DNA from: a bacterium
GTDB lineage: Bacteria; SM23-81; DAOVCL01
Reading direction: 5' to 3'
Length of the DNA stretch: 64,000 nucleotides
Assembly: GCA_029932675.1 (NCBI GenBank)
Contig: JAOZPP010000008.1
Coordinates: forward strand, 1 to 64,000
The translations under genes and the position numbers were made by a program. The notes beneath the pieces are model-generated. The model saw nothing but the letters and a program-made list of their open reading frames with translations. It was not told the DNA's origin and did not search any database. This document shows positions 1-64,000 of this stretch, piece after piece. The first letter of the stretch is position 1, and every line of letters begins with the position of its first letter.

Positions 1-2
1 CC

Positions 3-110
3 TTAATAGAGAAGGGAAGGAACCTCACCGTGGTGCAGGACCCAGAGTTTCCCCCTGGGGTAAAGGCTAAGGTAGAAGTCTACTACACCGCACAAGAGGT
101 AAGCAAGTAG
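3..110 (+). CDS. 3' end of a CDS truncated by the window start (LIEKGRNLTVVQDPEFPPGVKAKVEVYYTAQEVSK*), product unknown
   Basis: Open frame from base 3 to TAG at 108-110, immediately followed by a strong intrinsic terminator hairpin. Confidence 0.5.
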   Translation, partial: LIEKGRNLTVVQDPEFPPGVKAKVEVYYTAQEVSK

Positions 111-123
111 ACCTCTCAACCAG

Positions 124-158
124 GGCCGTCGAGGTCCCTCCCTCGGCGGCCTTTTCCT
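124..158 (+). terminator. Rho-independent terminator
   Basis: ggccgtcgagg / cctcggcggcc 11-bp stem (one G-U), 6-nt loop, followed by ttttccttt. Confidence 0.85.
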
Positions 159-243
159 TTGAGGCCATTTCACCAGAGAAAAACCAGGAACCCGAAGGTA
201 CCTATTGGGCCACCTTGAGGGTAGAAAGTTACCAGTTGTAGAT

Positions 244-1182
244 CTATGGAGAAGCCTTGAATACCGGGAATTTGGCCATCACCGGTCGGTGGTCTGATAT
301 ATCCTGGAAGTAGTTGGGTAGCTCATCATCAAGCCTAAGGGTGGTGGTGGTTCCCCCCCTGTATTCATCGATAGCGTCTTTGGAGATGAGAATGTGATCA
401 ATGAGGCTGGAGTAACGGGGGTAAGAAGCGAAGTGAGGGTCACCGGCGAGGGGAAAGGTGAGAAAACGATAGTCAAGGGAGTCTTCAATGAAGACGGTGA
501 AGGCATTTTCACCGGGGGGGTCGTTGATCTGATCGTTCCAATCTCCGGCCACTACAAAATCCTTCTCCTCAGAGGAAGCTATCTGGGAATCAAGGTAGGC
601 TTTTAGCTTCTTGGCCGCCTCTCGACGCCGTTTAAGGTCAGTTGAGTCTGGCCCTGCCTTTAAATGAAGGACTAAAAGGCGGAAATCGAACCTCTGCCCA
701 TTGGCTTGGGCGACCACCGTCATCACTAATGGGGGACGAGGGAAGGCATAATGGTCATCCGTATAAATTTGGCCTACATTCAGAATGGTAATTAGGTTCT
801 TTTTGTAGATGACTCCAGTTTTTTGATACCAATCCCTGTAATTATCTTTGGAGTAGAGCCCATTGTAGTCTGGAAGGCCCTGAAGAAGTTGGCGAAAAGC
901 AACGGTATCACTGATCTCCTGGACGGCGAAGAGGTCAACGTCGAGATCTTCAATGATCCGTTGAACCTCCCCCACCGTGGTTTCTCCGGCTAGGGGGAAT
1001 GTCTCGATGTTCCAGGTAACGATCTCCAGGGTTTCGTCATCCCCTTTTGGGGTCACCGAAGGAAGGGGGACATCATTGAGTATCCTCTTCTCTCGACGGC
1101 CACAGGAGATAACTAATAAACTAATTCCCAACAAGGAGATAGATAAACACCGGAAAAGGGAGATTCCCCATCTTCTGCTCAT
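244..1182 (-). CDS. Endonuclease/exonuclease/phosphatase family lipoprotein
   Basis: Lipobox-like LLVISC; motifs VTWNIETFP, DLFAVQEI, VLHLKAG, VAGDWND, SDHRPV typical of the EEP fold. Confidence 0.85.
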   Translation of the reverse strand: MSRRWGISLFRCLSISLLGISLLVISCGRREKRILNDVPLPSVTPKGDDETLEIVTWNIETFPLAGETTVGEVQRIIEDLDVDLFAVQEISDTVAFRQLLQGLPDYNGLYSKDNYRDWYQKTGVIYKKNLITILNVGQIYTDDHYAFPRPPLVMTVVAQANGQRFDFRLLVLHLKAGPDSTDLKRRREAAKKLKAYLDSQIASSEEKDFVVAGDWNDQINDPPGENAFTVFIEDSLDYRFLTFPLAGDPHFASYPRYSSLIDHILISKDAIDEYRGGTTTTLRLDDELPNYFQDISDHRPVMAKFPVFKASP

Positions 1183-1404
1183 CTCTGCCTCACCATTCTC
1201 TGAGGTAATCTAATGCTAAACCCTATCTTTGTCAATAGGTTTAAATCCTTAGGTTCCCACACAATTTAAAATCTCCTTTAGTTTGAGAAGGACTTCCCTT
1301 CCCATTGCCTCCAGAGCGGGGTGATTTTTCCGGATTTAAAGAATTGGGTTGACAGGGAGGTGCTTTTTCGTTAAATTTTGGGCACAACTACCTAAGGAGG
1401 AGGG

Positions 1405-2904
1405 ATGGCTAAAAAATTTCATAACTTTATTGCTGGAAAGTGGTGTGAAGCCCAAAGCGGTCAGACCTTTGAGAACAGGAATCCGGCTAACTGGGATGAG
1501 GTCTTGGGGGTTTTCCCCAAGTCCGGAAAAGAGGACGTCGATAAAGCTGTGCGATCTGCCCAGGAGGGGTTCAAGGAATGGAGGAAGGTTCCTGCTCCCC
1601 AGCGGGGCCAGATTATGAAGAGGGTGGGGGATTTATTGGTCAAACACAAGGAAGATATCGCCCGTGGGATGACCAAGGAGATGGGGAAGGTGCTTATGGA
1701 AACAAGAGGAGATGTCCAGGAAGGGATTGACACGGCTTACTATGCGGCGGGTGAGGGGAGAAGGCTCTTTGGACAGACTGCTCCTTCAGAACTTCCTAGC
1801 AAGTTTTGTGTCTCCATTCGTCAGCCCATTGGAGTAGCAGGGGTAATTACTCCCTGGAACTTTCCTATGGCCATTCCCACTTGGAAGATCTTCCCCGCGC
1901 TTTTGTGCGGTAACTCCGTGGTCTTCAAACCTGCTTCTGATGTCCCCCTGACCGGGACGAGATTGGTAGAACTCCTCTTGGAGGCCGGGGTTCCACCGAA
2001 GGCTATAAATCTCGTTCATGGGACCGGTTCCACCGTGGGGATTCCCTTGGTAGAACATCCGGGAGTTGATGTCATCTCTTTCACTGGTTCCTCAGCGGTG
2101 GGGAGACAGATTAGCTCCATCTCCGGTCAGGGCCTGAAGAGGCTTTCCTTGGAGCTGGGCGGAAAGAACGCCCAGATCGTTATGGATGATGCCAACCTCG
2201 ATTTGGCCTTGGAAGGCGTTATCTGGGGAGCGTTTGGTACTACCGGGCAGAGGTGCACGGCCACCAGCAGGCTAATCCTTCAGGAGGGGATATATGAGGA
2301 GTTCGTAGAGCGGTTGGTGGAGAGGACGAGGAACCTTAAACTGGGCGATGGGTTGGATAGCTCCACGGATGTAGGACCAGTGATAAATGAGAAACAGAGG
2401 GAGAATATCCACAGCTACGTGGAGGTTGGCCAAAGGGAGGGGGCAAGGCTCCTTTGCGGTGGGGAATCAGCCAACGAGGGAAAGCTCTCCAAGGGATTTT
2501 TCTATAGGCCAACGATATTTGTGGATGTTACCCCCCAGATGAGGATAGCTAAGGAGGAGATATTTGGGCCTGTCCTCGCTGTTTTGAAGGTGAAGACCCT
2601 GGATGAAGCCATCGAGGTCCTTAATGCTACTCCTTATGGCCTCTCCTCTTCTATTTATACCCAGGATGTAAACCAGGCCTTTCGCGCCATAGAGGATATA
2701 GAGGCGGGGATAACCTATATCAACGGTCCCACAATTGGGGCGGAGGCACATCTTCCCTTTGGTGGCGTTAAGGATACCGGAAATGGACATCGGGAAGGAG
2801 GATGGACCGTATATGATATCTTCACTGAGTGGAAGACAATCTATGTGGATTACAGTGGGAAACTGCAGAAAGCTCAGATAGATACAGAGAAAGAAAGGGC
2901 TTGA
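1405..2904 (+). CDS. Aldehyde dehydrogenase family protein (possibly 2-aminoadipate-semialdehyde dehydrogenase by context)
   Basis: VTPWNFPMAIPTWK, FTGSSAVGRQI, LELGGKNAQIV, TTGQRCTA, EEIFGPVL ALDH motifs; RBS aaggagg. Confidence 0.93.
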   Translation: MAKKFHNFIAGKWCEAQSGQTFENRNPANWDEVLGVFPKSGKEDVDKAVRSAQEGFKEWRKVPAPQRGQIMKRVGDLLVKHKEDIARGMTKEMGKVLMETRGDVQEGIDTAYYAAGEGRRLFGQTAPSELPSKFCVSIRQPIGVAGVITPWNFPMAIPTWKIFPALLCGNSVVFKPASDVPLTGTRLVELLLEAGVPPKAINLVHGTGSTVGIPLVEHPGVDVISFTGSSAVGRQISSISGQGLKRLSLELGGKNAQIVMDDANLDLALEGVIWGAFGTTGQRCTATSRLILQEGIYEEFVERLVERTRNLKLGDGLDSSTDVGPVINEKQRENIHSYVEVGQREGARLLCGGESANEGKLSKGFFYRPTIFVDVTPQMRIAKEEIFGPVLAVLKVKTLDEAIEVLNATPYGLSSSIYTQDVNQAFRAIEDIEAGITYINGPTIGAEAHLPFGGVKDTGNGHREGGWTVYDIFTEWKTIYVDYSGKLQKAQIDTEKERA

Positions 2905-2905
2905 T

Positions 2906-4228
2906 ATGGAGAAGATCACACCCCAAAATGTGCATGCGGTCTTGAAGAAGCATATGCTCATCGATGGATACGATCTGGTCTTTGACCTGAAGAAAAGCCA
3001 GGGCTCCTATATTTATGACTCCAGGAAAGGGAGGAAGCTCTTAGACTTTTTTACCTTCTTTGCTTCCTCCCCCATAGGTTATAACCACCCTAAGCTAATT
3101 TCACCTGAGTTCCAGGAGAAGTTGGCCTATGTAGCCGTAAACAAGGTTACCAACTCCGATTTCTACACCGTTGAGCTGGCCGAATTCGTCGATACTTTTG
3201 CCCGAGTGGCTATCCCCCAGTATCTCCCTCACCTCTTTCTGATCAGTGGGGGAGCTCTGGCCGTGGAAAATGCCTTGAAGACAGCCTTTGACTGGAAGGT
3301 GAGGAAGAACTTTGCCAAAGGATACTCAAAGGAGAAGGGGCATCAGGTAATCGGCTTCGAGCAAGCCTTCCATGGGCGCACTGGTTATACCCTCTCCTTG
3401 ACCAATACTTTTGATCTGCGTAAGACGATGTATTTTCCCAAGTTTAGATGGCCAAGGGTATTAAATCCCAAGCTTACTTTCCCCCTGAATGAGGAGAATT
3501 TGAGGGAAGTAGAGAAGGCGGAGAAGGAGAGCTTGGCTCAGATCAAGGATGCTCTAGCGAAAAACCGGGATGATGTTGCCGCCATAATTATTGAGCCAAT
3601 CCAGGGGGAAGGGGGGGATAACCACTTCCGGGGCGAATTCCTGCGCGCCTTAAAGGAGATTGCCGATGAGGAGGAATTATTCCTTATCTTGGATGAGGTG
3701 CAGACGGGCATAGGCCTAACCGGCAAGATGTGGGCCCATCAGCATTTTGATCTGGAGCCGGATATAATCTGTTTTGGTAAGAAGAGTCAGGTTTGTGGGA
3801 TACTCTGTGGATCGAAAGTTGATGAAGTGGAGGGAAATGTCTTTCAGGAGTCGAGCAGGCTCAACTCCACATTTGGAGGAAACATAGTGGATATGGTGAG
3901 GTTTCAGCGATACCTGGAGGTCATCGAGGAGGAAAATTTAGTGGAGAATGCCCGCAGGATGGGGGACTATCTCCTCTCTAAGCTTCAGGAAATCCGGGAA
4001 TCCTTTCCCGAAAAGGTAAGTAATGTCCGGGGGAGGGGGCTGATGGCCGCCTTTGACTTGCCTGACTCCAGAATAAGGGATGAGCTTAAGGAAAGAATCT
4101 ACCAGAACGGTATGCTTTGCCTTGGCTGCGGCGAGCGAACGATAAGGTTTAGACCCCCGCTGAACATTTCCTCCGAGGAGATAGATGAAGGAGCCAGGAT
4201 TCTGTGGAAGAGCTTAAGGGAGGTTTAA
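2906..4228 (+). CDS. lat: L-lysine 6-transaminase (class III aminotransferase)
   Basis: N-term DGYDLVFDLKKSQGSYIYDSRKGRKLLDFFTFFASSPIGYNHPKL and ILDEVQTGIGLTGKMWAHQHF..DIICFGKK characteristic of lysine epsilon-aminotransferase. Confidence 0.88.
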   Translation: MEKITPQNVHAVLKKHMLIDGYDLVFDLKKSQGSYIYDSRKGRKLLDFFTFFASSPIGYNHPKLISPEFQEKLAYVAVNKVTNSDFYTVELAEFVDTFARVAIPQYLPHLFLISGGALAVENALKTAFDWKVRKNFAKGYSKEKGHQVIGFEQAFHGRTGYTLSLTNTFDLRKTMYFPKFRWPRVLNPKLTFPLNEENLREVEKAEKESLAQIKDALAKNRDDVAAIIIEPIQGEGGDNHFRGEFLRALKEIADEEELFLILDEVQTGIGLTGKMWAHQHFDLEPDIICFGKKSQVCGILCGSKVDEVEGNVFQESSRLNSTFGGNIVDMVRFQRYLEVIEEENLVENARRMGDYLLSKLQEIRESFPEKVSNVRGRGLMAAFDLPDSRIRDELKERIYQNGMLCLGCGERTIRFRPPLNISSEEIDEGARILWKSLREV

Positions 4229-4267
4229 ATCCGAATAACCAACTTCAGCCCTTAGACTTCCCACCAC

Positions 4268-4296
4268 GAGGTGGCAGACCCAAGATCTGCCACCTC
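4268..4296 (+). terminator. Probable terminator hairpin downstream of lat
   Basis: Perfect 11-bp inverted repeat gaggtggcaga..tctgccacctc, 7-nt loop, followed by aacttttct. Confidence 0.55.
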
Positions 4297-4449
4297 AACT
4301 TTTCTCCGCAGGAGAAGGGCCCACGGCTTCTGGGGCTTGAATGGGAGGTTCTCTTGCCGTAAACCAAGGGGAATAAATCAAACATTTGCTTGACAATTGG
4401 ATTCGGCTTTATTATTATGAGAGAAAGAACCCTTAGAAGGATGAGAGCA

Positions 4450-4944
4450 ATGAGTGAAGTTTTTTCCCCAGGTGACAAAGTTGTCCACAAGAGGTTGGGG
4501 GGAGGTTATATAAGGTCAGTAACCAAAAAGGAAATAGACGGAGAAGAGATAAATTGTTTGGAGATAGATTTCATTCTCAGCGATATGCGGGCCTATGTTC
4601 CCCTTTCTCAAACCGGACTAGAGGGGTTGCGGAAACCAATAAGTTCAGAGGAGATCGATGAGATGAGGGGAACTCTTCTCGCCCCTGCCACAGAGTTAGA
4701 GGGCGATTGGAAGAACAGGGCTAAATATCTCCGGGATAAACTCTGTCAGGGAAATCCTTATCAAATCGCAGAGATTATCAGGGACCTTTATCCGGGGGCA
4801 ATTTTAGATAAGTTAACCGCCACGGAAAAGTCGATCTTGGAGAGGGCCAAACACCTTTTGGCTAGCGAGGTGAGCCTGGTAGAGGGAATCACCCTTGACG
4901 AGGCGGTGGAGATAATAGAGGAGACCGTAGGAGAGAAGAGTTAG
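4450..4944 (+). CDS. CarD-like / CdnL family transcriptional regulator (ORF track starts at 4390; ATG at 4450 preferred)
   Basis: MSEVFSPGDKVVHKRLGGGYIRSV...; CarD/TRCF RNAP-interaction domain at N-terminus followed by helical domain. Confidence 0.75.
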   Translation: MSEVFSPGDKVVHKRLGGGYIRSVTKKEIDGEEINCLEIDFILSDMRAYVPLSQTGLEGLRKPISSEEIDEMRGTLLAPATELEGDWKNRAKYLRDKLCQGNPYQIAEIIRDLYPGAILDKLTATEKSILERAKHLLASEVSLVEGITLDEAVEIIEETVGEKS

Positions 4945-4952
4945 GGGAGAAG

Positions 4953-5813
4953 ATGTCTAGGGTAAGAAGGGCCAGATCAAGGAGGAGAGAATCATTGATA
5001 TTGGAGAGATATCTCAAAGATGTAAATACTATTCCCCTTCTCTCCCCGGAACAGGAGGCTGAGCTCTCCCAACGGATAAAGGAGGGAAGCCAGGAGGCTT
5101 TGCAACAACTGGTAAAGGCAAACCTCAGATTTGTGGTGAGCGTAGCGAAGCAATATCAGAATCAAGGGATGCCCCTCTTAGATCTGATCAATGAGGGGAA
5201 CATTGGCCTGATTGAGGCTGCAAAAAGGTTTGATGCGAGCAAAGGCTACAAATTCATCTCCTATGCGGTTTGGTGGATAAGACAAGCCATCCTTAAGGCG
5301 CTTGCTGAACAGTCTCGTTTGGTCAGGCTGCCCCTAAACAGGATAAGTGAGCTCTGTAAGATAGTCCAAAAGTCCAGATATCTCGAACAAAAACTACATC
5401 GAGCCCCTCAGATAAAGGAGATAGTTGAGGAATTAGGGATTGCCGAGGATGAAGCTACTGATATCATCCAGCTATCGGGCCTTCCCGCCCCTTTAGATGC
5501 CCCCTTGGATAGGGACGATGATCGCAGCCTTCTCCATATCTTGCCCAACGAGAGGCAGCCTTCTCCTGACAAGGAGACTATGGATAAAAGCTTGATCAGA
5601 GAGTTAAGGAGGATATTGGCTACCTTGGCTCCCAGAGAAGCGGAGATAATCAAGCTATATTATGGATTGGAGGGGGAGAGGCCCCATACCTTAGAGGAGA
5701 TTGGAAGGAAATTTGGGCTCTCCAGAGAGAGGGCGAGGCAGATTAAGAAGAAGGCCCTCATTAAACTCAGGCACACCTCCCGGAGTAGTTCTCTCAGGCC
5801 ATATATAAGTTGA
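4953..5813 (+). CDS. RNA polymerase sigma factor, RpoD/SigA family
   Basis: LSPEQEAELSQRIKEGSQEALQQLVKANLRFVVSVAKQYQNQGMPLLDLINEGNIGLIEAAKRFDASKGYKFISYAVWWIRQAI; C-term region 4.2 HTH. Confidence 0.95.
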   Translation: MSRVRRARSRRRESLILERYLKDVNTIPLLSPEQEAELSQRIKEGSQEALQQLVKANLRFVVSVAKQYQNQGMPLLDLINEGNIGLIEAAKRFDASKGYKFISYAVWWIRQAILKALAEQSRLVRLPLNRISELCKIVQKSRYLEQKLHRAPQIKEIVEELGIAEDEATDIIQLSGLPAPLDAPLDRDDDRSLLHILPNERQPSPDKETMDKSLIRELRRILATLAPREAEIIKLYYGLEGERPHTLEEIGRKFGLSRERARQIKKKALIKLRHTSRSSSLRPYIS

Positions 5814-5852
5814 CCTTGGTTATAAATATATAGGAAATTCTCTGGAGGAAAA

Positions 5853-6017
5853 ATGTTAGATGATGAGCTCTTACAAATTTTGGCCTGCCCAAAATGCAAG
5901 GGGGATCTGGAGTATGACCCCCAAGGGGGATGGCTCATCTGCCACCATTGTAGGTTGAAGTATCCCATCCGGGACGAGATCCCCGTAATGCTTATCGATG
6001 AGGCTGAAGAGTTCTAA
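5853..6017 (+). CDS. Trm112-like / UPF0434 family small zinc-ribbon protein (54 aa; not in ORF track)
   Basis: Translated by eye: MLDDELLQILACPKCKGDLEYDPQGGWLICHHCRLKYPIRDEIPVMLIDEAEEF; CPxCK..CxxC..YPIRDEIPVML hallmark; RBS ggagg. Confidence 0.93.
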   Translation: MLDDELLQILACPKCKGDLEYDPQGGWLICHHCRLKYPIRDEIPVMLIDEAEEF

Positions 6018-6020
6018 GGG

Positions 6021-6806
6021 ATGCAAGTTCCTTTCCGACTTACCGCTGCCCATCTGAAGTATGTAGTCCTTATCTTTACCCTCCTTCTTTCCCTAATTAT
6101 TATGGGTCTAAACCAGAGGGAAAAGACCCAGTTGGCCAAGGCCGGTTCTCTGGCCTTTATCCCCGCCCAAAGGCTGCTCTTTTACCTGGTGAGAATGGGA
6201 AATATCTATGAGGAGAATAGGAGGCTCAGGTTGCTGAACACTAAGCTCTCCCTTGAGGTGAGGAGGATGGAGCACCTAAAGGAGGAAAACGATAGGCTGC
6301 GGAAGATACTCAACTTCAAGGAGAGGGCCCCCTACAGGTTGGTTCCTGCTGAGATCATCGGGAGGGGACCGGAGAGATCGGCCAATTCCTTGATCATAGA
6401 TAGTGGAGAGGCCGAAGGGATAAGGGTGAACCAGCCCGTGATCTCCGCTGAGGGTTTGGTGGGGAGGATAATAGAGGTGCGGGGAGGGAGATCAACTGTC
6501 CTCCTCCTCTTGGACCCAAACTGCAGGGCCAGCTCTCTGGTGGAGAGGAGCAAGGTCTATTCCTTAATGGAATGTGATGGGGGGAGATGCTACTTAAAGG
6601 GCGTTCCCCTCTACGCTGACGTTCAAAAGGGGGATGTAGTAGTCACTTCCGGATGGGGGGGGATATTCCCCCCAAACTTGAGGCTGGGAACGGTGAGGAG
6701 GGTTTCTACCCGCAAGTCAAAGCTTCTCAAGGAAGTAGAGGTAAAGCCAGCGGTTGATTTCACCGGTCTCAAGGAAGTCTTTGTCCTGCAAAGGGAAGAG
6801 GATTGA
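6021..6806 (+). CDS. mreC: Rod shape-determining protein MreC
   Basis: Coiled coil followed by IIGRGPERSANSLIIDSGEAEGIRVNQPVISAEGLVGRI; precedes mreD. Confidence 0.93.
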   Translation: MQVPFRLTAAHLKYVVLIFTLLLSLIIMGLNQREKTQLAKAGSLAFIPAQRLLFYLVRMGNIYEENRRLRLLNTKLSLEVRRMEHLKEENDRLRKILNFKERAPYRLVPAEIIGRGPERSANSLIIDSGEAEGIRVNQPVISAEGLVGRIIEVRGGRSTVLLLLDPNCRASSLVERSKVYSLMECDGGRCYLKGVPLYADVQKGDVVVTSGWGGIFPPNLRLGTVRRVSTRKSKLLKEVEVKPAVDFTGLKEVFVLQREED

Positions 6807-6809
6807 ATT

Positions 6810-7346
6810 ATGGCCCAGAAGATCATCAAATATCTTCTCGTCTTCCTTTTGGTCACTATCCTTCAATCCACAGTAGTGGATGCCTTCTCCATCCAGGGAA
6901 TAAAACCAGATCTGATCCTCTTCTTTCTCTTCTACATCGCGCTTAAGGAGGGACCTGTTTGGGGGGCCATTTGGGGGTTTATCTTTGGGTTGACCATTGA
7001 CTCCACCTATACCCCCCTCCAGTTGGGGATTGGTTCCTTTAGCCAGGCCAGTTTCGGTTTCCTGGCCGGTAATTGGGGGGATAAGATCTACCTGGAGACC
7101 CCTCGTTCTAAGAGCCTTTTCCTCTTCTCTTTAGTCATCATTCATGATATCCTCAGGTATGGGTTGGGGAGGATAGGCGACTGCGGACTTGCCTTTTGGC
7201 ACCTTCTCCTCACTAAGACCCTCCCCGCGGCTGCCTATACAGCTATCCTCGGGGGGGGTATCTACTATCTCCTTAAGAGACAGGCTGAAAAGGGATATAT
7301 AATTGGTTCACTCAAGGGGAAAGAGGAGGCAGGGAGGGGAGCCTAA
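6810..7346 (+). CDS. mreD: Rod shape-determining protein MreD
   Basis: Hydrophobic, GIKPDLILFFLFYIALKEGPVWGAIWGFIFGL; position between mreC and mrdA. Confidence 0.88.
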   Translation: MAQKIIKYLLVFLLVTILQSTVVDAFSIQGIKPDLILFFLFYIALKEGPVWGAIWGFIFGLTIDSTYTPLQLGIGSFSQASFGFLAGNWGDKIYLETPRSKSLFLFSLVIIHDILRYGLGRIGDCGLAFWHLLLTKTLPAAAYTAILGGGIYYLLKRQAEKGYIIGSLKGKEEAGRGA

Positions 7347-9081
7347 ATACAGGGCCTCGATTTGGCTTCTCCTGGTCCTCTTCGGTCTTCTCTCCTTAAG
7401 GCTTATCTGGCTCCAGGGGCTTCAATCGGCAAGGTATAGGAGATGGGCGGAGAACAATCGGGTCAGGGCGCTTAGGATTCAGGCTCCCCGGGGTGAGATA
7501 AGGGACCGAGAGGGGAATATCCTCGCGCAGGATCGGCCCTCCTATACAGTTTCCATCATTCCCTCCCAATTCAACAGGGATGAGGAGCCCATCTTGGTCA
7601 GGCTTCTCTCCCTCGATTCGGCTTCCGTCGATAAGAAGATTGGCCAGAGGGGACTTCCACCCTTTGAACCCCTCCGGCTGAAGAGGGATGTGGACTTTCA
7701 CCTGATTTGTTGGCTGGAGGAACATGGCCTTTCCGGGGTGATCTATGAATTGGAGCCGAGAAGGTTCTATCCCTATGGGGAGGCAACTGCTCACCTCTTG
7801 GGGTATGTAGGCCAGCTTTCCAGGGGGGAGTACGAAAGGCTTAGATCCTTAGGGTATGGATATAATTCTGTCATCGGCAGATTTGGGTTGGAAAAGGAAT
7901 ACGAAAGCCTTCTGCGGGGTCGGGATGGGGTGGAATACTGGGAAGTAACCGCCTATGGCAAGCCGGTGGGAAGATTTGAAGGCAAACCCACCCAATTACC
8001 CCAACCAGGGTCCCAGCTCGATCTCACTTTGGACCTCCAGCTCCAGATCTGGATCAGAGATAACTTTCCTGATACCCTAAATGGCTCTGTTGTAGCCATA
8101 GACCCACGTAACGGGGGGGTATTAGCCCTTTATAGTTCACCCTCATTCGACCCCAATCTCCTCTCCGGGGTTACCCAGGAGAGCACATGGACCAACCTGA
8201 GGGAAGATCCCCGTTCCCCCCTTATCAACCGGGCCATTCAGGCTGCCTATCCACCAGGATCAACCCTGAAACCTATAGTGGCGGGCGCGGCACTTCAGGA
8301 AGGCCTGGTGGAGGAGTCAACTAGGCTTACCCCTTGCCAGGGGGCGTTTAGGTATGGCAATAGGCTGTTTAGGTGTTGGAAGGTTCATGGAGATTTGGAT
8401 CTCGAGGGGGCCATAGTCCAATCCTGTGATATATACCACTACCAACTGGGGATTATGCTTGGGGTGGAGGGGCTTTCGGCTTATGCGCTCAAATGTGGGT
8501 TGGGAAGAAAGCAGGGTATTGACCTCCCCGGAGAGGTTCCTGGTCTGGTCCCCACCCCCCGCTACTTCAACGAAAGATATGGTAAGGGGAGATGGACAAC
8601 GGGGTTAGCCCTTAACCTGGCTATTGGACAGGGGGAGACCTTGGTGACTCCCCTGCAGATTGCGGTGATCTACTCCGCAATCGCTAATGGAGGGTGGCTT
8701 TATACCCCTTTCTTGGTTAAGGGAATAAAGGGTCCAGATGGTTCCTATAGGCGGCCGAAGAGGGACAACCCTCAGAGGCTGCCCTTTTCCCCTGCCGTGC
8801 TTAAGGTGCTCAGGAAGGCTCTCATAGGGGTAGTCAACGATGAGGAGGGAACGGGCCAGAGGGCACAGCTAAAGAAGGTTTTGGTAGCCGGGAAGACTGG
8901 AACTGCTCAGAACCCTCATGGCCCGGATCACGCCTGGTTTGTTGGCTATGCACCCGCCGATAATCCGAAGATAGCGGTTGCGGTTCTGTTGGAAAATGGA
9001 GGACATGGGGGGACTACTGCTGCCCCTTTAGCCGGTGAAATCATGCGCTTTTACCTAAGAGGCGAAGATGAGGGGCTTTGA
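7303..9081 (+). CDS. mrdA: Penicillin-binding protein 2 (peptidoglycan transpeptidase); exact start uncertain
   Basis: IRDREGNILAQDRPSY, YPPGSTLKP (SxxK), KTGTAQN motif. Confidence 0.94.
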   Translation: MVHSRGKRRQGGEPKYRASIWLLLVLFGLLSLRLIWLQGLQSARYRRWAENNRVRALRIQAPRGEIRDREGNILAQDRPSYTVSIIPSQFNRDEEPILVRLLSLDSASVDKKIGQRGLPPFEPLRLKRDVDFHLICWLEEHGLSGVIYELEPRRFYPYGEATAHLLGYVGQLSRGEYERLRSLGYGYNSVIGRFGLEKEYESLLRGRDGVEYWEVTAYGKPVGRFEGKPTQLPQPGSQLDLTLDLQLQIWIRDNFPDTLNGSVVAIDPRNGGVLALYSSPSFDPNLLSGVTQESTWTNLREDPRSPLINRAIQAAYPPGSTLKPIVAGAALQEGLVEESTRLTPCQGAFRYGNRLFRCWKVHGDLDLEGAIVQSCDIYHYQLGIMLGVEGLSAYALKCGLGRKQGIDLPGEVPGLVPTPRYFNERYGKGRWTTGLALNLAIGQGETLVTPLQIAVIYSAIANGGWLYTPFLVKGIKGPDGSYRRPKRDNPQRLPFSPAVLKVLRKALIGVVNDEEGTGQRAQLKKVLVAGKTGTAQNPHGPDHAWFVGYAPADNPKIAVAVLLENGGHGGTTAAPLAGEIMRFYLRGEDEGL

Positions 9082-10264
9082 CCTGAAGATCGTTGTCCCT
9101 GTCCTTCTCTTGGCAGGGATAGGGCTGGCCCTAATCTATAGTAGCACCATTCATCCCTCACCGCCCGGGGAAGCATCCAAGTTTGCCCTTAGGCAGTTGG
9201 TCTGGTTGGGGATTGGTCTCATCCTCTTGGCCATAACCTATACCTTGCCCCTCAGGTTTCACTTAGCCTTCAGCTACATCTACTACTTGGTGGTCCTACT
9301 CCTTCTGATGTTTCTCCTGGCCAAAGGGGGGGGACGGTGGATAGATATGGGTCCTCTACACCTCCAGCCCTCCGAACTGGCCAAGCTGGCCCTCATCTTT
9401 GGACTCTCCCGCTATCTTTCTTTGGAGAGGGTAAATCTCTCCCGGATTAGGGGCTTTGCCCCTCCTCTCCTTTTGGGGTTAGTCCCTGCCCTCCTCGTCC
9501 TCAAACAGCCGGACTTAGGGACATCGATCCTCCTGCTCATCCTTCCCCTTCCCCTTCTTTGGTGGGCTGGGATGGACCCCCCGCAGCTTTTTTTTCTCTC
9601 CTCTGTGGGTTTGAGCCTTGTCTCCGCCTCCCATTGGCTTGCCTGGGGAGCCTTCCTCACCCTTTTGATTATCCTTCTCCTCCACTCCTCTCAGTCCATC
9701 CTCACCAAGGCCTCTATCCTCTTGGCCAACCTCTCAGTGGGGGTCCTTACCCCTTTGATCTGGTCACACCTGCAGGAATACCAGAGGCAGAGGGTGATAG
9801 CTTTCCTCAATCCAACCCGGGACCCGTTTAGGGCCGGTTATCAGATAATCCAATCCAAGATAGCGATAGGTTCTGGTGGGGTCTGGGGGAAGGGGTTTAT
9901 GCAGGGGACCCAAGCCAAGCTCTTCTTTCTCCCTGCTCAACATACGGACTTCATCTTCTCTGTAGCCGGTGAGGAATTGGGCCTTTGGGGTTGCCTCTTG
10001 ATCCTTGGCCTCTACCTGCTCCTTCTGCTGGAGGCGATAAAGATTGCTTATCGGGCAAAGAACTCCTTTTCCAGGCTGGTAGCAGTGGGGATAGTGAGCG
10101 TATTTCTCCTCCAAATAGGGGTGAATGTGGGGATGACCCTGGGAGTTATGCCCATCACTGGCCTCCCCCTTCCCTTTTTAAGCTATGGTGGTTCAGCCAT
10201 GTTGGTGGATATGATTATGGTCGGATTGCTTTTGCGGATCAACTCTGAGTTGAGGGAGTATTGA
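9068..10264 (+). CDS. rodA: Rod shape-determining protein RodA (SEDS glycosyltransferase)
   Basis: GGGRWIDMGPLHLQPSELAKLALI, FLPAQHTDFIFSVAGEELG, PITGLPLPFLSYGGSAM. Confidence 0.95.
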   Translation: MRGFDLKIVVPVLLLAGIGLALIYSSTIHPSPPGEASKFALRQLVWLGIGLILLAITYTLPLRFHLAFSYIYYLVVLLLLMFLLAKGGGRWIDMGPLHLQPSELAKLALIFGLSRYLSLERVNLSRIRGFAPPLLLGLVPALLVLKQPDLGTSILLLILPLPLLWWAGMDPPQLFFLSSVGLSLVSASHWLAWGAFLTLLIILLLHSSQSILTKASILLANLSVGVLTPLIWSHLQEYQRQRVIAFLNPTRDPFRAGYQIIQSKIAIGSGGVWGKGFMQGTQAKLFFLPAQHTDFIFSVAGEELGLWGCLLILGLYLLLLLEAIKIAYRAKNSFSRLVAVGIVSVFLLQIGVNVGMTLGVMPITGLPLPFLSYGGSAMLVDMIMVGLLLRINSELREY

Positions 10265-11118
10265 TGCATCCCATCCTCTTTCAATTGGGGCCATTTGAGA
10301 TAAGATCTTGGGGGGTGATGTTTGCCATCTCCTGTGTGGTGGGGGCCTGGTTCGCCCAGCGGCGGGCCAGAAATCAGGGGGTAAATCCCAACCTTATAAT
10401 GAACCTAACTTTGGTCATCGTCGGGTCAGCTTTAATCGGCTCCCGGTTTTTCTATGTGGCCTTCCATTGGAATGAGTTTGCCCCCCATCCCTTAGACATA
10501 ATTAGCCCTTATCAGAGCACAGGGGAGTGGGGGATTGGGGGGCTCTCTATGATAGGGGGAGTTGTTTTAGCGTTTTTGACTTCTCTTCTTTACCTTCACC
10601 TAAAGGGGGAAGATCCATGGAAGTTTGCTGATGTTGTTGCCCCGTCTTTCCCTTTAGGGATTTTCTTCACCCGCATAGGCTGTTTTCTCAATGGATGCTG
10701 TTTTGGTAAACCCTCCTCCCTCCCCTTTGCGGTGACCTTTCCCCTCCAGAGTCCAGCAGGCTTAGTCTATCCCCACCGTCCTCTTCACCCTACTCAGCTA
10801 TATTCCTCCCTCTATGGCCTTGGTATCTTAGGCTTGCTTCTTTACTTAGAGAGATACAAGAGGTTCTCCGGTTTTACTACCTGGTTGATGGTTGGTCTTT
10901 ACTGCTTCGCCCGTTTTCTGGTCGATTTCCTCCGCTACTATGAGGAAAGTATGGCCCTGATGAGGATAGGGGGGATAGCCTTCTCGGTAAATCAGGGTGT
11001 ATGTTTAGCCACCATGCTGGTAGCTGGGGTAGGTTGGAACCTTATGCGTATAAGGCAAAAGGGGGGGCGGAGGGAGAACCCCCACCCTGCCGCCGGGGAT
11101 CCTGATGACCTCCATTAA
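10261..11118 (+). CDS. lgt: Prolipoprotein diacylglyceryl transferase
   Basis: GIFFTRIGCFLNGCCFG, HPTQLYSSLYGLGI Lgt signatures. Confidence 0.94.
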   Translation: MMHPILFQLGPFEIRSWGVMFAISCVVGAWFAQRRARNQGVNPNLIMNLTLVIVGSALIGSRFFYVAFHWNEFAPHPLDIISPYQSTGEWGIGGLSMIGGVVLAFLTSLLYLHLKGEDPWKFADVVAPSFPLGIFFTRIGCFLNGCCFGKPSSLPFAVTFPLQSPAGLVYPHRPLHPTQLYSSLYGLGILGLLLYLERYKRFSGFTTWLMVGLYCFARFLVDFLRYYEESMALMRIGGIAFSVNQGVCLATMLVAGVGWNLMRIRQKGGRRENPHPAAGDPDDLH

Positions 11119-11854
11119 GCTGCGTCCTAAAGCATCTGTCCGCCAGGCCTTAAATTCATTTCTAAATTTTCTCTTTCCTTCCTACTGTCTCCTCTGTGAT
11201 GCGCCCCTGGGGGTGGGGGAGAGGATTGTCTGCGGGAGGTGTTGGGCAAGGCTGGAGATAATCACAGATCGCTTCTGCCCCAAATGTAGCGCTCTTCTAA
11301 GAAAAGGAAGGGGTATCTGTGCCTCCTGTTCAAAAACAGGTTATTACTTCAGCTTTAACCGTTCATTGGGGCCGTTTGACCAGAGGTATCAAACCCTCAT
11401 CCATCACCTGAAATACGAACGGATGACCAGCCTGGCCGTGAGGTTGGGGGAGAAACTCGTCTTTCTCCTCAGAACCGAACCGAGGTTTGCCCCTGCAGAG
11501 GGGATAGTCCCCGTTCCTCTCCATCCCACAAAGCTCCGGGAGCGGGGATACAACCAGAGCCTTCTCCTCGCCCAGGAGGTCTCTCGGGGCTCAGGCCTCC
11601 CCCTGATTGATGATGCCCTCCAGAAGGTGAGGAGGACAAAGAGCCAGACCATGTTGACCTTCCAGGAGAGGGTGGAAAATCTGCGAGGGGCTTTTCGGGT
11701 GAAATTAAGGGAGAAGGTGGAGGGGAAAAAGCTCATTCTAATAGATGATGTCTTTACCACCGGCTCTACCCTAAACAATTGCGCACAGGCCTTGCTGGAG
11801 GCAGGGGCATGTGAGGTTTATGGCCTTACCCTGGCCATAGCCAAGGGGAGCTGA
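11105..11854 (+). CDS. ComF family phosphoribosyltransferase-like protein
   Basis: Zn-finger CxxC motifs, LKYERM, VPVPLHPTKLRERGYNQSLLLA, LIDDVFTTGSTL. Confidence 0.92.
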   Translation: MTSIKLRPKASVRQALNSFLNFLFPSYCLLCDAPLGVGERIVCGRCWARLEIITDRFCPKCSALLRKGRGICASCSKTGYYFSFNRSLGPFDQRYQTLIHHLKYERMTSLAVRLGEKLVFLLRTEPRFAPAEGIVPVPLHPTKLRERGYNQSLLLAQEVSRGSGLPLIDDALQKVRRTKSQTMLTFQERVENLRGAFRVKLREKVEGKKLILIDDVFTTGSTLNNCAQALLEAGACEVYGLTLAIAKGS

Positions 11855-12031
11855 TCTGGGTCAATCTGAAAAGTCTATCCAAAGGGTGGGCTAAGTTCGA
11901 ATAGGTCAACTAAAGCTCTTTAGCTGATCCAAACTTGATTTCGGAGTGAAGTTTTGATTGAGGAAAGCAAAGAGGGAATGGTTTTCATTTCAGGCCAAAG
12001 CTACAAAGCGGGGTTGGTGAAGAGGGGCACT

Positions 12032-14460
12032 TTACCCCTCGGCCACTACCCTGGCCACATCGGTGACCCTATCACCTGGGGCCAGATCGATGAGCTTCAC
12101 CCCTTGGGAGGCCCGACCACATCTTCTAATCCCTCCCACCTTGAGCCTGATGATCACCCCATTTACCGTGGCCAACATTATCTCGTCCTTCTCTACCACC
12201 TCCATTATGGAGACCACCGGCCCGTTCTTAGAAGTTATCTTGGCTGCCACTATACCCTTTCCTCCGCGGTTAGTTACTCGATAGTCGGAGATGTCCGTTC
12301 GCTTACCGAAGCCATTCTCGGTGACTACTAAGAGGTCAGCCTTCCTCCTGACCACCACCATCCCCACAACCCAGTCATCCTTTCCCAATTGCATTCCCCT
12401 TACCCCGCGGGCCCCTCTTCCCATACTCCTCACCTTGGCCTCTGGAAACCTTATCGCCTTGCCTAACCTGCTTCCTAAGATCACCTCCGCTTTCCCATCA
12501 GTAAGTTCTGCACCGATTAGTTTGTCATCCTCATCGATAGTAGCCGCCTTTACCCCTCCCTTGCGGGGGCGGGAGAGGTCATCGAGTTTGACCTTTTTAA
12601 TCATCCCTTTCATAGTAGCCAGGAGGACAAACCCCTGGGGATGGAAATCGCCCACTGCCACCGAGGCAGCGACTTTCTCCTCTTTGCCCAACTGGAGGAG
12701 GTTGACAATCGGTCTTCCCTTGGCCAACCTCCCCCCAGAGGGGAGCTGATAGACCTTCACCCCATAACACCTGCCCCGGGTGGTGAAGAAGAGAAGCCAG
12801 GAGTGGGTGGAGGCGATAAGAAGGTGCTCAACGAAATCCTCTTCCTTTGTTCCCATTCCAAGAAGGCCCTTACCTCCCCTATGCTGTCTCCTGTAGCTGG
12901 AGATGGGCAGCCTCTTTATATATCCGCTGTGGGAGATGGTGATGGCCATATCCTCCTCAGCGATGAGGTCCTCCATCTTGAACTCCTCCTCTTCCTCCAC
13001 TATCTCTGTGCGCCGCGGGTCACCGTACTTCTTCCCCAAGGCCAAGAGCTCCTCTCTGATTATACCCATTCTCTGGGGTCTGCTCTCCAATATCCCCTTT
13101 AGCCTGGCGATAAACTTTATCTTCTCTAAGTATTCCTCCTCTATCTTCTCCCTCTCCAGTCCGGTAAGCCTGGCCAGCCTCATATCGAGGATGGCTTGTG
13201 CTTGGATCTCTGAGAGGCGAAACCTCTCCATCAGGGAAGCCTTCGCGGCCTCCGGATTTCTGGCTTTCTTGATGATCCCCACTACCTCATCGATGTTCTC
13301 CACAGCAACCTTTAATCCCTCCAAGATGTGTGCCCTCTCCTCGGCCTTACGCAGCTCGAACTGAGTCCTCCTGGTTACTACCTCGTGGCGGTGGTCCAAG
13401 AAGAGGGAGAGGAGCTCCTTTAGATTCATTACCTTTGGCTGACCAGCGGAGAGGGAGAGGAGAATTATACCAAAGGTGACTTGGAGTTGAGTATGTTTAA
13501 ATAATTGATTTAGAACCACCTCTGGTTGAGCATCCCTCTTCAGCTCAACCACTATTCTCATCCCCTCCCTATCTGACTCATCCCTTAACTCAGCCATCCC
13601 CTCAACCACCTTATCCCTGGCCAGGCGGGCTATATCTTCTAAGAGGTGGGTCTTGTTCACCTGATAGGGGATTTCGGTGATGACCAGGTTTACCTTGCCG
13701 TTCTTTAGCCTCTCTATGTTTGCCCTTCCCCTAAGGGTTATCTTCCCCTTGCCTGTACGGTAGGCCTGGCTGATCCCCCCAGAGCCGGTGATGATCCCCC
13801 CGGTGGGGAAGTCGGGTCCCTGTATGTAACCCTTCAACCCATCGATATCCATCTGAGGATCGTCGATGAGGGCAACCAGGGCTTCCACCACCTCCGAGAG
13901 GTTATGGGGGGGGATATTAGTCGCCATCCCCACAGCGATCCCTGATGAGCCGTTGCAGATCAGGTTGGGAAATCTACCTGGCAGGACAACAGGTTCGCTG
14001 CGCGTTCCGTCGTAGTTAGGAACAAAATCTACCGTATCCTTATCCAGATCGACCAGCATCTCCATGGCAAAGGGGGAAAGCCTAGCCTCAGTATATCTCA
14101 TCGCCGCCGGGGCATCACCATCTATGGACCCGAAGTTACCCTGTCCCTCCACCAAGGGATACCTCATATTGAACTCCTGGGCCATCCTCACCAGGGTGGG
14201 GTAGATGACCTGTTCTCCGTGAGGGTGGTAATTTCCCGAGGTGTCTCCGGCTATCTTAGCACACTTGCGAAAGGGGCTGTTTGGGGAGAGCTTGAGGTCG
14301 TTCATCGCCACTAAAATGCGTCGATGGGAAGGCTTGAGCCCATCCCTTAGATCGGGTAGAGCACGGGAGACGATGACGCTCATCGAATAGTCTATATAGG
14401 AGGCCTTCATCTCCTCCTCTATATTTACCGGAACTATCCTTTCTCTAAGCTCGTGTGCCA

Positions 14461-14461
<1 letters not shown>
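12032..14461 (-). CDS. gyrA: DNA gyrase subunit A
   Basis: IDYSMSVIVSRALPDLRDGLKPSHRRILVAM, NYHPHGEQVIYPTLVRMAQ, catalytic AAMRYTEARL, C-terminal beta-propeller repeats. Confidence 0.97.
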
Positions 14462-16659
<2,198 letters not shown>

Positions 16660-16663
<4 letters not shown>

Positions 16664-17769
16664 TCGACAAGTTTCAGGGGCATAACCAAGCAGAGATAGT
16701 CCTCTCCTTCCTTGGGGATCTCCTCCCTCACCAGCCCTGGATTGAGAGGCCCCTTTAACTCAATTACCACCCTCTCTCCCTCTATCTGTTTCAAGGCGTC
16801 CAATATCAGGTAGGCGTTGTATCCGATCTCCATCTTCTCCCCTTTATATTCCACCTCCACTATCTCCTTTGCTTCTCCTCCCAAATCTGGGTTGGCCGCG
16901 TCCAACTCCAACTCCTTTGGTTTAAGGGAAAAACGGATTTGGTGGGTTGTTTGGTTGGAGAGGATGGAGACCCTCTTGATAGCCGAGGTGAGGAGTTCCC
17001 TGTTGGCCACCAAAAGCTTATCGTTCTCCTTGGGGATGACCATTTCGTAATCAGGGTAGGGTCCTTCCAGCAGTCGGGAGTAGAGGAGGGTTGGGCCTAA
17101 GTTGAAGATGAGGCTGTTTGGCTGAAGGAGCACCTCAACCTCTTCACGGGGGGCAAATCGGAGGAGGTGCTGAAGGACCTTGGGAGGAACGATTACCTCC
17201 TCTTCCACCCCCTCAGGGGAGATCCCTTCCATGCCTATCTTGGCCAGCCGATGGCCATCTGTGGCCACCATATTCATCCTTTTCTCCCTTATCTGCCAGA
17301 GGACCCCATTTAAGACAGGTCTGGCCTGATCTGTAGAGACGGCGAATACGGTCTTCTCCACCATCCGACAGAGTTTCTCTCCGGAGATGCTAAATTTTTT
17401 CTCCGCCTCCGGTTTAGGAAACTTCGGGAAGTCTTCCTTCTCCGCGCCTCCCAGTTCATAGACCCCTTCTCCGCATCTTATCGTTATCCGCTTTCCCTCT
17501 GATTCTACTTCCACCTCCGCAGGGGGAAGCTCTCTGATGATCTCTGCAAACTTCCGACCCGGGACGGCTATTCCCTCATCCCCTTCCGGAGTGATGTCTA
17601 CCAACTGGGATATGGAGATATCCAGATCTGTGGCATAAAGCCTTAGCTTTTCCCCCTCCGGTTCCATCAGGAAGTTGCTGAGGATGGGGAGCGTGGTCCT
17701 GAGAGGCACAACAGATAAGACATCCCCTATGGCAGAGGCTAAAACTTCCTTCTGAGCTACTATCCTCAT
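16660..17769 (-). CDS. dnaN: DNA polymerase III subunit beta (sliding clamp)
   Basis: TLPILSNFLMEPEGEKLRLYATDLDISI, ATDGHRLA, C-terminal YLCLVMPLKL. Confidence 0.96.
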
Positions 17770-17972
17770 CTCCCCTCCTTAAATCAGGTGAGGACCTTTA
17801 TCCATGAGCACCAGCTATTGGGAAGTCGCTTTTTTAATCGGCTTCCTTTTGTTGTGCTGGATCGCTCTCTCTTATTCAATCCCAATACTGGCCTTTTCTG
17901 CCCGGATGAAAAAGTTTACAGAACTCCTCTTGCCTTTTAGCTCATCCTGGTTAAAAGGCCTCTTGTTATCCA

Positions 17973-18001
17973 ATTATAACCCAAAACCCTGCTAAAGGCA
18001 A
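17973..18001 (-). promoter_or_regulatory. Predicted sigma70-type promoter of the dnaN-dciA-gyrB-gyrA unit
   Basis: - strand TTGCCT-17 bp-TATAAT about 200 bp upstream of dnaN. Confidence 0.55.
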
Positions 18002-18008
18002 GGGAAAT

Positions 18009-19160
18009 CTACCCCAGCTTGGCCGCCATATCTGTCGATTCCCAGGTGAAGTCAGGGTCCTCTCGGCCGAAGTGGCCGTAGACTGAGGTCTTCTGGTAGA
18101 TGGGTCTGAGGAGGTCGAGCATCTCTATTATGCCCTGGGGGGTAAGCTGAAAGTGAGAGGTTACCAACTTCACCAATTCCTCATCAGGTATCTTCCCCGT
18201 TCCCTGGGTATCTACCAATACCGATACCGGTTCGGGCAGGCCAATTGCATAGGCCAACTGGACCAGGCAGGTATCGGCCAGACCAGCAGCGACTATGTTC
18301 TTGGCTATATACCTGGCCATATAGGTAGCCGATCGATCGACCTTGGTGGGGTCCTTCCCGGAGAATGCCCCCCCTCCATGGGGAACCGCTCCCCCGTAGG
18401 TGTCCACGATGACCTTTCTGCCAGTCATCCCCGTATCGGACTGGGGCCCGCCCACAACAAACTTTCCTGTGGGATTAACATAGAACTTTGTCCCCTCATC
18501 GACTAACTCCTCCGGGATGATTGGCTTGGCTACTTCCTTGATCACTTTCTCTTTGGCCTCTTCGGTCATCTGGCTTCCCGTAGGGTCTAAAACGGCTTCT
18601 GTGTGCTGACAGGAGATAACCACTGCCTCTATCCTCCTCGGTTTTCCCCCATTATATTCAACGGTTACCTGGGATTTCCCGTCTGGGCCGAGGAAGTCGA
18701 GGGTCCCCCTCTTCCTCACTTCGGCCAACCTCTTTACCAATTTATGGGCTAAGACGATGGGCAGGGGCATATATTCAGGTGTTTCCCGGCAGGCATATCC
18801 AACCATTAAGCCCTGGTCTCCTGCCCCACCGCGATCGACCCCCTGGGCAATGTCTGGGGATTGATGGCCTATGGCGTTGAGGATGGCGCAACAGTTGTAG
18901 GTAAACCCCAAAGAGGGGTCGGTGTAGCCGACGTCTTTAATCACCCCTCTCACTAAGGTGGGAAGGTCTACCCAACCGGTGGTAGTGATCTCTCCCCCCA
19001 CCACTACTAAGCCAACGGTGACAAAGGTCTCGCAGGCAACCCTTCCCTTGATATCCTGACGCAGAACATCATCTAAGACGGCATCAGATATCTGATCACA
19101 AAGTTTATCTGGGTGTCCTTCAGTTACCGATTCTGAGGTCAAAAATCTTATCCTGGGCAT
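18009..19160 (-). CDS. metK: S-adenosylmethionine synthase
   Basis: [69 protein letters not shown]. Confidence 0.97.
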
Positions 19161-19172
19161 TTCCCCCCCTAT

Positions 19173-20156
19173 CTAAAGAGATTTGAGGTTAATAGCTGAT
19201 GAGTCACCCACGTTCAACTTGGTGAAGTTCCCCCTTACTATGGCGTTGTCCCCCACTAGGGATGAACGAAGAAGGCAGTTAGTTACCTCTGCCCGTTTTC
19301 CAATTATAGAGTTGGCGATGATTGACCCCCTTATCTCCGCACCATCACCCACTGAGAGGTAAGGGCCGAGGATGGAGTTTTCCACCATGGCTGTAGGGGA
19401 GAGGTAGGTTGGGGGATGGATGAGGCATCCCTCCCTCTCTTCTGGCCTGGGTAATCCTTCCAGGAGGTGACGGTTGGTGACCAGAAGGCTTTCTGGCCGG
19501 CCACAGTCCCACCAGTTCTCCACCGGAAAGACAGTTAGCTTTGCCCCCCTCTCCACCATAAGCTGGAAGGCATCGGTTAGCTGGTACTCTCCCTTAGTGG
19601 TTATTCCCTTCTCCATAAGCTCATCCAAACAGGAGAAGAGGAGATCGGGGTTATAGATGAAATTTACTCCCACTATGGCCAGTCCAGGGGAAGAAATCCC
19701 TGGTTTCTCCACCAACCTTTTCACTATTCCCCCTTCGGTTTCCACTACTCCAAAGGAGCTGGCATCCTCTACCCTCTTCACCCCAATGGAGCCATCTCCT
19801 CCCGGTTTCATGCCCTCCCCCAGCTTGCCCTCAAATATGGTATCCCCATAGACAATGAGAAGGGGCCTCCCCTTAACCTTATTGCGTGTCAGCCAAATGG
19901 AATGGCCTAAACCCCTTAGCCTTCTCTGGTGGACGAAACTGATCGGAACCCTATATCTGCCCTTTACCCATTCCCTTATCTTCTCCCCCATTGTGCCCAC
20001 CACGAGGATTACCTCTTCCAAGTCCAACCCCATAATCCCATCCATTATGTGGCCTAAGATTGGCTTTCCAGCTACCTGCAAGAGGGCCTTAGGGAGGCTG
20101 TGGGTATGGGGGCGAAGCCTCCTCCCCTCCCCAGCAGCGGGAATTATACAGATCAT
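19173..20156 (-). CDS. Sugar nucleotidyltransferase (NTP_transferase family with left-handed beta-helix C-terminus)
   Basis: IIPAAGEGRRLRPHTHSLPKALLQVAGKPILGH; C-terminal hexapeptide repeats. Confidence 0.88.
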   Translation of the reverse strand: MICIIPAAGEGRRLRPHTHSLPKALLQVAGKPILGHIMDGIMGLDLEEVILVVGTMGEKIREWVKGRYRVPISFVHQRRLRGLGHSIWLTRNKVKGRPLLIVYGDTIFEGKLGEGMKPGGDGSIGVKRVEDASSFGVVETEGGIVKRLVEKPGISSPGLAIVGVNFIYNPDLLFSCLDELMEKGITTKGEYQLTDAFQLMVERGAKLTVFPVENWWDCGRPESLLVTNRHLLEGLPRPEEREGCLIHPPTYLSPTAMVENSILGPYLSVGDGAEIRGSIIANSIIGKRAEVTNCLLRSSLVGDNAIVRGNFTKLNVGDSSAINLKSL

Positions 20157-21214
20157 AACTTAGCTAACCTCCCCTTGAACCAATCTATCCTCTTTACCGG
20201 GGTAGGGTCAATCCCCTCCAAGAGGGCGAGATATAGGCTTACCCAATCTCCCAAGTGAATAAGGGATAAGACCCTTTGTAGAAGGTTCCTTCCCACGCCC
20301 TTTAGCTTCAAAACCTCAACTCCATCGTTTTCCATCATCTCTGCAGTGAGCTCCATCCGGGAGAGGATCCTGGGATGATAATCCACATCTTGGAGGAATA
20401 GGGAGATGGCCTTTTCCTTCACCCCTCCCCCCACTTCCCAGCCAACCACCTCATTGTGGTTTAACTCGGGGAAGAGGTTGGTGAAGGAGAGGGTTTTTGC
20501 ATTCTCCGCTAACTGTCCCTTCCATCTTGTGGCCACCGCCTCAAAAGGGCCAGGGGCAGAGTAGATAAGGGGAAGCCTCCCGTAGAGCTTTGTGGCCACT
20601 TTTTTGGCTAAGTTCTCTTCAGTGGGGCTTTCCGGACGGTATTTTTCCCTCAATCCGCGCAGGTGATCGGCTACCCCATTGGTTTCTTGATCTCCCAGGC
20701 CGAAGAGCCTGCTGAGGACTAAAAGGGTGGGGAAGAGGGAGTAGGCCAGGGCGGCCCGGGGGGGGTAGCCGGGGGGGATCCTTATCCAGGGACAGCCATC
20801 TTTGATGGCTAGCTCACCTAACTTTCCTCCAGTGGTGATCGCGATGACCTTAGCCCCTCTCCGGAGGGCCTCCTGGTAACCGCTCAAGGTCTCCTCCGTA
20901 TTACCAGAATAGCTGGAGCTAATTACCAGCCACCCTCGGTTTACCCATTGGGGAAGGGTATAGTCCCTCACCACTCCAATGGGAAGCTCAAAGGACCCAG
21001 AGAGGTAGCCGCGCACCAGGTCTCCCCCAATCGCTGAGCCACCCATTCCTAATACGGTAACTCCCTTCAACCCTTTCCAGGAGGGGAGTTGCGCTTTATT
21101 GCCAATTCCCATGGCTTCTTCTACTTGCTCAGGGAATCCCAAGATGTGATTTACCATCTTGGATTTGTCCACCTTCTTGATAAGGGATGGTTGATCCAAA
21201 ATATCGCCTCTCAA
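20153..21214 (-). CDS. Bifunctional phosphoglucose/phosphomannose isomerase
   Basis: VLGMGGSAIGGDLVRGYL, SSYSGNTEETLS, TTGGKLGELA, FPELNHNEVVGWE. Confidence 0.9.
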   Translation of the reverse strand: MRGDILDQPSLIKKVDKSKMVNHILGFPEQVEEAMGIGNKAQLPSWKGLKGVTVLGMGGSAIGGDLVRGYLSGSFELPIGVVRDYTLPQWVNRGWLVISSSYSGNTEETLSGYQEALRRGAKVIAITTGGKLGELAIKDGCPWIRIPPGYPPRAALAYSLFPTLLVLSRLFGLGDQETNGVADHLRGLREKYRPESPTEENLAKKVATKLYGRLPLIYSAPGPFEAVATRWKGQLAENAKTLSFTNLFPELNHNEVVGWEVGGGVKEKAISLFLQDVDYHPRILSRMELTAEMMENDGVEVLKLKGVGRNLLQRVLSLIHLGDWVSLYLALLEGIDPTPVKRIDWFKGRLAKL

Positions 21215-21267
21215 ATCTTCTCCTTTCTTGACAGTCCCACATCCTGGAGGAGATGGCCTCCTCCTGA

Positions 21268-21307
21268 GTCATTGCGAGCCCCGATGAAATCAGGGCGAAG
21301 CAATGAC
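21268..21307. repeat. REP-like palindrome (gtcattgcgagccc...gggcgaagcaatgac)
   Basis: 8-bp terminal inverted repeat gtcattgc/gcaatgac plus inner ccc/ggg; resembles the widespread 'TCATTGCGAG..GAAGCAATG' intergenic palindromes. Confidence 0.7.
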
Positions 21308-21335
21308 AGGAACTTTTTATGGGTTGTTCTATTGC

Positions 21336-23084
21336 TCACCTGGGGTGAACAAGATTTAACTGGGGGAAGTTGTTTTTTAACAAACTGTTCAAGTACTCCC
21401 TTACCCCCTGGGGGGTGGGAATTTCGAGGGCTTCTTTCGCCACCTTTTGGGCAAGGGAGTAAGCAGTTCCTCTAATCACTAGTTTTACCCGGGGGATGGC
21501 CACGGGGGAAACGCTAAGTTCATCCAAACCCAATCCTAAGAGGGCTATTACAGCCGCCGGATCTGCCCCCACCTCTCCACAGAGCCCCACCCAGATCCCT
21601 CGGCGGTGACCTGCCTCCACTGTGCGCTTGATCAGTTTGAGGACTGCCGGATGGAGGGGCTCATAGAGATAGGAGACATTGGGGTTTACCCTGTCCACCG
21701 CCAAGCAATATTGGGTGAGGTCATTTGTGCCTATGCTGAAGAAATCCACCTCCTGGGCCATTAGGTCGGCTAAGATGGCCGCAGAGGGAACCTCCACCAT
21801 CATTCCTATTTGAACCTTCTCATCAAACTCTATCCCTTGGTTTCTCAACTCCTCTTTGGCCTCCTCGACCACCTTCTTGGCCTCCCTGATCTCCTCAACA
21901 TCGGAGACCATAGGAAACATGATTCCTACCTTACCATAGGCGGAGGCGCGGAGGATGGCCCGTAGTTGCACCTTGAAGAATTTCCTGTTATGCAGGCAGA
22001 GCCTTATTCCCCTCCATCCCAAGAAGGGATTTACCTCTTGGGGAAGGCGAAAACGGGAGACAAATTTGTCCCCTCCTAAGTCTACTGTCCTAATGATCAC
22101 CAGACATTCACCACAGGAGCGGACCACTTGAGAGTAAACCCCAAATTGCTCATCTTCTGTGGGGAGGGTCTCCCTCATGAAGAGGTATTCGGTACGAAAG
22201 AGCCCCACCCCAAAGCCTCCTTTCCTGGCGATCTCCTCAGTCTCCTCCGCTGCCTCGATATTGGCGGAAAGCTCCACCCTCCTTCCATCCGGGGTTACTG
22301 CGGGAAGTTCTCTCAACCCAGCGAGGGTCTCCTCCAGATGGATGAGCCTTGCCCTTATCCCTTCATACTCTTTCAGAGTAGCCTTGGAAGGGGAAAGGAT
22401 GACAATCCCCTTCTGGCCATCGACGATGAGCGTATCCCCTGGCTCTACCCCTTCAGAAAGGCGGCCGGTTCCCACCACTGCGGGTATCTCCAAGGAACGG
22501 GCCATAATCGCTGTATGGGATGTCCTCCCCCCTAAGTCGGTGACAAAGCCAATTACCCTCTCCTTCCGCATCTGGGCTGTATCCGAAGGGGAGAGATCGT
22601 GGGCGACGACTATCACCTCCTCCTTGAGCTTGGCCAGGACATCCCTCTCCGTTCCCAATAGGTGGGCCATCACCCTAGCCCCCACATCCCTGATGTCGGC
22701 CACCCTTCCACGAAAGTGCTCATCATCTAAGTTTTGAAAATGGGAGATGATCTCCTCCATCCTCCTTCCGAATACGTGGGCCACAGAAATCCTTTTCTTC
22801 CTCACCTCCTCCTCTATCTCCTGAAGGAAGACAGGATCCTCCAACATCAGGAGGTGGGCACCAAATATCCCGGCAACTTCCCCATAAGAGCTCTCCTTCA
22901 ATTTCGTGAGCTCCTCTTTGGCCCGTGAGACGGCCAAGTGGAAGTCCTCTATCTCCCTCTCCACCCCTTCAGGGGGAATCCTCTTTGGGGGGGCCTTAAG
23001 CTCATCTACCCCGAAGAGGAAAGCCTTTCCTATGGCCACTCCCGGAGAAACCCCCACCCCCTTTATCCTCTGTTCACTCCTCAT
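21336..23084 (-). CDS. ptsI: Phosphoenolpyruvate--protein phosphotransferase (PTS enzyme I)
   Basis: GVSPGVAIGKAFLF, GGRTSHTAIMARSLEIPAVVG, RTVDLGGDK, IGTNDLTQY, CGEVGADP. Confidence 0.97.
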   Translation of the reverse strand: MRSEQRIKGVGVSPGVAIGKAFLFGVDELKAPPKRIPPEGVEREIEDFHLAVSRAKEELTKLKESSYGEVAGIFGAHLLMLEDPVFLQEIEEEVRKKRISVAHVFGRRMEEIISHFQNLDDEHFRGRVADIRDVGARVMAHLLGTERDVLAKLKEEVIVVAHDLSPSDTAQMRKERVIGFVTDLGGRTSHTAIMARSLEIPAVVGTGRLSEGVEPGDTLIVDGQKGIVILSPSKATLKEYEGIRARLIHLEETLAGLRELPAVTPDGRRVELSANIEAAEETEEIARKGGFGVGLFRTEYLFMRETLPTEDEQFGVYSQVVRSCGECLVIIRTVDLGGDKFVSRFRLPQEVNPFLGWRGIRLCLHNRKFFKVQLRAILRASAYGKVGIMFPMVSDVEEIREAKKVVEEAKEELRNQGIEFDEKVQIGMMVEVPSAAILADLMAQEVDFFSIGTNDLTQYCLAVDRVNPNVSYLYEPLHPAVLKLIKRTVEAGHRRGIWVGLCGEVGADPAAVIALLGLGLDELSVSPVAIPRVKLVIRGTAYSLAQKVAKEALEIPTPQGVREYLNSLLKNNFPQLNLVHPR

Positions 23085-23340
23085 TAAATCCAGACCTTAC
23101 CAGTTCGCTGAGGGCAGCAACTGCCTCCTTCTCATCGGGGCCCTCAGCCCTAATCTTCAATTTGCTCCCCATCCCTGCGGCCAACATCATTACCCCCATT
23201 ATGCTTTTCGCGTTCACCTCCTCTTCATCCTTAGCTAATTTTACCTCGCTTTCGAACTTGGAGGCTACCTGGACGATGAGCGCGGCAGGTCGCACATGGA
23301 TCCCCAACCTATTTGGGATGGTAACAGTTACCTCCTCCAC
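23074..23340 (-). CDS. ptsH: HPr family phosphocarrier protein
   Basis: IPNRLGIHVRPAALIVQ (phosphorylatable His15) and NAKSIMGVMMLAAGMGS. Confidence 0.95.
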   Translation of the reverse strand: MEEVTVTIPNRLGIHVRPAALIVQVASKFESEVKLAKDEEEVNAKSIMGVMMLAAGMGSKLKIRAEGPDEKEAVAALSELVRSGFNEE

Positions 23341-24419
23341 TAAGCCCTCACGAATTGTTTTCCAGAGAGTTGTCTTACCAAGCCTTTAAGCTCTAAGGAG
23401 AGGAGAAGGGAGAGCACCCGCGAGGAAGAATATCCAGTTTGGCGAATGATCCTATCCACATGCACTGGCTCTGAGGAGAGTAGTTCAAAGACGGTTGCCT
23501 CATCCCCTTCCAACTGTGGGGGGGAGTAATCTGAGGGACCGCTAGCCATTCCCAACTCTTCAAGGATGTCTTCAATTCCAGCAACGAGTTTAGCACCTTC
23601 CTTGATCAGTTTGTTTGTCCCCTTGCTGGTGCGCACATTTATATTTCCGGGGATAGCAAATACCTCCCTCCCCTGATCAAGGGCACATTGGGCGGTGATG
23701 AGGGCCCCGCTTCGCTCACTGGCTTCCACCACGATGACCCCCAAACTGAGGCCGCTGATCAATCTGTTCCTCTGCGGGAAGTTTCCTGGTTCAGGAGGGG
23801 TGCCCAGGGGGAACTCAGAGATAACAGCCCCCCTGGCCATTATCTGCTCCATCAGCCCTTTGTTCTCCGGGGGGTAGATGACATCAACCCCACATCCCAA
23901 GACGGCAAGGGTCCTTCCCCCCGCCTTGAGTGCCCCTTGGTGGGCTGCTGAATCGATTCCCCGGGCTAGGCCGCTGACGATAGTTATCCCCCGTTTGGCT
24001 AGCTGGAAGGCTAACCTCTCCGTGACCAACCTTCCATAGACAGTAGCTAACCTTGAACCCACTATGGCCAGAGCAGAACTATCCTCCTTGGTAAGCTCCC
24101 CTCTGAGGAAGAGCAGTGGGGGAGGATCAAAGATCTGACGCAAAAGGGAGGGATAATCTTCAGAGGAGATGGTCAAAAGGTGCACCCCCTTTGCTTCCAT
24201 CTTGGCGACCTGCTCCTGGGCCCACCTTCGGTTACCCCCTTGCCGGATGGATGAGATCACCCTTCTATCCATATCCGGAATTGCAGAGAGCTCGGCGGGG
24301 GTAGCGGAGAAGACCCTTTGGGGTGAGCCAAACCTGTGGATAAGGGTGGAAAACCTCTTCGGCCCGATCCCGGGGACTGAAGCTAAAAGGAGCCAGTCTT
24401 CAATCTCTTCTCTCTTCAT
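23340..24419 (-). CDS. dprA: DNA-processing protein DprA
   Basis: VGSRLATVYG, SGLARGIDSAAHQGAL, LGCGVDVIYPPENK, FPQRNRLISGLS. Confidence 0.95.
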   Translation of the reverse strand: MKREEIEDWLLLASVPGIGPKRFSTLIHRFGSPQRVFSATPAELSAIPDMDRRVISSIRQGGNRRWAQEQVAKMEAKGVHLLTISSEDYPSLLRQIFDPPPLLFLRGELTKEDSSALAIVGSRLATVYGRLVTERLAFQLAKRGITIVSGLARGIDSAAHQGALKAGGRTLAVLGCGVDVIYPPENKGLMEQIMARGAVISEFPLGTPPEPGNFPQRNRLISGLSLGVIVVEASERSGALITAQCALDQGREVFAIPGNINVRTSKGTNKLIKEGAKLVAGIEDILEELGMASGPSDYSPPQLEGDEATVFELLSSEPVHVDRIIRQTGYSSSRVLSLLLSLELKGLVRQLSGKQFVRA

Positions 24420-25005
24420 CCTTAGGGGTGGCCTTCTTGACCGCTTTACGGAATGATTTAAGTACTTTATCCGCTTCTGGCCCCCTATTTCCGGAGAGGG
24501 CCCCCTTTACCCTCTCTCCCAATTGGGGATCGAGCCGGGAGGCCAACTCTGCCATCCGATTAGCCCCCTCGGGCTCCATTCCTTGAAGCACCTTGGCAAG
24601 TTTATCAGAGGAGAAGAGCTTGGTGAGGGCTGAGGCCGCTGCCTGTCTTACCCCCACATTCTCGTCTCTCAACCGCTCAGAAAGTGGTTCTAAGGCCCTC
24701 AAATCCCCGATCTTGCCTAAGGCTAAAGCGGCACATTCCCTGACATACCAGAGGCCTTTCTCCAAGGCCTCGATAAGGGCGGGAACAGCCCCCTTTCCCA
24801 GCCGGGAGAGGGCATCTACGGCCTTAAGCCGGGTAACATAATCCTCTTTTTCCAGAACGGAGATGAGTTTAGATATAGCTCTCCTCCCTCCCATCATCCC
24901 CAGGGCTTCTATACCCCTTTCCTTCTCCTTTCTATCCCCCTGGAGGAGCTCAAGCACTTGGGCGTAGGTCAGCTTCTCTGTGGCCTCGTCAATCGTAAAC
25001 TTCAA
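24400..25005 (-). CDS. HEAT repeat domain-containing protein
   Basis: Repeated helical units GRRAISKLISVLEKEDYVTRLKAVDALSRLGKGAVPALIEALEKGLWYVRECAALALGKIGDLRALEPL. Confidence 0.85.
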   Translation of the reverse strand: MKFTIDEATEKLTYAQVLELLQGDRKEKERGIEALGMMGGRRAISKLISVLEKEDYVTRLKAVDALSRLGKGAVPALIEALEKGLWYVRECAALALGKIGDLRALEPLSERLRDENVGVRQAAASALTKLFSSDKLAKVLQGMEPEGANRMAELASRLDPQLGERVKGALSGNRGPEADKVLKSFRKAVKKATPKDEERRD

Positions 25006-25975
25006 TTTCCTCTCCTCTTTTAAGCATTCTTCCCAATCTCCTTAGGAAATCATTAATACCTTCACCGGTTAGGGCAGAAAGGCAAGAGAAAGAAGGGGGG
25101 AAATGGCTCCGATCCCTCACTAAGTCTATCTTATTTACCGCTACCAAGGAGGGCTTATCGGGGAGCGCCTGGTTGAAGAGCTTCAGCTCCTGGCGCAAGG
25201 AGTCTAGTTCCTTTAAGGGGTCCTCTGATTGGGCATCCAACAGAAAGACTAAAACCTTTGTTCTTTCTATATGCTTGAGGAACTGGGCTCCCAACCCCTT
25301 CCCCTTGTGTGCGCCTTCCACCAGCCCCGGTATATCGGCCATAACGAAGCTCCGATATTGGTTTAGCCTCACCAGCCCCAGGTGGGGGCGGAGGGTGGTG
25401 AAGGGGTAGTTACCGACCCTCGGCCTGGCCGCCGAGAGCCGGCGGAGGAGGGTTGACTTCCCCACATTGGGCCTTCCCACCAGGCCGACATCAGCAAGGA
25501 GCTTCAGTTCCAAGATTAGTTCCCTTTTCTCTCCCTTTTCTCCCTTTTCGGCCCATCTTGGCGCCTTTTGAATCGGGGTGGCGAACCTGGCGTTTCCTCT
25601 GCCTCCCCTTCCTCCCCGGGCCACCAGTACCGGATTAGAGCCGGGGGCAAGATCAGCGATGATCTCATTGGTTTGAGCATCCTTAACCACTGTTCCTGGA
25701 GGAACCTTTAAGAGCACATCCCGTCCCCCTCTGCCGCTCATCCTCTTTCCCTTACCATTGCCTCCATTTCCAGCTCGCACCCTCCTCAGGTGTTTGAAAT
25801 CCAAGAGGGTACCAATCCTCATATCTACCACCATAAAGACATCCCCTCCCTTTCCTCCGTCACCACCATCTGGTCCCCCTTTTGGTACATGCTTTTCTCG
25901 GCGAAAGCTCACACATCCATCCCCTCCATTGCCTCCCTCCACCCAGATGCGCGCCCAATCGGCGAACCCATTCAT
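24989..25975 (-). CDS. obg: GTPase Obg/CgtA
   Basis: Glycine-rich Obg domain GGNGGDGCVSFRREKHVPKGGPDGGDGGKGGDV; GRPNVGKSTLL; DIPGLVEGAHKGKGLG. Confidence 0.96.
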   Translation of the reverse strand: MNGFADWARIWVEGGNGGDGCVSFRREKHVPKGGPDGGDGGKGGDVFMVVDMRIGTLLDFKHLRRVRAGNGGNGKGKRMSGRGGRDVLLKVPPGTVVKDAQTNEIIADLAPGSNPVLVARGGRGGRGNARFATPIQKAPRWAEKGEKGEKRELILELKLLADVGLVGRPNVGKSTLLRRLSAARPRVGNYPFTTLRPHLGLVRLNQYRSFVMADIPGLVEGAHKGKGLGAQFLKHIERTKVLVFLLDAQSEDPLKELDSLRQELKLFNQALPDKPSLVAVNKIDLVRDRSHFPPSFSCLSALTGEGINDFLRRLGRMLKRGEEIEVYD

Positions 25976-26754
25976 TTAGTGGTGAAGAGGGAAAGAAGAT
26001 CTGCCTTTAGGGTGGGGCCATCAAGGTCTCTCTTTAACCTCCCTCCCACCACCAAGGATATGGCCCCTGTCTCCTCGGAGACAACAACCACCACCGCATC
26101 TGACTGCTCAGTGAGCCCTACCGCGGCGCGGTGCCTCATCCCATAGAGCCTTTCATACCTGATGCTTTGGGTCAAGGGAAGGGCACAACCGGCGGCCAGG
26201 ATCTCCCCCCTTCTGATGAGCACTGCCCCATCATGCAAGGGTCCTGGGGGGGTGAAGATAGTAACCAGCAAGTCCGCCGATACCTTAGCCTCCACCAGCC
26301 TCCCTGTCTCTAAGATATCCTTTAGGCCTACCTCCCTTTCCAGAACCATTAGCCCTCCCAAGCCCTTTTCGGAGAGCCTCACTGATGCTTTAACAACCTC
26401 GTCGAGAGCCTCCGCCTCCCCCGGGACAAAGAGGCGGCGAAGGGGAGGGTTTTGGCCTAATTTAGCTAGTGCCGATCTCAACTCCGGTTGAAAGAGGATG
26501 ACAAAGGCTATTACCCCTACCGTGAGGACCCTGCTGATCATCCATCTGAGGGCGTCAAGTTGCAGCCAGGCGGCAGCAAACCAGGCGGCCAAAAAGAAGA
26601 CCGCCCCCAAAAGCATCTGTGCTGCCTTGGTCCCCTTCATCAAGAGGAGAAGATAATAGAAGATGAGGGCAACAACAACTATATCCACCAGATCGGTGAG
26701 CCCTATGGAGAGAAAACCAATCTTAAAGAGATCCATTTGCCTCTGCAATCGCAT
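25972..26754 (-). CDS. cdaA: Diadenylate cyclase (c-di-AMP synthase, CdaA family)
   Basis: TM N-terminus; DAC motifs DGAVLIRRGEILAAGCALPL and YGMRHRAAVGLTEQSDAVVVVVSEETGAIS. Confidence 0.94.
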   Translation of the reverse strand: MRLQRQMDLFKIGFLSIGLTDLVDIVVVALIFYYLLLLMKGTKAAQMLLGAVFFLAAWFAAAWLQLDALRWMISRVLTVGVIAFVILFQPELRSALAKLGQNPPLRRLFVPGEAEALDEVVKASVRLSEKGLGGLMVLEREVGLKDILETGRLVEAKVSADLLVTIFTPPGPLHDGAVLIRRGEILAAGCALPLTQSIRYERLYGMRHRAAVGLTEQSDAVVVVVSEETGAISLVVGGRLKRDLDGPTLKADLLSLFTTK

Positions 26755-27925
26755 AGGCCATTTGGGCCACCCTCCTCATCTGTCTCACATCGTGTACCCG
26801 CAGGATTTTTGCCCCCCTGGCCACCCCTAAAGCCACGGCCGCTGCAGTTCCCTCCAACCTTTCCCCCACGGGAAGGCCGAGGACCTCCCCGATGAAGGAC
26901 TTGCGCGATGGCCCGATGAGGATGGGATAACCCAGCCCCTTAAGCTCATCGAGCCTGCGGAGGATGACCAAGTTATCCTTTGGCCTCTTGCCAAAGCCTA
27001 TCCCTGGATCAACAACGATCTTGGCTTCGGCTACCCCCGCCTGGAGGGCAAGCTGGATGCCTTGATCAAGCCAAGAGTATATCTCCCCCATGAGGTCATC
27101 ATACTGGGGGTTGATCTGCATATCCTTTGGCCTACCCTTTATATGCATAATCACCAAACCGGCCCCGGTTTCAGCTATCATCCGGGCCATTTTAGGATCA
27201 AACCTCAGGCCGCTGATGTCATTTATCAGATGGGCGCCAGCCTCTATTGCCCTTTGAGCTACCTCTGACTTATAGGTATCTACCGAGATGATTACCTCCT
27301 GGGAGGAGAGGCGTTCTACAACGGGGATGACCCGGCGGAGTTCCTCAGAGAGGGGGACAGGATCTGCACCTGGCCTTGTTGACTCCCCCCCGATATCGAT
27401 GATGTCTGCCCCTTCCTCTATCATTTGGTGGGCTCTCTCTAAGGCCCTCTCCGGATCGATGTATCTCCCCCCATTTGAGAAGGAGTCCGGCGTTACATTT
27501 AAGACCCCCATTATATAGGGCCGAAGGGAAAGGTCCACGACCCTACCGCAAAAGTTGAGGAGCCACCTTCTTCTCTTCTTCTCTCTCTCGATAAGCCCCT
27601 GCAACTGCTGGGCTAAAAGGTTTAGCCCAAAGGGCTGATCCTTGAGCTTGGTAATCAGTTTATTCAATTGTCGAAGGTTGCCTAAGAGGAGAAGGTCAGA
27701 GCTCTTTGCCTCTCCGGTGACCACCCCCTTAGCCACGGCAGCATCCCCTCCCAAGCTGAGCATCTCCTGTTTGAGTATGTTTGCTGCTGGAAGGCTGACC
27801 TTTTCCAACTTGACCACGAGGTGAAGCGCCTTCTGGGCGAGGGACTCCCAGGCACGGGGGTCAACCCCTATTCTTCTCAGCTCCTCCTTCGCCTGATAAT
27901 CTGTCTCTATCCCCAACCTTCTCAC
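26723..27925 (-). CDS. folP: Dihydropteroate synthase with ~130-aa N-terminal extension; start uncertain (overlaps ftsH)
   Basis: [49 protein letters not shown]. Confidence 0.93.
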
Positions 27926-29804
27926 CCTTAGCCCCCTTTATTATCTCATCCAACCGGTGGCCATCTATTATCTCCCTCTCCAGCAGCTCCCCAGCCACCC
28001 TGTGGAGCAGGTTGATATTCTCCTCGAGGAGCTTTTTTGCCCTCTTCTGCGCCCTCTCCACAGTCTCCTTTACTTCGGCATCGATTAACCTTGCCGTTGC
28101 CTCGCTGTAGTCCCTTCTCTGGCTTATCTCCCGGCCAAGGAATATCTCCTCTCTCTTCCCCCCAAAGGTTAAAGGGCCCAGCTTTTCGCTCATCCCCCAC
28201 TCACAGACCATCTTCCGGGCCAATTCGGTGGCCTTTTCGATGTCGTTGCCCGCTCCAGTGGTTAGCTCCCCAAAGATGAGCTTTTCTGCTTCCCTTCCCC
28301 CTAAGAGGTGGACGAGTTTGGTCTCCAAATACTTTTTGGAATAGTTGTGCTTCTCATCTAAGGGGAGGTAATGGGTGACCCCCAAGGCCATCCCCCGCGG
28401 AATTATGGTTACCTTGTGAACAGGATCAGACCCAGGGATGAGCTTGGCTACTAAGGCATGGCCTGCCTCGTGGTAGGCGATGTTCTTCTTCTCCTCCTCG
28501 CTGATTACCATGCTCTTCCTCTCGGTGCCCATCATCACCTTGTCCTTTGCTGCCTCGAAGTCGCTCATATTCACCCTTTTATGGTTCCGACGAGCAGCTA
28601 AGAGCGCGGCCTCGTTCACTATATTGGCCAGATCTGCCCCAGATAACCCAGGAGTCCCCCGGGCAAGCACGGAGAGGTTGACATCCTTGCCCAAAGGTAT
28701 ATTTCGGGTATGGACCTTAAGGATTCCTTCCCTTCCCCGCACATCGGGCCTGTCCACAACTATCTGGCGGTCAAACCTCCCTGGTCGCAGGAGGGCTGGA
28801 TCAAGGACATCGGGTCTGTTTGTGGCTGCCAGAAGGATAACCCCTTCGTTGGCCTCAAAGCCATCCATCTCCACCAAGAGTTGATTGAGGGTCTGTTCTC
28901 TTTCATCATGTCCCCCACCTAAGCCTGCTCCCCGATGTCTCCCCACCGCATCTATCTCATCAATGAAGATGATGCAAGGGGCATTTCTCTTTCCCTGATC
29001 GAAGAGGTCCCTCACCCTTGATGCTCCCACCCCAACGAACATCTCCACAAAGTCTGAACCGCTCATACTGAAGAAAGGGACACCGGCCTCTCCGGCCACA
29101 GCCCGGGCCAGGAGGGTCTTCCCAGTTCCTGGAGGACCCAGGAGGAGGACCCCCTTGGGGATCTTTCCCCCCAGCCTCTGGAATTTCTTCGGATTCTTCA
29201 GGAATTCAATTACCTCCTCTAACTCCTCCTTGGCCTCATCTGCCCCAGCTACGTCACTAAAGGTTACCTTGGGTTTATTCTCCACAAGGAGCTTTGCCCT
29301 CGATTTACCAAAGGAGAAGACCCCCCGTTGGCTGCCCTGCATCTGTTTAATAAAGAAGATCCAAAGCAGGGCGAAGAAGAGGAAAGGGGCCATCTGAATT
29401 AGGATGGAGAGAATAGGGGTTCGCCTTGGTTTGGCATCGACCTCTACTCCTTTCTCCTCCAGCCTCCCCAGTAACTGAGGGTCCTTGAGGGGGATGTGCA
29501 CATAAAAGCGGGAGAACTCTTCTTCCCTCCCCTTTACCACTCTGGTTGCCGGAGCGGTGAGCTCCCCGTGGATGTCGCTCTCCACAATGGTCACCTTCTT
29601 CACCTGAGAACCCTTGACCAGATCCATGAATTGGGTGTAGGTGATGGAAACCTCCTCCCCGCGGGAAGGGGTGAGAATCCGATAAGCCCAGAGGAAGGCT
29701 AAGGTCAAAAGAGTCCAGATAAGGAGGGTCTTCCAGGTCTTCCCCTTCTGGGGCGATGAGATAGGTCTTTTTGTTCCCCGGGGAGGGGATGGTTTGTCCT
29801 TCAT
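27861..29804 (-). CDS. ftsH: ATP-dependent zinc metalloprotease FtsH
   Basis: Walker [29 protein letters not shown] zinc site, [27 protein letters not shown]. Confidence 0.97.
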
Positions 29805-29919
29805 AGTTTAAACCTCATTTCCACCGATTTACAGGATCAGCAATCAGTCGTTATAAGGATATGCGGCCCGAGCTGCAGGGATAGACATCTGTGGCTCTCC
29901 GCTTTCCTGCCATTGGGGA

Positions 29920-30450
29920 TTATATCTCCCTCTTATCTTCCAAGGCCCCGATGTAGGGGAGGTTACGATATCTCTCCTGGTAGTCGAGGCCATAGCCGAC
30001 CACAAATCTGTCCGGGATCACGAAACCCACGTAGTCAACCGGGACATCGACCACCCTCCTCTCCCTTTTGTCCAATAAGGTAACTATGCGCAGAGACGAT
30101 GGATTTCTGGTGAGGAGATTGTTTCTGATATACCGCCAAGTCAAACCCGTATCTACGATGTCCTCCACCACCAAAACATCCCGCCCCTCTATATTTGTCC
30201 CTAAGTCTTGGAGCAACCTGACCACTCCGCTGGAATGGGTAGATGATCCATAGCTGGAGACGGAGATGAAGTCAATCTGGTGAGGAAGATGGATGGCCCT
30301 GGTCAGATCGGCGAGGAAGAGGAAGCTTCCCTTGAGGATGGAGACAAGTATGGGATTAAGTCCCTGATAATCCAAGGAGATCTCTCTCCCTAGTTCCCTC
30401 ACCCGTGCTTTTATCTTCGAGCCCGGGATCAATAATTGGATTTTTTCCAT
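29920..30450 (-). CDS. hpt: Hypoxanthine phosphoribosyltransferase
   Basis: VSSYGSSTHSSG, VLVVEDIVDTGLTW PRPP loop, VDYVGFVIPDRFVVGYGLDY. Confidence 0.94.
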   Translation of the reverse strand: MEKIQLLIPGSKIKARVRELGREISLDYQGLNPILVSILKGSFLFLADLTRAIHLPHQIDFISVSSYGSSTHSSGVVRLLQDLGTNIEGRDVLVVEDIVDTGLTWRYIRNNLLTRNPSSLRIVTLLDKRERRVVDVPVDYVGFVIPDRFVVGYGLDYQERYRNLPYIGALEDKREI

Positions 30451-31799
30451 TTGGCTACAGCCTTTAAGGCTACCTTTGTTTCCTCCCTCACTTTAAATTG
30501 TTCGGCAATCCGATAGCCAATTACCCAGACGATCCCCTTTGGGCAGGTCAAAAGTGGAATTAGCCCGCGCGCTGGCCTGGGGATATGCAGGTCTACAAAG
30601 AGATCTTGTAGCTTCTTTCTCCCCTCCATTCCGAGGAGCTGCATTCTATCCCCTCTTTCCCATCCCCGCAGCTTAAATGGTCCCTCAAGCCTTTCCCAGT
30701 CGAAATAAGCCACCATCCTACCCCCTTTCTGGATGAGGTCCAGAGGGGGAGGGGAGATGAGCTCAGTGCTTAAGGATAAGCCATCTTCGGTCTCTGCCCT
30801 CCCAGGGATTTCTACCCTCGTGGGCACTCGCCGGAGGGCCGCACGGAGAAAGAAGAGTTTACCCTCCTTTCCCTCTGCCTCAATCCCTCCGGGAAGGGAG
30901 GTCCTCCCCCTCAGGGGAGAGCTGGCCAACCTCTGCAGGTGTGAGTAGGGGAGTTCCTTTTCTCCTAACTCCCGAAAGGCTTCCTTGAGCACTGCTTGCC
31001 TGATGACCTTATCATAAGCAAAAAGTTGATCCAAATCAAGGATTATTTCCCCACCCGTTTGGCGATGGGCAATCTGGTGGAGGACCTTCCTGGCTAAGCC
31101 AGTGAGGAATTCCCCCTGTTCCCAAAGGATCATCCCCGATCTGGCCAAGGCCTCGGTTATCTTGGGATTATAAGCACTTAGTTGGGGAAGGAGCCGCCAC
31201 CTGATGCGGTTTCTTAAATAGCAGAGATCCCGATTGGAGCTGTCCTCACGGAAGGAGAGCCCCCTTCGTTGGAGCCAATCCCTAAGCTCTCCTCTCCTCA
31301 CCTCTATCAGGGGACGGATGATCTCCCCCCAAACCGGCCTAATTCCTTCCAAGCCGGTAGGCCCAGATCCCCGCAAAAGCCTCATTAAAACCGTCTCTGC
31401 TTGATCATCCTGAGTATGGCCGGTAGCGATCTTCTGAGCCCCCAGGTCTGCAGCAACTTCCCGGAGGAACCTGTATCTAAGGACCCTTGCCCCTTCCTCC
31501 AAACTTAGGCCTTTCTCCTTGCAGAAGCTCCTCACCTCCTCTTGGCCGATCCGGCAGGGAATATGCAGGCCCTGGCAGAGTTTCTCCACCCACCTGGCGT
31601 CCTCCTCGGCTTCCTCCCCTCTTAGCCGGTGGTTGAGGTGCGCGGCAGCCAACTTTAACTGGTATTCATCCCTGATCTCTAAGAGGATATTGAGCAGGGC
31701 TACGGAATCTGAGCCTCCGGAAAGGGCCACCAGGATCCGATCCCCATAGCTTAACATCCCATATTTAGCAATGGTTTCCTTTACCTTCTCTACAAGCAT
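30429..31799 (-). CDS. tilS: tRNA(Ile)-lysidine synthase (ORF track start 31838 is a TTG inside the promoter; ATG at 31799 preferred)
   Basis: ALSGGSDSVALLNILL P-loop, AAHLNHRLRGEEAEEDARWV, ATGHTQDDQAETVLMRLLRGSG. Confidence 0.95.
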   Translation of the reverse strand: MLVEKVKETIAKYGMLSYGDRILVALSGGSDSVALLNILLEIRDEYQLKLAAAHLNHRLRGEEAEEDARWVEKLCQGLHIPCRIGQEEVRSFCKEKGLSLEEGARVLRYRFLREVAADLGAQKIATGHTQDDQAETVLMRLLRGSGPTGLEGIRPVWGEIIRPLIEVRRGELRDWLQRRGLSFREDSSNRDLCYLRNRIRWRLLPQLSAYNPKITEALARSGMILWEQGEFLTGLARKVLHQIAHRQTGGEIILDLDQLFAYDKVIRQAVLKEAFRELGEKELPYSHLQRLASSPLRGRTSLPGGIEAEGKEGKLFFLRAALRRVPTRVEIPGRAETEDGLSLSTELISPPPLDLIQKGGRMVAYFDWERLEGPFKLRGWERGDRMQLLGMEGRKKLQDLFVDLHIPRPARGLIPLLTCPKGIVWVIGYRIAEQFKVREETKVALKAVAKWKKSNY

Positions 31800-31809
31800 A
31801 ACCACATAA

Positions 31810-31838
31810 AATATAAACCTTTTTTGTCTTTTTGTCAA
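31810..31838 (-). promoter_or_regulatory. Predicted sigma70-type promoter of tilS
   Basis: - strand TTGACA-17 bp-TATATT, ~11 bp upstream of tilS ATG. Confidence 0.7.
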
Positions 31839-31839
31839 A

Positions 31840-31867
31840 TAAAAAAGGGCGACAAAGATGTCGCCCT
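31840..31867 (-). terminator. Rho-independent terminator of tRNA-CAU
   Basis: - strand agggcgaca-tctt-tgtcgccct perfect 9-bp stem followed by tttttattt. Confidence 0.9.
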
Positions 31868-31868
31868 A

Positions 31869-31942
31869 TAGCGGTGCAGGGATTCGAACCCCGGACCCAC
31901 GGATTATGATTCCGCTGCTCTAACCAACTGAGCTACACCGCC
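31869..31942 (-). tRNA. tRNA with CAU anticodon (probably elongator tRNA-Met; tRNA-Ile2 not excluded); CCA not encoded
   Basis: ggcggtgtagctcagttggttagagcagcggaatCATaatccgtgggtccggggttcgaatccctgcaccgcta folds as cloverleaf (7-bp acceptor, D, anticodon, T arms). Confidence 0.95.
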
Positions 31943-31951
31943 ACTTCCTTA

Positions 31952-31980
31952 AATTTAATCTTGAATCACCCACTTGTCAA
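31952..31980 (-). promoter_or_regulatory. Predicted promoter of tRNA-CAU
   Basis: - strand TTGACA-17 bp-TAAATT just upstream of the tRNA 5' end. Confidence 0.7.
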
Positions 31981-32056
31981 CAATTTTTTGAGGACGCAGG
32001 TAACCCCATTTGGAAACTGCCTGGCTATTCCGGCCCAGCTCTTTACCGCTGGTTCC

Positions 32057-32166
32057 ACCGGAGGTAACGGAATGCCCTCTTCGGCGGAGAGTCTCGTATG
32101 CTACTCTTTTACCCGGCTTCAGCCGGGCCCTTTGGGTTTCAACCCTGTGCGGGCAGCTACTCCGGT
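32057..32166. ncRNA. Candidate structured RNA domain of unknown class (strand undetermined)
   Basis: 7-bp long-range closing stem accggag(32057-32063)/ctccggt(32160-32166) enclosing CCCGGC-TTCA-GCCGGG, GGGT-TTCA-ACCC nested inside GCCC..GGGC; no credible ORF. Confidence 0.4.
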
Positions 32167-32176
32167 AGCAAAGAAG

Positions 32177-32211
32177 TTATGAGGAGGGCCTCAGGTGGGC
32201 CCTCCTCATAA
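32177..32211 (-). terminator. Hairpin/terminator downstream of the C25 peptidase gene
   Basis: Perfect 14-bp inverted repeat ttatgaggagggcc..ggccctcctcataa. Confidence 0.6.
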
Positions 32212-32221
32212 GGCTATGGCC

Positions 32222-35146
32222 TTATTTCAATAAGACCATCTTCTTAATGGAGGAGAAATCACCCGCCCTCAGCCTACAGAAGTAGATACCCGAGGCCATA
32301 CTATGAGCATTCCAGGTGATGGTCTTATAGCCAGGAGCCTGTTTCTCATCCACCAAGGTAGCTACCTTCTCCCCTAAGATGTTGTATACCTCCAAAAGAA
32401 CGTGGATCGTGCTCGTAGCTCGTGAACCCTCTTCTGCCAGACCCTTAAGGTTAGTGTGGGAGGAGTGATCTCCGGGTAACGAGTAACGAATAACGGTAGT
32501 GGAGTTAAACGGGTTGGGGTAGTTCTGTTCCAGGGCAAACTCCTTGGGTAAATTGCTCTTCCCAGCTTTGACTACCCATTCCACAGATAGAGGTTGCACC
32601 TTAGACCCATATATCTCAACATTCTTCCAACTCAGCCCCATATTACCCTTCTTCTTAACCTCAAAGGCTACCTTACCAATCCGATGTGTCCCAGGCTTCA
32701 GCAGCTTGGCCATCTCTATGTCTGGCACAGCCCCTATCCGCACTACTCCTGCTTGCCGAGTATCCACCGCCCAGAAGTCATACTCATCCCCACCTTCTAC
32801 TTCCTTGAACAGCAGAGTGGTAGCGTCATAGCCCAGGGAGATGTCCAACCCACATACCGACTCAGCTACCGTCAGATCAACAGGTACCTGCACCAATCCA
32901 TCATTTATTACAGGATTCCCGGCTACCAACTTGTCCATCGCACCCAACCTGCTTACTGAGGGTTTATAGGGCACAGTTTTGCCCCCCATGCAGAATCGAT
33001 GCCAGATACAGTGCAAATTATCCTCAGTAGGGTCGATACCACAGTTCGGGTAGGGAGGTGGAGGGAGAATAGACTTTGGAACTCCAAAGATGAATTGTAA
33101 CGCCATCAAAGGATCATTGGTCAGAATACTACCGTCATCATCGTAATCGGCAGCGTCCTCACAGGAAGCAGGAAATGCCCCAGGAACTCCAAAGATCGAC
33201 TGTAGCTCCATCAGGGGGTCCTGGGTCGACACCACCCCATCGCTATTATAGTCCCCCCGGATGAACTGATTGCTCCCTCCCCATACGACGGTCATCGCAG
33301 GATCACCTAAAAGACAAAGCTGATAGTAACACCATCTTATTGCTCCATATTCGTCTGATGAGACGTATGCTGCATTGTCCTCCTTGGAGTCATCAAAAGA
33401 TAATCCCAAGGTGACCAAGCCTTCCCCGAAGATGGCATCGAAAAACTGCCTATCGAACAATTGATTGGGTCCACAAGTGTTATCCATATACCCCCAGCCA
33501 AAACGCGTATTGCCGATGAAGGCCACTGCTCCATAGGGGCCGGAAGTAAAATGTTCGGATATGGCATCAGTACCTGGGTGTACTCTCCCATCTCCATAAG
33601 GAGGGGGAGGTTCCCGGTTGTCGAAAGCGTTAGAATAGCAGCCCTGACAGTAGACGATATAATAGCCACCGCTAATCCCATCATTGGTTAACGCTGTATC
33701 GACATCATCATTTACCATCCTCATCGTATAGGAGACATTGGAGTGGCCTAGGTGATTTACCAGGTTTACCCCTCCATTGAGTAAGGGAATGAGAGTATAC
33801 TTATCCCACCGTTCTGGATCAAGGTCTCTGTCGTATAAGGTGGTCACTTGAAAGCGGTCCGGAAATCCGGCAGTGGTGAAGCCGCAGGTGCTACAGCTAT
33901 CCTTCACCTCATCCTTATAATCTCCCCCCCATACTGTACTTCCTACTCCCAGGTACTCACCTACCATCAAGGCCCTGTTAACATCCCCCCACACCGGTTG
34001 TTGTTGATAGGAGATCACCTTGTGGATGAAATTGTCAGCCTCGGTTGTCGTATTAACGCAAGCCCGGCCAACCGATACCTCGGCAAAAAGGTCCACCTCC
34101 CCTCCATCAGGACCATCATTCGGCTCACCATAAATATTGTTCTGGTTATAGTCGAATGTCCCATCTAAGCATCCGTAGTAGAGATCTGCTGGAATGTCAT
34201 AGTCTGTCCATCCGGAAGCAGATCCATAGAAACCCTTATGAGGAATTAGATCATCATCACCGCCTAAAAGAACATAGCTTATCCCAAAGGTTTGGTAGTA
34301 AAGGGTGATCAGATTACGTATCAGCTCCGGCGTGGCCTCACCAGTTATGGTTCGGACAACAGCAGATAGCCCTCTCGAATTGTAGTAGTCTGCTAGACTC
34401 TGAAAACTGGGGACAAGATCATTGGTGGTGATGATAAGATAATCATAAGTTGTTTGAGAAGGTGGCAAAGACGCTGTCTGGGGATATCTCCGCAGAGCAT
34501 GATAAGAGGCGATCTCCTGTGGGTTGTCCACCAATCTCTTCACCCGTGCTTGGACGTTGGGAGAGTTCCTGATCATCCGCTCGCTCTCCGCCAGGGCCTT
34601 TGTTGATCTCCGGGTAGTTATCTTCAACTCCAATTGAGGGAAATATAAAAGTGTCCGATCTTTGGGCATATATACTACTGGATAGAGATTAATTAGGACA
34701 ATTCGATAGCCACAGACTCTCTGGATGGAGACCAGATCATAAAGCTTAGCTGGATATTGATTGGGGGAAGCATAGATCTTCGGGTCTGGTGCCACTGGCT
34801 TCAATCGATACGGAAAGGATATGGGGATAACAGGTTGCCCGGGTTTTATCAGGTAACCACTACCGAACCTCTCCATTTTGGGGTGGAAAACCTGCACAGA
34901 GTCAACATTGAAACCCGCCGGGAGCAGCACCTTCACGCTTTTCACTGGTAGAACCGGTTTCCCCACCTGACCTAAAGAAGGCACTCCCTCGATGGAAACC
35001 TGATCATAAGACCCGATTCTTTGGATAGTGGGCGGAGGAAATCTAAAGCTTAACCTAATCGTCCTCGCAGATCCACTTACCTGGGAGGTTATAGTGAGGG
35101 AGAAAGGTATCAATAGGAACCCTAAGGCTATCTTTCCTCTTTTCAT
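32222..35146 (-). CDS. Secreted C25 (gingipain-like) peptidase with dockerin-like repeats, cohesin-like domain and T9SS type A sorting domain
   Basis: YDYLIITTNDLVPSFQSLADYYNSRGLSAVVRTI; His in NHLGHSN, Cys in YCQGCYSNAFD; GDYNSDGVVSTQDPLM / DYDDDGSILTNDPLM; C-term NYPNPFNSTTVIRYSLP...GYKTITWNAHSMASGIYFCRLRAGDFSSIKKMVLLK. Confidence 0.88.
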   Translation of the reverse strand: MKRGKIALGFLLIPFSLTITSQVSGSARTIRLSFRFPPPTIQRIGSYDQVSIEGVPSLGQVGKPVLPVKSVKVLLPAGFNVDSVQVFHPKMERFGSGYLIKPGQPVIPISFPYRLKPVAPDPKIYASPNQYPAKLYDLVSIQRVCGYRIVLINLYPVVYMPKDRTLLYFPQLELKITTRRSTKALAESERMIRNSPNVQARVKRLVDNPQEIASYHALRRYPQTASLPPSQTTYDYLIITTNDLVPSFQSLADYYNSRGLSAVVRTITGEATPELIRNLITLYYQTFGISYVLLGGDDDLIPHKGFYGSASGWTDYDIPADLYYGCLDGTFDYNQNNIYGEPNDGPDGGEVDLFAEVSVGRACVNTTTEADNFIHKVISYQQQPVWGDVNRALMVGEYLGVGSTVWGGDYKDEVKDSCSTCGFTTAGFPDRFQVTTLYDRDLDPERWDKYTLIPLLNGGVNLVNHLGHSNVSYTMRMVNDDVDTALTNDGISGGYYIVYCQGCYSNAFDNREPPPPYGDGRVHPGTDAISEHFTSGPYGAVAFIGNTRFGWGYMDNTCGPNQLFDRQFFDAIFGEGLVTLGLSFDDSKEDNAAYVSSDEYGAIRWCYYQLCLLGDPAMTVVWGGSNQFIRGDYNSDGVVSTQDPLMELQSIFGVPGAFPASCEDAADYDDDGSILTNDPLMALQFIFGVPKSILPPPPYPNCGIDPTEDNLHCIWHRFCMGGKTVPYKPSVSRLGAMDKLVAGNPVINDGLVQVPVDLTVAESVCGLDISLGYDATTLLFKEVEGGDEYDFWAVDTRQAGVVRIGAVPDIEMAKLLKPGTHRIGKVAFEVKKKGNMGLSWKNVEIYGSKVQPLSVEWVVKAGKSNLPKEFALEQNYPNPFNSTTVIRYSLPGDHSSHTNLKGLAEEGSRATSTIHVLLEVYNILGEKVATLVDEKQAPGYKTITWNAHSMASGIYFCRLRAGDFSSIKKMVLLK

Positions 35147-35155
35147 CGTTCCCTC

Positions 35156-38100
35156 CTATTTTAATAGAACTATTCTACGTGTGGCAGTATAGCCACCTGT
35201 CTGCAACCTCAGAAGATAAATACCCGAGGCCAGACCACTGGCATTCCAGGTAACACTCTTGTAACCAGGGGGTTGCTTCCCATTCACCAGGGTGGCCACT
35301 TTTTCCCCTAAGATGTTGTATATCTCCAAAAGAACGTGTATCCTGCTCGTAGCTCGTGAACGATCTACGGGTAACGAGTAACGAATAACGGTAGTTGCAT
35401 TGAAGGGATTGGGATAGTTCTGGGAGAGGCTGAAGTATTGGGGAAGGTCCTCTGCCCGATTCTCGGATAGGCCTACTGGGATAAGCTGAAAGTCCACCAC
35501 CGTAGTCTCTGCCTCAATACTCTCCACTCCTGGTTGAGCTAAGCTTCCATAGCCTTCCTTAGAGACTGAGACCTTGTAGGTGTCGGGGAGCACATAGGAG
35601 ATGCTATAATAGCCATCTCCAGTAGTGGTATCCTCACCTACTACCAGTGTGTCCTTCTCAATCTGCACCAATACACCTTGTAGGGGATTCTCATCGTTAT
35701 CCTTTACCCAGCCGGCAATACAACTCCCAGGAGATTTAGCCCATACCGTGTCACTGCCCTGAAAGCTTCCTGCCCCTGTGACTGTGCCGCTAATGGTGGC
35801 AGAAGTACAGTGAAGGGGATCAATAACTCGCAGTGCAGTGAGTTGATCGAAGGTAACCATTAGATCCTCTTGCCCATCATTATCATAGTCGCCAACAACC
35901 CAGGGTTCTGGATAAGGTTGCATACTCTTACCTCCGCATCCACGCAGGGTAACCTCCGTTATATCCTCCACGGGAATCCCATCTGAGAGTTCGATATAAC
36001 ATTCAACAGGAGGAAGATCAGGGACCAAATCCAAAGTATCAGGAACGAATTGGACAACAACCTTTGCTGGACCTACCCTAAGGTGCAGGGGAATAGTGAC
36101 CAGGGAATCCAAGGGATCGTTACTGGAGACGAAAATGTTTGCATAGTAATCATCAGAGGGAAGATCAGTTACATTGAAGACCATTGCTACATCGACTCCA
36201 TCCCCAGCCTGAATGGTGCCGGAAGCAGGGCCGTAATCACACCACCTCTTATCTACATGATATCGATAAATAGGTCCGTCCCAATCAGATACAAGAATAT
36301 AATTGCCATCGTAGGTGATACCATCGTAGCAGGGTTGGTTGTGTATAGAGTTAAAGGAATTTATCTCCAGAGCACTGGTGAAGGATACATCCCACGAACG
36401 AGCAATCCTATCCGCTGATCCAATTGTCCATAGGAGACCATATGCCCAGGTGGCACCGCTGACCGCATCTCCAATACTGGCATTTACAGTCCGGACAACT
36501 ATCCCAGAAGTATCTACCTGGTATAATGTTGGGTTGTCAACCCAACTCGCCTCCGATAGCCATAAATAATTGCCATCCCAGGCAATGGCCGGTTGGGAGA
36601 TTAAGGGAGCAGCAAATGAACCAATGTTATTACCAGTGGTATCGTATTCGTAGATCGTTGAGCTATTACTCCCGATCCACAGATTGGTTCCATCGAAGGT
36701 TAAGCCATAGGGAGAACTATGAATGGCATATTGGGCTAATACATCCCCAGAGACAGAGTCCATTTTATAAAGGATTCCATCATCAAGGTCAACCCCCCAG
36801 AGATTGATGCCATCAAAGGTGAGCCCAGTGCATCCGGTAAATGGAAGCCTTAACCGACTCACTCTATTGCCAAAGTTTGCTAATAGATCATCCGTGAGGG
36901 TGTAGTGCAATGGTCCGGTCCCCCTATTGGTAATAGTGAGGGTATGAAATAAATCAATCTGTCCTGGGGACAAAGCTACATCAAAAGACGTTGGAGTAAT
37001 TCCGATGTTAGGCGGAAAATTCCCTGAACCTTTCATAAGAACCCAAATGAGGGGGTCATCTGGATCATTTGATGTAATGGATAAAACTCCAAACTGGTCA
37101 CCTAAGCTGGTGGGAGCAAACACAACCGCCACCTCTTGAGTCATGCCTACATCCAAGGTGAAAACAGTGGGCTGGACGGTAAAATGCTCATTGCTACTGG
37201 CAATACCAGTAACATCCAATACAGTGGTGCCCACATTGTGTACCAGAAGCTTCAAGGTCTTTGGGAATCCAAGACTGGTTTCTCCGAAATCGAGCAGATC
37301 AGGTTGCACACCAATGACCGTTTTTTGGGGCACGATACCTGATGAAAGCTGTGCGTAAACACAGTCACCCTGGACGGTGGGGACCGGAGGATCATCTGAT
37401 GTCACCGTATAGTAGGGTATTCTCGACCTATAATTGCCATAGTATTCAATGGAAAACTTTTTGATCTCCCCGGTTGTGCTACTTCCGCGATCATAGGCCT
37501 CCAACCAGTAGTTAGAGGAGTCTCCATCAATCAACTCGCTGATATCAAAGACGATGTCATTTGCAGGAAAAGGCCATGGACCGGCATTAGTATACTTGGG
37601 GTTGAATTCTTTCACCTGGTCAGGGTTACCTAAGTCACCTGAACCGATCCTTATCAAACATCTATTTCTTTCGGGATAATCTATGTTAAAGACTGAAACA
37701 AGTGTGGGCTGATAGCCAATGCGATCGTAATAATACATACAGTATTCAACCCTCTGCCTCATCGCTTCGTAGGACATCCACCAACATCCATCACTGTCCT
37801 CCTCTCCATTCCAGGTTGGCCCCCAGGAATTGGCGATCTTGAATGCCCCATAACGAACCTCCCCCTCCTCTACATACGATTTGCTATCATCGAATCCCAC
37901 CACCGTATTAAGATGGTTAAAAAGTGGGTTGACATAGTTATCCAATGTGGCCATCTCATGTAGCTGGTATCCATCAACACCTATTACTGGAAGGATGGTG
38001 GGCACAGATAGCAGCAAGTTCCTCAAATTCTGGATTGATGAACTCAGATCGATATACCTTATACCATCTGCCTCTGCCCGGTAAAGCGGAGCCTCCCTCC

Positions 38101-38779
38101 AGGCCGATTCTGAGGGCCAACTTGAGTGGTCATCGGGATCATTGGGCATCTCCTTCCAGGTGCAAGCACCAATTCTCTGGAGCACATCCCAGGCATCATC
38201 AGGGCTACTCCCGCAATTACATCCCCTATTGATCTGGTGATAGATGAAAGCAGGACTGAATATCTTATCCTGATAAGCACTTGATGGATGGCCGTAATAA
38301 ATCCCTCCTACCCAATCTGCTGCGGAAAGGTCCCAGTTGTGCTCCTCTGCCTCCTGAAATGTCTTCGCATAGTAAACTATAGCCCAACAGGTGCAAGAAC
38401 CTTGCATACCCTGGCTACCAATGGGCGGGAAGAACTTGCTCTGGCTGTGATCTATATGGATAACTCCCTTGCGTTGCGGATCGGTGAGGATGATTTCATC
38501 TACCATCTTGGCCTCTTGGGCTATCTCTTCCCAGCCTTTTTCAGTGGGTGGCTGCAGACCTGTGCCGTGGCCATCAATTATCTCATTGTAATTCTTCCCT
38601 TCCTTGTAGGTGCCGAAGTGTTGCTTTAGCTTTTCCAACTCATCAGGCCTGATCTTATGGGATACCTCAATGAAGTTCCTCTTGGCCAGAACAGTTGAAC
38701 CAAAGAGAAAACAACTCAAGTTGGCAACCACAGCCAAACTTATTGCCAGTTTAAACCTAAACCCTTGTGGAATAGGCAT
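35156..38779 (-). CDS. Secreted C1A papain-like peptidase with Ig-like/ASH-type repeats, carboxypeptidase-regulatory-like domain and T9SS sorting domain
   Basis: GSQGMQGSCTCWAIVYYAKTFQ (Cys), HLNTVVGFDD (His), FKIANSWGPTWNG (Asn); SLGFPKTLKLLVHNVGTTVLDVTGI; C-term NYPNPFNATTVIRYSLP...RIVLLK. Confidence 0.88.
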   Translation of the reverse strand: MPIPQGFRFKLAISLAVVANLSCFLFGSTVLAKRNFIEVSHKIRPDELEKLKQHFGTYKEGKNYNEIIDGHGTGLQPPTEKGWEEIAQEAKMVDEIILTDPQRKGVIHIDHSQSKFFPPIGSQGMQGSCTCWAIVYYAKTFQEAEEHNWDLSAADWVGGIYYGHPSSAYQDKIFSPAFIYHQINRGCNCGSSPDDAWDVLQRIGACTWKEMPNDPDDHSSWPSESAWREAPLYRAEADGIRYIDLSSSIQNLRNLLLSVPTILPVIGVDGYQLHEMATLDNYVNPLFNHLNTVVGFDDSKSYVEEGEVRYGAFKIANSWGPTWNGEEDSDGCWWMSYEAMRQRVEYCMYYYDRIGYQPTLVSVFNIDYPERNRCLIRIGSGDLGNPDQVKEFNPKYTNAGPWPFPANDIVFDISELIDGDSSNYWLEAYDRGSSTTGEIKKFSIEYYGNYRSRIPYYTVTSDDPPVPTVQGDCVYAQLSSGIVPQKTVIGVQPDLLDFGETSLGFPKTLKLLVHNVGTTVLDVTGIASSNEHFTVQPTVFTLDVGMTQEVAVVFAPTSLGDQFGVLSITSNDPDDPLIWVLMKGSGNFPPNIGITPTSFDVALSPGQIDLFHTLTITNRGTGPLHYTLTDDLLANFGNRVSRLRLPFTGCTGLTFDGINLWGVDLDDGILYKMDSVSGDVLAQYAIHSSPYGLTFDGTNLWIGSNSSTIYEYDTTGNNIGSFAAPLISQPAIAWDGNYLWLSEASWVDNPTLYQVDTSGIVVRTVNASIGDAVSGATWAYGLLWTIGSADRIARSWDVSFTSALEINSFNSIHNQPCYDGITYDGNYILVSDWDGPIYRYHVDKRWCDYGPASGTIQAGDGVDVAMVFNVTDLPSDDYYANIFVSSNDPLDSLVTIPLHLRVGPAKVVVQFVPDTLDLVPDLPPVECYIELSDGIPVEDITEVTLRGCGGKSMQPYPEPWVVGDYDNDGQEDLMVTFDQLTALRVIDPLHCTSATISGTVTGAGSFQGSDTVWAKSPGSCIAGWVKDNDENPLQGVLVQIEKDTLVVGEDTTTGDGYYSISYVLPDTYKVSVSKEGYGSLAQPGVESIEAETTVVDFQLIPVGLSENRAEDLPQYFSLSQNYPNPFNATTVIRYSLPVDRSRATSRIHVLLEIYNILGEKVATLVNGKQPPGYKSVTWNASGLASGIYLLRLQTGGYTATRRIVLLK

Positions 38780-38865
38780 CTTAAATCACTCCTTTGTTAT
38801 TCTTTGATTGACTGTGGGGATGTTAGGAAATGCTGAAAATTCCGGTTGTAATTCCTCCTCTCCTT

Positions 38866-38967
38866 TTTAAGCAAAAAAGGCCCTCCATCTTGCCCATGGG
38901 ACAAAAAGAGAGCCTTTAAAGGTTTTTCATTCTACCTCACCCCCTTAAAGATCAAAGGGATTTTTTT
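38866..38967 (-). ncRNA. Structured leader / sRNA candidate, copy R1
   Basis: ~100-bp near-identical copy of 42182-42282; - strand GGCTCTCTTTTTGTCCCATGGGCAAGATGGAGGGCCTTTTTT terminator-like hairpin, upstream CCCTTTGATCTTTAAGGG hairpin. Confidence 0.5.
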
Positions 38968-39110
38968 CCTTTTACACCTATGGTGGTGCAACAAAAAATA
39001 TGGAATAGGCAGCTATAGGCATTAGCTGACGAAAGGAAATTCCATAAGTCAACCACTTACGCAACCTGAAAGGTTGCGGCTACCCTATTTTGCGACTTTT
39101 GCCTAATTAT

Positions 39111-39491
39111 CACCTATCACTACTGTCCGGTTATTAGTTGAATAATGACAATTGCTTATAGCATTCGCCCTTCAGCTCTTTGCGAGCGAAATCCGTAAGC
39201 ACCTGTAAGATAGGCGATTTTTCGAAAACGGTGACGCTCAGACTCTGTAGAATTGTGTAGAGACTGAGGTCCAGATGAGCCCGTTTCTTAACAATGGCGA
39301 CGAGGACAAACACTGAGATGGCAGTCCATATTGGAGTCTTCACGGCATTTTCGGATGCGCCGTAGAAAGTGGAATGACCATAGTATACAAAGGATTTGAA
39401 ATCGATAACAGTTATTTTCGCTCGCAACTCAATTTCATCAATGCAGTTACAACAAAGTCAAGAGCAAACAATCGGACAGTAGTGATCACCT
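39111..39491 (-). mobile_element. Internally deleted IS4-type (DUF4372-like transposase) insertion remnant including CACCT target-site duplications
   Basis: 14-bp perfect IRs atcactactgtccg (39116-39129) / cggacagtagtgat (39473-39486) flanked by CACCT (39111-39115, 39487-39491); encodes transposase C-terminus. Confidence 0.85.
39134..39427 (-). pseudogene. Truncated IS4-family transposase (C-terminal fragment)
   Basis: NAVKTPIWTAISVFVLVAIVKKRAHLDLSLYTILQSLSVTVFEKSPILQVL matches the conserved C-terminus of DUF4372/IS4 transposases. Confidence 0.85.
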
Positions 39492-39497
39492 ATATAT

Positions 39498-39526
39498 AAT
39501 TTACTCCTTTGGCCTGTGGATGTCAA
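39498..39526 (-). promoter_or_regulatory. Predicted promoter (TTGACA-17-TAAATT) of the 38779/35146 unit, now adjacent to the IS remnant
   Basis: - strand CCCTTGACATCCACAGGCCAAAGGAGTAAATT; resembles the promoter-like sequence at 42296-42324. Confidence 0.6.
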
Positions 39527-39548
39527 GGGTTTTTTCGGCCCCTCGAAA

Positions 39549-39573
39549 GGGAGGGCCCTTTTGGACCCTCCCC
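39549..39573 (-). terminator. Terminator hairpin after the 39584 gene
   Basis: - strand ggggagggtcc-aaaa-gggccctccc followed by ttt. Confidence 0.7.
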
Positions 39574-39583
39574 TTATCGGGCC

Positions 39584-41869
39584 TTATTTCAACAGCAACA
39601 TCTTCCTGACGGCGGTAAACTCCCCAGCTTTGAGCCTATAGAAGTAAATGCCTGAGGCCATCCCTTCGGCATCCCAGGTAACTGTCTTGTACCCAGGGGT
39701 TTGCTTCTCATCCACCAGAGTGGCCACCTTTTGCGCTAAGATGTTGTATACCTCCAAACGGACGTATATCCTGCTCGTAGCTCGTGAACCCTCTTCTGCC
39801 AGACCCTTGAGGGTAGTGGGGGAGGAGTGATCTACGGGTAACGAGTAACGAATAACGGTAGTTGCATTGAACGGATTGGGGTAGTTCTGGAAGAGGGCAA
39901 ACTTCTTAGGTAGAGCGGCAACTTCTCCGTTTGGTTCAATCCCTACCCTTACGGAATCCACCACTTCAATCGTTGGTTCGTCTCTACTCCCGCCGAGCAC
40001 GCTGAACTCCGCCCTGTGATTGGGAATAGAGATGGGATAGACGCCTGGGGTTGCCCCTTCATCCACAGCAAAATCTATCTGGGCTAAGCTCTGCTCTCCC
40101 TCTTCTGGTTTGAGGTACTTGGAATTGTCGCAGTCAAAGCTAAAGAGAACCCCCAGATGAAGGACATCGTACCCCTCAAGAGAAGGTGTACCTGTGGTGT
40201 CGTAATACCACTGATGGTAATCGGCAGAGGCCGCTTTGCCGAAGTAGCGGACCTCAAAAGGTGTTAAACACTCCGGGTATAAAAGTTCATCTATCCCCAC
40301 AGCCTCCACCGGATTTGTTCCTGCCTGGGCAACCACAACTACCGATAAGGTATCACCTGGTTCTGCAGAACCCTCTGGGACAAATTTTAACCTGTCCCCC
40401 TCTTTTGGAGTATTCAGTTGGCCTTTTCTGCCGGATTGGGTAATTATTGCGTTGCCACTTTGACTATAAAAGTCAGGGATCAGCCCCTCAGGGTTACAGG
40501 GTGGGAAGCGGTCGCAGCCGAGGTTGTCATTGGTGGAATCTGTGCCACAATCAGGAAAAGGTGGTGGTGGGGATGGGCCTAAATTGTTAAGATACAAGAG
40601 CAGATACATAGGATCGGCTATCCCCACCCAACCATCGTCATTGGCATCATAGGAGTCGTCGCATCTGAAGGCTGGCTGGAAGCCGGAATACAAGTAGTTC
40701 AATAGTCCTATAACATCGCCCATGTCCACCGCAGTTGTGGCATCGTAATCCCCTCGTATAAAGCGGACGGGTTTACAGACGGAGCCATCGTCCAGCTCTG
40801 GATGGATCGTGGTATCCCCACACATCCAGTAGGTGCTATCCGGTCCAGAGATAGTGAGGAGGCAGCAATGGCCGGCAGGAATGCTGTCGGCAACTTCAAA
40901 AATGAGATCCCAGAACCGGTACATATCTGGCGGCCAATCCGGAGAACCAGTAAGGCTCGCTAATAAACCGCAGAGGATATACGCCTGATGGTAGTTGCAG
41001 GAAACATTAAAGATTGCTGGGGTAGGGATGACATCATAAAGCGTGGTATAATCATTACCCAAGGGGTCGGTGCCGGTGACCTCATAGTCTATCCCCATGC
41101 AGCGGAGACAGCTTGTATCGAAATCTGCTCTGAAGGTTATGGCATCAAGGCCATCACAGCAGACTCGGCCGTAAATAGGTACCCTAACTCTACATGGACT
41201 AATTGGTGGTGCCATAACGCTGTCCGGGATGATCATCTTGTCCTGGCAGCATTTGCCATATACCCCAATGGCCCATCTGGTGGAGCAGCTCAGGGCCACC
41301 GCGTTTGTCTGCCAGGTGGTCCCTGTATCTGAGGTGAAGAACCCATTCTCATCCGGGTCTGAACCGCAGCTATCGGAGGCCATAAATGTAAGGGCTGTAG
41401 CACTATCCCCGGAGAGGATATAAGCGAAGTAATAGGCTCCAGGGGAGAGGAGCAGATCGATACCATCGATCGTGGCAAAGACCCAGCCTGAATTTCCAGG
41501 TAGGGCAACTGGGGGTGAGGTGTATATTGTGTTAGCAGCGTCTGGTCCATCTGCATCCCCATCGTGATAGACATAGAAATTCACATAGATGCCTGGAACA
41601 TAATACCCTGGGTAATTGTAAAAGAGCGCACGCATTGTTTTCAAGGAACAGGGAAGGGTTACCTCGCATCTGTTTGCCCCACCCTCTCCAGGATGGCCTA
41701 AATCGGACCATAATTTGATCCCTGGGTAGGCGCATATGGTGTCCACTTGGGGACTGCTGAGATCACTGAGGAGAGCCATTTTGGCCCCGGTGCTGGTGGT
41801 AGAAAGGTTCAGGCCTATCAGGGGTAAGGCGAAAATCGCCAAACTGATTAAGACAAATCTCTTGGCCAT
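39584..41869 (-). CDS. Secreted dockerin / cohesin-like domain protein with T9SS sorting domain (no recognised catalytic domain)
   Basis: Signal peptide; GDYDATTAVDMGDVIGLLNYLYSG...YDANDDGWVGIADPMYLLLYLN + PPPPFPDCGTDSTNDNLGC; C-term NYPNPFNATTVIRYSLP...GIYFYRLKAGEFTAVRKMLLLK. Confidence 0.8.
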   Translation of the reverse strand: MAKRFVLISLAIFALPLIGLNLSTTSTGAKMALLSDLSSPQVDTICAYPGIKLWSDLGHPGEGGANRCEVTLPCSLKTMRALFYNYPGYYVPGIYVNFYVYHDGDADGPDAANTIYTSPPVALPGNSGWVFATIDGIDLLLSPGAYYFAYILSGDSATALTFMASDSCGSDPDENGFFTSDTGTTWQTNAVALSCSTRWAIGVYGKCCQDKMIIPDSVMAPPISPCRVRVPIYGRVCCDGLDAITFRADFDTSCLRCMGIDYEVTGTDPLGNDYTTLYDVIPTPAIFNVSCNYHQAYILCGLLASLTGSPDWPPDMYRFWDLIFEVADSIPAGHCCLLTISGPDSTYWMCGDTTIHPELDDGSVCKPVRFIRGDYDATTAVDMGDVIGLLNYLYSGFQPAFRCDDSYDANDDGWVGIADPMYLLLYLNNLGPSPPPPFPDCGTDSTNDNLGCDRFPPCNPEGLIPDFYSQSGNAIITQSGRKGQLNTPKEGDRLKFVPEGSAEPGDTLSVVVVAQAGTNPVEAVGIDELLYPECLTPFEVRYFGKAASADYHQWYYDTTGTPSLEGYDVLHLGVLFSFDCDNSKYLKPEEGEQSLAQIDFAVDEGATPGVYPISIPNHRAEFSVLGGSRDEPTIEVVDSVRVGIEPNGEVAALPKKFALFQNYPNPFNATTVIRYSLPVDHSSPTTLKGLAEEGSRATSRIYVRLEVYNILAQKVATLVDEKQTPGYKTVTWDAEGMASGIYFYRLKAGEFTAVRKMLLLK

Positions 41870-42181
41870 TTTCCCCTCCTTACACTAAAACACCTAAAGG
41901 TGATCAATCAGGTTTGATCCCCTTTGCAACAAGAGCCAGTTGAACTATCTAAAATCCGTCCCCCCTTTCCTCAACTTGATTTGGCTCTCAAATCTTAGCT
42001 TGAAGGGGAGTAATCTTTCCTTGGTTACCTGGTGGCAAAGCAATAGACAAACTTGCTGATATTGCTAATTTCGTGGCAGAACAGGGGCTCTGCCAGTTCA
42101 CTTTCGGTAATATGATTATTCCTAACATCCAGGGTGAGTGCAGATTAGACTGAACCGTCGAAAATTTATGAACAATTCGGG

Positions 42182-42282
42182 TTTAAGCAAAAAAAAGCCC
42201 TCCATCTTGCCCATAGGGCAAAAAGAGAGCCTTAAAGGTTTTCCATTCTACATCACCCCCTTAAAGTTCAAAGGGATTTTTT
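42182..42282 (-). ncRNA. Structured leader / sRNA candidate, copy R2
   Basis: - strand TCCCTTTGAACTTTAAGGGGGTGATGTAGAATGGAAAACCTTTAAGGCTCTCTTTTTGCCCTATGGGCAAGATGGAGGGCTTTTTTTT; promoter-like TTGACA just upstream. Confidence 0.5.
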
Positions 42283-42295
42283 CGACTCCGATTAT

Positions 42296-42324
42296 ATACT
42301 ACTACTTCGGGCGATGAATGTCAA
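42296..42324 (-). promoter_or_regulatory. Promoter-like sequence upstream of R2 and the 41869 gene
   Basis: - strand CCCTTGACATTCATCGCCCGAAGTAGTAGTATATAAT; -35 perfect, exact -10 ambiguous. Confidence 0.5.
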
Positions 42325-42347
42325 GGGTTTTTAGAACCCCCTGGGAA

Positions 42348-42375
42348 GAGGGAGGGTTCAAGAGAACCCTCCCTC
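42348..42375 (-). terminator. Hairpin/terminator after the 42384 gene
   Basis: Perfect 12-bp stem gagggagggttc..gaaccctccctc, loop of 4. Confidence 0.65.
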
Positions 42376-42383
42376 ATTTGACT

Positions 42384-45300
42384 TTATTTCAACAGGATCA
42401 TCTTTTTGACGGCGGTAAACTCCCCGGCTTTGAGCCTATAGAAGTAGATACCAGAGGCTATACTATGAGCATTCCAAGTGATGGTCTTATAGCCAGGGGT
42501 CTGTTTACCATCCACCAGGATGGCTACTTTCTGTCCCAAGACGTTGTAGACCTCCAGGCTAACCGCTGATCGTTGATCGCTGACCGCTGGAATAGTGTAA
42601 CGAATCACAGTGGTTGCATTGAAGGGATTAGGATAGTTCTGGGAGAGGCTGAACTTCTCCGGAAGCCTCTCGTTGGAGGGGGTTTCTTCCGCTTTTACTC
42701 CTGTCCAGGGGGTGACCTCGAAATCGTCAATAAACCAACCGCCATAGGTGACATAGCCGTCTGACCCAAATCGGAAACGAAACCTTACCGTCCCCGAATA
42801 ACCGGAGAGATCGAATTCGACTTTGGACCAGTCAGATTGGCCAGAGAAACAGGGGGTACCAGGATTGAAGGGGCTTGCTGGGTTGTCTATGATCAAGTAT
42901 GGATAGCCGCCGATTGGGGTTATCTGCTGCCAACCGCTTCCACTGTCTATCTCCACGATGCCACCGTCCCAGGCCCAGGTAGCATCCTCTGTCTCAGCGC
43001 TGATCCAGTGCCAGAAGGAGAGTTTTGCGTTCTGGCCCAGCCTCACCTCTGGGGAGACAAGTCCCGCATCATCAAGGTTGGAATAGCTGCTTGAGACCTT
43101 GCCGCACTTCCAACTATATCGTCCTCCAGAGGTATGGTTTCTCTCGGTGCTCAAGTGCCATTCGTCCTTGTAACCTGGGGTGACTGAGTAGTGCATCCAA
43201 TCCTCCCTCCACCAATCTTCCATAGGGTCTACATAGCCTGTGCTATCCCCTACAGAGGTATTGAAGCTGGCAGACCCCTTAAATCCCCTTTCTCCTCGGA
43301 TCTCCAGATCAAAAACGACTATATACGGGTCGATTGAACAGCCGGGTGCGACAGAGAATTCAAAGGGGAAGGTGGGGGAGACCGTACTGTCGGGAAGGGC
43401 ATTGGGATAACCTGCGCTATCCACCAAGATATTCACCCAGGAGGCACTAGTGGAAATCCTTGCCCAAAGGGAGGTCAGATCTGCCGTTCCCTGGTTGAGA
43501 AGCTCGATGTAAAGCTGCACAGTATCCCCTGGATCGGCGTTTCCATCTCCATTCCCGGAAGCGGTATCCACAATACTATAGGAATTAAAAACCAGATCGG
43601 GGGCCTTTGTGAGCAGCTCTATAATCTGGTGGCGTTGGAAACCTCCGCTGGCCGTAACATCCACCCTCAGATTGGCTCTATGCTCAGGCGGAGAGGTACC
43701 GGCGAGGGAAAGAGCAAAGGGTTGGAGGCTCGGGACCCTTGACCAGGGAGAGGCATCTGGGAAGTTGACATTCTCAGTCAAGATGTTTACCAGCGTATCT
43801 TCAGTAGAGAGGGTGGCTGATATTTGGGTGAGGCTCTGACTGCTCATATTCTCCAGAACCACCTCCATCTCTATTGTCTCCCCGGCCTCGAATTCCCCAT
43901 CCCCGTCCCCATCGCTTTGCCCTGCTTGGTCATCATCAATTGTTTGGGAAAGAAAATAGAGCCCATCAGCCTTTCTGCACAGCCCAGGCTCCCCATATAG
44001 GGTGAACTCATAAACGTTTTGGAGTTCCGTATCCCCGAAATGATCAATGTAGTTGAGCTTGGCACTCATCAGGGCATCCCCTACTTTTTCCGAATTGTTA
44101 ATTAGGTGGTGATAGAACCAGTAGTCCAAGGAATTGCAGCCTCCATCGTTTTCATCGTCCCAACCCCAGGCTCCAAAGGCGACCCTGGTGGCGACCACAA
44201 TTCCTGCAGAGCCATTTTTCAAAAGCTCCTTGCCGATGTTGTCCTCCTCAGGCACCCCGTTAGAGCAGGAAGAGCCAAAGATGATAGACGGGTAGCTGTC
44301 ATCGAGAAGGGGAACCTGATCCGTGGAGATGAAGGGAGTACCGTGAAACTCAGGAGGATCACAGGTATCCTCAGGCACTCCATCGCCGTCGTCCCAGCTC
44401 CAAATCCTCCGGTAGGAACCATACCAGTTGCCATGGCCAGACCAGTTGCAGATCCCATAATGGCCTGAATTCCAATAGGAGACCACATTCGAGGTGCAGA
44501 GGGAGTCCTCATGGGGATAGGATGAAGGGTCAAGGCCGGCATCCTCGTAGAGGCGGGTATAGCTTGAGGTTGGGGGAAGGATATCGGCTATCATCTTCTC
44601 CATCAGACAAGCCCCATCGGTTTTTAGGCTTCCCCCTCCGTTCTCATTCCCATACCAGGTTATCGCCGCCAAAAGCAGAGCGTCATCCTTCCAATCCCCT
44701 CCATCTGATTCAAACCTCACCAGCTTCTCACAGATTGTCTGCACTGTGGCCGGATCGCCCCAAGGGATTCTCCCCGGTGTTATCTCCGGGATTAAGTCGA
44801 AATCGTCCTCCCCGACCTCACCATAGTAGCCATCACCATCTGAATCCCAGTCCCCAGTTAGGTCGGCGTAGTAGTAGTCAGTCCAGGGGGAATACCAGCC
44901 AGCGGAATCATGCTCAGAGGGATAGGGGAAGCATTGCCGCATAGGGACATCCGTGATGTCTCCCACAAACAGCACCCACCTTATCCCCCACTGGGATTGG
45001 GGATACTTGTCGATGAGGAAGTTTCTTATCCTCTCGGCCAGGTCCTCCCCGGTGTAATGGGCAGAGATCCAGGAAGTGGTAACGACCTCCACCCCATAGC
45101 CTATACCCTCTTTCCAGGCAACGAGGGTGTCCACCGCGCTCTCCAGGGCGTCAGTGGTGACTATCACATACTCGTAGGTGCTTTTGGAATCCCCCATGGA
45201 AGGAGGATACCAACTTTTGATCTGGGGGTAATTGACAAACAGTTTGGAGGCCAGTTCTTCAGCCAGGATATCGGAGGCTAACCTTTTGGCCTCCTTCTCC

Positions 45301-45875
45301 TGCTGGCTGCCCTTTGAGGGAAGGGAATAGTTTACCGAAACAACTAAGGAGCTCCGGTAGGTGAGCCTTCCTGATCTGGGGAAATAGGAGAAGGGATAAA
45401 AGGCAACCCTCACCAAGGGATATCTCCTTAGTGCCCCAAAGCCGAGGTACTTACCCCCCTGGGAAGGATAGGCTGCATTAGATTCATAGGTCTCTTCATA
45501 GTTAGTGCGGTACTCCTGGAGAGCCCTCTTTATGAGAGCGGGAATAGGATCCATCGGGAGCATAGGCGGAGCCGGCCTGATCCTATATTTTCCTGCTAAA
45601 TCCAAGGGGCTCCCCTCACCGATCTCCACTGAAGAGACCTCTGCTCCCGGGGGTAGGGCAATGGTAAAGACCTTCATCGGCAATTTAGGTTTACCGGAAA
45701 TCAGGAGGCTGCCGAACTCCTCCATCACTATCTCATCATATCCCTCAACATCCTTGAGGATCTCGTAAGGGTTAGCCCTCAAGGTCACCTTTAGGTTCTC
45801 AGCTCTTGCACCCCTCCCTAAGAGGGACAAGAGCAAAGCCAACGCTGCGGTAAAGCCCAATCTCGGTGAGATCAT
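42384..45875 (-). CDS. Secreted C25 (gingipain-like) peptidase with T9SS sorting domain
   Basis: YEYVIVTTDALESAVDTLVAWKEGIGYGVEVVTTSWI; NWSGHGNWYGSY (His), IIFGSSCSNGVPEEDN (Cys); C-term NYPNPFNATTVIRYTIP...GIYFYRLKAGEFTAVKKMILLK. Confidence 0.9.
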   Translation of the reverse strand: MISPRLGFTAALALLLSLLGRGARAENLKVTLRANPYEILKDVEGYDEIVMEEFGSLLISGKPKLPMKVFTIALPPGAEVSSVEIGEGSPLDLAGKYRIRPAPPMLPMDPIPALIKRALQEYRTNYEETYESNAAYPSQGGKYLGFGALRRYPLVRVAFYPFSYFPRSGRLTYRSSLVVSVNYSLPSKGSQQEKEAKRLASDILAEELASKLFVNYPQIKSWYPPSMGDSKSTYEYVIVTTDALESAVDTLVAWKEGIGYGVEVVTTSWISAHYTGEDLAERIRNFLIDKYPQSQWGIRWVLFVGDITDVPMRQCFPYPSEHDSAGWYSPWTDYYYADLTGDWDSDGDGYYGEVGEDDFDLIPEITPGRIPWGDPATVQTICEKLVRFESDGGDWKDDALLLAAITWYGNENGGGSLKTDGACLMEKMIADILPPTSSYTRLYEDAGLDPSSYPHEDSLCTSNVVSYWNSGHYGICNWSGHGNWYGSYRRIWSWDDGDGVPEDTCDPPEFHGTPFISTDQVPLLDDSYPSIIFGSSCSNGVPEEDNIGKELLKNGSAGIVVATRVAFGAWGWDDENDGGCNSLDYWFYHHLINNSEKVGDALMSAKLNYIDHFGDTELQNVYEFTLYGEPGLCRKADGLYFLSQTIDDDQAGQSDGDGDGEFEAGETIEMEVVLENMSSQSLTQISATLSTEDTLVNILTENVNFPDASPWSRVPSLQPFALSLAGTSPPEHRANLRVDVTASGGFQRHQIIELLTKAPDLVFNSYSIVDTASGNGDGNADPGDTVQLYIELLNQGTADLTSLWARISTSASWVNILVDSAGYPNALPDSTVSPTFPFEFSVAPGCSIDPYIVVFDLEIRGERGFKGSASFNTSVGDSTGYVDPMEDWWREDWMHYSVTPGYKDEWHLSTERNHTSGGRYSWKCGKVSSSYSNLDDAGLVSPEVRLGQNAKLSFWHWISAETEDATWAWDGGIVEIDSGSGWQQITPIGGYPYLIIDNPASPFNPGTPCFSGQSDWSKVEFDLSGYSGTVRFRFRFGSDGYVTYGGWFIDDFEVTPWTGVKAEETPSNERLPEKFSLSQNYPNPFNATTVIRYTIPAVSDQRSAVSLEVYNVLGQKVAILVDGKQTPGYKTITWNAHSIASGIYFYRLKAGEFTAVKKMILLK
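42563..42590. repeat. Four tandem heptanucleotides (YCGYTGA) inside the sorting-domain coding region
   Basis: CCGCTGA TCGTTGA TCGCTGA CCGCTGG. Confidence 0.85.
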
Positions 45876-45929
45876 AGTTTCTCCTTGTTTTAATTTCGAA
45901 GTAAAAAAGTGGATATAAAACAGGCATTT

Positions 45930-48278
45930 CTATTTGAGCAAGATCATCTTCCTGACGGAGGTAAACCCCCCGGCCTTAAGCCTGGAGAAGTAGATACCGG
46001 AGGCCATCCCTGCGGCATCCCAGGTAACCATCTTGTACCCAGGGGTTTGCTTCTCATCCACCAGAGTGGCCACCCTCTGCCCTAAGATGTTGTATACCTC
46101 CAAACGGACGTGTATCGTGCTCGTGGCTCGTGCTCGTGAACCCCCCTCTGCCAGACCCTTGAGGTTAGTGGGGGAGGAACGATCTCCGGGTAACGAGTAA
46201 CGAATAACGGTAGTGGAGTTAAACGGGTTGGGGTAGTTCTGGAAAAGCCCAAACTTAGTGGGAAGATCTAAGGAGGACCCCCCTTCGGTTACGCCCACGC
46301 CAATGGTCACTGGCTTTAATTGGCTGAAATCCCCCCAGCTATGGGCCTGGTTGTGTCCCCTAACGCGATAGTAGTAGGTGGCATCAGGTCTACCCTCTAC
46401 CTGGTAGAAGGTATCTGTGAGGGCAGCAGAGAGGGTATCGATCTTGCTGAAGTAGGGCACAGGATGGATATCGTCCACATAGAAGCCTTCGTTTTGGGTG
46501 GCGTCGTCGGTTATATATCTAAATTGCAAAAATATGGATCCCCCTGCGAACCCCTCTAAGCTATAGGACTTCCTCATCCAGCTCTTTTGTTCCCCCGTAA
46601 ACTGGTCTAAGATATACCACTGCCTCCCTTGAGGGGAAACCTCTACATACGCATAATCCCATCCCTCTTCTATGTCATACCAGCACCAGAAACTCAGGGA
46701 GTCGCCGGAGGAGACAGGAAGGGGATACTTGGTGGTCATGGTGGTCACATCGTTTCCCGATTGGGTGGTGGAATAATAGCTGTGGGTTGAGCTATGGTAT
46801 CTGGAAGTGTTCACCGAAAAGCCACCCATCTCCCAGAGGGAGTTGGTCCATCCTTCACCCTCATCTGTGGGCAAATAGAGGCCGGAGAGCTCATCAAGCT
46901 CGTATCGATCCGGCTGAGCAGCAGGGTTCTGGGGTGCCCACCTGATGGTGTAGGACCCAGCGGAGATACTATCCGGGGTAGCCACAACCGGGGGCATGAC
47001 CCTGGGGGTTAAGAGGCCAGCCACGCTGTCGGCTACATCACAGAGGTAGAGGGCACCATTGAGGTTCTCCCTCTCCACCTGGTTTAAGACCGACTCTGAG
47101 GGATGAAAATCACTGCAGGCCTCAACCGTATAGGGCAATGAATTCCCCCCGGCCACAAAGAGCATAAATCCATATACCCAATCATCTGTGTCTCCAGTAG
47201 TGGGATACATCCCTGGGCCAGCAGATTGGAAGGCATCATAGGTGCCGCTTCCTCCTTGTCTGGTAATGCGCGCAGCCATCTCTTGACCTATGCCAGAGAT
47301 GAGCTCGTTGTCTGGAACCTGCACCCCGATGTGATAACCCCAGGGCCACATCACACATTCCGAATAAGTGTGATAGGAAACGGTAAAGACGAAGTTGTGG
47401 ACCGCTACCAGGTCCCTCACTGCTTGGGTCTCCTCTTCGGAAAAGGGGGAGGGACCATCATAAAGTGAGTAGCTTGGCCAATGGGTGGTGGCCCATCCTG
47501 GTATGCAACCCCACTCCCCTCTCCGGTCCCCGTTGCAACTGCCATCATAGTTCCTGTTCAGATCAACCCCATAAGTGTTGAACTCTGGGAAGTACCTCCG
47601 ATTCTTCCTCCAATCATGTCCCAGGTCATGGCAGTAATGGTAGCCATCGGGGTTGACACAGGGGATGATCCAGATCTCCCTTTGGTTCACCACCTCCGTG
47701 ATGTGAGGATCTGAACCATAGCCCCTCACTAAGGTGTCGGCAAAGAATAGGGGTATCTCCAAGGCAGGCCATTCCCGGGCATGGTGGAGGCCCATAAAGA
47801 GGAGCTCGGCCTCCCCTTCCTCGGCCCCTACGTTGTCGGAGATCTTTAAGGCCAGAATCTCCCTCCCCTCATAGGTCCATCCCAGGGTGTCTAAGGAGAC
47901 GATCTCCGGATGATCTATGGCTAGGGCCCGCAAGCTATCCACTACCTGCTGGTAGGTATGATATTCTCCCTTCACCTGGCGTTCATACCTTTCAATGTCC
48001 GGGATACGCACTTGGACCTTCCACCCAAGGCTTTTCAACTTGAGCAAACCCTCATCCGTGGTGACCAAATCGAACCATTCACCCCTCTTGAATCCAGCAA
48101 TATCCAAGCCCTTGAATAGGGGGGGAGCCTTGGTCAAATCGGTTGTGTAGACCCTCACCAATAGCTTGGTCCCACCAGCCACCTGAGGTGCTAACAGCAT
48201 CCCTCCCACCAATACAGCCAAGAAAAATATCCTCCTCCTCATCTCCCTTTCCAGGCTAAATGTTGATAACCCGTTCAC
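45930..48278 (-). CDS. Secreted M14 zinc carboxypeptidase with T9SS sorting domain
   Basis: FMGLHHAREWPALEIP (HxxE), NPDGYHYCHDLGHDWRKNRR, DLNRNYD, VSYHTYSECVMWPWGY, YTVEACSDFHPSE (Glu); C-term NYPNPFNSTTVIRYSLP. Confidence 0.93.
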   Translation of the reverse strand: MNGLSTFSLEREMRRRIFFLAVLVGGMLLAPQVAGGTKLLVRVYTTDLTKAPPLFKGLDIAGFKRGEWFDLVTTDEGLLKLKSLGWKVQVRIPDIERYERQVKGEYHTYQQVVDSLRALAIDHPEIVSLDTLGWTYEGREILALKISDNVGAEEGEAELLFMGLHHAREWPALEIPLFFADTLVRGYGSDPHITEVVNQREIWIIPCVNPDGYHYCHDLGHDWRKNRRYFPEFNTYGVDLNRNYDGSCNGDRRGEWGCIPGWATTHWPSYSLYDGPSPFSEEETQAVRDLVAVHNFVFTVSYHTYSECVMWPWGYHIGVQVPDNELISGIGQEMAARITRQGGSGTYDAFQSAGPGMYPTTGDTDDWVYGFMLFVAGGNSLPYTVEACSDFHPSESVLNQVERENLNGALYLCDVADSVAGLLTPRVMPPVVATPDSISAGSYTIRWAPQNPAAQPDRYELDELSGLYLPTDEGEGWTNSLWEMGGFSVNTSRYHSSTHSYYSTTQSGNDVTTMTTKYPLPVSSGDSLSFWCWYDIEEGWDYAYVEVSPQGRQWYILDQFTGEQKSWMRKSYSLEGFAGGSIFLQFRYITDDATQNEGFYVDDIHPVPYFSKIDTLSAALTDTFYQVEGRPDATYYYRVRGHNQAHSWGDFSQLKPVTIGVGVTEGGSSLDLPTKFGLFQNYPNPFNSTTVIRYSLPGDRSSPTNLKGLAEGGSRARATSTIHVRLEVYNILGQRVATLVDEKQTPGYKMVTWDAAGMASGIYFSRLKAGGFTSVRKMILLK

Positions 48279-48428
48279 CGATCTACAGTCCTTCTCAAAT
48301 CGCCAAGGATCCTTTCGGAACCTTGGAGGATCTGAAGGGGCTCTCTGGGTAAAGCCCCTCCATAGATCAATTTACCAACTTCATCGGTTTAAGTCTTTTT
48401 TTTTCAGCCCTTTTCCGATCTTACCCTA

Positions 48429-48457
48429 AATTTAACTAAATTTAAGCCAATAAGCAA
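48429..48457 (-). promoter_or_regulatory. Predicted promoter of the M14-C25 unit
   Basis: - strand TTGCTT-17 bp-TAAATT; downstream hairpins CCAAGGTTCCGAAAGGATCCTTGG and GGGGCT..AGCCCC in the leader. Confidence 0.45.
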
Positions 48458-48548
48458 GCGATTTCTACATTTTCAGTGGCCAAGTAGCTAACCCAACTTT
48501 TCCCATTAGGACTTTTCAACCCTTCCCGCCTCGGCCTTTGCCTGAGGA

Positions 48549-50279
48549 TCAGGGAGGGGGGGGACGTTTTGGTTCCACAAAAAGCGTCCTTTCCCTCTGG
48601 ACGACTACCATCCCTGGCTTGGCTCCCCTGGGCCGCCGTACCCACTTCTTCAGGGTATAGATTACTGGGACAACCTTCGATGTACGGGCTCGACTGAAAA
48701 AGGCTGCCGCAGAGGCGGCCTCAGAGAGGGCCCTTTGGGAGGGGGCATCCTTCCTCCCGCCCCTTCTGATGATCACATGGGAACCAGGGACCCCTTGGGC
48801 ATGAAGCCAGACATCATCTGGGTTGGCTATCCGATGGGTTAGTTCCTCGTTTTGACTTGCCCCTTTCCCCACGAGAACCTCCCAGCCATCAGAGGTGTGA
48901 AACTTGATAAATTTAGTCCTTGCTTCCTCCTCAGCCTTCCTTGCCGGAGGGGGGATAACCCCTAATTGCCGAAGCTTTGCCTCCGCCCTTTCTACCATAA
49001 GGGGGTCATTCGATCCCTCTAAGCCATCCCGCAGGGTTTCCATTGCCTTTAACCTTTCATTCAGTTCGGCTATTCTCCTCTTTAAATGGACTTTGGCCCT
49101 TTTGGCCTTTCCATAAAGTCGGTAATAGAGTTGGGCGTTTTCCTGAGGAGTTCGCTGGGGATCGAGTTCCACCTCTATTGGTTCCCCTTCCGGATCGTAG
49201 AGGTTGGGCAACCTAACCTTATTCGCCCCTTTTTTCAATTCCCTGAGGTGAGAGATGATCAAATCACCCTTGAGCTTATAATCCTCGGCATTCTCCGCCC
49301 GTAGGTAGTCTTCCCCCAGTTTGCTGAGGAGAACCTCCAGATTTTTAGATTTCCGGCCCAAGAGCTTAAGCAGATAGGCCTTTTGGTTAGAGAGCCTCAG
49401 GTGGCTTCTTTTTTCATCGAATAGGTAACAGAGGGCTTCATTAACCGAGCCAAACCTTTTCCTTCTCTCCGGTGGTATCCCCCTGATTTCTGTGATGCTC
49501 AGCCAGTCTGGTCTACCCTCCTGATCAAAGATAACCTCTGGGTTGACTACCCCTTTTCTCCACTCATCGAGGACCTTCCCCAATTCCCTGAGGAGAAGAT
49601 CCATCCTTTTGGTCTCTATAGGGTGGTCTTTAGGGTCGATCCCCACCCTACCCAATATCTCTCCAACCAGTTTCTCCGTAATCCCCCTTATCCCCTGCTC
49701 CACGGCTAGACCAATGGGGATTCCCCTCCTCGCCTCCAACTCCTTCCTTATTTCGGTTAGGGATGATTGGAGGGGGTTTAGACCCGGAAGGGGTGGGGGG
49801 GGATGGTAATTGGCTCCTGGGGATATCTCCCTTGTCCCTCCCCTTGGTGAACTGCGCAAGGTGGCCAGGACCTTCCCTAAGCGATCGAGAAGGATGAGGT
49901 TGCTGTGCCTGCCGAGAAGCTCGGCTACCAGGGTATACTCCTCAAAGGGGATTAGATCGGTCCTCTTTCGAAAGACAAACCTGAGGATCCTGTCGAAGTC
50001 CGGTTGGTATACAGCGAATAGGGTAGAACCGCCGATTACCCTCTGGAGGGTGGAGCCAAAACCAGATGGGGATTTGGGGCGCTCTTTCCCCAAGCGAAAG
50101 CAGATATGGGAGAGGGTAGGGTGGGCGGAGAGCCTCAAGAGCCAGATCTGGCCGGCCTGAGAGATCCCCACTTCCACCTCTTCCCCTGCAGGCTGTCCCA
50201 CTCCCAGTACCCTCCCCCCTAGCAAGCAACCCTTAATCTCGGATTGAAGGAAGTGGATTATCGGTCCATCAAGGGACAT
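48549..50279 (-). CDS. NFACT / RqcH family protein (fibronectin-binding-like, ribosome-associated quality control)
   Basis: NFACT-N plus coiled coil and NFACT-R: FHTSDGWEVLVGKGASQNEELTHRIANPDDVWLHAQGVPGSHVIIRRG. Confidence 0.93.
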   Translation of the reverse strand: MSLDGPIIHFLQSEIKGCLLGGRVLGVGQPAGEEVEVGISQAGQIWLLRLSAHPTLSHICFRLGKERPKSPSGFGSTLQRVIGGSTLFAVYQPDFDRILRFVFRKRTDLIPFEEYTLVAELLGRHSNLILLDRLGKVLATLRSSPRGGTREISPGANYHPPPPLPGLNPLQSSLTEIRKELEARRGIPIGLAVEQGIRGITEKLVGEILGRVGIDPKDHPIETKRMDLLLRELGKVLDEWRKGVVNPEVIFDQEGRPDWLSITEIRGIPPERRKRFGSVNEALCYLFDEKRSHLRLSNQKAYLLKLLGRKSKNLEVLLSKLGEDYLRAENAEDYKLKGDLIISHLRELKKGANKVRLPNLYDPEGEPIEVELDPQRTPQENAQLYYRLYGKAKRAKVHLKRRIAELNERLKAMETLRDGLEGSNDPLMVERAEAKLRQLGVIPPPARKAEEEARTKFIKFHTSDGWEVLVGKGASQNEELTHRIANPDDVWLHAQGVPGSHVIIRRGGRKDAPSQRALSEAASAAAFFSRARTSKVVPVIYTLKKWVRRPRGAKPGMVVVQRERTLFVEPKRPPPP

Positions 50280-50443
50280 AGAAACACCTCAGCGGTTAAG
50301 TCTAATAATGACAAAAACTCAAACCTCATAAGCGAGAGGGCAAGCTGGGATGGGCCTCAGCAAGAGGTAATAGGGAAGATGGGGAATTGGGCTGGCAGAA
50401 CTGGGGAAACCAAGGAGGTGATACCCCTTATTTAAGGGAGAGA

Positions 50444-51046
50444 CTAAGCGGTCTTCTTTAAACCCTGCACAAGGGATCGTCCAGCTTCGAAGGCAGTTAG
50501 GTTCACCTCTAAGGCCTTTGGAGGGATCCTCCCCTCGATGGCTTTTCTCCAGGACTGGGGGGAAAGGGAAAGGTAGGAGGAGAGGCAACCTAAGAGGGCG
50601 ACATTGACGGTGCGCAGGTTGCCTACTTTTCTGGCGATCTGCAGGCCATCGAGGAAGACAGCCTCCCTCTGGGAGCTGACCCTTTCCTTAATATTTCCCG
50701 GGTATGATTCTCCCTTGGCGGAGAGGGAGAGGGGGACAATTCTCTGTAGGTTGACCAAGATCAGACCGTCTTCTTTAAGGTAGTGGACCCACCGCAAGGT
50801 CTCCAGTTCCTCGAAACTGAGGAGGAAGTCCGCTTCTCCCTGGGGGATGAGGGGGGAGAAGACCTTCTCACCGAACCTGATATTGCTGACCACACTGCCC
50901 CCTCTCTGGGCCATCCCGTGCACCTCACTCTTCTTCACATCCCAGCCATCCCCAATTGCGGCCAGGGCGAGGACCTCACTGGCCAGGAGGATCCCCTGCC
51001 CACCAACCCCGCAGATAAGGATATTGGTTGGCTTATCCCTCTTCAA
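50444..51046 (-). CDS. iorB: Indolepyruvate ferredoxin oxidoreductase beta subunit (TTG start at 51046 preferred over 51169)
   Basis: NILICGVGGQGILLASEVLALAAIGDGWDVKKSEVHGMAQRGGSVVSNIRFG. Confidence 0.9.
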   Translation of the reverse strand: MKRDKPTNILICGVGGQGILLASEVLALAAIGDGWDVKKSEVHGMAQRGGSVVSNIRFGEKVFSPLIPQGEADFLLSFEELETLRWVHYLKEDGLILVNLQRIVPLSLSAKGESYPGNIKERVSSQREAVFLDGLQIARKVGNLRTVNVALLGCLSSYLSLSPQSWRKAIEGRIPPKALEVNLTAFEAGRSLVQGLKKTA

Positions 51047-52769
51047 TTGCCCCCACCTTACAGACCTGTTGGCACATATTACAACCTGGCATACAGAGGA
51101 GGGGGTCGATGGCTGCTTTCCCCTCCTTATGGTAGATCGCCGGGCAGCCGAGCTCAAGACAGAGGCCACAGTCTACACATTTATCCGGGTTGACCTTATG
51201 GATTTTGCCCTCGCGCCGTGCCTTGAGGGCACAGACTCGGCGAAAGATGAGCACCGAGGGTTCAGGGATTGCTGTCTCCTCCTTAAGGGCCTCGATGACC
51301 GCGGAAAGATCGTAGGGGTCAATAACCTTTACCCTTTCAATTCCGGCTGCTTGAGCAAGTTTGCTGTAATCCAGCCTCGCCGTCGGTTCCCCCCGTAGCG
51401 TCCTTCCCGTTCCTGGGTGATCTTGGTGGCCAGTCATTGCGGTGAACTCATTATCCAAGATACAGAGGGTTATCCCCCCCTGGTTATAGGCCACATCGAT
51501 GAGGCCAGTGATCCCGGAGTGGACAAAGGTCGAATCCCCAATGGTGGCAATTATGGGTGATTCTCCCCTTCCCCTGAGCGCCTTCTCCATCCCTAAGGCA
51601 TTTCCCACACTGGCTCCCATACAGACACAGGTGTCCAAGGCAGAAAGGGGGGGCAGAACAGCCAGGGTGTAGCAGCCGATATCCCCGGTGGCAGTGAGGC
51701 CCAGCTTCTTCACCCCATAATAAAAGCCCCGATGAGGGCACCCCGGGCAGAGGGCGGGGGGCCTGGACGGGAGGTCTTCTACCCTAACAGTAGCGGTGGT
51801 TCCTCCCCTATAGGCTTCCCTCAGCCGATCCGGGTTTAGCTCCCCACAGATGGGCACCTTCTCCTTGCCTACCACATCGATGCCCATTGCCCTTATCTCC
51901 TCCTCTAAGAAGGGGTCATTTTCCTCAATAACCCACAGCCTATCCACCATCTGGGAGAATCTCCTGACCAGCCCCTTAGGCAGCGGATGGCTCATCCCCA
52001 GTTTCAGGATTGAAGCCTGGGGAAAAGCCTCTTTGGCATACTGGTAGGAGATGCCGCTGGTAATGATCCCCAGTGATGGTTCATCCCCGGGCTCGATCCT
52101 GTTTATCTCCGTCCTTTCGCTAAATGCTTCTAACCTCTGCAACCTCTCTTCGACCAGGATATGGAGCCTCCTGGCATGGGCAGGGATCACCACCCACTTT
52201 TTTATATCCTTGATGTAAGGCTTGGCCTCTACCTCCTTCCTGGTTCCCGGTCTGACCAAGGATTTGGAATGGGAGAGCCTGGTGGTGGAGCGGATGAGAA
52301 CTGGGGTGTCAAACTCCTCAGATATGTTAAAGGCTAAGCCCACAAAATCCTTTGCCTCCTGGCTGTCTGAGGGTTCTAAACAGGGGATCTTGGCAAACTT
52401 GGCATAGTTTCTGTTGTCCTGTTCGTTCTGAGAGCTGTGCATTCCGGGGTCATCTGCAGAGATGATGACAAACCCCCCGTTGACCCCGGTATAGGAGGAG
52501 GTAAAAAGGGGATCAGCGGCCACATTTAAGCCCACATGCTTCATAGCCACCAGGGAGCGGACCCCCCCAATGGAGGCCCCCATCGCCACTTCAAAGGCTA
52601 CCTTTTCGTTGGGGGACCATTGGGCATCGATCTCCGGATAACGGAGGCCGATCTCCTCCAGGATCTCCGTGCTCGGAGTTCCTGGATAGGCAGAGGCAAA
52701 CTTTGCTCCCGACTCCCAGGCCCCGCGGGCAAAGGCCTCATTTCCAGAGAGGAAGAGTCTGTCGCTCAT
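51033..52769 (-). CDS. iorA: Indolepyruvate ferredoxin oxidoreductase alpha subunit
   Basis: GNEAFARGAWESGAKFASAYPGTPSTEI; TPP site GDSTFVHSGITGLIDVAYN; C-term ferredoxin CVDCGLC...CMPGCNMCQQVC. Confidence 0.94.
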   Translation of the reverse strand: MSDRLFLSGNEAFARGAWESGAKFASAYPGTPSTEILEEIGLRYPEIDAQWSPNEKVAFEVAMGASIGGVRSLVAMKHVGLNVAADPLFTSSYTGVNGGFVIISADDPGMHSSQNEQDNRNYAKFAKIPCLEPSDSQEAKDFVGLAFNISEEFDTPVLIRSTTRLSHSKSLVRPGTRKEVEAKPYIKDIKKWVVIPAHARRLHILVEERLQRLEAFSERTEINRIEPGDEPSLGIITSGISYQYAKEAFPQASILKLGMSHPLPKGLVRRFSQMVDRLWVIEENDPFLEEEIRAMGIDVVGKEKVPICGELNPDRLREAYRGGTTATVRVEDLPSRPPALCPGCPHRGFYYGVKKLGLTATGDIGCYTLAVLPPLSALDTCVCMGASVGNALGMEKALRGRGESPIIATIGDSTFVHSGITGLIDVAYNQGGITLCILDNEFTAMTGHQDHPGTGRTLRGEPTARLDYSKLAQAAGIERVKVIDPYDLSAVIEALKEETAIPEPSVLIFRRVCALKARREGKIHKVNPDKCVDCGLCLELGCPAIYHKEGKAAIDPLLCMPGCNMCQQVCKVGAIEEG

Positions 52770-53236
52770 CTCTTAAAGCTGCGCGCAACCTTGCGCAGGG
52801 CACGCAGGCTCTTTTCGTCCAAAACCTCCCTCAGGGTATTTCCTGAACTGGCTTGGGGTCTACTCTCCTTGGTCCCTTCGATCAGATTCCAACCCCGCAG
52901 GCCCTTGGCCCCTAATTTACGGGCCTGAGCAAGGAGGTCCTTGTCCGAAGAGGCAACGGAGACCTTCTTCACATCTACGCTTCGGCTAACCAAATCCAGG
53001 ATTAACGAGTTTACCTCCTCCCCTTTCTTGGTGAATACAACCCTCATCCCTTCTCTCCTGGGCAACCTATTTGACCCCTCCCGGGAGCTGAAGACCACCA
53101 CCAGTCGGCAGCCCTTGGTCTTAGAGTAATCTCCCAGAAGTTTGAGAAGGCGCGTTCTTGCCGATTTTGGACCCTTTGGGGAACGAGGTAGGTGGGAAAG
53201 CATAGTTTGGCCATCTACAATAACAGTTTCTTGCAT
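52766..53236 (-). CDS. YacP-like NYN-domain (PIN-fold) protein
   Basis: IVDGQTMLSHLP, RLVVVFSSREG, VASSDKDLLAQARKLGAKGLRG. Confidence 0.75.
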   Translation of the reverse strand: MQETVIVDGQTMLSHLPRSPKGPKSARTRLLKLLGDYSKTKGCRLVVVFSSREGSNRLPRREGMRVVFTKKGEEVNSLILDLVSRSVDVKKVSVASSDKDLLAQARKLGAKGLRGWNLIEGTKESRPQASSGNTLREVLDEKSLRALRKVARSFKR

Positions 53237-53249
53237 CTGATCTCCTCCC

Positions 53250-54737
53250 TTAAATTGGCTCCCGTAAAGGGGCTTCAGACCTCATCAGGAGGGCCTCGGT
53301 GATCGGGTAGTATTCATCGGCTGCCTCCATCAGGTCCCTGGCCGTATTATGAGGAAAGGAAAAGACCTCAACCTTTGGTCCCATAGTCTTGAGAAGGTTT
53401 ACGAGGTCAACGAAGTCCCCGTCTCCGCTGACCAACACCACCACATCGAGCTTGTCAGCCAAGCTAATCATATCAATGGCCATTCCCATATCCCAATCCC
53501 CTTTGGCCGAACCATCGGCCCTCAACCGCAAGTCCTTCCGCTTGACCTGGTAGTTTAACTGTTGGAGCATGCTCACAAAGCCTGATTGATCGCTCTCCGG
53601 GTTCTGGACCACATAAGCCTTGGCCGCTATCAGCCTTCTATCCCTAAGGGCTGAGTGGAGGAGTTTCTGGAAGTCCAGCCGGCCATTGAACTGTTTGGCT
53701 GCGTAAAACATGTTCTGCACATCGACGAAGATGCCTACCCTCTCCCTTTCTCCCCTTCTCTTCCTCCTCACCGTTTGAGATGTCTCTATGAGGGGCTTGA
53801 GCTCAGCTATCCCTACCTTTATCCCTTTAATCTCCCTGGCCAGGGCCTGGAGGGTCTCTTTCTCCTCATCGATTGCTTCCCTGATCCGCATGGCCTGAGA
53901 TTGCAGTGCGGTGAGGGTTTCCCCTATGGCCTCCTCCACCCCTCTTTCCTTGGGTGGGGGGGAAGGGTTTTCCAGTTGATACCTTAATTTTCTGTTCTCC
54001 CTCTCCAACTTCTTAATCTGGGAGGCTAACCTCTCCTCACGCTCCCGATCAAATTTCAGGTCCTGGATCTTTTGGGTAAGCTTGAGGACCTTTTGCTCCA
54101 ACTCCCTCTTCTCGTTTTGCCAAAGGTTTCTTTCCCGGGAGAGGTCGCTGTTCTCCTTTTGGAGCTTTCTCAACCTCCCCTGAATCATCTGGAGTTTGGA
54201 CTTCAGCTTAGAGATCTCCCCCTCTAAGTCCCTCTGTTTGGAGTCTGTGGGGTGGTCCCCATCCCCAGTAGAGGGGAGGTCCTCCTCAGGGAGAACTTCA
54301 TCTAACCTGGCGAGGAGGTCTGGGAGGAGGCTGTTTACCTCCTGGCGGGGATCAACCGCTAAGGCGAAGAGAAGTCGGCCCACACGGTTTTCCCCCATGA
54401 GTTCAACCGGCTCTTTGAGGAGCGCTCTTACACCGGAAGGGTCAGTATGGGCAACCTGCGAGAGGAGTGAGGAGTTGGCTTTCTTCAAAGCCTTTACTAT
54501 CCGTTGGGCCGAACTCTCCATCTCATAGAAGTCCTCCACCAGATCGACCACCAGCCGCTCCGGGGGCAATGATTTTGTCCTCATCCCATCATAACTGATG
54601 CCCAAACTGTTGCATAGCTTAGCCAGCTCCTTTGGGGAGAAGGAATCGGAGATAACCAGCCAAAGCTCTGCTGGCGAAAGAAGTTCTGCCAATCGATGAA
54701 TTTCAGACAACTCCTTGCTCCTGGAGAAAGGCCTCAA
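53250..54737 (-). CDS. NYN-domain (LabA/DUF88-like) protein with long coiled coil
   Basis: VGIFVDVQNMFYAAKQFNGRLDFQKLL, KGDWDMGMAIDMISLADKLDVVVLVSGDGDFVDLVNLLKTMG; heptad-rich centre. Confidence 0.88.
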   Translation of the reverse strand: MRPFSRSKELSEIHRLAELLSPAELWLVISDSFSPKELAKLCNSLGISYDGMRTKSLPPERLVVDLVEDFYEMESSAQRIVKALKKANSSLLSQVAHTDPSGVRALLKEPVELMGENRVGRLLFALAVDPRQEVNSLLPDLLARLDEVLPEEDLPSTGDGDHPTDSKQRDLEGEISKLKSKLQMIQGRLRKLQKENSDLSRERNLWQNEKRELEQKVLKLTQKIQDLKFDREREERLASQIKKLERENRKLRYQLENPSPPPKERGVEEAIGETLTALQSQAMRIREAIDEEKETLQALAREIKGIKVGIAELKPLIETSQTVRRKRRGERERVGIFVDVQNMFYAAKQFNGRLDFQKLLHSALRDRRLIAAKAYVVQNPESDQSGFVSMLQQLNYQVKRKDLRLRADGSAKGDWDMGMAIDMISLADKLDVVVLVSGDGDFVDLVNLLKTMGPKVEVFSFPHNTARDLMEAADEYYPITEALLMRSEAPLREPI

Positions 54738-55119
54738 AATGAGCCAGGGTGGGGAAGACCCTGGTGGAGAAGAACTTCACCACCCAATTTTCCCCCATTG
54801 GGGAGATAGTCCAGACAGGGACCCCTGATTTGTAACACTCCCAAATCTCTATGGCTGTCCCTAAGCTTGCTTCTGGGAGGTAGGCGACCAAAAGGTCAGC
54901 TCTCTTGGCTTCTTCTATCATCTGCAGGAAGGTTTCCTTCCCCTTCTTACTATCGTAGTCTATAGAGTTAGGGTGTAGCTCATAGGGGCAGAATATCTCC
55001 GCTTGGGGAAATCTCTCCTTTAAGGCCCTCTTTATCCTCTCCCGGTAATCTTGCGGGTAGAGCCTCTTCCCTTTCTGAGAGCCTTGGATGATTCCGGCCA
55101 GAAAGAACCTCTTAGGCAT
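54703..55119 (-). CDS. Nucleoside 2-deoxyribosyltransferase-like protein
   Basis: FLAGIIQGSQKG, EEAKRADLLVAYLPEASLGTAIEIWECYKSGVPVWTISP. Confidence 0.55.
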   Translation of the reverse strand: MPKRFFLAGIIQGSQKGKRLYPQDYRERIKRALKERFPQAEIFCPYELHPNSIDYDSKKGKETFLQMIEEAKRADLLVAYLPEASLGTAIEIWECYKSGVPVWTISPMGENWVVKFFSTRVFPTLAHFEAFLQEQGVV

Positions 55120-56194
55120 ATTCGGCCAAATTCTTTTCCCCTACCTCTACCCCCAAGCCCATAGTGCCCAGGAGCCGATTGGCCCCCTCTTCTATGATGA
55201 TCCCCCCCCTCACCGGGCTGGAGGTCAGGTAGAGGTAACCATCGAGGTCCGCATATTTTACATTGGCCAGGGCCAGGGCGAGGTGGGTGCCGGCGGTGAC
55301 CCCCACCTTAGTCTCTACCATACAACCTACCATACACCATATCCCTGAACCCTCCAGGAGGGAGGAGATCTTGACACATTTCCTTATCCCGCCCATCTTC
55401 ATCAGCTTGAGGTTAACCAGATCGCAGGCCTCCAACTGGGCTACCCTTTGGGCATCCTGGAGGCTTTTAACGCTCTCATCGGCCATAATGGGCATCCCTA
55501 CACTATCCTTCACCCTCTTCATCCCCTCCAGGTCCCCCTCGGCTACCGGCTGCTCGCAGAACTCGATCCCGTAGGGTTCCATCTCCTTTAAGACAGAGAT
55601 GGCCTGTTCCGGGGTATAACCTTGGTTGGCATCCACCCAAAGCTTCACCCCCTCATCCAGCTCCCTTATCCTTTTCACCTTCTCCAGGTCCTCTTCAGGG
55701 TCGAGCCCAATCTTAAGCTTCAGGGCCTTTGTCCCTTCCCTGATCAGTTCGCCCGCCTTCTTGAGGGTCTCGTTGATCCCCTTTATGCCAATTGTGATCG
55801 ATGTCTCTATGGAGTCCTTGTGGCCGCCTAAGAGGTTTTTGACCTTAAGGTTTGTCCTCTTCCCTAAGATGTCAAAGAGGGCTATATCCACCGCCGCCTT
55901 TGTGGAGTTATGCCCTTCCAATTCGGCATCTATAAGCTCCCAAAGGGCCTCGGCCTCTAAGGGGTCCCTGCCCACTAAGAGCCCCCTGATTTGGTCCAGG
56001 CCAGCAAGAACATCCTTTACCGTCTCCCCAGTTATCCTCTGGGAGGGTGAGGCTTCCCCCCACCCCACTATTCCTATATCCGTGGTAAGCTTTACCAGAA
56101 CCCCCTCGTAAGAGGAAGATTCCCCGGTGGCTATTTTAAATGGGGTTTGGAGGGGGATCTTGAGGGGAAACGATTCTACTTTGGATATCTTCAT
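55112..56194 (-). CDS. Dipeptide epimerase (enolase superfamily, L-Ala-D/L-Glu epimerase-like)
   Basis: ALKLKIGLDPEEDLEKVKRIREL, KLWVDANQGYTPEQA, EFCEQPV, PIMADESVKSLQDA. Confidence 0.9.
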   Translation of the reverse strand: MKISKVESFPLKIPLQTPFKIATGESSSYEGVLVKLTTDIGIVGWGEASPSQRITGETVKDVLAGLDQIRGLLVGRDPLEAEALWELIDAELEGHNSTKAAVDIALFDILGKRTNLKVKNLLGGHKDSIETSITIGIKGINETLKKAGELIREGTKALKLKIGLDPEEDLEKVKRIRELDEGVKLWVDANQGYTPEQAISVLKEMEPYGIEFCEQPVAEGDLEGMKRVKDSVGMPIMADESVKSLQDAQRVAQLEACDLVNLKLMKMGGIRKCVKISSLLEGSGIWCMVGCMVETKVGVTAGTHLALALANVKYADLDGYLYLTSSPVRGGIIIEEGANRLLGTMGLGVEVGEKNLAEYA

Positions 56195-56195
56195 T

Positions 56196-56978
56196 TTACA
56201 CCTCTATGGAACTTAGCTGCTCGATCAGATCTGCTAAGGCCTTTATCATAGAGAGCCATAGTTCCTCTCCTTTTTCTTTACTGGCCTTTGTTGGATCTCC
56301 CAAAACCCCTTGGGGGGAGAGCTCCCCCACATCAAACCCCCAGCTCACCCTTTGGGGAGAGGAGAACTCCAGATAAGGGGAGGGATATTTCACCTCTGGC
56401 TGGGGGATCTTTTCCCTTCTCACCATCTCCTCCCTGTTAGCTAAGGTAGTGGATGTCTCATACTCTCCGGCGTGAACATCGTTTCTGGTGGTGATAAGTT
56501 TCTCCCTTAAGGGGGCGACTAAGCCCCCGGATTCGATGAAGAGGACCAACCCTACCTTCTGTTTCAAGCTTTGAGCGGCAGCTCTCAGGGCTGGCTCATT
56601 ACCTCCATGACCGTTTACCACCAGTAGCTTCTTTATTCCCTGAGCCCGTAGGCTCTCTCCTATCTCACAGATTAGGTTGTAGAGGGTTGGTGGGGAGATG
56701 GAGATAGTTCCCGCAAAACCCATATGGTGGTAGGACACCCCATAGGGGATGGGGGGGAGGATTAAGGGCTTTTCGCCTTTGACCAACCTTACCGCCTCTT
56801 GGGACAAGTGGTAGGCATCCCAGGAGTCGGTATCCAAAGGCAGATGGGGACCATGTTGTTCCAGGCTCCCCACGGGGAGGATGGCCAAACCTGTTCTCCT
56901 TAACCTCTCCTCTGCCTCTGGGGAGGTTAGCTCTCCTAAAAGGTTCGTCTCCATTTTATCCCATCGATTCTCTCCCAA
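56196..56978 (-). CDS. Creatininase family protein
   Basis: AILPVGSLEQHGPHLPLDTDSWDA, LLVVNGHGGNEPALRAAAQ, DVHAGEYETS. Confidence 0.93.
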   Translation of the reverse strand: MGENRWDKMETNLLGELTSPEAEERLRRTGLAILPVGSLEQHGPHLPLDTDSWDAYHLSQEAVRLVKGEKPLILPPIPYGVSYHHMGFAGTISISPPTLYNLICEIGESLRAQGIKKLLVVNGHGGNEPALRAAAQSLKQKVGLVLFIESGGLVAPLREKLITTRNDVHAGEYETSTTLANREEMVRREKIPQPEVKYPSPYLEFSSPQRVSWGFDVGELSPQGVLGDPTKASKEKGEELWLSMIKALADLIEQLSSIEV

Positions 56979-57039
56979 AATGGGAATCCCTCAGGTATAA
57001 ATAGGCATGGATTTTCAACCACAGTCCAGCCACAACCAA

Positions 57040-57068
57040 ATAAAAAACGACTGGGGAAACTTTGTCAA
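57040..57068 (-). promoter_or_regulatory. Predicted promoter of the creatininase-epimerase unit
   Basis: - strand TTGACA-17 bp-TTTTAT in the pta/creatininase gap. Confidence 0.5.
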
Positions 57069-57169
57069 AAAGAGAAAATCTGGCAGAATTTTGGTCATCT
57101 ACCCGAATCGTTCAGGTCACATCTCAGCTTGCTGGGGTCCGCGGCTAAGCCCGCATTCCTCAGGGGGTT

Positions 57170-58162
57170 CTAATGGGCCATAGCTAAAGTTATGGCTGCC
57201 AGGTTGACCACATCATCAACGCTACAACCGCGGGAGAGGTCATTGGCTGGTTTGGAAAGCCCTTGGATTATAGGGCCTATTGCCTGTGCACCGGCTAGCC
57301 TCTGCACCAATTTGTAGGAGATATTCCCTGTGTTCAGATCTGGAAAGATGAGCACATTGGCCCTTCCTGCAACCTCGCTTTGGGGGGCTTTCTTTTGGGC
57401 CACCTGAGGGATGAGGGCGGCGTCGGCTTGCAGCTCCCCATCGAGCTTCAATTGGGGGGAAGCCTTCCGCGCCCGCTCGGTCGCTTCCTTGACCTTCTCC
57501 ACCAAGCTATGTTGGGCACTCCCCTTGGTGGAAAAGGAGAGGATGGCCACCCTGGGCTCATCTCCCACAAGCTCTCTGTAGGTTTGAGCGGAGCTTATGG
57601 CAATAGAGGCAAGTTGATTGGGGGTGGGATCGGGGACAACGGCACAGTCAGCAAAGAGGAGGGGTTTATCCTTTTCCCCTAAGAGAGAGGGGATGATCAT
57701 GAGGAAGGCCCCAGAGATTACCTCTATCCCCGGTGCCAGTCCCACCACCTGCAGCCCAGCCCGCAGGGTATCTGCAGTAGGATGGGAGGCCCCAGCTACA
57801 TAACCGTCTACCTCCCCCAGTCTGAGCATCATGGCTCCAAAGAAGAGGGGTTCCTTCATCCTCTCCTTGGACTCGGAGAGGCTGATCGGCCTCTTCTTGC
57901 GCAGTTCTTGGAATCTACGCGCATACCCTTCCAAAGCCCCATCCCCTTCCGGATCCCTAATCTCTACCCCTTGCAAGTCAACTTCCAGGCTACTGGCAAG
58001 TTCCCCAATCCTTTTTCTTTCCCCCAAAAGGGTAACTTGGGCAATCCCCTGGATGGTTATCTCCCTTGCTGCCCGCAGAATCCTTTCATCGTCTGCTTCA
58101 GGAAGGACGATCTTACGCCTATTCTTCTTTGCTTTCTCCTTTATCTTTGCCAATAGCTCCAT
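57170..58162 (-). CDS. pta: Phosphate acetyltransferase
   Basis: IVLPEADDERILRAA, GYVAGASHPTADTLRAGLQVVG, FSTKGSA, LIFPDLNTGNISYKLVQRLAGAQAIGPIIQGL. Confidence 0.95.
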   Translation of the reverse strand: MELLAKIKEKAKKNRRKIVLPEADDERILRAAREITIQGIAQVTLLGERKRIGELASSLEVDLQGVEIRDPEGDGALEGYARRFQELRKKRPISLSESKERMKEPLFFGAMMLRLGEVDGYVAGASHPTADTLRAGLQVVGLAPGIEVISGAFLMIIPSLLGEKDKPLLFADCAVVPDPTPNQLASIAISSAQTYRELVGDEPRVAILSFSTKGSAQHSLVEKVKEATERARKASPQLKLDGELQADAALIPQVAQKKAPQSEVAGRANVLIFPDLNTGNISYKLVQRLAGAQAIGPIIQGLSKPANDLSRGCSVDDVVNLAAITLAMAH

Positions 58163-58166
58163 AAGT

Positions 58167-58655
58167 TCACTTCCTTCTTAGCTTCCTTTTGATTGACTCG
58201 GCTACCAATGGGGGGACGAAGGCGCTTAACTCTCCTCCCAACTCGGCTATATTCTTCACTAAGGTTGAACTGAGGAAGGTGTAGTTTTCGCTGGGCATAA
58301 GAAAGACGGTCTCCACCTGAGGATTGAGCCGCCGGTTGGTAAGGGCCATCTGGAATTCGTATTCGAAGTCGGAAATAGCGCGCAGCCCCCTGACGATGGC
58401 TATTGCCCCTTTCCTCTGAGCATAATTGGCCAGAAGCCCTTTCAGGATTTCTACATCCACATTGTCCATCCCCTCAGTGAGTCCCTTGAGCAGATTTAAC
58501 CTCTCCTTTGCCGAGAAGAAGGAGGACTTTAACGGATTTTCGGCTACCGCCACTATCAGCTTATCAAAGAGCTTACCGGCCCTCAATAATATGTCCAAAT
58601 GGCCTCTGGTAGGGGGATCAAATGTCCCCGGATAGATGGCCAGCCTTAAACCCAC
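58167..58655 (-). CDS. coaD: Pantetheine-phosphate adenylyltransferase (GTG at 58655 preferred)
   Basis: LAIYPGTFDPPTRGHLDILLRAGKLFDKLIVAVAENPLK, IVRGLRAISDFEYEFQMALTNRRL, FLSSTLVKNIAELGG. Confidence 0.95.
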   Translation of the reverse strand: MGLRLAIYPGTFDPPTRGHLDILLRAGKLFDKLIVAVAENPLKSSFFSAKERLNLLKGLTEGMDNVDVEILKGLLANYAQRKGAIAIVRGLRAISDFEYEFQMALTNRRLNPQVETVFLMPSENYTFLSSTLVKNIAELGGELSAFVPPLVAESIKRKLRRK

Positions 58656-58813
58656 GCCTCCTTGGCGCTCTCCAGGCCGGAGAACAGGGTTATCCTCAAT
58701 TCCAGCCATGATTGATAGCTCTCCTCGGCCTCCAATAAAGGGGAGACCTTTCCCTCTCCGATAGTTGTGGGGAGGAAGATTTATCTCTTTGCGTCCCTCA
58801 GATTAATGGGGTT

Positions 58814-59341
58814 TCAATCCGCGCTAAAGATGGAGACTATAGTCTCCCCAAACCTCTTTTCCTTCCAAAGGAGCCCTTTCTCAAAGGGCCAGGTATCGTG
58901 TTGGGAGTGTTCAATGATTGCTAAGCCCCTCTCCCTTAAGGGGAGCTGAGGAAACATCCCCAATTCGGAGAGGGACCCATAGGGAGGATCGGCAAAGATG
59001 AGATCAAATTTAGACCCTTCCTTATTTATCTTCCCTATGGCTCGAATTACATCACTCTGCCATACCCTGGCTTCCAGGTCAAACCTCCGCAGGTTTTCCC
59101 TGATTAGCTCAACAGCTTCCCTTTTTTTCTCCACGAAGAGGACCTGGCTAGCCCCGCGGCTTAAGGCCTCTATTCCCAGGGAGCCGATTCCAGCATAGAG
59201 ATCTAAAACTTTAGCCCCCTCCACCCTTTCCCCGATCACTGAGAAGATCCACTCCCGCACTCGTCCCAGAGTGGGCCGCACCCTCTTTCCAGGAGAGGAC
59301 TTGAGCCTTGCCCCCTTTAACCTTCCCCCTATTATCCTTAC
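58814..59341 (-). CDS. rsmD: 16S rRNA (guanine(966)-N(2))-methyltransferase RsmD; 5' end uncertain (track start 59281)
   Basis: In-frame upstream RIIGGRLKGARLKSSPGKRVRPTLGRVREWIF; VLDLYAGIGSLGIEALSRGA; DLIFADPPYG. Confidence 0.88.
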   Translation of the reverse strand, partial: VRIIGGRLKGARLKSSPGKRVRPTLGRVREWIFSVIGERVEGAKVLDLYAGIGSLGIEALSRGASQVLFVEKKREAVELIRENLRRFDLEARVWQSDVIRAIGKINKEGSKFDLIFADPPYGSLSELGMFPQLPLRERGLAIIEHSQHDTWPFEKGLLWKEKRFGETIVSIFSAD

Positions 59342-59347
59342 CCCACG

Positions 59348-59710
59348 CTACTCTTGCCAGCTTGGATGGCCATTCTTTATGGAACCATGGCCATTGGGGC
59401 ATTCGACTACAAAATCAGTGGAGTCAGCGGTAATCTTATACTCTGCGCCATCAAGAGGACAGGTATGGGCAATGGTCTTCGGCATAAGGGGTACAAGTAG
59501 GGTAAGACTATCTGTGTAAGTCCCGCTCTGGTTGAAATACTGGAATTCCGCCCTGGAAAGAGCAACCATCTGAGAACGGCAAAGGGCCTCTATCTTCCCC
59601 TTTTCCCTCTCCTTTAGTTGGGGAACAACCAAAACAGCGACTATTCCTGCCAGAAGGATGATAATCAGAGCTACCAGAAGGGTTAGCCCTTTCTCCTCTT
59701 TCCGGTGCAT
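59348..59710 (-). CDS. Type IV pilin-like / prepilin-type N-terminal domain protein
   Basis: EEKGLTLLVALIIILLAGIVAVLVVPQLKEREKGKIEALCRSQMVALSRAEFQYFNQSGTYTDSL. Confidence 0.6.
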   Translation of the reverse strand: MHRKEEKGLTLLVALIIILLAGIVAVLVVPQLKEREKGKIEALCRSQMVALSRAEFQYFNQSGTYTDSLTLLVPLMPKTIAHTCPLDGAEYKITADSTDFVVECPNGHGSIKNGHPSWQE

Positions 59711-59798
59711 CTTTCCCCCTTTTTAAGTAAGGTTTTCTCTTAGCAAAATTAGCCTTTGGCCTCCTCTACTAACTAACCCTAAAGTTAAATTTAGGTAA

Positions 59799-59827
59799 AG
59801 CATACAAATTATATTCACCCTTGTCAA
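59799..59827 (-). promoter_or_regulatory. Predicted promoter of the pilin-like/rsmD/coaD/pta genes
   Basis: - strand TTGACA-17 bp-TATGCT. Confidence 0.55.
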
Positions 59828-60113
59828 GGGGAAAATGTCCCCTCTCCTTTTATTAAGGGGCATTCAAAGGGCAGGATGGTTGAAATATAATTCGTATATC
59901 CAAAGGGTCTCAAGCCTTAGCATCCCAGGTCAGTTCCCTGGTATAAGGGAGAGGTTTCGGTAAACAAGGGATGTTCACCGTTGTTTCCTGGACTTGGTGA
60001 GCTGGTAGAGATTTTCCTTGATATATGCAGGATTTAACCATATATTCCTCTCGGAAGTTGCCTCAAAGAGGAGGGGTAACCCATGAGAGCCCCTCGGAGG
60101 AGCGAATCTGATT

Positions 60114-60914
60114 ATGACCTTCCCAGGATCAGAAGACTACGGCCCTGGTTGGTGGAGGGAGTATTACCCGGTTGTTTTTCCCCTTTGGAAACCCTGGAAC
60201 CAGCCGCTGGAGGGGGAAGCGGAAAAGGTGATCGGCTTTATCCTCCAGAACGTAAATTGGGACCCGCAAGCCCCCTTCTTGGATCTGGGTTGTGGTGAGG
60301 GAAGGCATAGTCGATGGCTGGTGAGGCGAGGCCTTCAAGGTTATGCCCTCGACTTCTTTAGGGATAGGATTAGCTGGGGAGTGGAGAGGAGCAGTGCCCA
60401 GGGCCTCAGTGGTCCTGGGTTCATCCAGGCCGATATGAGGTTACCTCCCTTCAAGCATCATAGCTTTGGCCTAATCCTGCTTATGGATACCACATTTGGC
60501 ATATTTGACGATCCCACTAATCTCTTGCTCCTTCAGCAGCTCTACCAACTACTTGCCCAAGGAGGAACCCTCTTTATGCAGGTGCTCAACCCCCAGTTTT
60601 GGGGAAGGGGTGAGATGGTAGTTGACCTGGGGAAGGGGAATGGATGGAGGGGGAGGCTGATGAGGCGCTACCGGTTTGATCAGGGATCTAGCCTCCTCTA
60701 TGACCAATTATGGCTGGAAGGCGAAAGGGGAGAGGTGCTCCACCGCTATCCCGATCAGATATTGAGGCTCTACAGAACTGAGGAGATGGTGGCTCTCTGC
60801 CTCCAATCTGGCTTTCAGAAGGTCAAATTCTGCTCTGCTGCGGATTGGGGGCCACCGGATTCCCTCTATGAATTCCACCCAGACAGCCCAGAATATTATG
60901 TGTTTGCCCAATAG
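60114..60914 (+). CDS. Class I SAM-dependent methyltransferase
   Basis: FLDLGCGEGRHSRWLVRRGLQGYALDF, FIQADMRLPPFKHHSFGLILLMDTTFG. Confidence 0.87.
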   Translation: MTFPGSEDYGPGWWREYYPVVFPLWKPWNQPLEGEAEKVIGFILQNVNWDPQAPFLDLGCGEGRHSRWLVRRGLQGYALDFFRDRISWGVERSSAQGLSGPGFIQADMRLPPFKHHSFGLILLMDTTFGIFDDPTNLLLLQQLYQLLAQGGTLFMQVLNPQFWGRGEMVVDLGKGNGWRGRLMRRYRFDQGSSLLYDQLWLEGERGEVLHRYPDQILRLYRTEEMVALCLQSGFQKVKFCSAADWGPPDSLYEFHPDSPEYYVFAQ

Positions 60915-61221
60915 AGAAATGCTTACCCCCCTGAGAATGCATCCTTTAAAGTGACAATTTACCAGGAAATCTGATGGGATGGACCGTAATCAATGGCAAA
61001 TTAGCAATTAGGAACTTGGTGCTCTGCGGGCAAGCTATATGGGCCGCAGATGAGCGGGATTTCTAATTTAAGTTGAGGGTGATTGGAGGAGAGATTTGTA
61101 GGAAGAGCCATTTATATCTCTCCCTCTATGGAGAAGCAACCATAAGACCTAAAGGTTTGCGGCTACTTAATTTTCAATCTTTTTGCAGTAGAACCATTGA
61201 TCATTACTAAAGGAGGGGACT

Positions 61222-61668
61222 ATGGCCAAGTTGATGATCATCTACTATTCCCGCACCGGGAATACCAAGGAGATGGCAGAGGAGGTGACCAAGGGGGCAA
61301 GGGTTGTGGAAGGGGTGGAGGTGGTTTGTAAAGAAGTCGATGAGGCCACAAGCGAGGACCTCCTCTCCTCTGCCGGGATAATCCTCGGCTCCCCTACCTA
61401 TTTCCGCCAGATGGCTGCTGAGCTTAAGTCCTTTATCGATAAGACAATAGATGTCTACGGTCAGTTGAAGGGAAGGGTCGGGGGGGTTTTCTCCTCTTCT
61501 GGCTCCCCGGAGGATGGGGAGAAGTGCCTTATTTCCCTCTCTGAGGTATTGGACTGTCATGGGGTAGCAGTCCTTGGAAAAGTTCTGGCCGTTGTGACCC
61601 CAGGGGAGAGGGAAAGGGAGGAGTGCAGGAAGCTGGGGGAAATGGTGGCCAGGAGGATATTGGGCTAA
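61222..61668 (+). CDS. Flavodoxin family protein / NAD(P)H:quinone oxidoreductase-like
   Basis: KLMIIYYSRTGNTKEMAEEV, IILGSPTYFRQMAAELKSFID, VGGVFSSSGSP. Confidence 0.9.
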   Translation: MAKLMIIYYSRTGNTKEMAEEVTKGARVVEGVEVVCKEVDEATSEDLLSSAGIILGSPTYFRQMAAELKSFIDKTIDVYGQLKGRVGGVFSSSGSPEDGEKCLISLSEVLDCHGVAVLGKVLAVVTPGEREREECRKLGEMVARRILG

Positions 61669-61889
61669 AGGGGGGCCTCGAATGCCTTCACCCTCGTGGG
61701 GGGAAAAGCTATACCGAGATTCGTCTGTCCTCCGGGGGGTCACACAACATATTGAATAAGGAATTTGGCTAATCCCCATTGTATTCATAAGTTAGTTTGA
61801 GGATCTCTGAATTGCTAAGGTTTCATGTTTTCAAGGATAGAACTTTGGCCCTATCCGAAAATAGGAGATAGACTTTAGTTGCTAATAAA

Positions 61890-64000
61890 ATGGTGAGAAG
61901 AATTAGAAATGCAGACCCAACTCAAACTGCCTTGTCCTTTCCTGGGATTCAAGATGTTTGGGAAACGAAGGGGATCTTTTCGGAACATTATATTCGAACT
62001 AGATTGAAAAACAGCCTGTATTGGCCTCGGGAAGAGGAAGTTAAACCACTTTGGGAATTCTGTTCTAATCTATGGAGTAAGCGCTACCTTGGATTGGCTC
62101 GGGGAAACGAAGCTGTTACGCGACAGGAGTTCATAGACAAGGTGCTTGCGAAGTTAGGATTTGCATATCTACCAGATACTCGCTTACCTGTTGGACAAAG
62201 GCAACAGGAACCGGATTATATTTTGTTCGCAGATGAAGCGATAAAGAATGAAGTGTTGGCTCAAAGTAGGATAGCTCAATATACTGCGGCAATTTCGTTA
62301 TTAGAAGCAAAAAAGGTGAACCATCCTCTCGATGCTGTATCACGACATGAAACCCCGGGGAGATTCCCACACCAACAGATCCGTGATTACCTTCAAGCAG
62401 CAACAGATCAATCAGGTAAGCCCTTCTTTAATTGGGCAATCTTAACCAATGGCAATCGCTGGCGACTCTACTGTCGGGATGCACATCCGGGAAGTTATTT
62501 TGAGTACAATTTTGAGATCGGTGTAAGAGCCCTCCAAAGTTTTATGGTTTTTGTTGCTCTTTTTAGACCTGCAGCCTTTATTCAAGACGCTGAGGGCAAG
62601 TGCCCTCTTGATTACTTACGAGCTGAGGCATTGCAATATCAAAGTAAACTTGAGGATGATCTTCGGGGAAGAATTTTTAGGATCCTTGAAAAGTTGGCTA
62701 ATGGTTTTTATCGGCGACGTGAGAACAGAATCAGCAAAAACGATTTAAGCGAATTGTACCAAAACTCCCTTATTTTTCTCTATCGTCTCCTTTTTATCCT
62801 ATATGCAGAAGGGAGGGGTCTTTTGCCCGCTAAAACTGGGGTTGGAGGAAATAAGAATTACCGAGAACGTTATAGCTTGCAAAGGTTGTTGCCCCAGCTT
62901 GGCGATTTTCGCCGTTTCCCATCGGATGAATTTACAGAACTATATGAAAGTCTACTTGGTTTGTTTCACTTAATCAATGGTGATCAACCTTCTCGTAATA
63001 GAGCTTGTGAAGTTCCCCGCTATAATGGCGGTTTATTTAACCCTAAAGAATATCCACTGATAGAGCATTGGCGAATAGGGGAAAGAACTCTTGCTGATAT
63101 CTTACGAGGTCTCATGTTCAGCCCTCTCCCAGTTGCAAAAGGTGAGCAAGGACAATTGGATTTTGGTGAAACTATCGATTATGCCGATTTAGAAGTTAGA
63201 CAACTGGGATCTATCTACGAGGGGCTATTAGAAAATCATCTGGAACTCGAGGGCAGCCGTCTTGTTCTGCGGGGTGATAGAGCTGAACGGAAAGCTACTG
63301 GTACATATTATACACCAGACTATATCGTTCAATACATTGTGAAAAACACATTGGGTCCCCTTTGTGAGGAAATTAACAATTCACCCAAAGTTCAAGAGGC
63401 GATTAAGAGAAAGGCTAAGGATAACTCTTTTGCCAAAGGGGTACTCAAGCTCAGTGTTCTTGATCCGGCAATGGGTAGTGGGCATTTCCTGGTTAGAGCA
63501 ACTGAGTTCTTAGCTGATGAGATTGTGAGGCATCCAACAACGGAATTTCAGACGGAGTCAGTATCTATGCCATTCTCAAGGGAAGAAATCATTTCCCATA
63601 ATAAATTACCAGTGACTAGGGGATTGTCACATGAAGAAGCGGAAATCTCTTACTGGCGGCGCCGAGTAGTAGAATCTTGCATCTATGGAGTAGACTTAAA
63701 TCCGTTAGCAGTAGAGTTGGCAAAGCTCTCCTTGTGGCTGACCTGTATCGCCATTGATCAACCACTTAGTTTTCTCGATCACCATCTTCGGTCTGGCAAT
63801 TCCCTAATTGGGGCAAGATTGGCAGATCTTGATGTCCTGCCTGAAAGGAGAAAGACATTACAGACTTCACTATCTTTTGGTCCAGAGTTCTACAACTCAG
63901 TGGGCAAAGCTATTCAAGCGATAGAAGAGATAGAGAAAACAGAAAGTACAGATGTTCAAGCTATAAAGGATAAAGAATCCCGGTGGCATAGAGAAGTGCG
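61890..64000 (+). CDS. Eco57I-like restriction-modification methyltransferase (type IIG-like), 3' truncated by window end; not in ORF track
   Basis: Continuous open frame translated by eye from ATG 61890: nuclease-like EPDYILF..ISLLEAKK, ERKATGTYYTPDYIVQYIVKNTLGPL, motif I LDPAMGSGHFLVRATEFLADEIV, CIYGVDLNPLAVELAKLSLWL, LSFLDHHLRSGNSLIGA. Confidence 0.9.
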   Translation, partial: MVRRIRNADPTQTALSFPGIQDVWETKGIFSEHYIRTRLKNSLYWPREEEVKPLWEFCSNLWSKRYLGLARGNEAVTRQEFIDKVLAKLGFAYLPDTRLPVGQRQQEPDYILFADEAIKNEVLAQSRIAQYTAAISLLEAKKVNHPLDAVSRHETPGRFPHQQIRDYLQAATDQSGKPFFNWAILTNGNRWRLYCRDAHPGSYFEYNFEIGVRALQSFMVFVALFRPAAFIQDAEGKCPLDYLRAEALQYQSKLEDDLRGRIFRILEKLANGFYRRRENRISKNDLSELYQNSLIFLYRLLFILYAEGRGLLPAKTGVGGNKNYRERYSLQRLLPQLGDFRRFPSDEFTELYESLLGLFHLINGDQPSRNRACEVPRYNGGLFNPKEYPLIEHWRIGERTLADILRGLMFSPLPVAKGEQGQLDFGETIDYADLEVRQLGSIYEGLLENHLELEGSRLVLRGDRAERKATGTYYTPDYIVQYIVKNTLGPLCEEINNSPKVQEAIKRKAKDNSFAKGVLKLSVLDPAMGSGHFLVRATEFLADEIVRHPTTEFQTESVSMPFSREEIISHNKLPVTRGLSHEEAEISYWRRRVVESCIYGVDLNPLAVELAKLSLWLTCIAIDQPLSFLDHHLRSGNSLIGARLADLDVLPERRKTLQTSLSFGPEFYNSVGKAIQAIEEIEKTESTDVQAIKDKESRWHREV

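Follow-up and report, generated by a model that had tools for sequence, protein, structure and literature searches.

A candidate attenuator leader before type IX cargo genes in one genus of Zixibacteria

Amino-acid operons of the trp and thr type are preceded by attenuators that consist of a promoter, a short leader open reading frame (ORF) and an intrinsic terminator placed before the gene. Multi-copy trans-acting small RNAs (sRNAs) occur in intergenic DNA in several copies, each with some 100 nt between promoter and terminator. At the pil1 locus of Streptococcus gallolyticus, translation of a leader peptide is reported to destabilise a premature stem-loop terminator (PMC3894217). A literature search for Zixibacteria together with type IX secretion returned no match, and in one for type IX secretion and attenuators, attenuation of cargo genes was apparently absent from titles and abstracts. 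We consider the leader described here, with a probability of roughly 0.5 and judging from its sequence, to be a transcription attenuator of the downstream cargo gene of the type IX secretion system (T9SS), with its own sigma-70-type promoter and intrinsic terminator.

Organization of the R2 and R1 units

The window, i.e. the whole stretch of 64,000 nt that was analysed, carries the unit R2 on its minus strand. It has a promoter at 42296-42324 (TTGACA at 42324-42319, a 17-nt spacer and TAGTAT at 42301-42296), followed about 100 nt on by the hairpin of an intrinsic terminator at 42189-42233, which has 18 bp and a 3-nt loop (GCTCTC..TTGCCC-TAT-GGGCAA..GGAGGGC) and is followed by T8 (42196-42189). 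Between the two lie an upstream hairpin (42255-42277), in which the Shine-Dalgarno stretch is paired with AUCCCUUUGA, the strong Shine-Dalgarno-like sequence (SD) AAGGGGGTGATG itself (42251-42262) and a tiny ORF, ATGGAAAACCTTTAA (42232-42246; M-E-N-L-stop), the stop of which abuts the terminator stem. An earlier note on this DNA had described the TTGACA box, both hairpins, the T8 run and a palindrome, CCTTTAAGG, beside the CCCTT..AAGGG hairpin; all of these are present on the minus strand, and the promoter-leader-terminator layout it proposed is borne out. The CCCTT..AAGGG hairpin is there as described, but taken alone it is weakly above chance, 46 of 500 shuffles being as good. The strong SD with its four-codon ORF, the insert that splits R1 and the repeat in the gap after R2 had escaped that description. 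The folding energy of the R2 RNA is -34.3 kcal/mol (z -3.2, equalled by 1 of 200 shuffles), and the folds of R1 and R2 are both very stable. A scan of the window for a TTGACA box with a strong hairpin and T run no more than 190 nt downstream gave just two units, R2 (hairpin -23.5) and the tRNA-Met gene at 31868-31943; the same scan gave 0-1 units in each of eight shuffled windows. With a single further unit found across the window, at a tRNA gene, the R2 layout is more than a chance arrangement.

A second copy, R1, the existence of which was implied by the label R2, is found at 38866-38966 on the minus strand and is 92% identical to R2. Its leader (38872-38968) contains the SD AAGGGGGTGAGG, the tiny ORF ATGAAAAACCTTTAA (38930-38916) and a terminator with T6 at 38878-38873. 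An R2-like promoter is also present upstream of R1 (repeat D4; 39498-39526, minus strand, TTGACA-17-TAAATT), separated from the leader by an insert of 512 bp (38982-39493, minus strand) flanked by copies of ATAGGTG, part of which is the remnant of an IS4-type transposase (ORF 39134-39427; 20-bp inverted ends at 39116-39135 and 39467-39486). With the insert discounted, the distance from TTGACA to the SD is 68 nt in R1, compared to 62 nt in R2. That the leader is itself a transposon end, which the earlier note had named as a refuting outcome, was rejected, as the IS4 remnant adjoins R1 and the leader lies outside it. R1 and R2 also have in common the end of the preceding gene, 78% identical over 193 nt (39564-39756 and 42364-42556), and their promoters are likewise 78% identical. 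The likeness of neighbouring T9SS-tail genes in these last 193 nt suggests duplication or exchange of tail segments.

The gene after R2 (39584-41869, minus strand), encoding a 761-aa protein with a T9SS sorting tail, starts at 41869, about 320 nt past the terminator, close to the 310 nt estimated before. This long gap is probably due to a repeat element located directly after the terminator (42072-42186, minus strand, the far end being placed by inference), which may thus inflate the distance. The repeat, which starts with CCCGAATTATTCATAAATTT, is dispersed (window 42186-42072, L004:92-206, L005:1450-1534, L003:1717-1758), has inverted ends in L004 and L005, and resembles a miniature transposable element.

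Copies in two species and their neighbouring genes

A covariance model built from R1, R2 and a third copy in this genome (L003, before mraZ) recovered two copies that had not been supplied to it, one in the same genome (G000:C93, or L016; E 1.3e-6) and one in a sister species (G001:C43; E 0.0025). The family then numbers five copies, of which this genome holds four and the sister species one, both species belonging to one Zixibacteria genus. As the model search scores part of the first-look candidates, further weak copies could be overlooked. Two additional candidates were rejected, L071 (E 0.004) resembling an ordinary terminator and L007 a chance match within coding DNA. A degenerate pattern run over the GTDB collection matched 11 stretches, among which the sister species alone held a true element. 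Pattern hits in G002, G003 and C27 represent normal gene starts or fortuitous matches. No homologues beyond the two species were found in searches of 98 and 145 relatives.

Each of the five copies has a terminator and shares the orientation of the gene that follows it. A recognisable promoter is found in four, with TTGACA 60, 62, 68 or 72 nt before a strong SD (R1 taken without its insert; 72 nt in the sister species), and L016 has none. Two pairs of the terminator stem are changed on both sides among the copies, and one further pair is so changed in the upstream, SD-sequestering hairpin, which occurs in every copy and is weakly above shuffles throughout. The search for covarying homologues, suggested earlier, yielded five copies in two species but little covariation across these five sequences in total. 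Outside the SD and the terminator the leader is poorly conserved among them, no conserved unpaired seed is found beyond the SD, and the sparing of base pairs by R1/R2 substitutions is not significant (P 0.23). Three copies, R1, R2 and that of the sister species, have a tiny ORF of 4-5 codons, with its ATG 7-9 nt past the SD core and with 0-1 nt between its stop and the terminator stem. The stop is placed likewise in 3-4% of shuffled linkers, a figure that is suggestive only, as the test was devised after the pattern had been seen. In L003 and L016 the tiny ORF is absent or badly spaced.

The next gene encodes a T9SS-type sorting tail in four of the five copies (R1, R2, L016 and the sister-species copy). 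The one after R1 (35156-38779, minus strand), a 1207-aa secreted protein with such a tail, papain-like as judged by eye alone, begins 94 nt past the terminator, and a consensus scan found no promoter between the two. Some of the proteins encoded downstream are similar to cysteine peptidases. The gene downstream in the sister species matches Peptidase_C25, and that downstream of L016, a copy located behind a ClpB-like gene, has a weak match to Peptidase_C39_2, below the cut-off. The distance from L003 to mraZ is about 545 nt, and mraZ possesses a promoter-like TTGACA of its own. This genome, of 3 Mb, has about 124 matches to Por_Secre_tail and the sister species has 78, from which a large type IX cargo set is predicted in both. 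Given about 124 tail matches in the genome, the association of leader and tail genes is unlikely to have arisen by chance, R1 and R2 not counting as independent cases. The leader is found at three of these tail genes, and no orthologues of the downstream genes bearing the leader were found in the sister species.

Attenuation and competing explanations

If the leader is an attenuator, transcription of R2 would start near 42290, most transcripts would end at about 42189 and a fraction would read on into the gene. This fraction would be set by translation of the tiny ORF that follows the strong SD, in that a ribosome at the ORF stop would mask the 5' arm of the terminator and let the polymerase pass, and such occlusion fits the geometry of ORF and stem. 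Such an attenuator would be restricted to the genus, with translation of the tiny ORF as its probable control. Counted in favour of attenuation are the recovery of copies outside the input of the model, the shared orientation of all five copies and the tail gene behind four of them, the short distance from the R1 terminator to its gene with no intervening promoter found, and the position of the ORF stop in three copies. Counted against it are the finding that no antiterminator fold exceeds shuffled arms, the ill-placed ORF in L003 and L016 and the missing promoter of the latter, the remoteness of L003 from an mraZ gene with its own promoter-like site, and the small share of tail genes that have the leader, with no leader-bearing orthologue in the sister species. 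A bolder version, in which these are genus-specific attenuators for T9SS cargo and passage of the polymerase beyond the terminator depends on nothing but translation of a 4-5-codon ORF, seems to us unlikely to hold as a whole; if true, cargo expression would track ribosome activity and not a metabolite.

The main rival is a free-standing sRNA gene of about 100 nt, present in several copies and possibly encoding a four-residue peptide, for which the neighbouring genes would be incidental. Its own promoter and strong terminator, as in the tRNA-Met unit, the very stable folds of R1 and R2 and the position of L003 relative to mraZ agree with such a gene, and we regard it as possible, if clearly less probable than attenuation. 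The location of four of five copies immediately before same-strand T9SS-tail genes, the poor conservation outside SD and terminator and the lack of an invariant unpaired seed argue against it. The sister-species copy, by keeping a near-equal promoter spacing and a T9SS-tail gene downstream, favours a leader acting in cis. Of the choice posed in the earlier note, attenuator or riboswitch on the one hand and sRNA on the other, the contest between attenuator and sRNA thus stands, with the sister-species recurrence favouring cis, and the riboswitch is not supported. A small ligand-binding aptamer switching the terminator by its folding would suit a structured leader with a clear terminator before genes. 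However, Rfam gave no match even at loose thresholds, no aptamer-like core was found in the leader copies, the short segment ahead of the terminator shows poor conservation except at the SD, and the downstream genes encode unrelated secreted proteins of no metabolic pathway. Together with the competing antiterminator not rising above shuffles and the scarce covariation, this makes a riboswitch highly improbable. Next after the sRNA ranks a relic of duplication, i.e. a promoter and gene-start segment with its terminator, copied along with T9SS-tail genes and devoid of a regulatory role. Tandem duplication is plain from the gene end and promoter common to R1 and R2, the combination of promoter and GGGGGTG SD is like that seen at ordinary gene starts of the phylum, and R1 is split by its insert. 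Yet the two leaders are more alike (92%) than promoter and coding end (78%), and the unit is met again in another species, where an unrelated tail gene follows it, and at C93, where a ClpB-like gene precedes it. A mere relic is improbable in our view.

Relation to known regulatory leaders

With the trp and thr attenuators the leader has the promoter, short ORF and intrinsic terminator in common, but runs of regulatory codons or a competing antiterminator hairpin were not found in it and the genes downstream are not biosynthetic. It resembles multi-copy sRNAs in its intergenic location, its several copies and the spacing of about 100 nt between promoter and terminator, and differs from them by the strong SD and tiny ORF, the link in cis to one gene class and the lack of a conserved seed. 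A leader that recurs before several unrelated cargo genes would offer a first handle on the control of secreted proteins in these uncultured bacteria, and would serve as a modest test case for terminators that very short ORFs control. At pil1, too, genes for surface proteins are preceded by a short leader ORF and an early stem-loop terminator, with a leader peptide that varies in length via GCAGA repeats (PMC3894217), whereas the putative ORF here, from another phylum, is repeat-free and has 4-5 codons. The proposed logic of a ribosome acting from the ORF would parallel that reported for pil1 (PMC3894217), and the leader family may be viewed as a small, uncharacterised one of a familiar kind.
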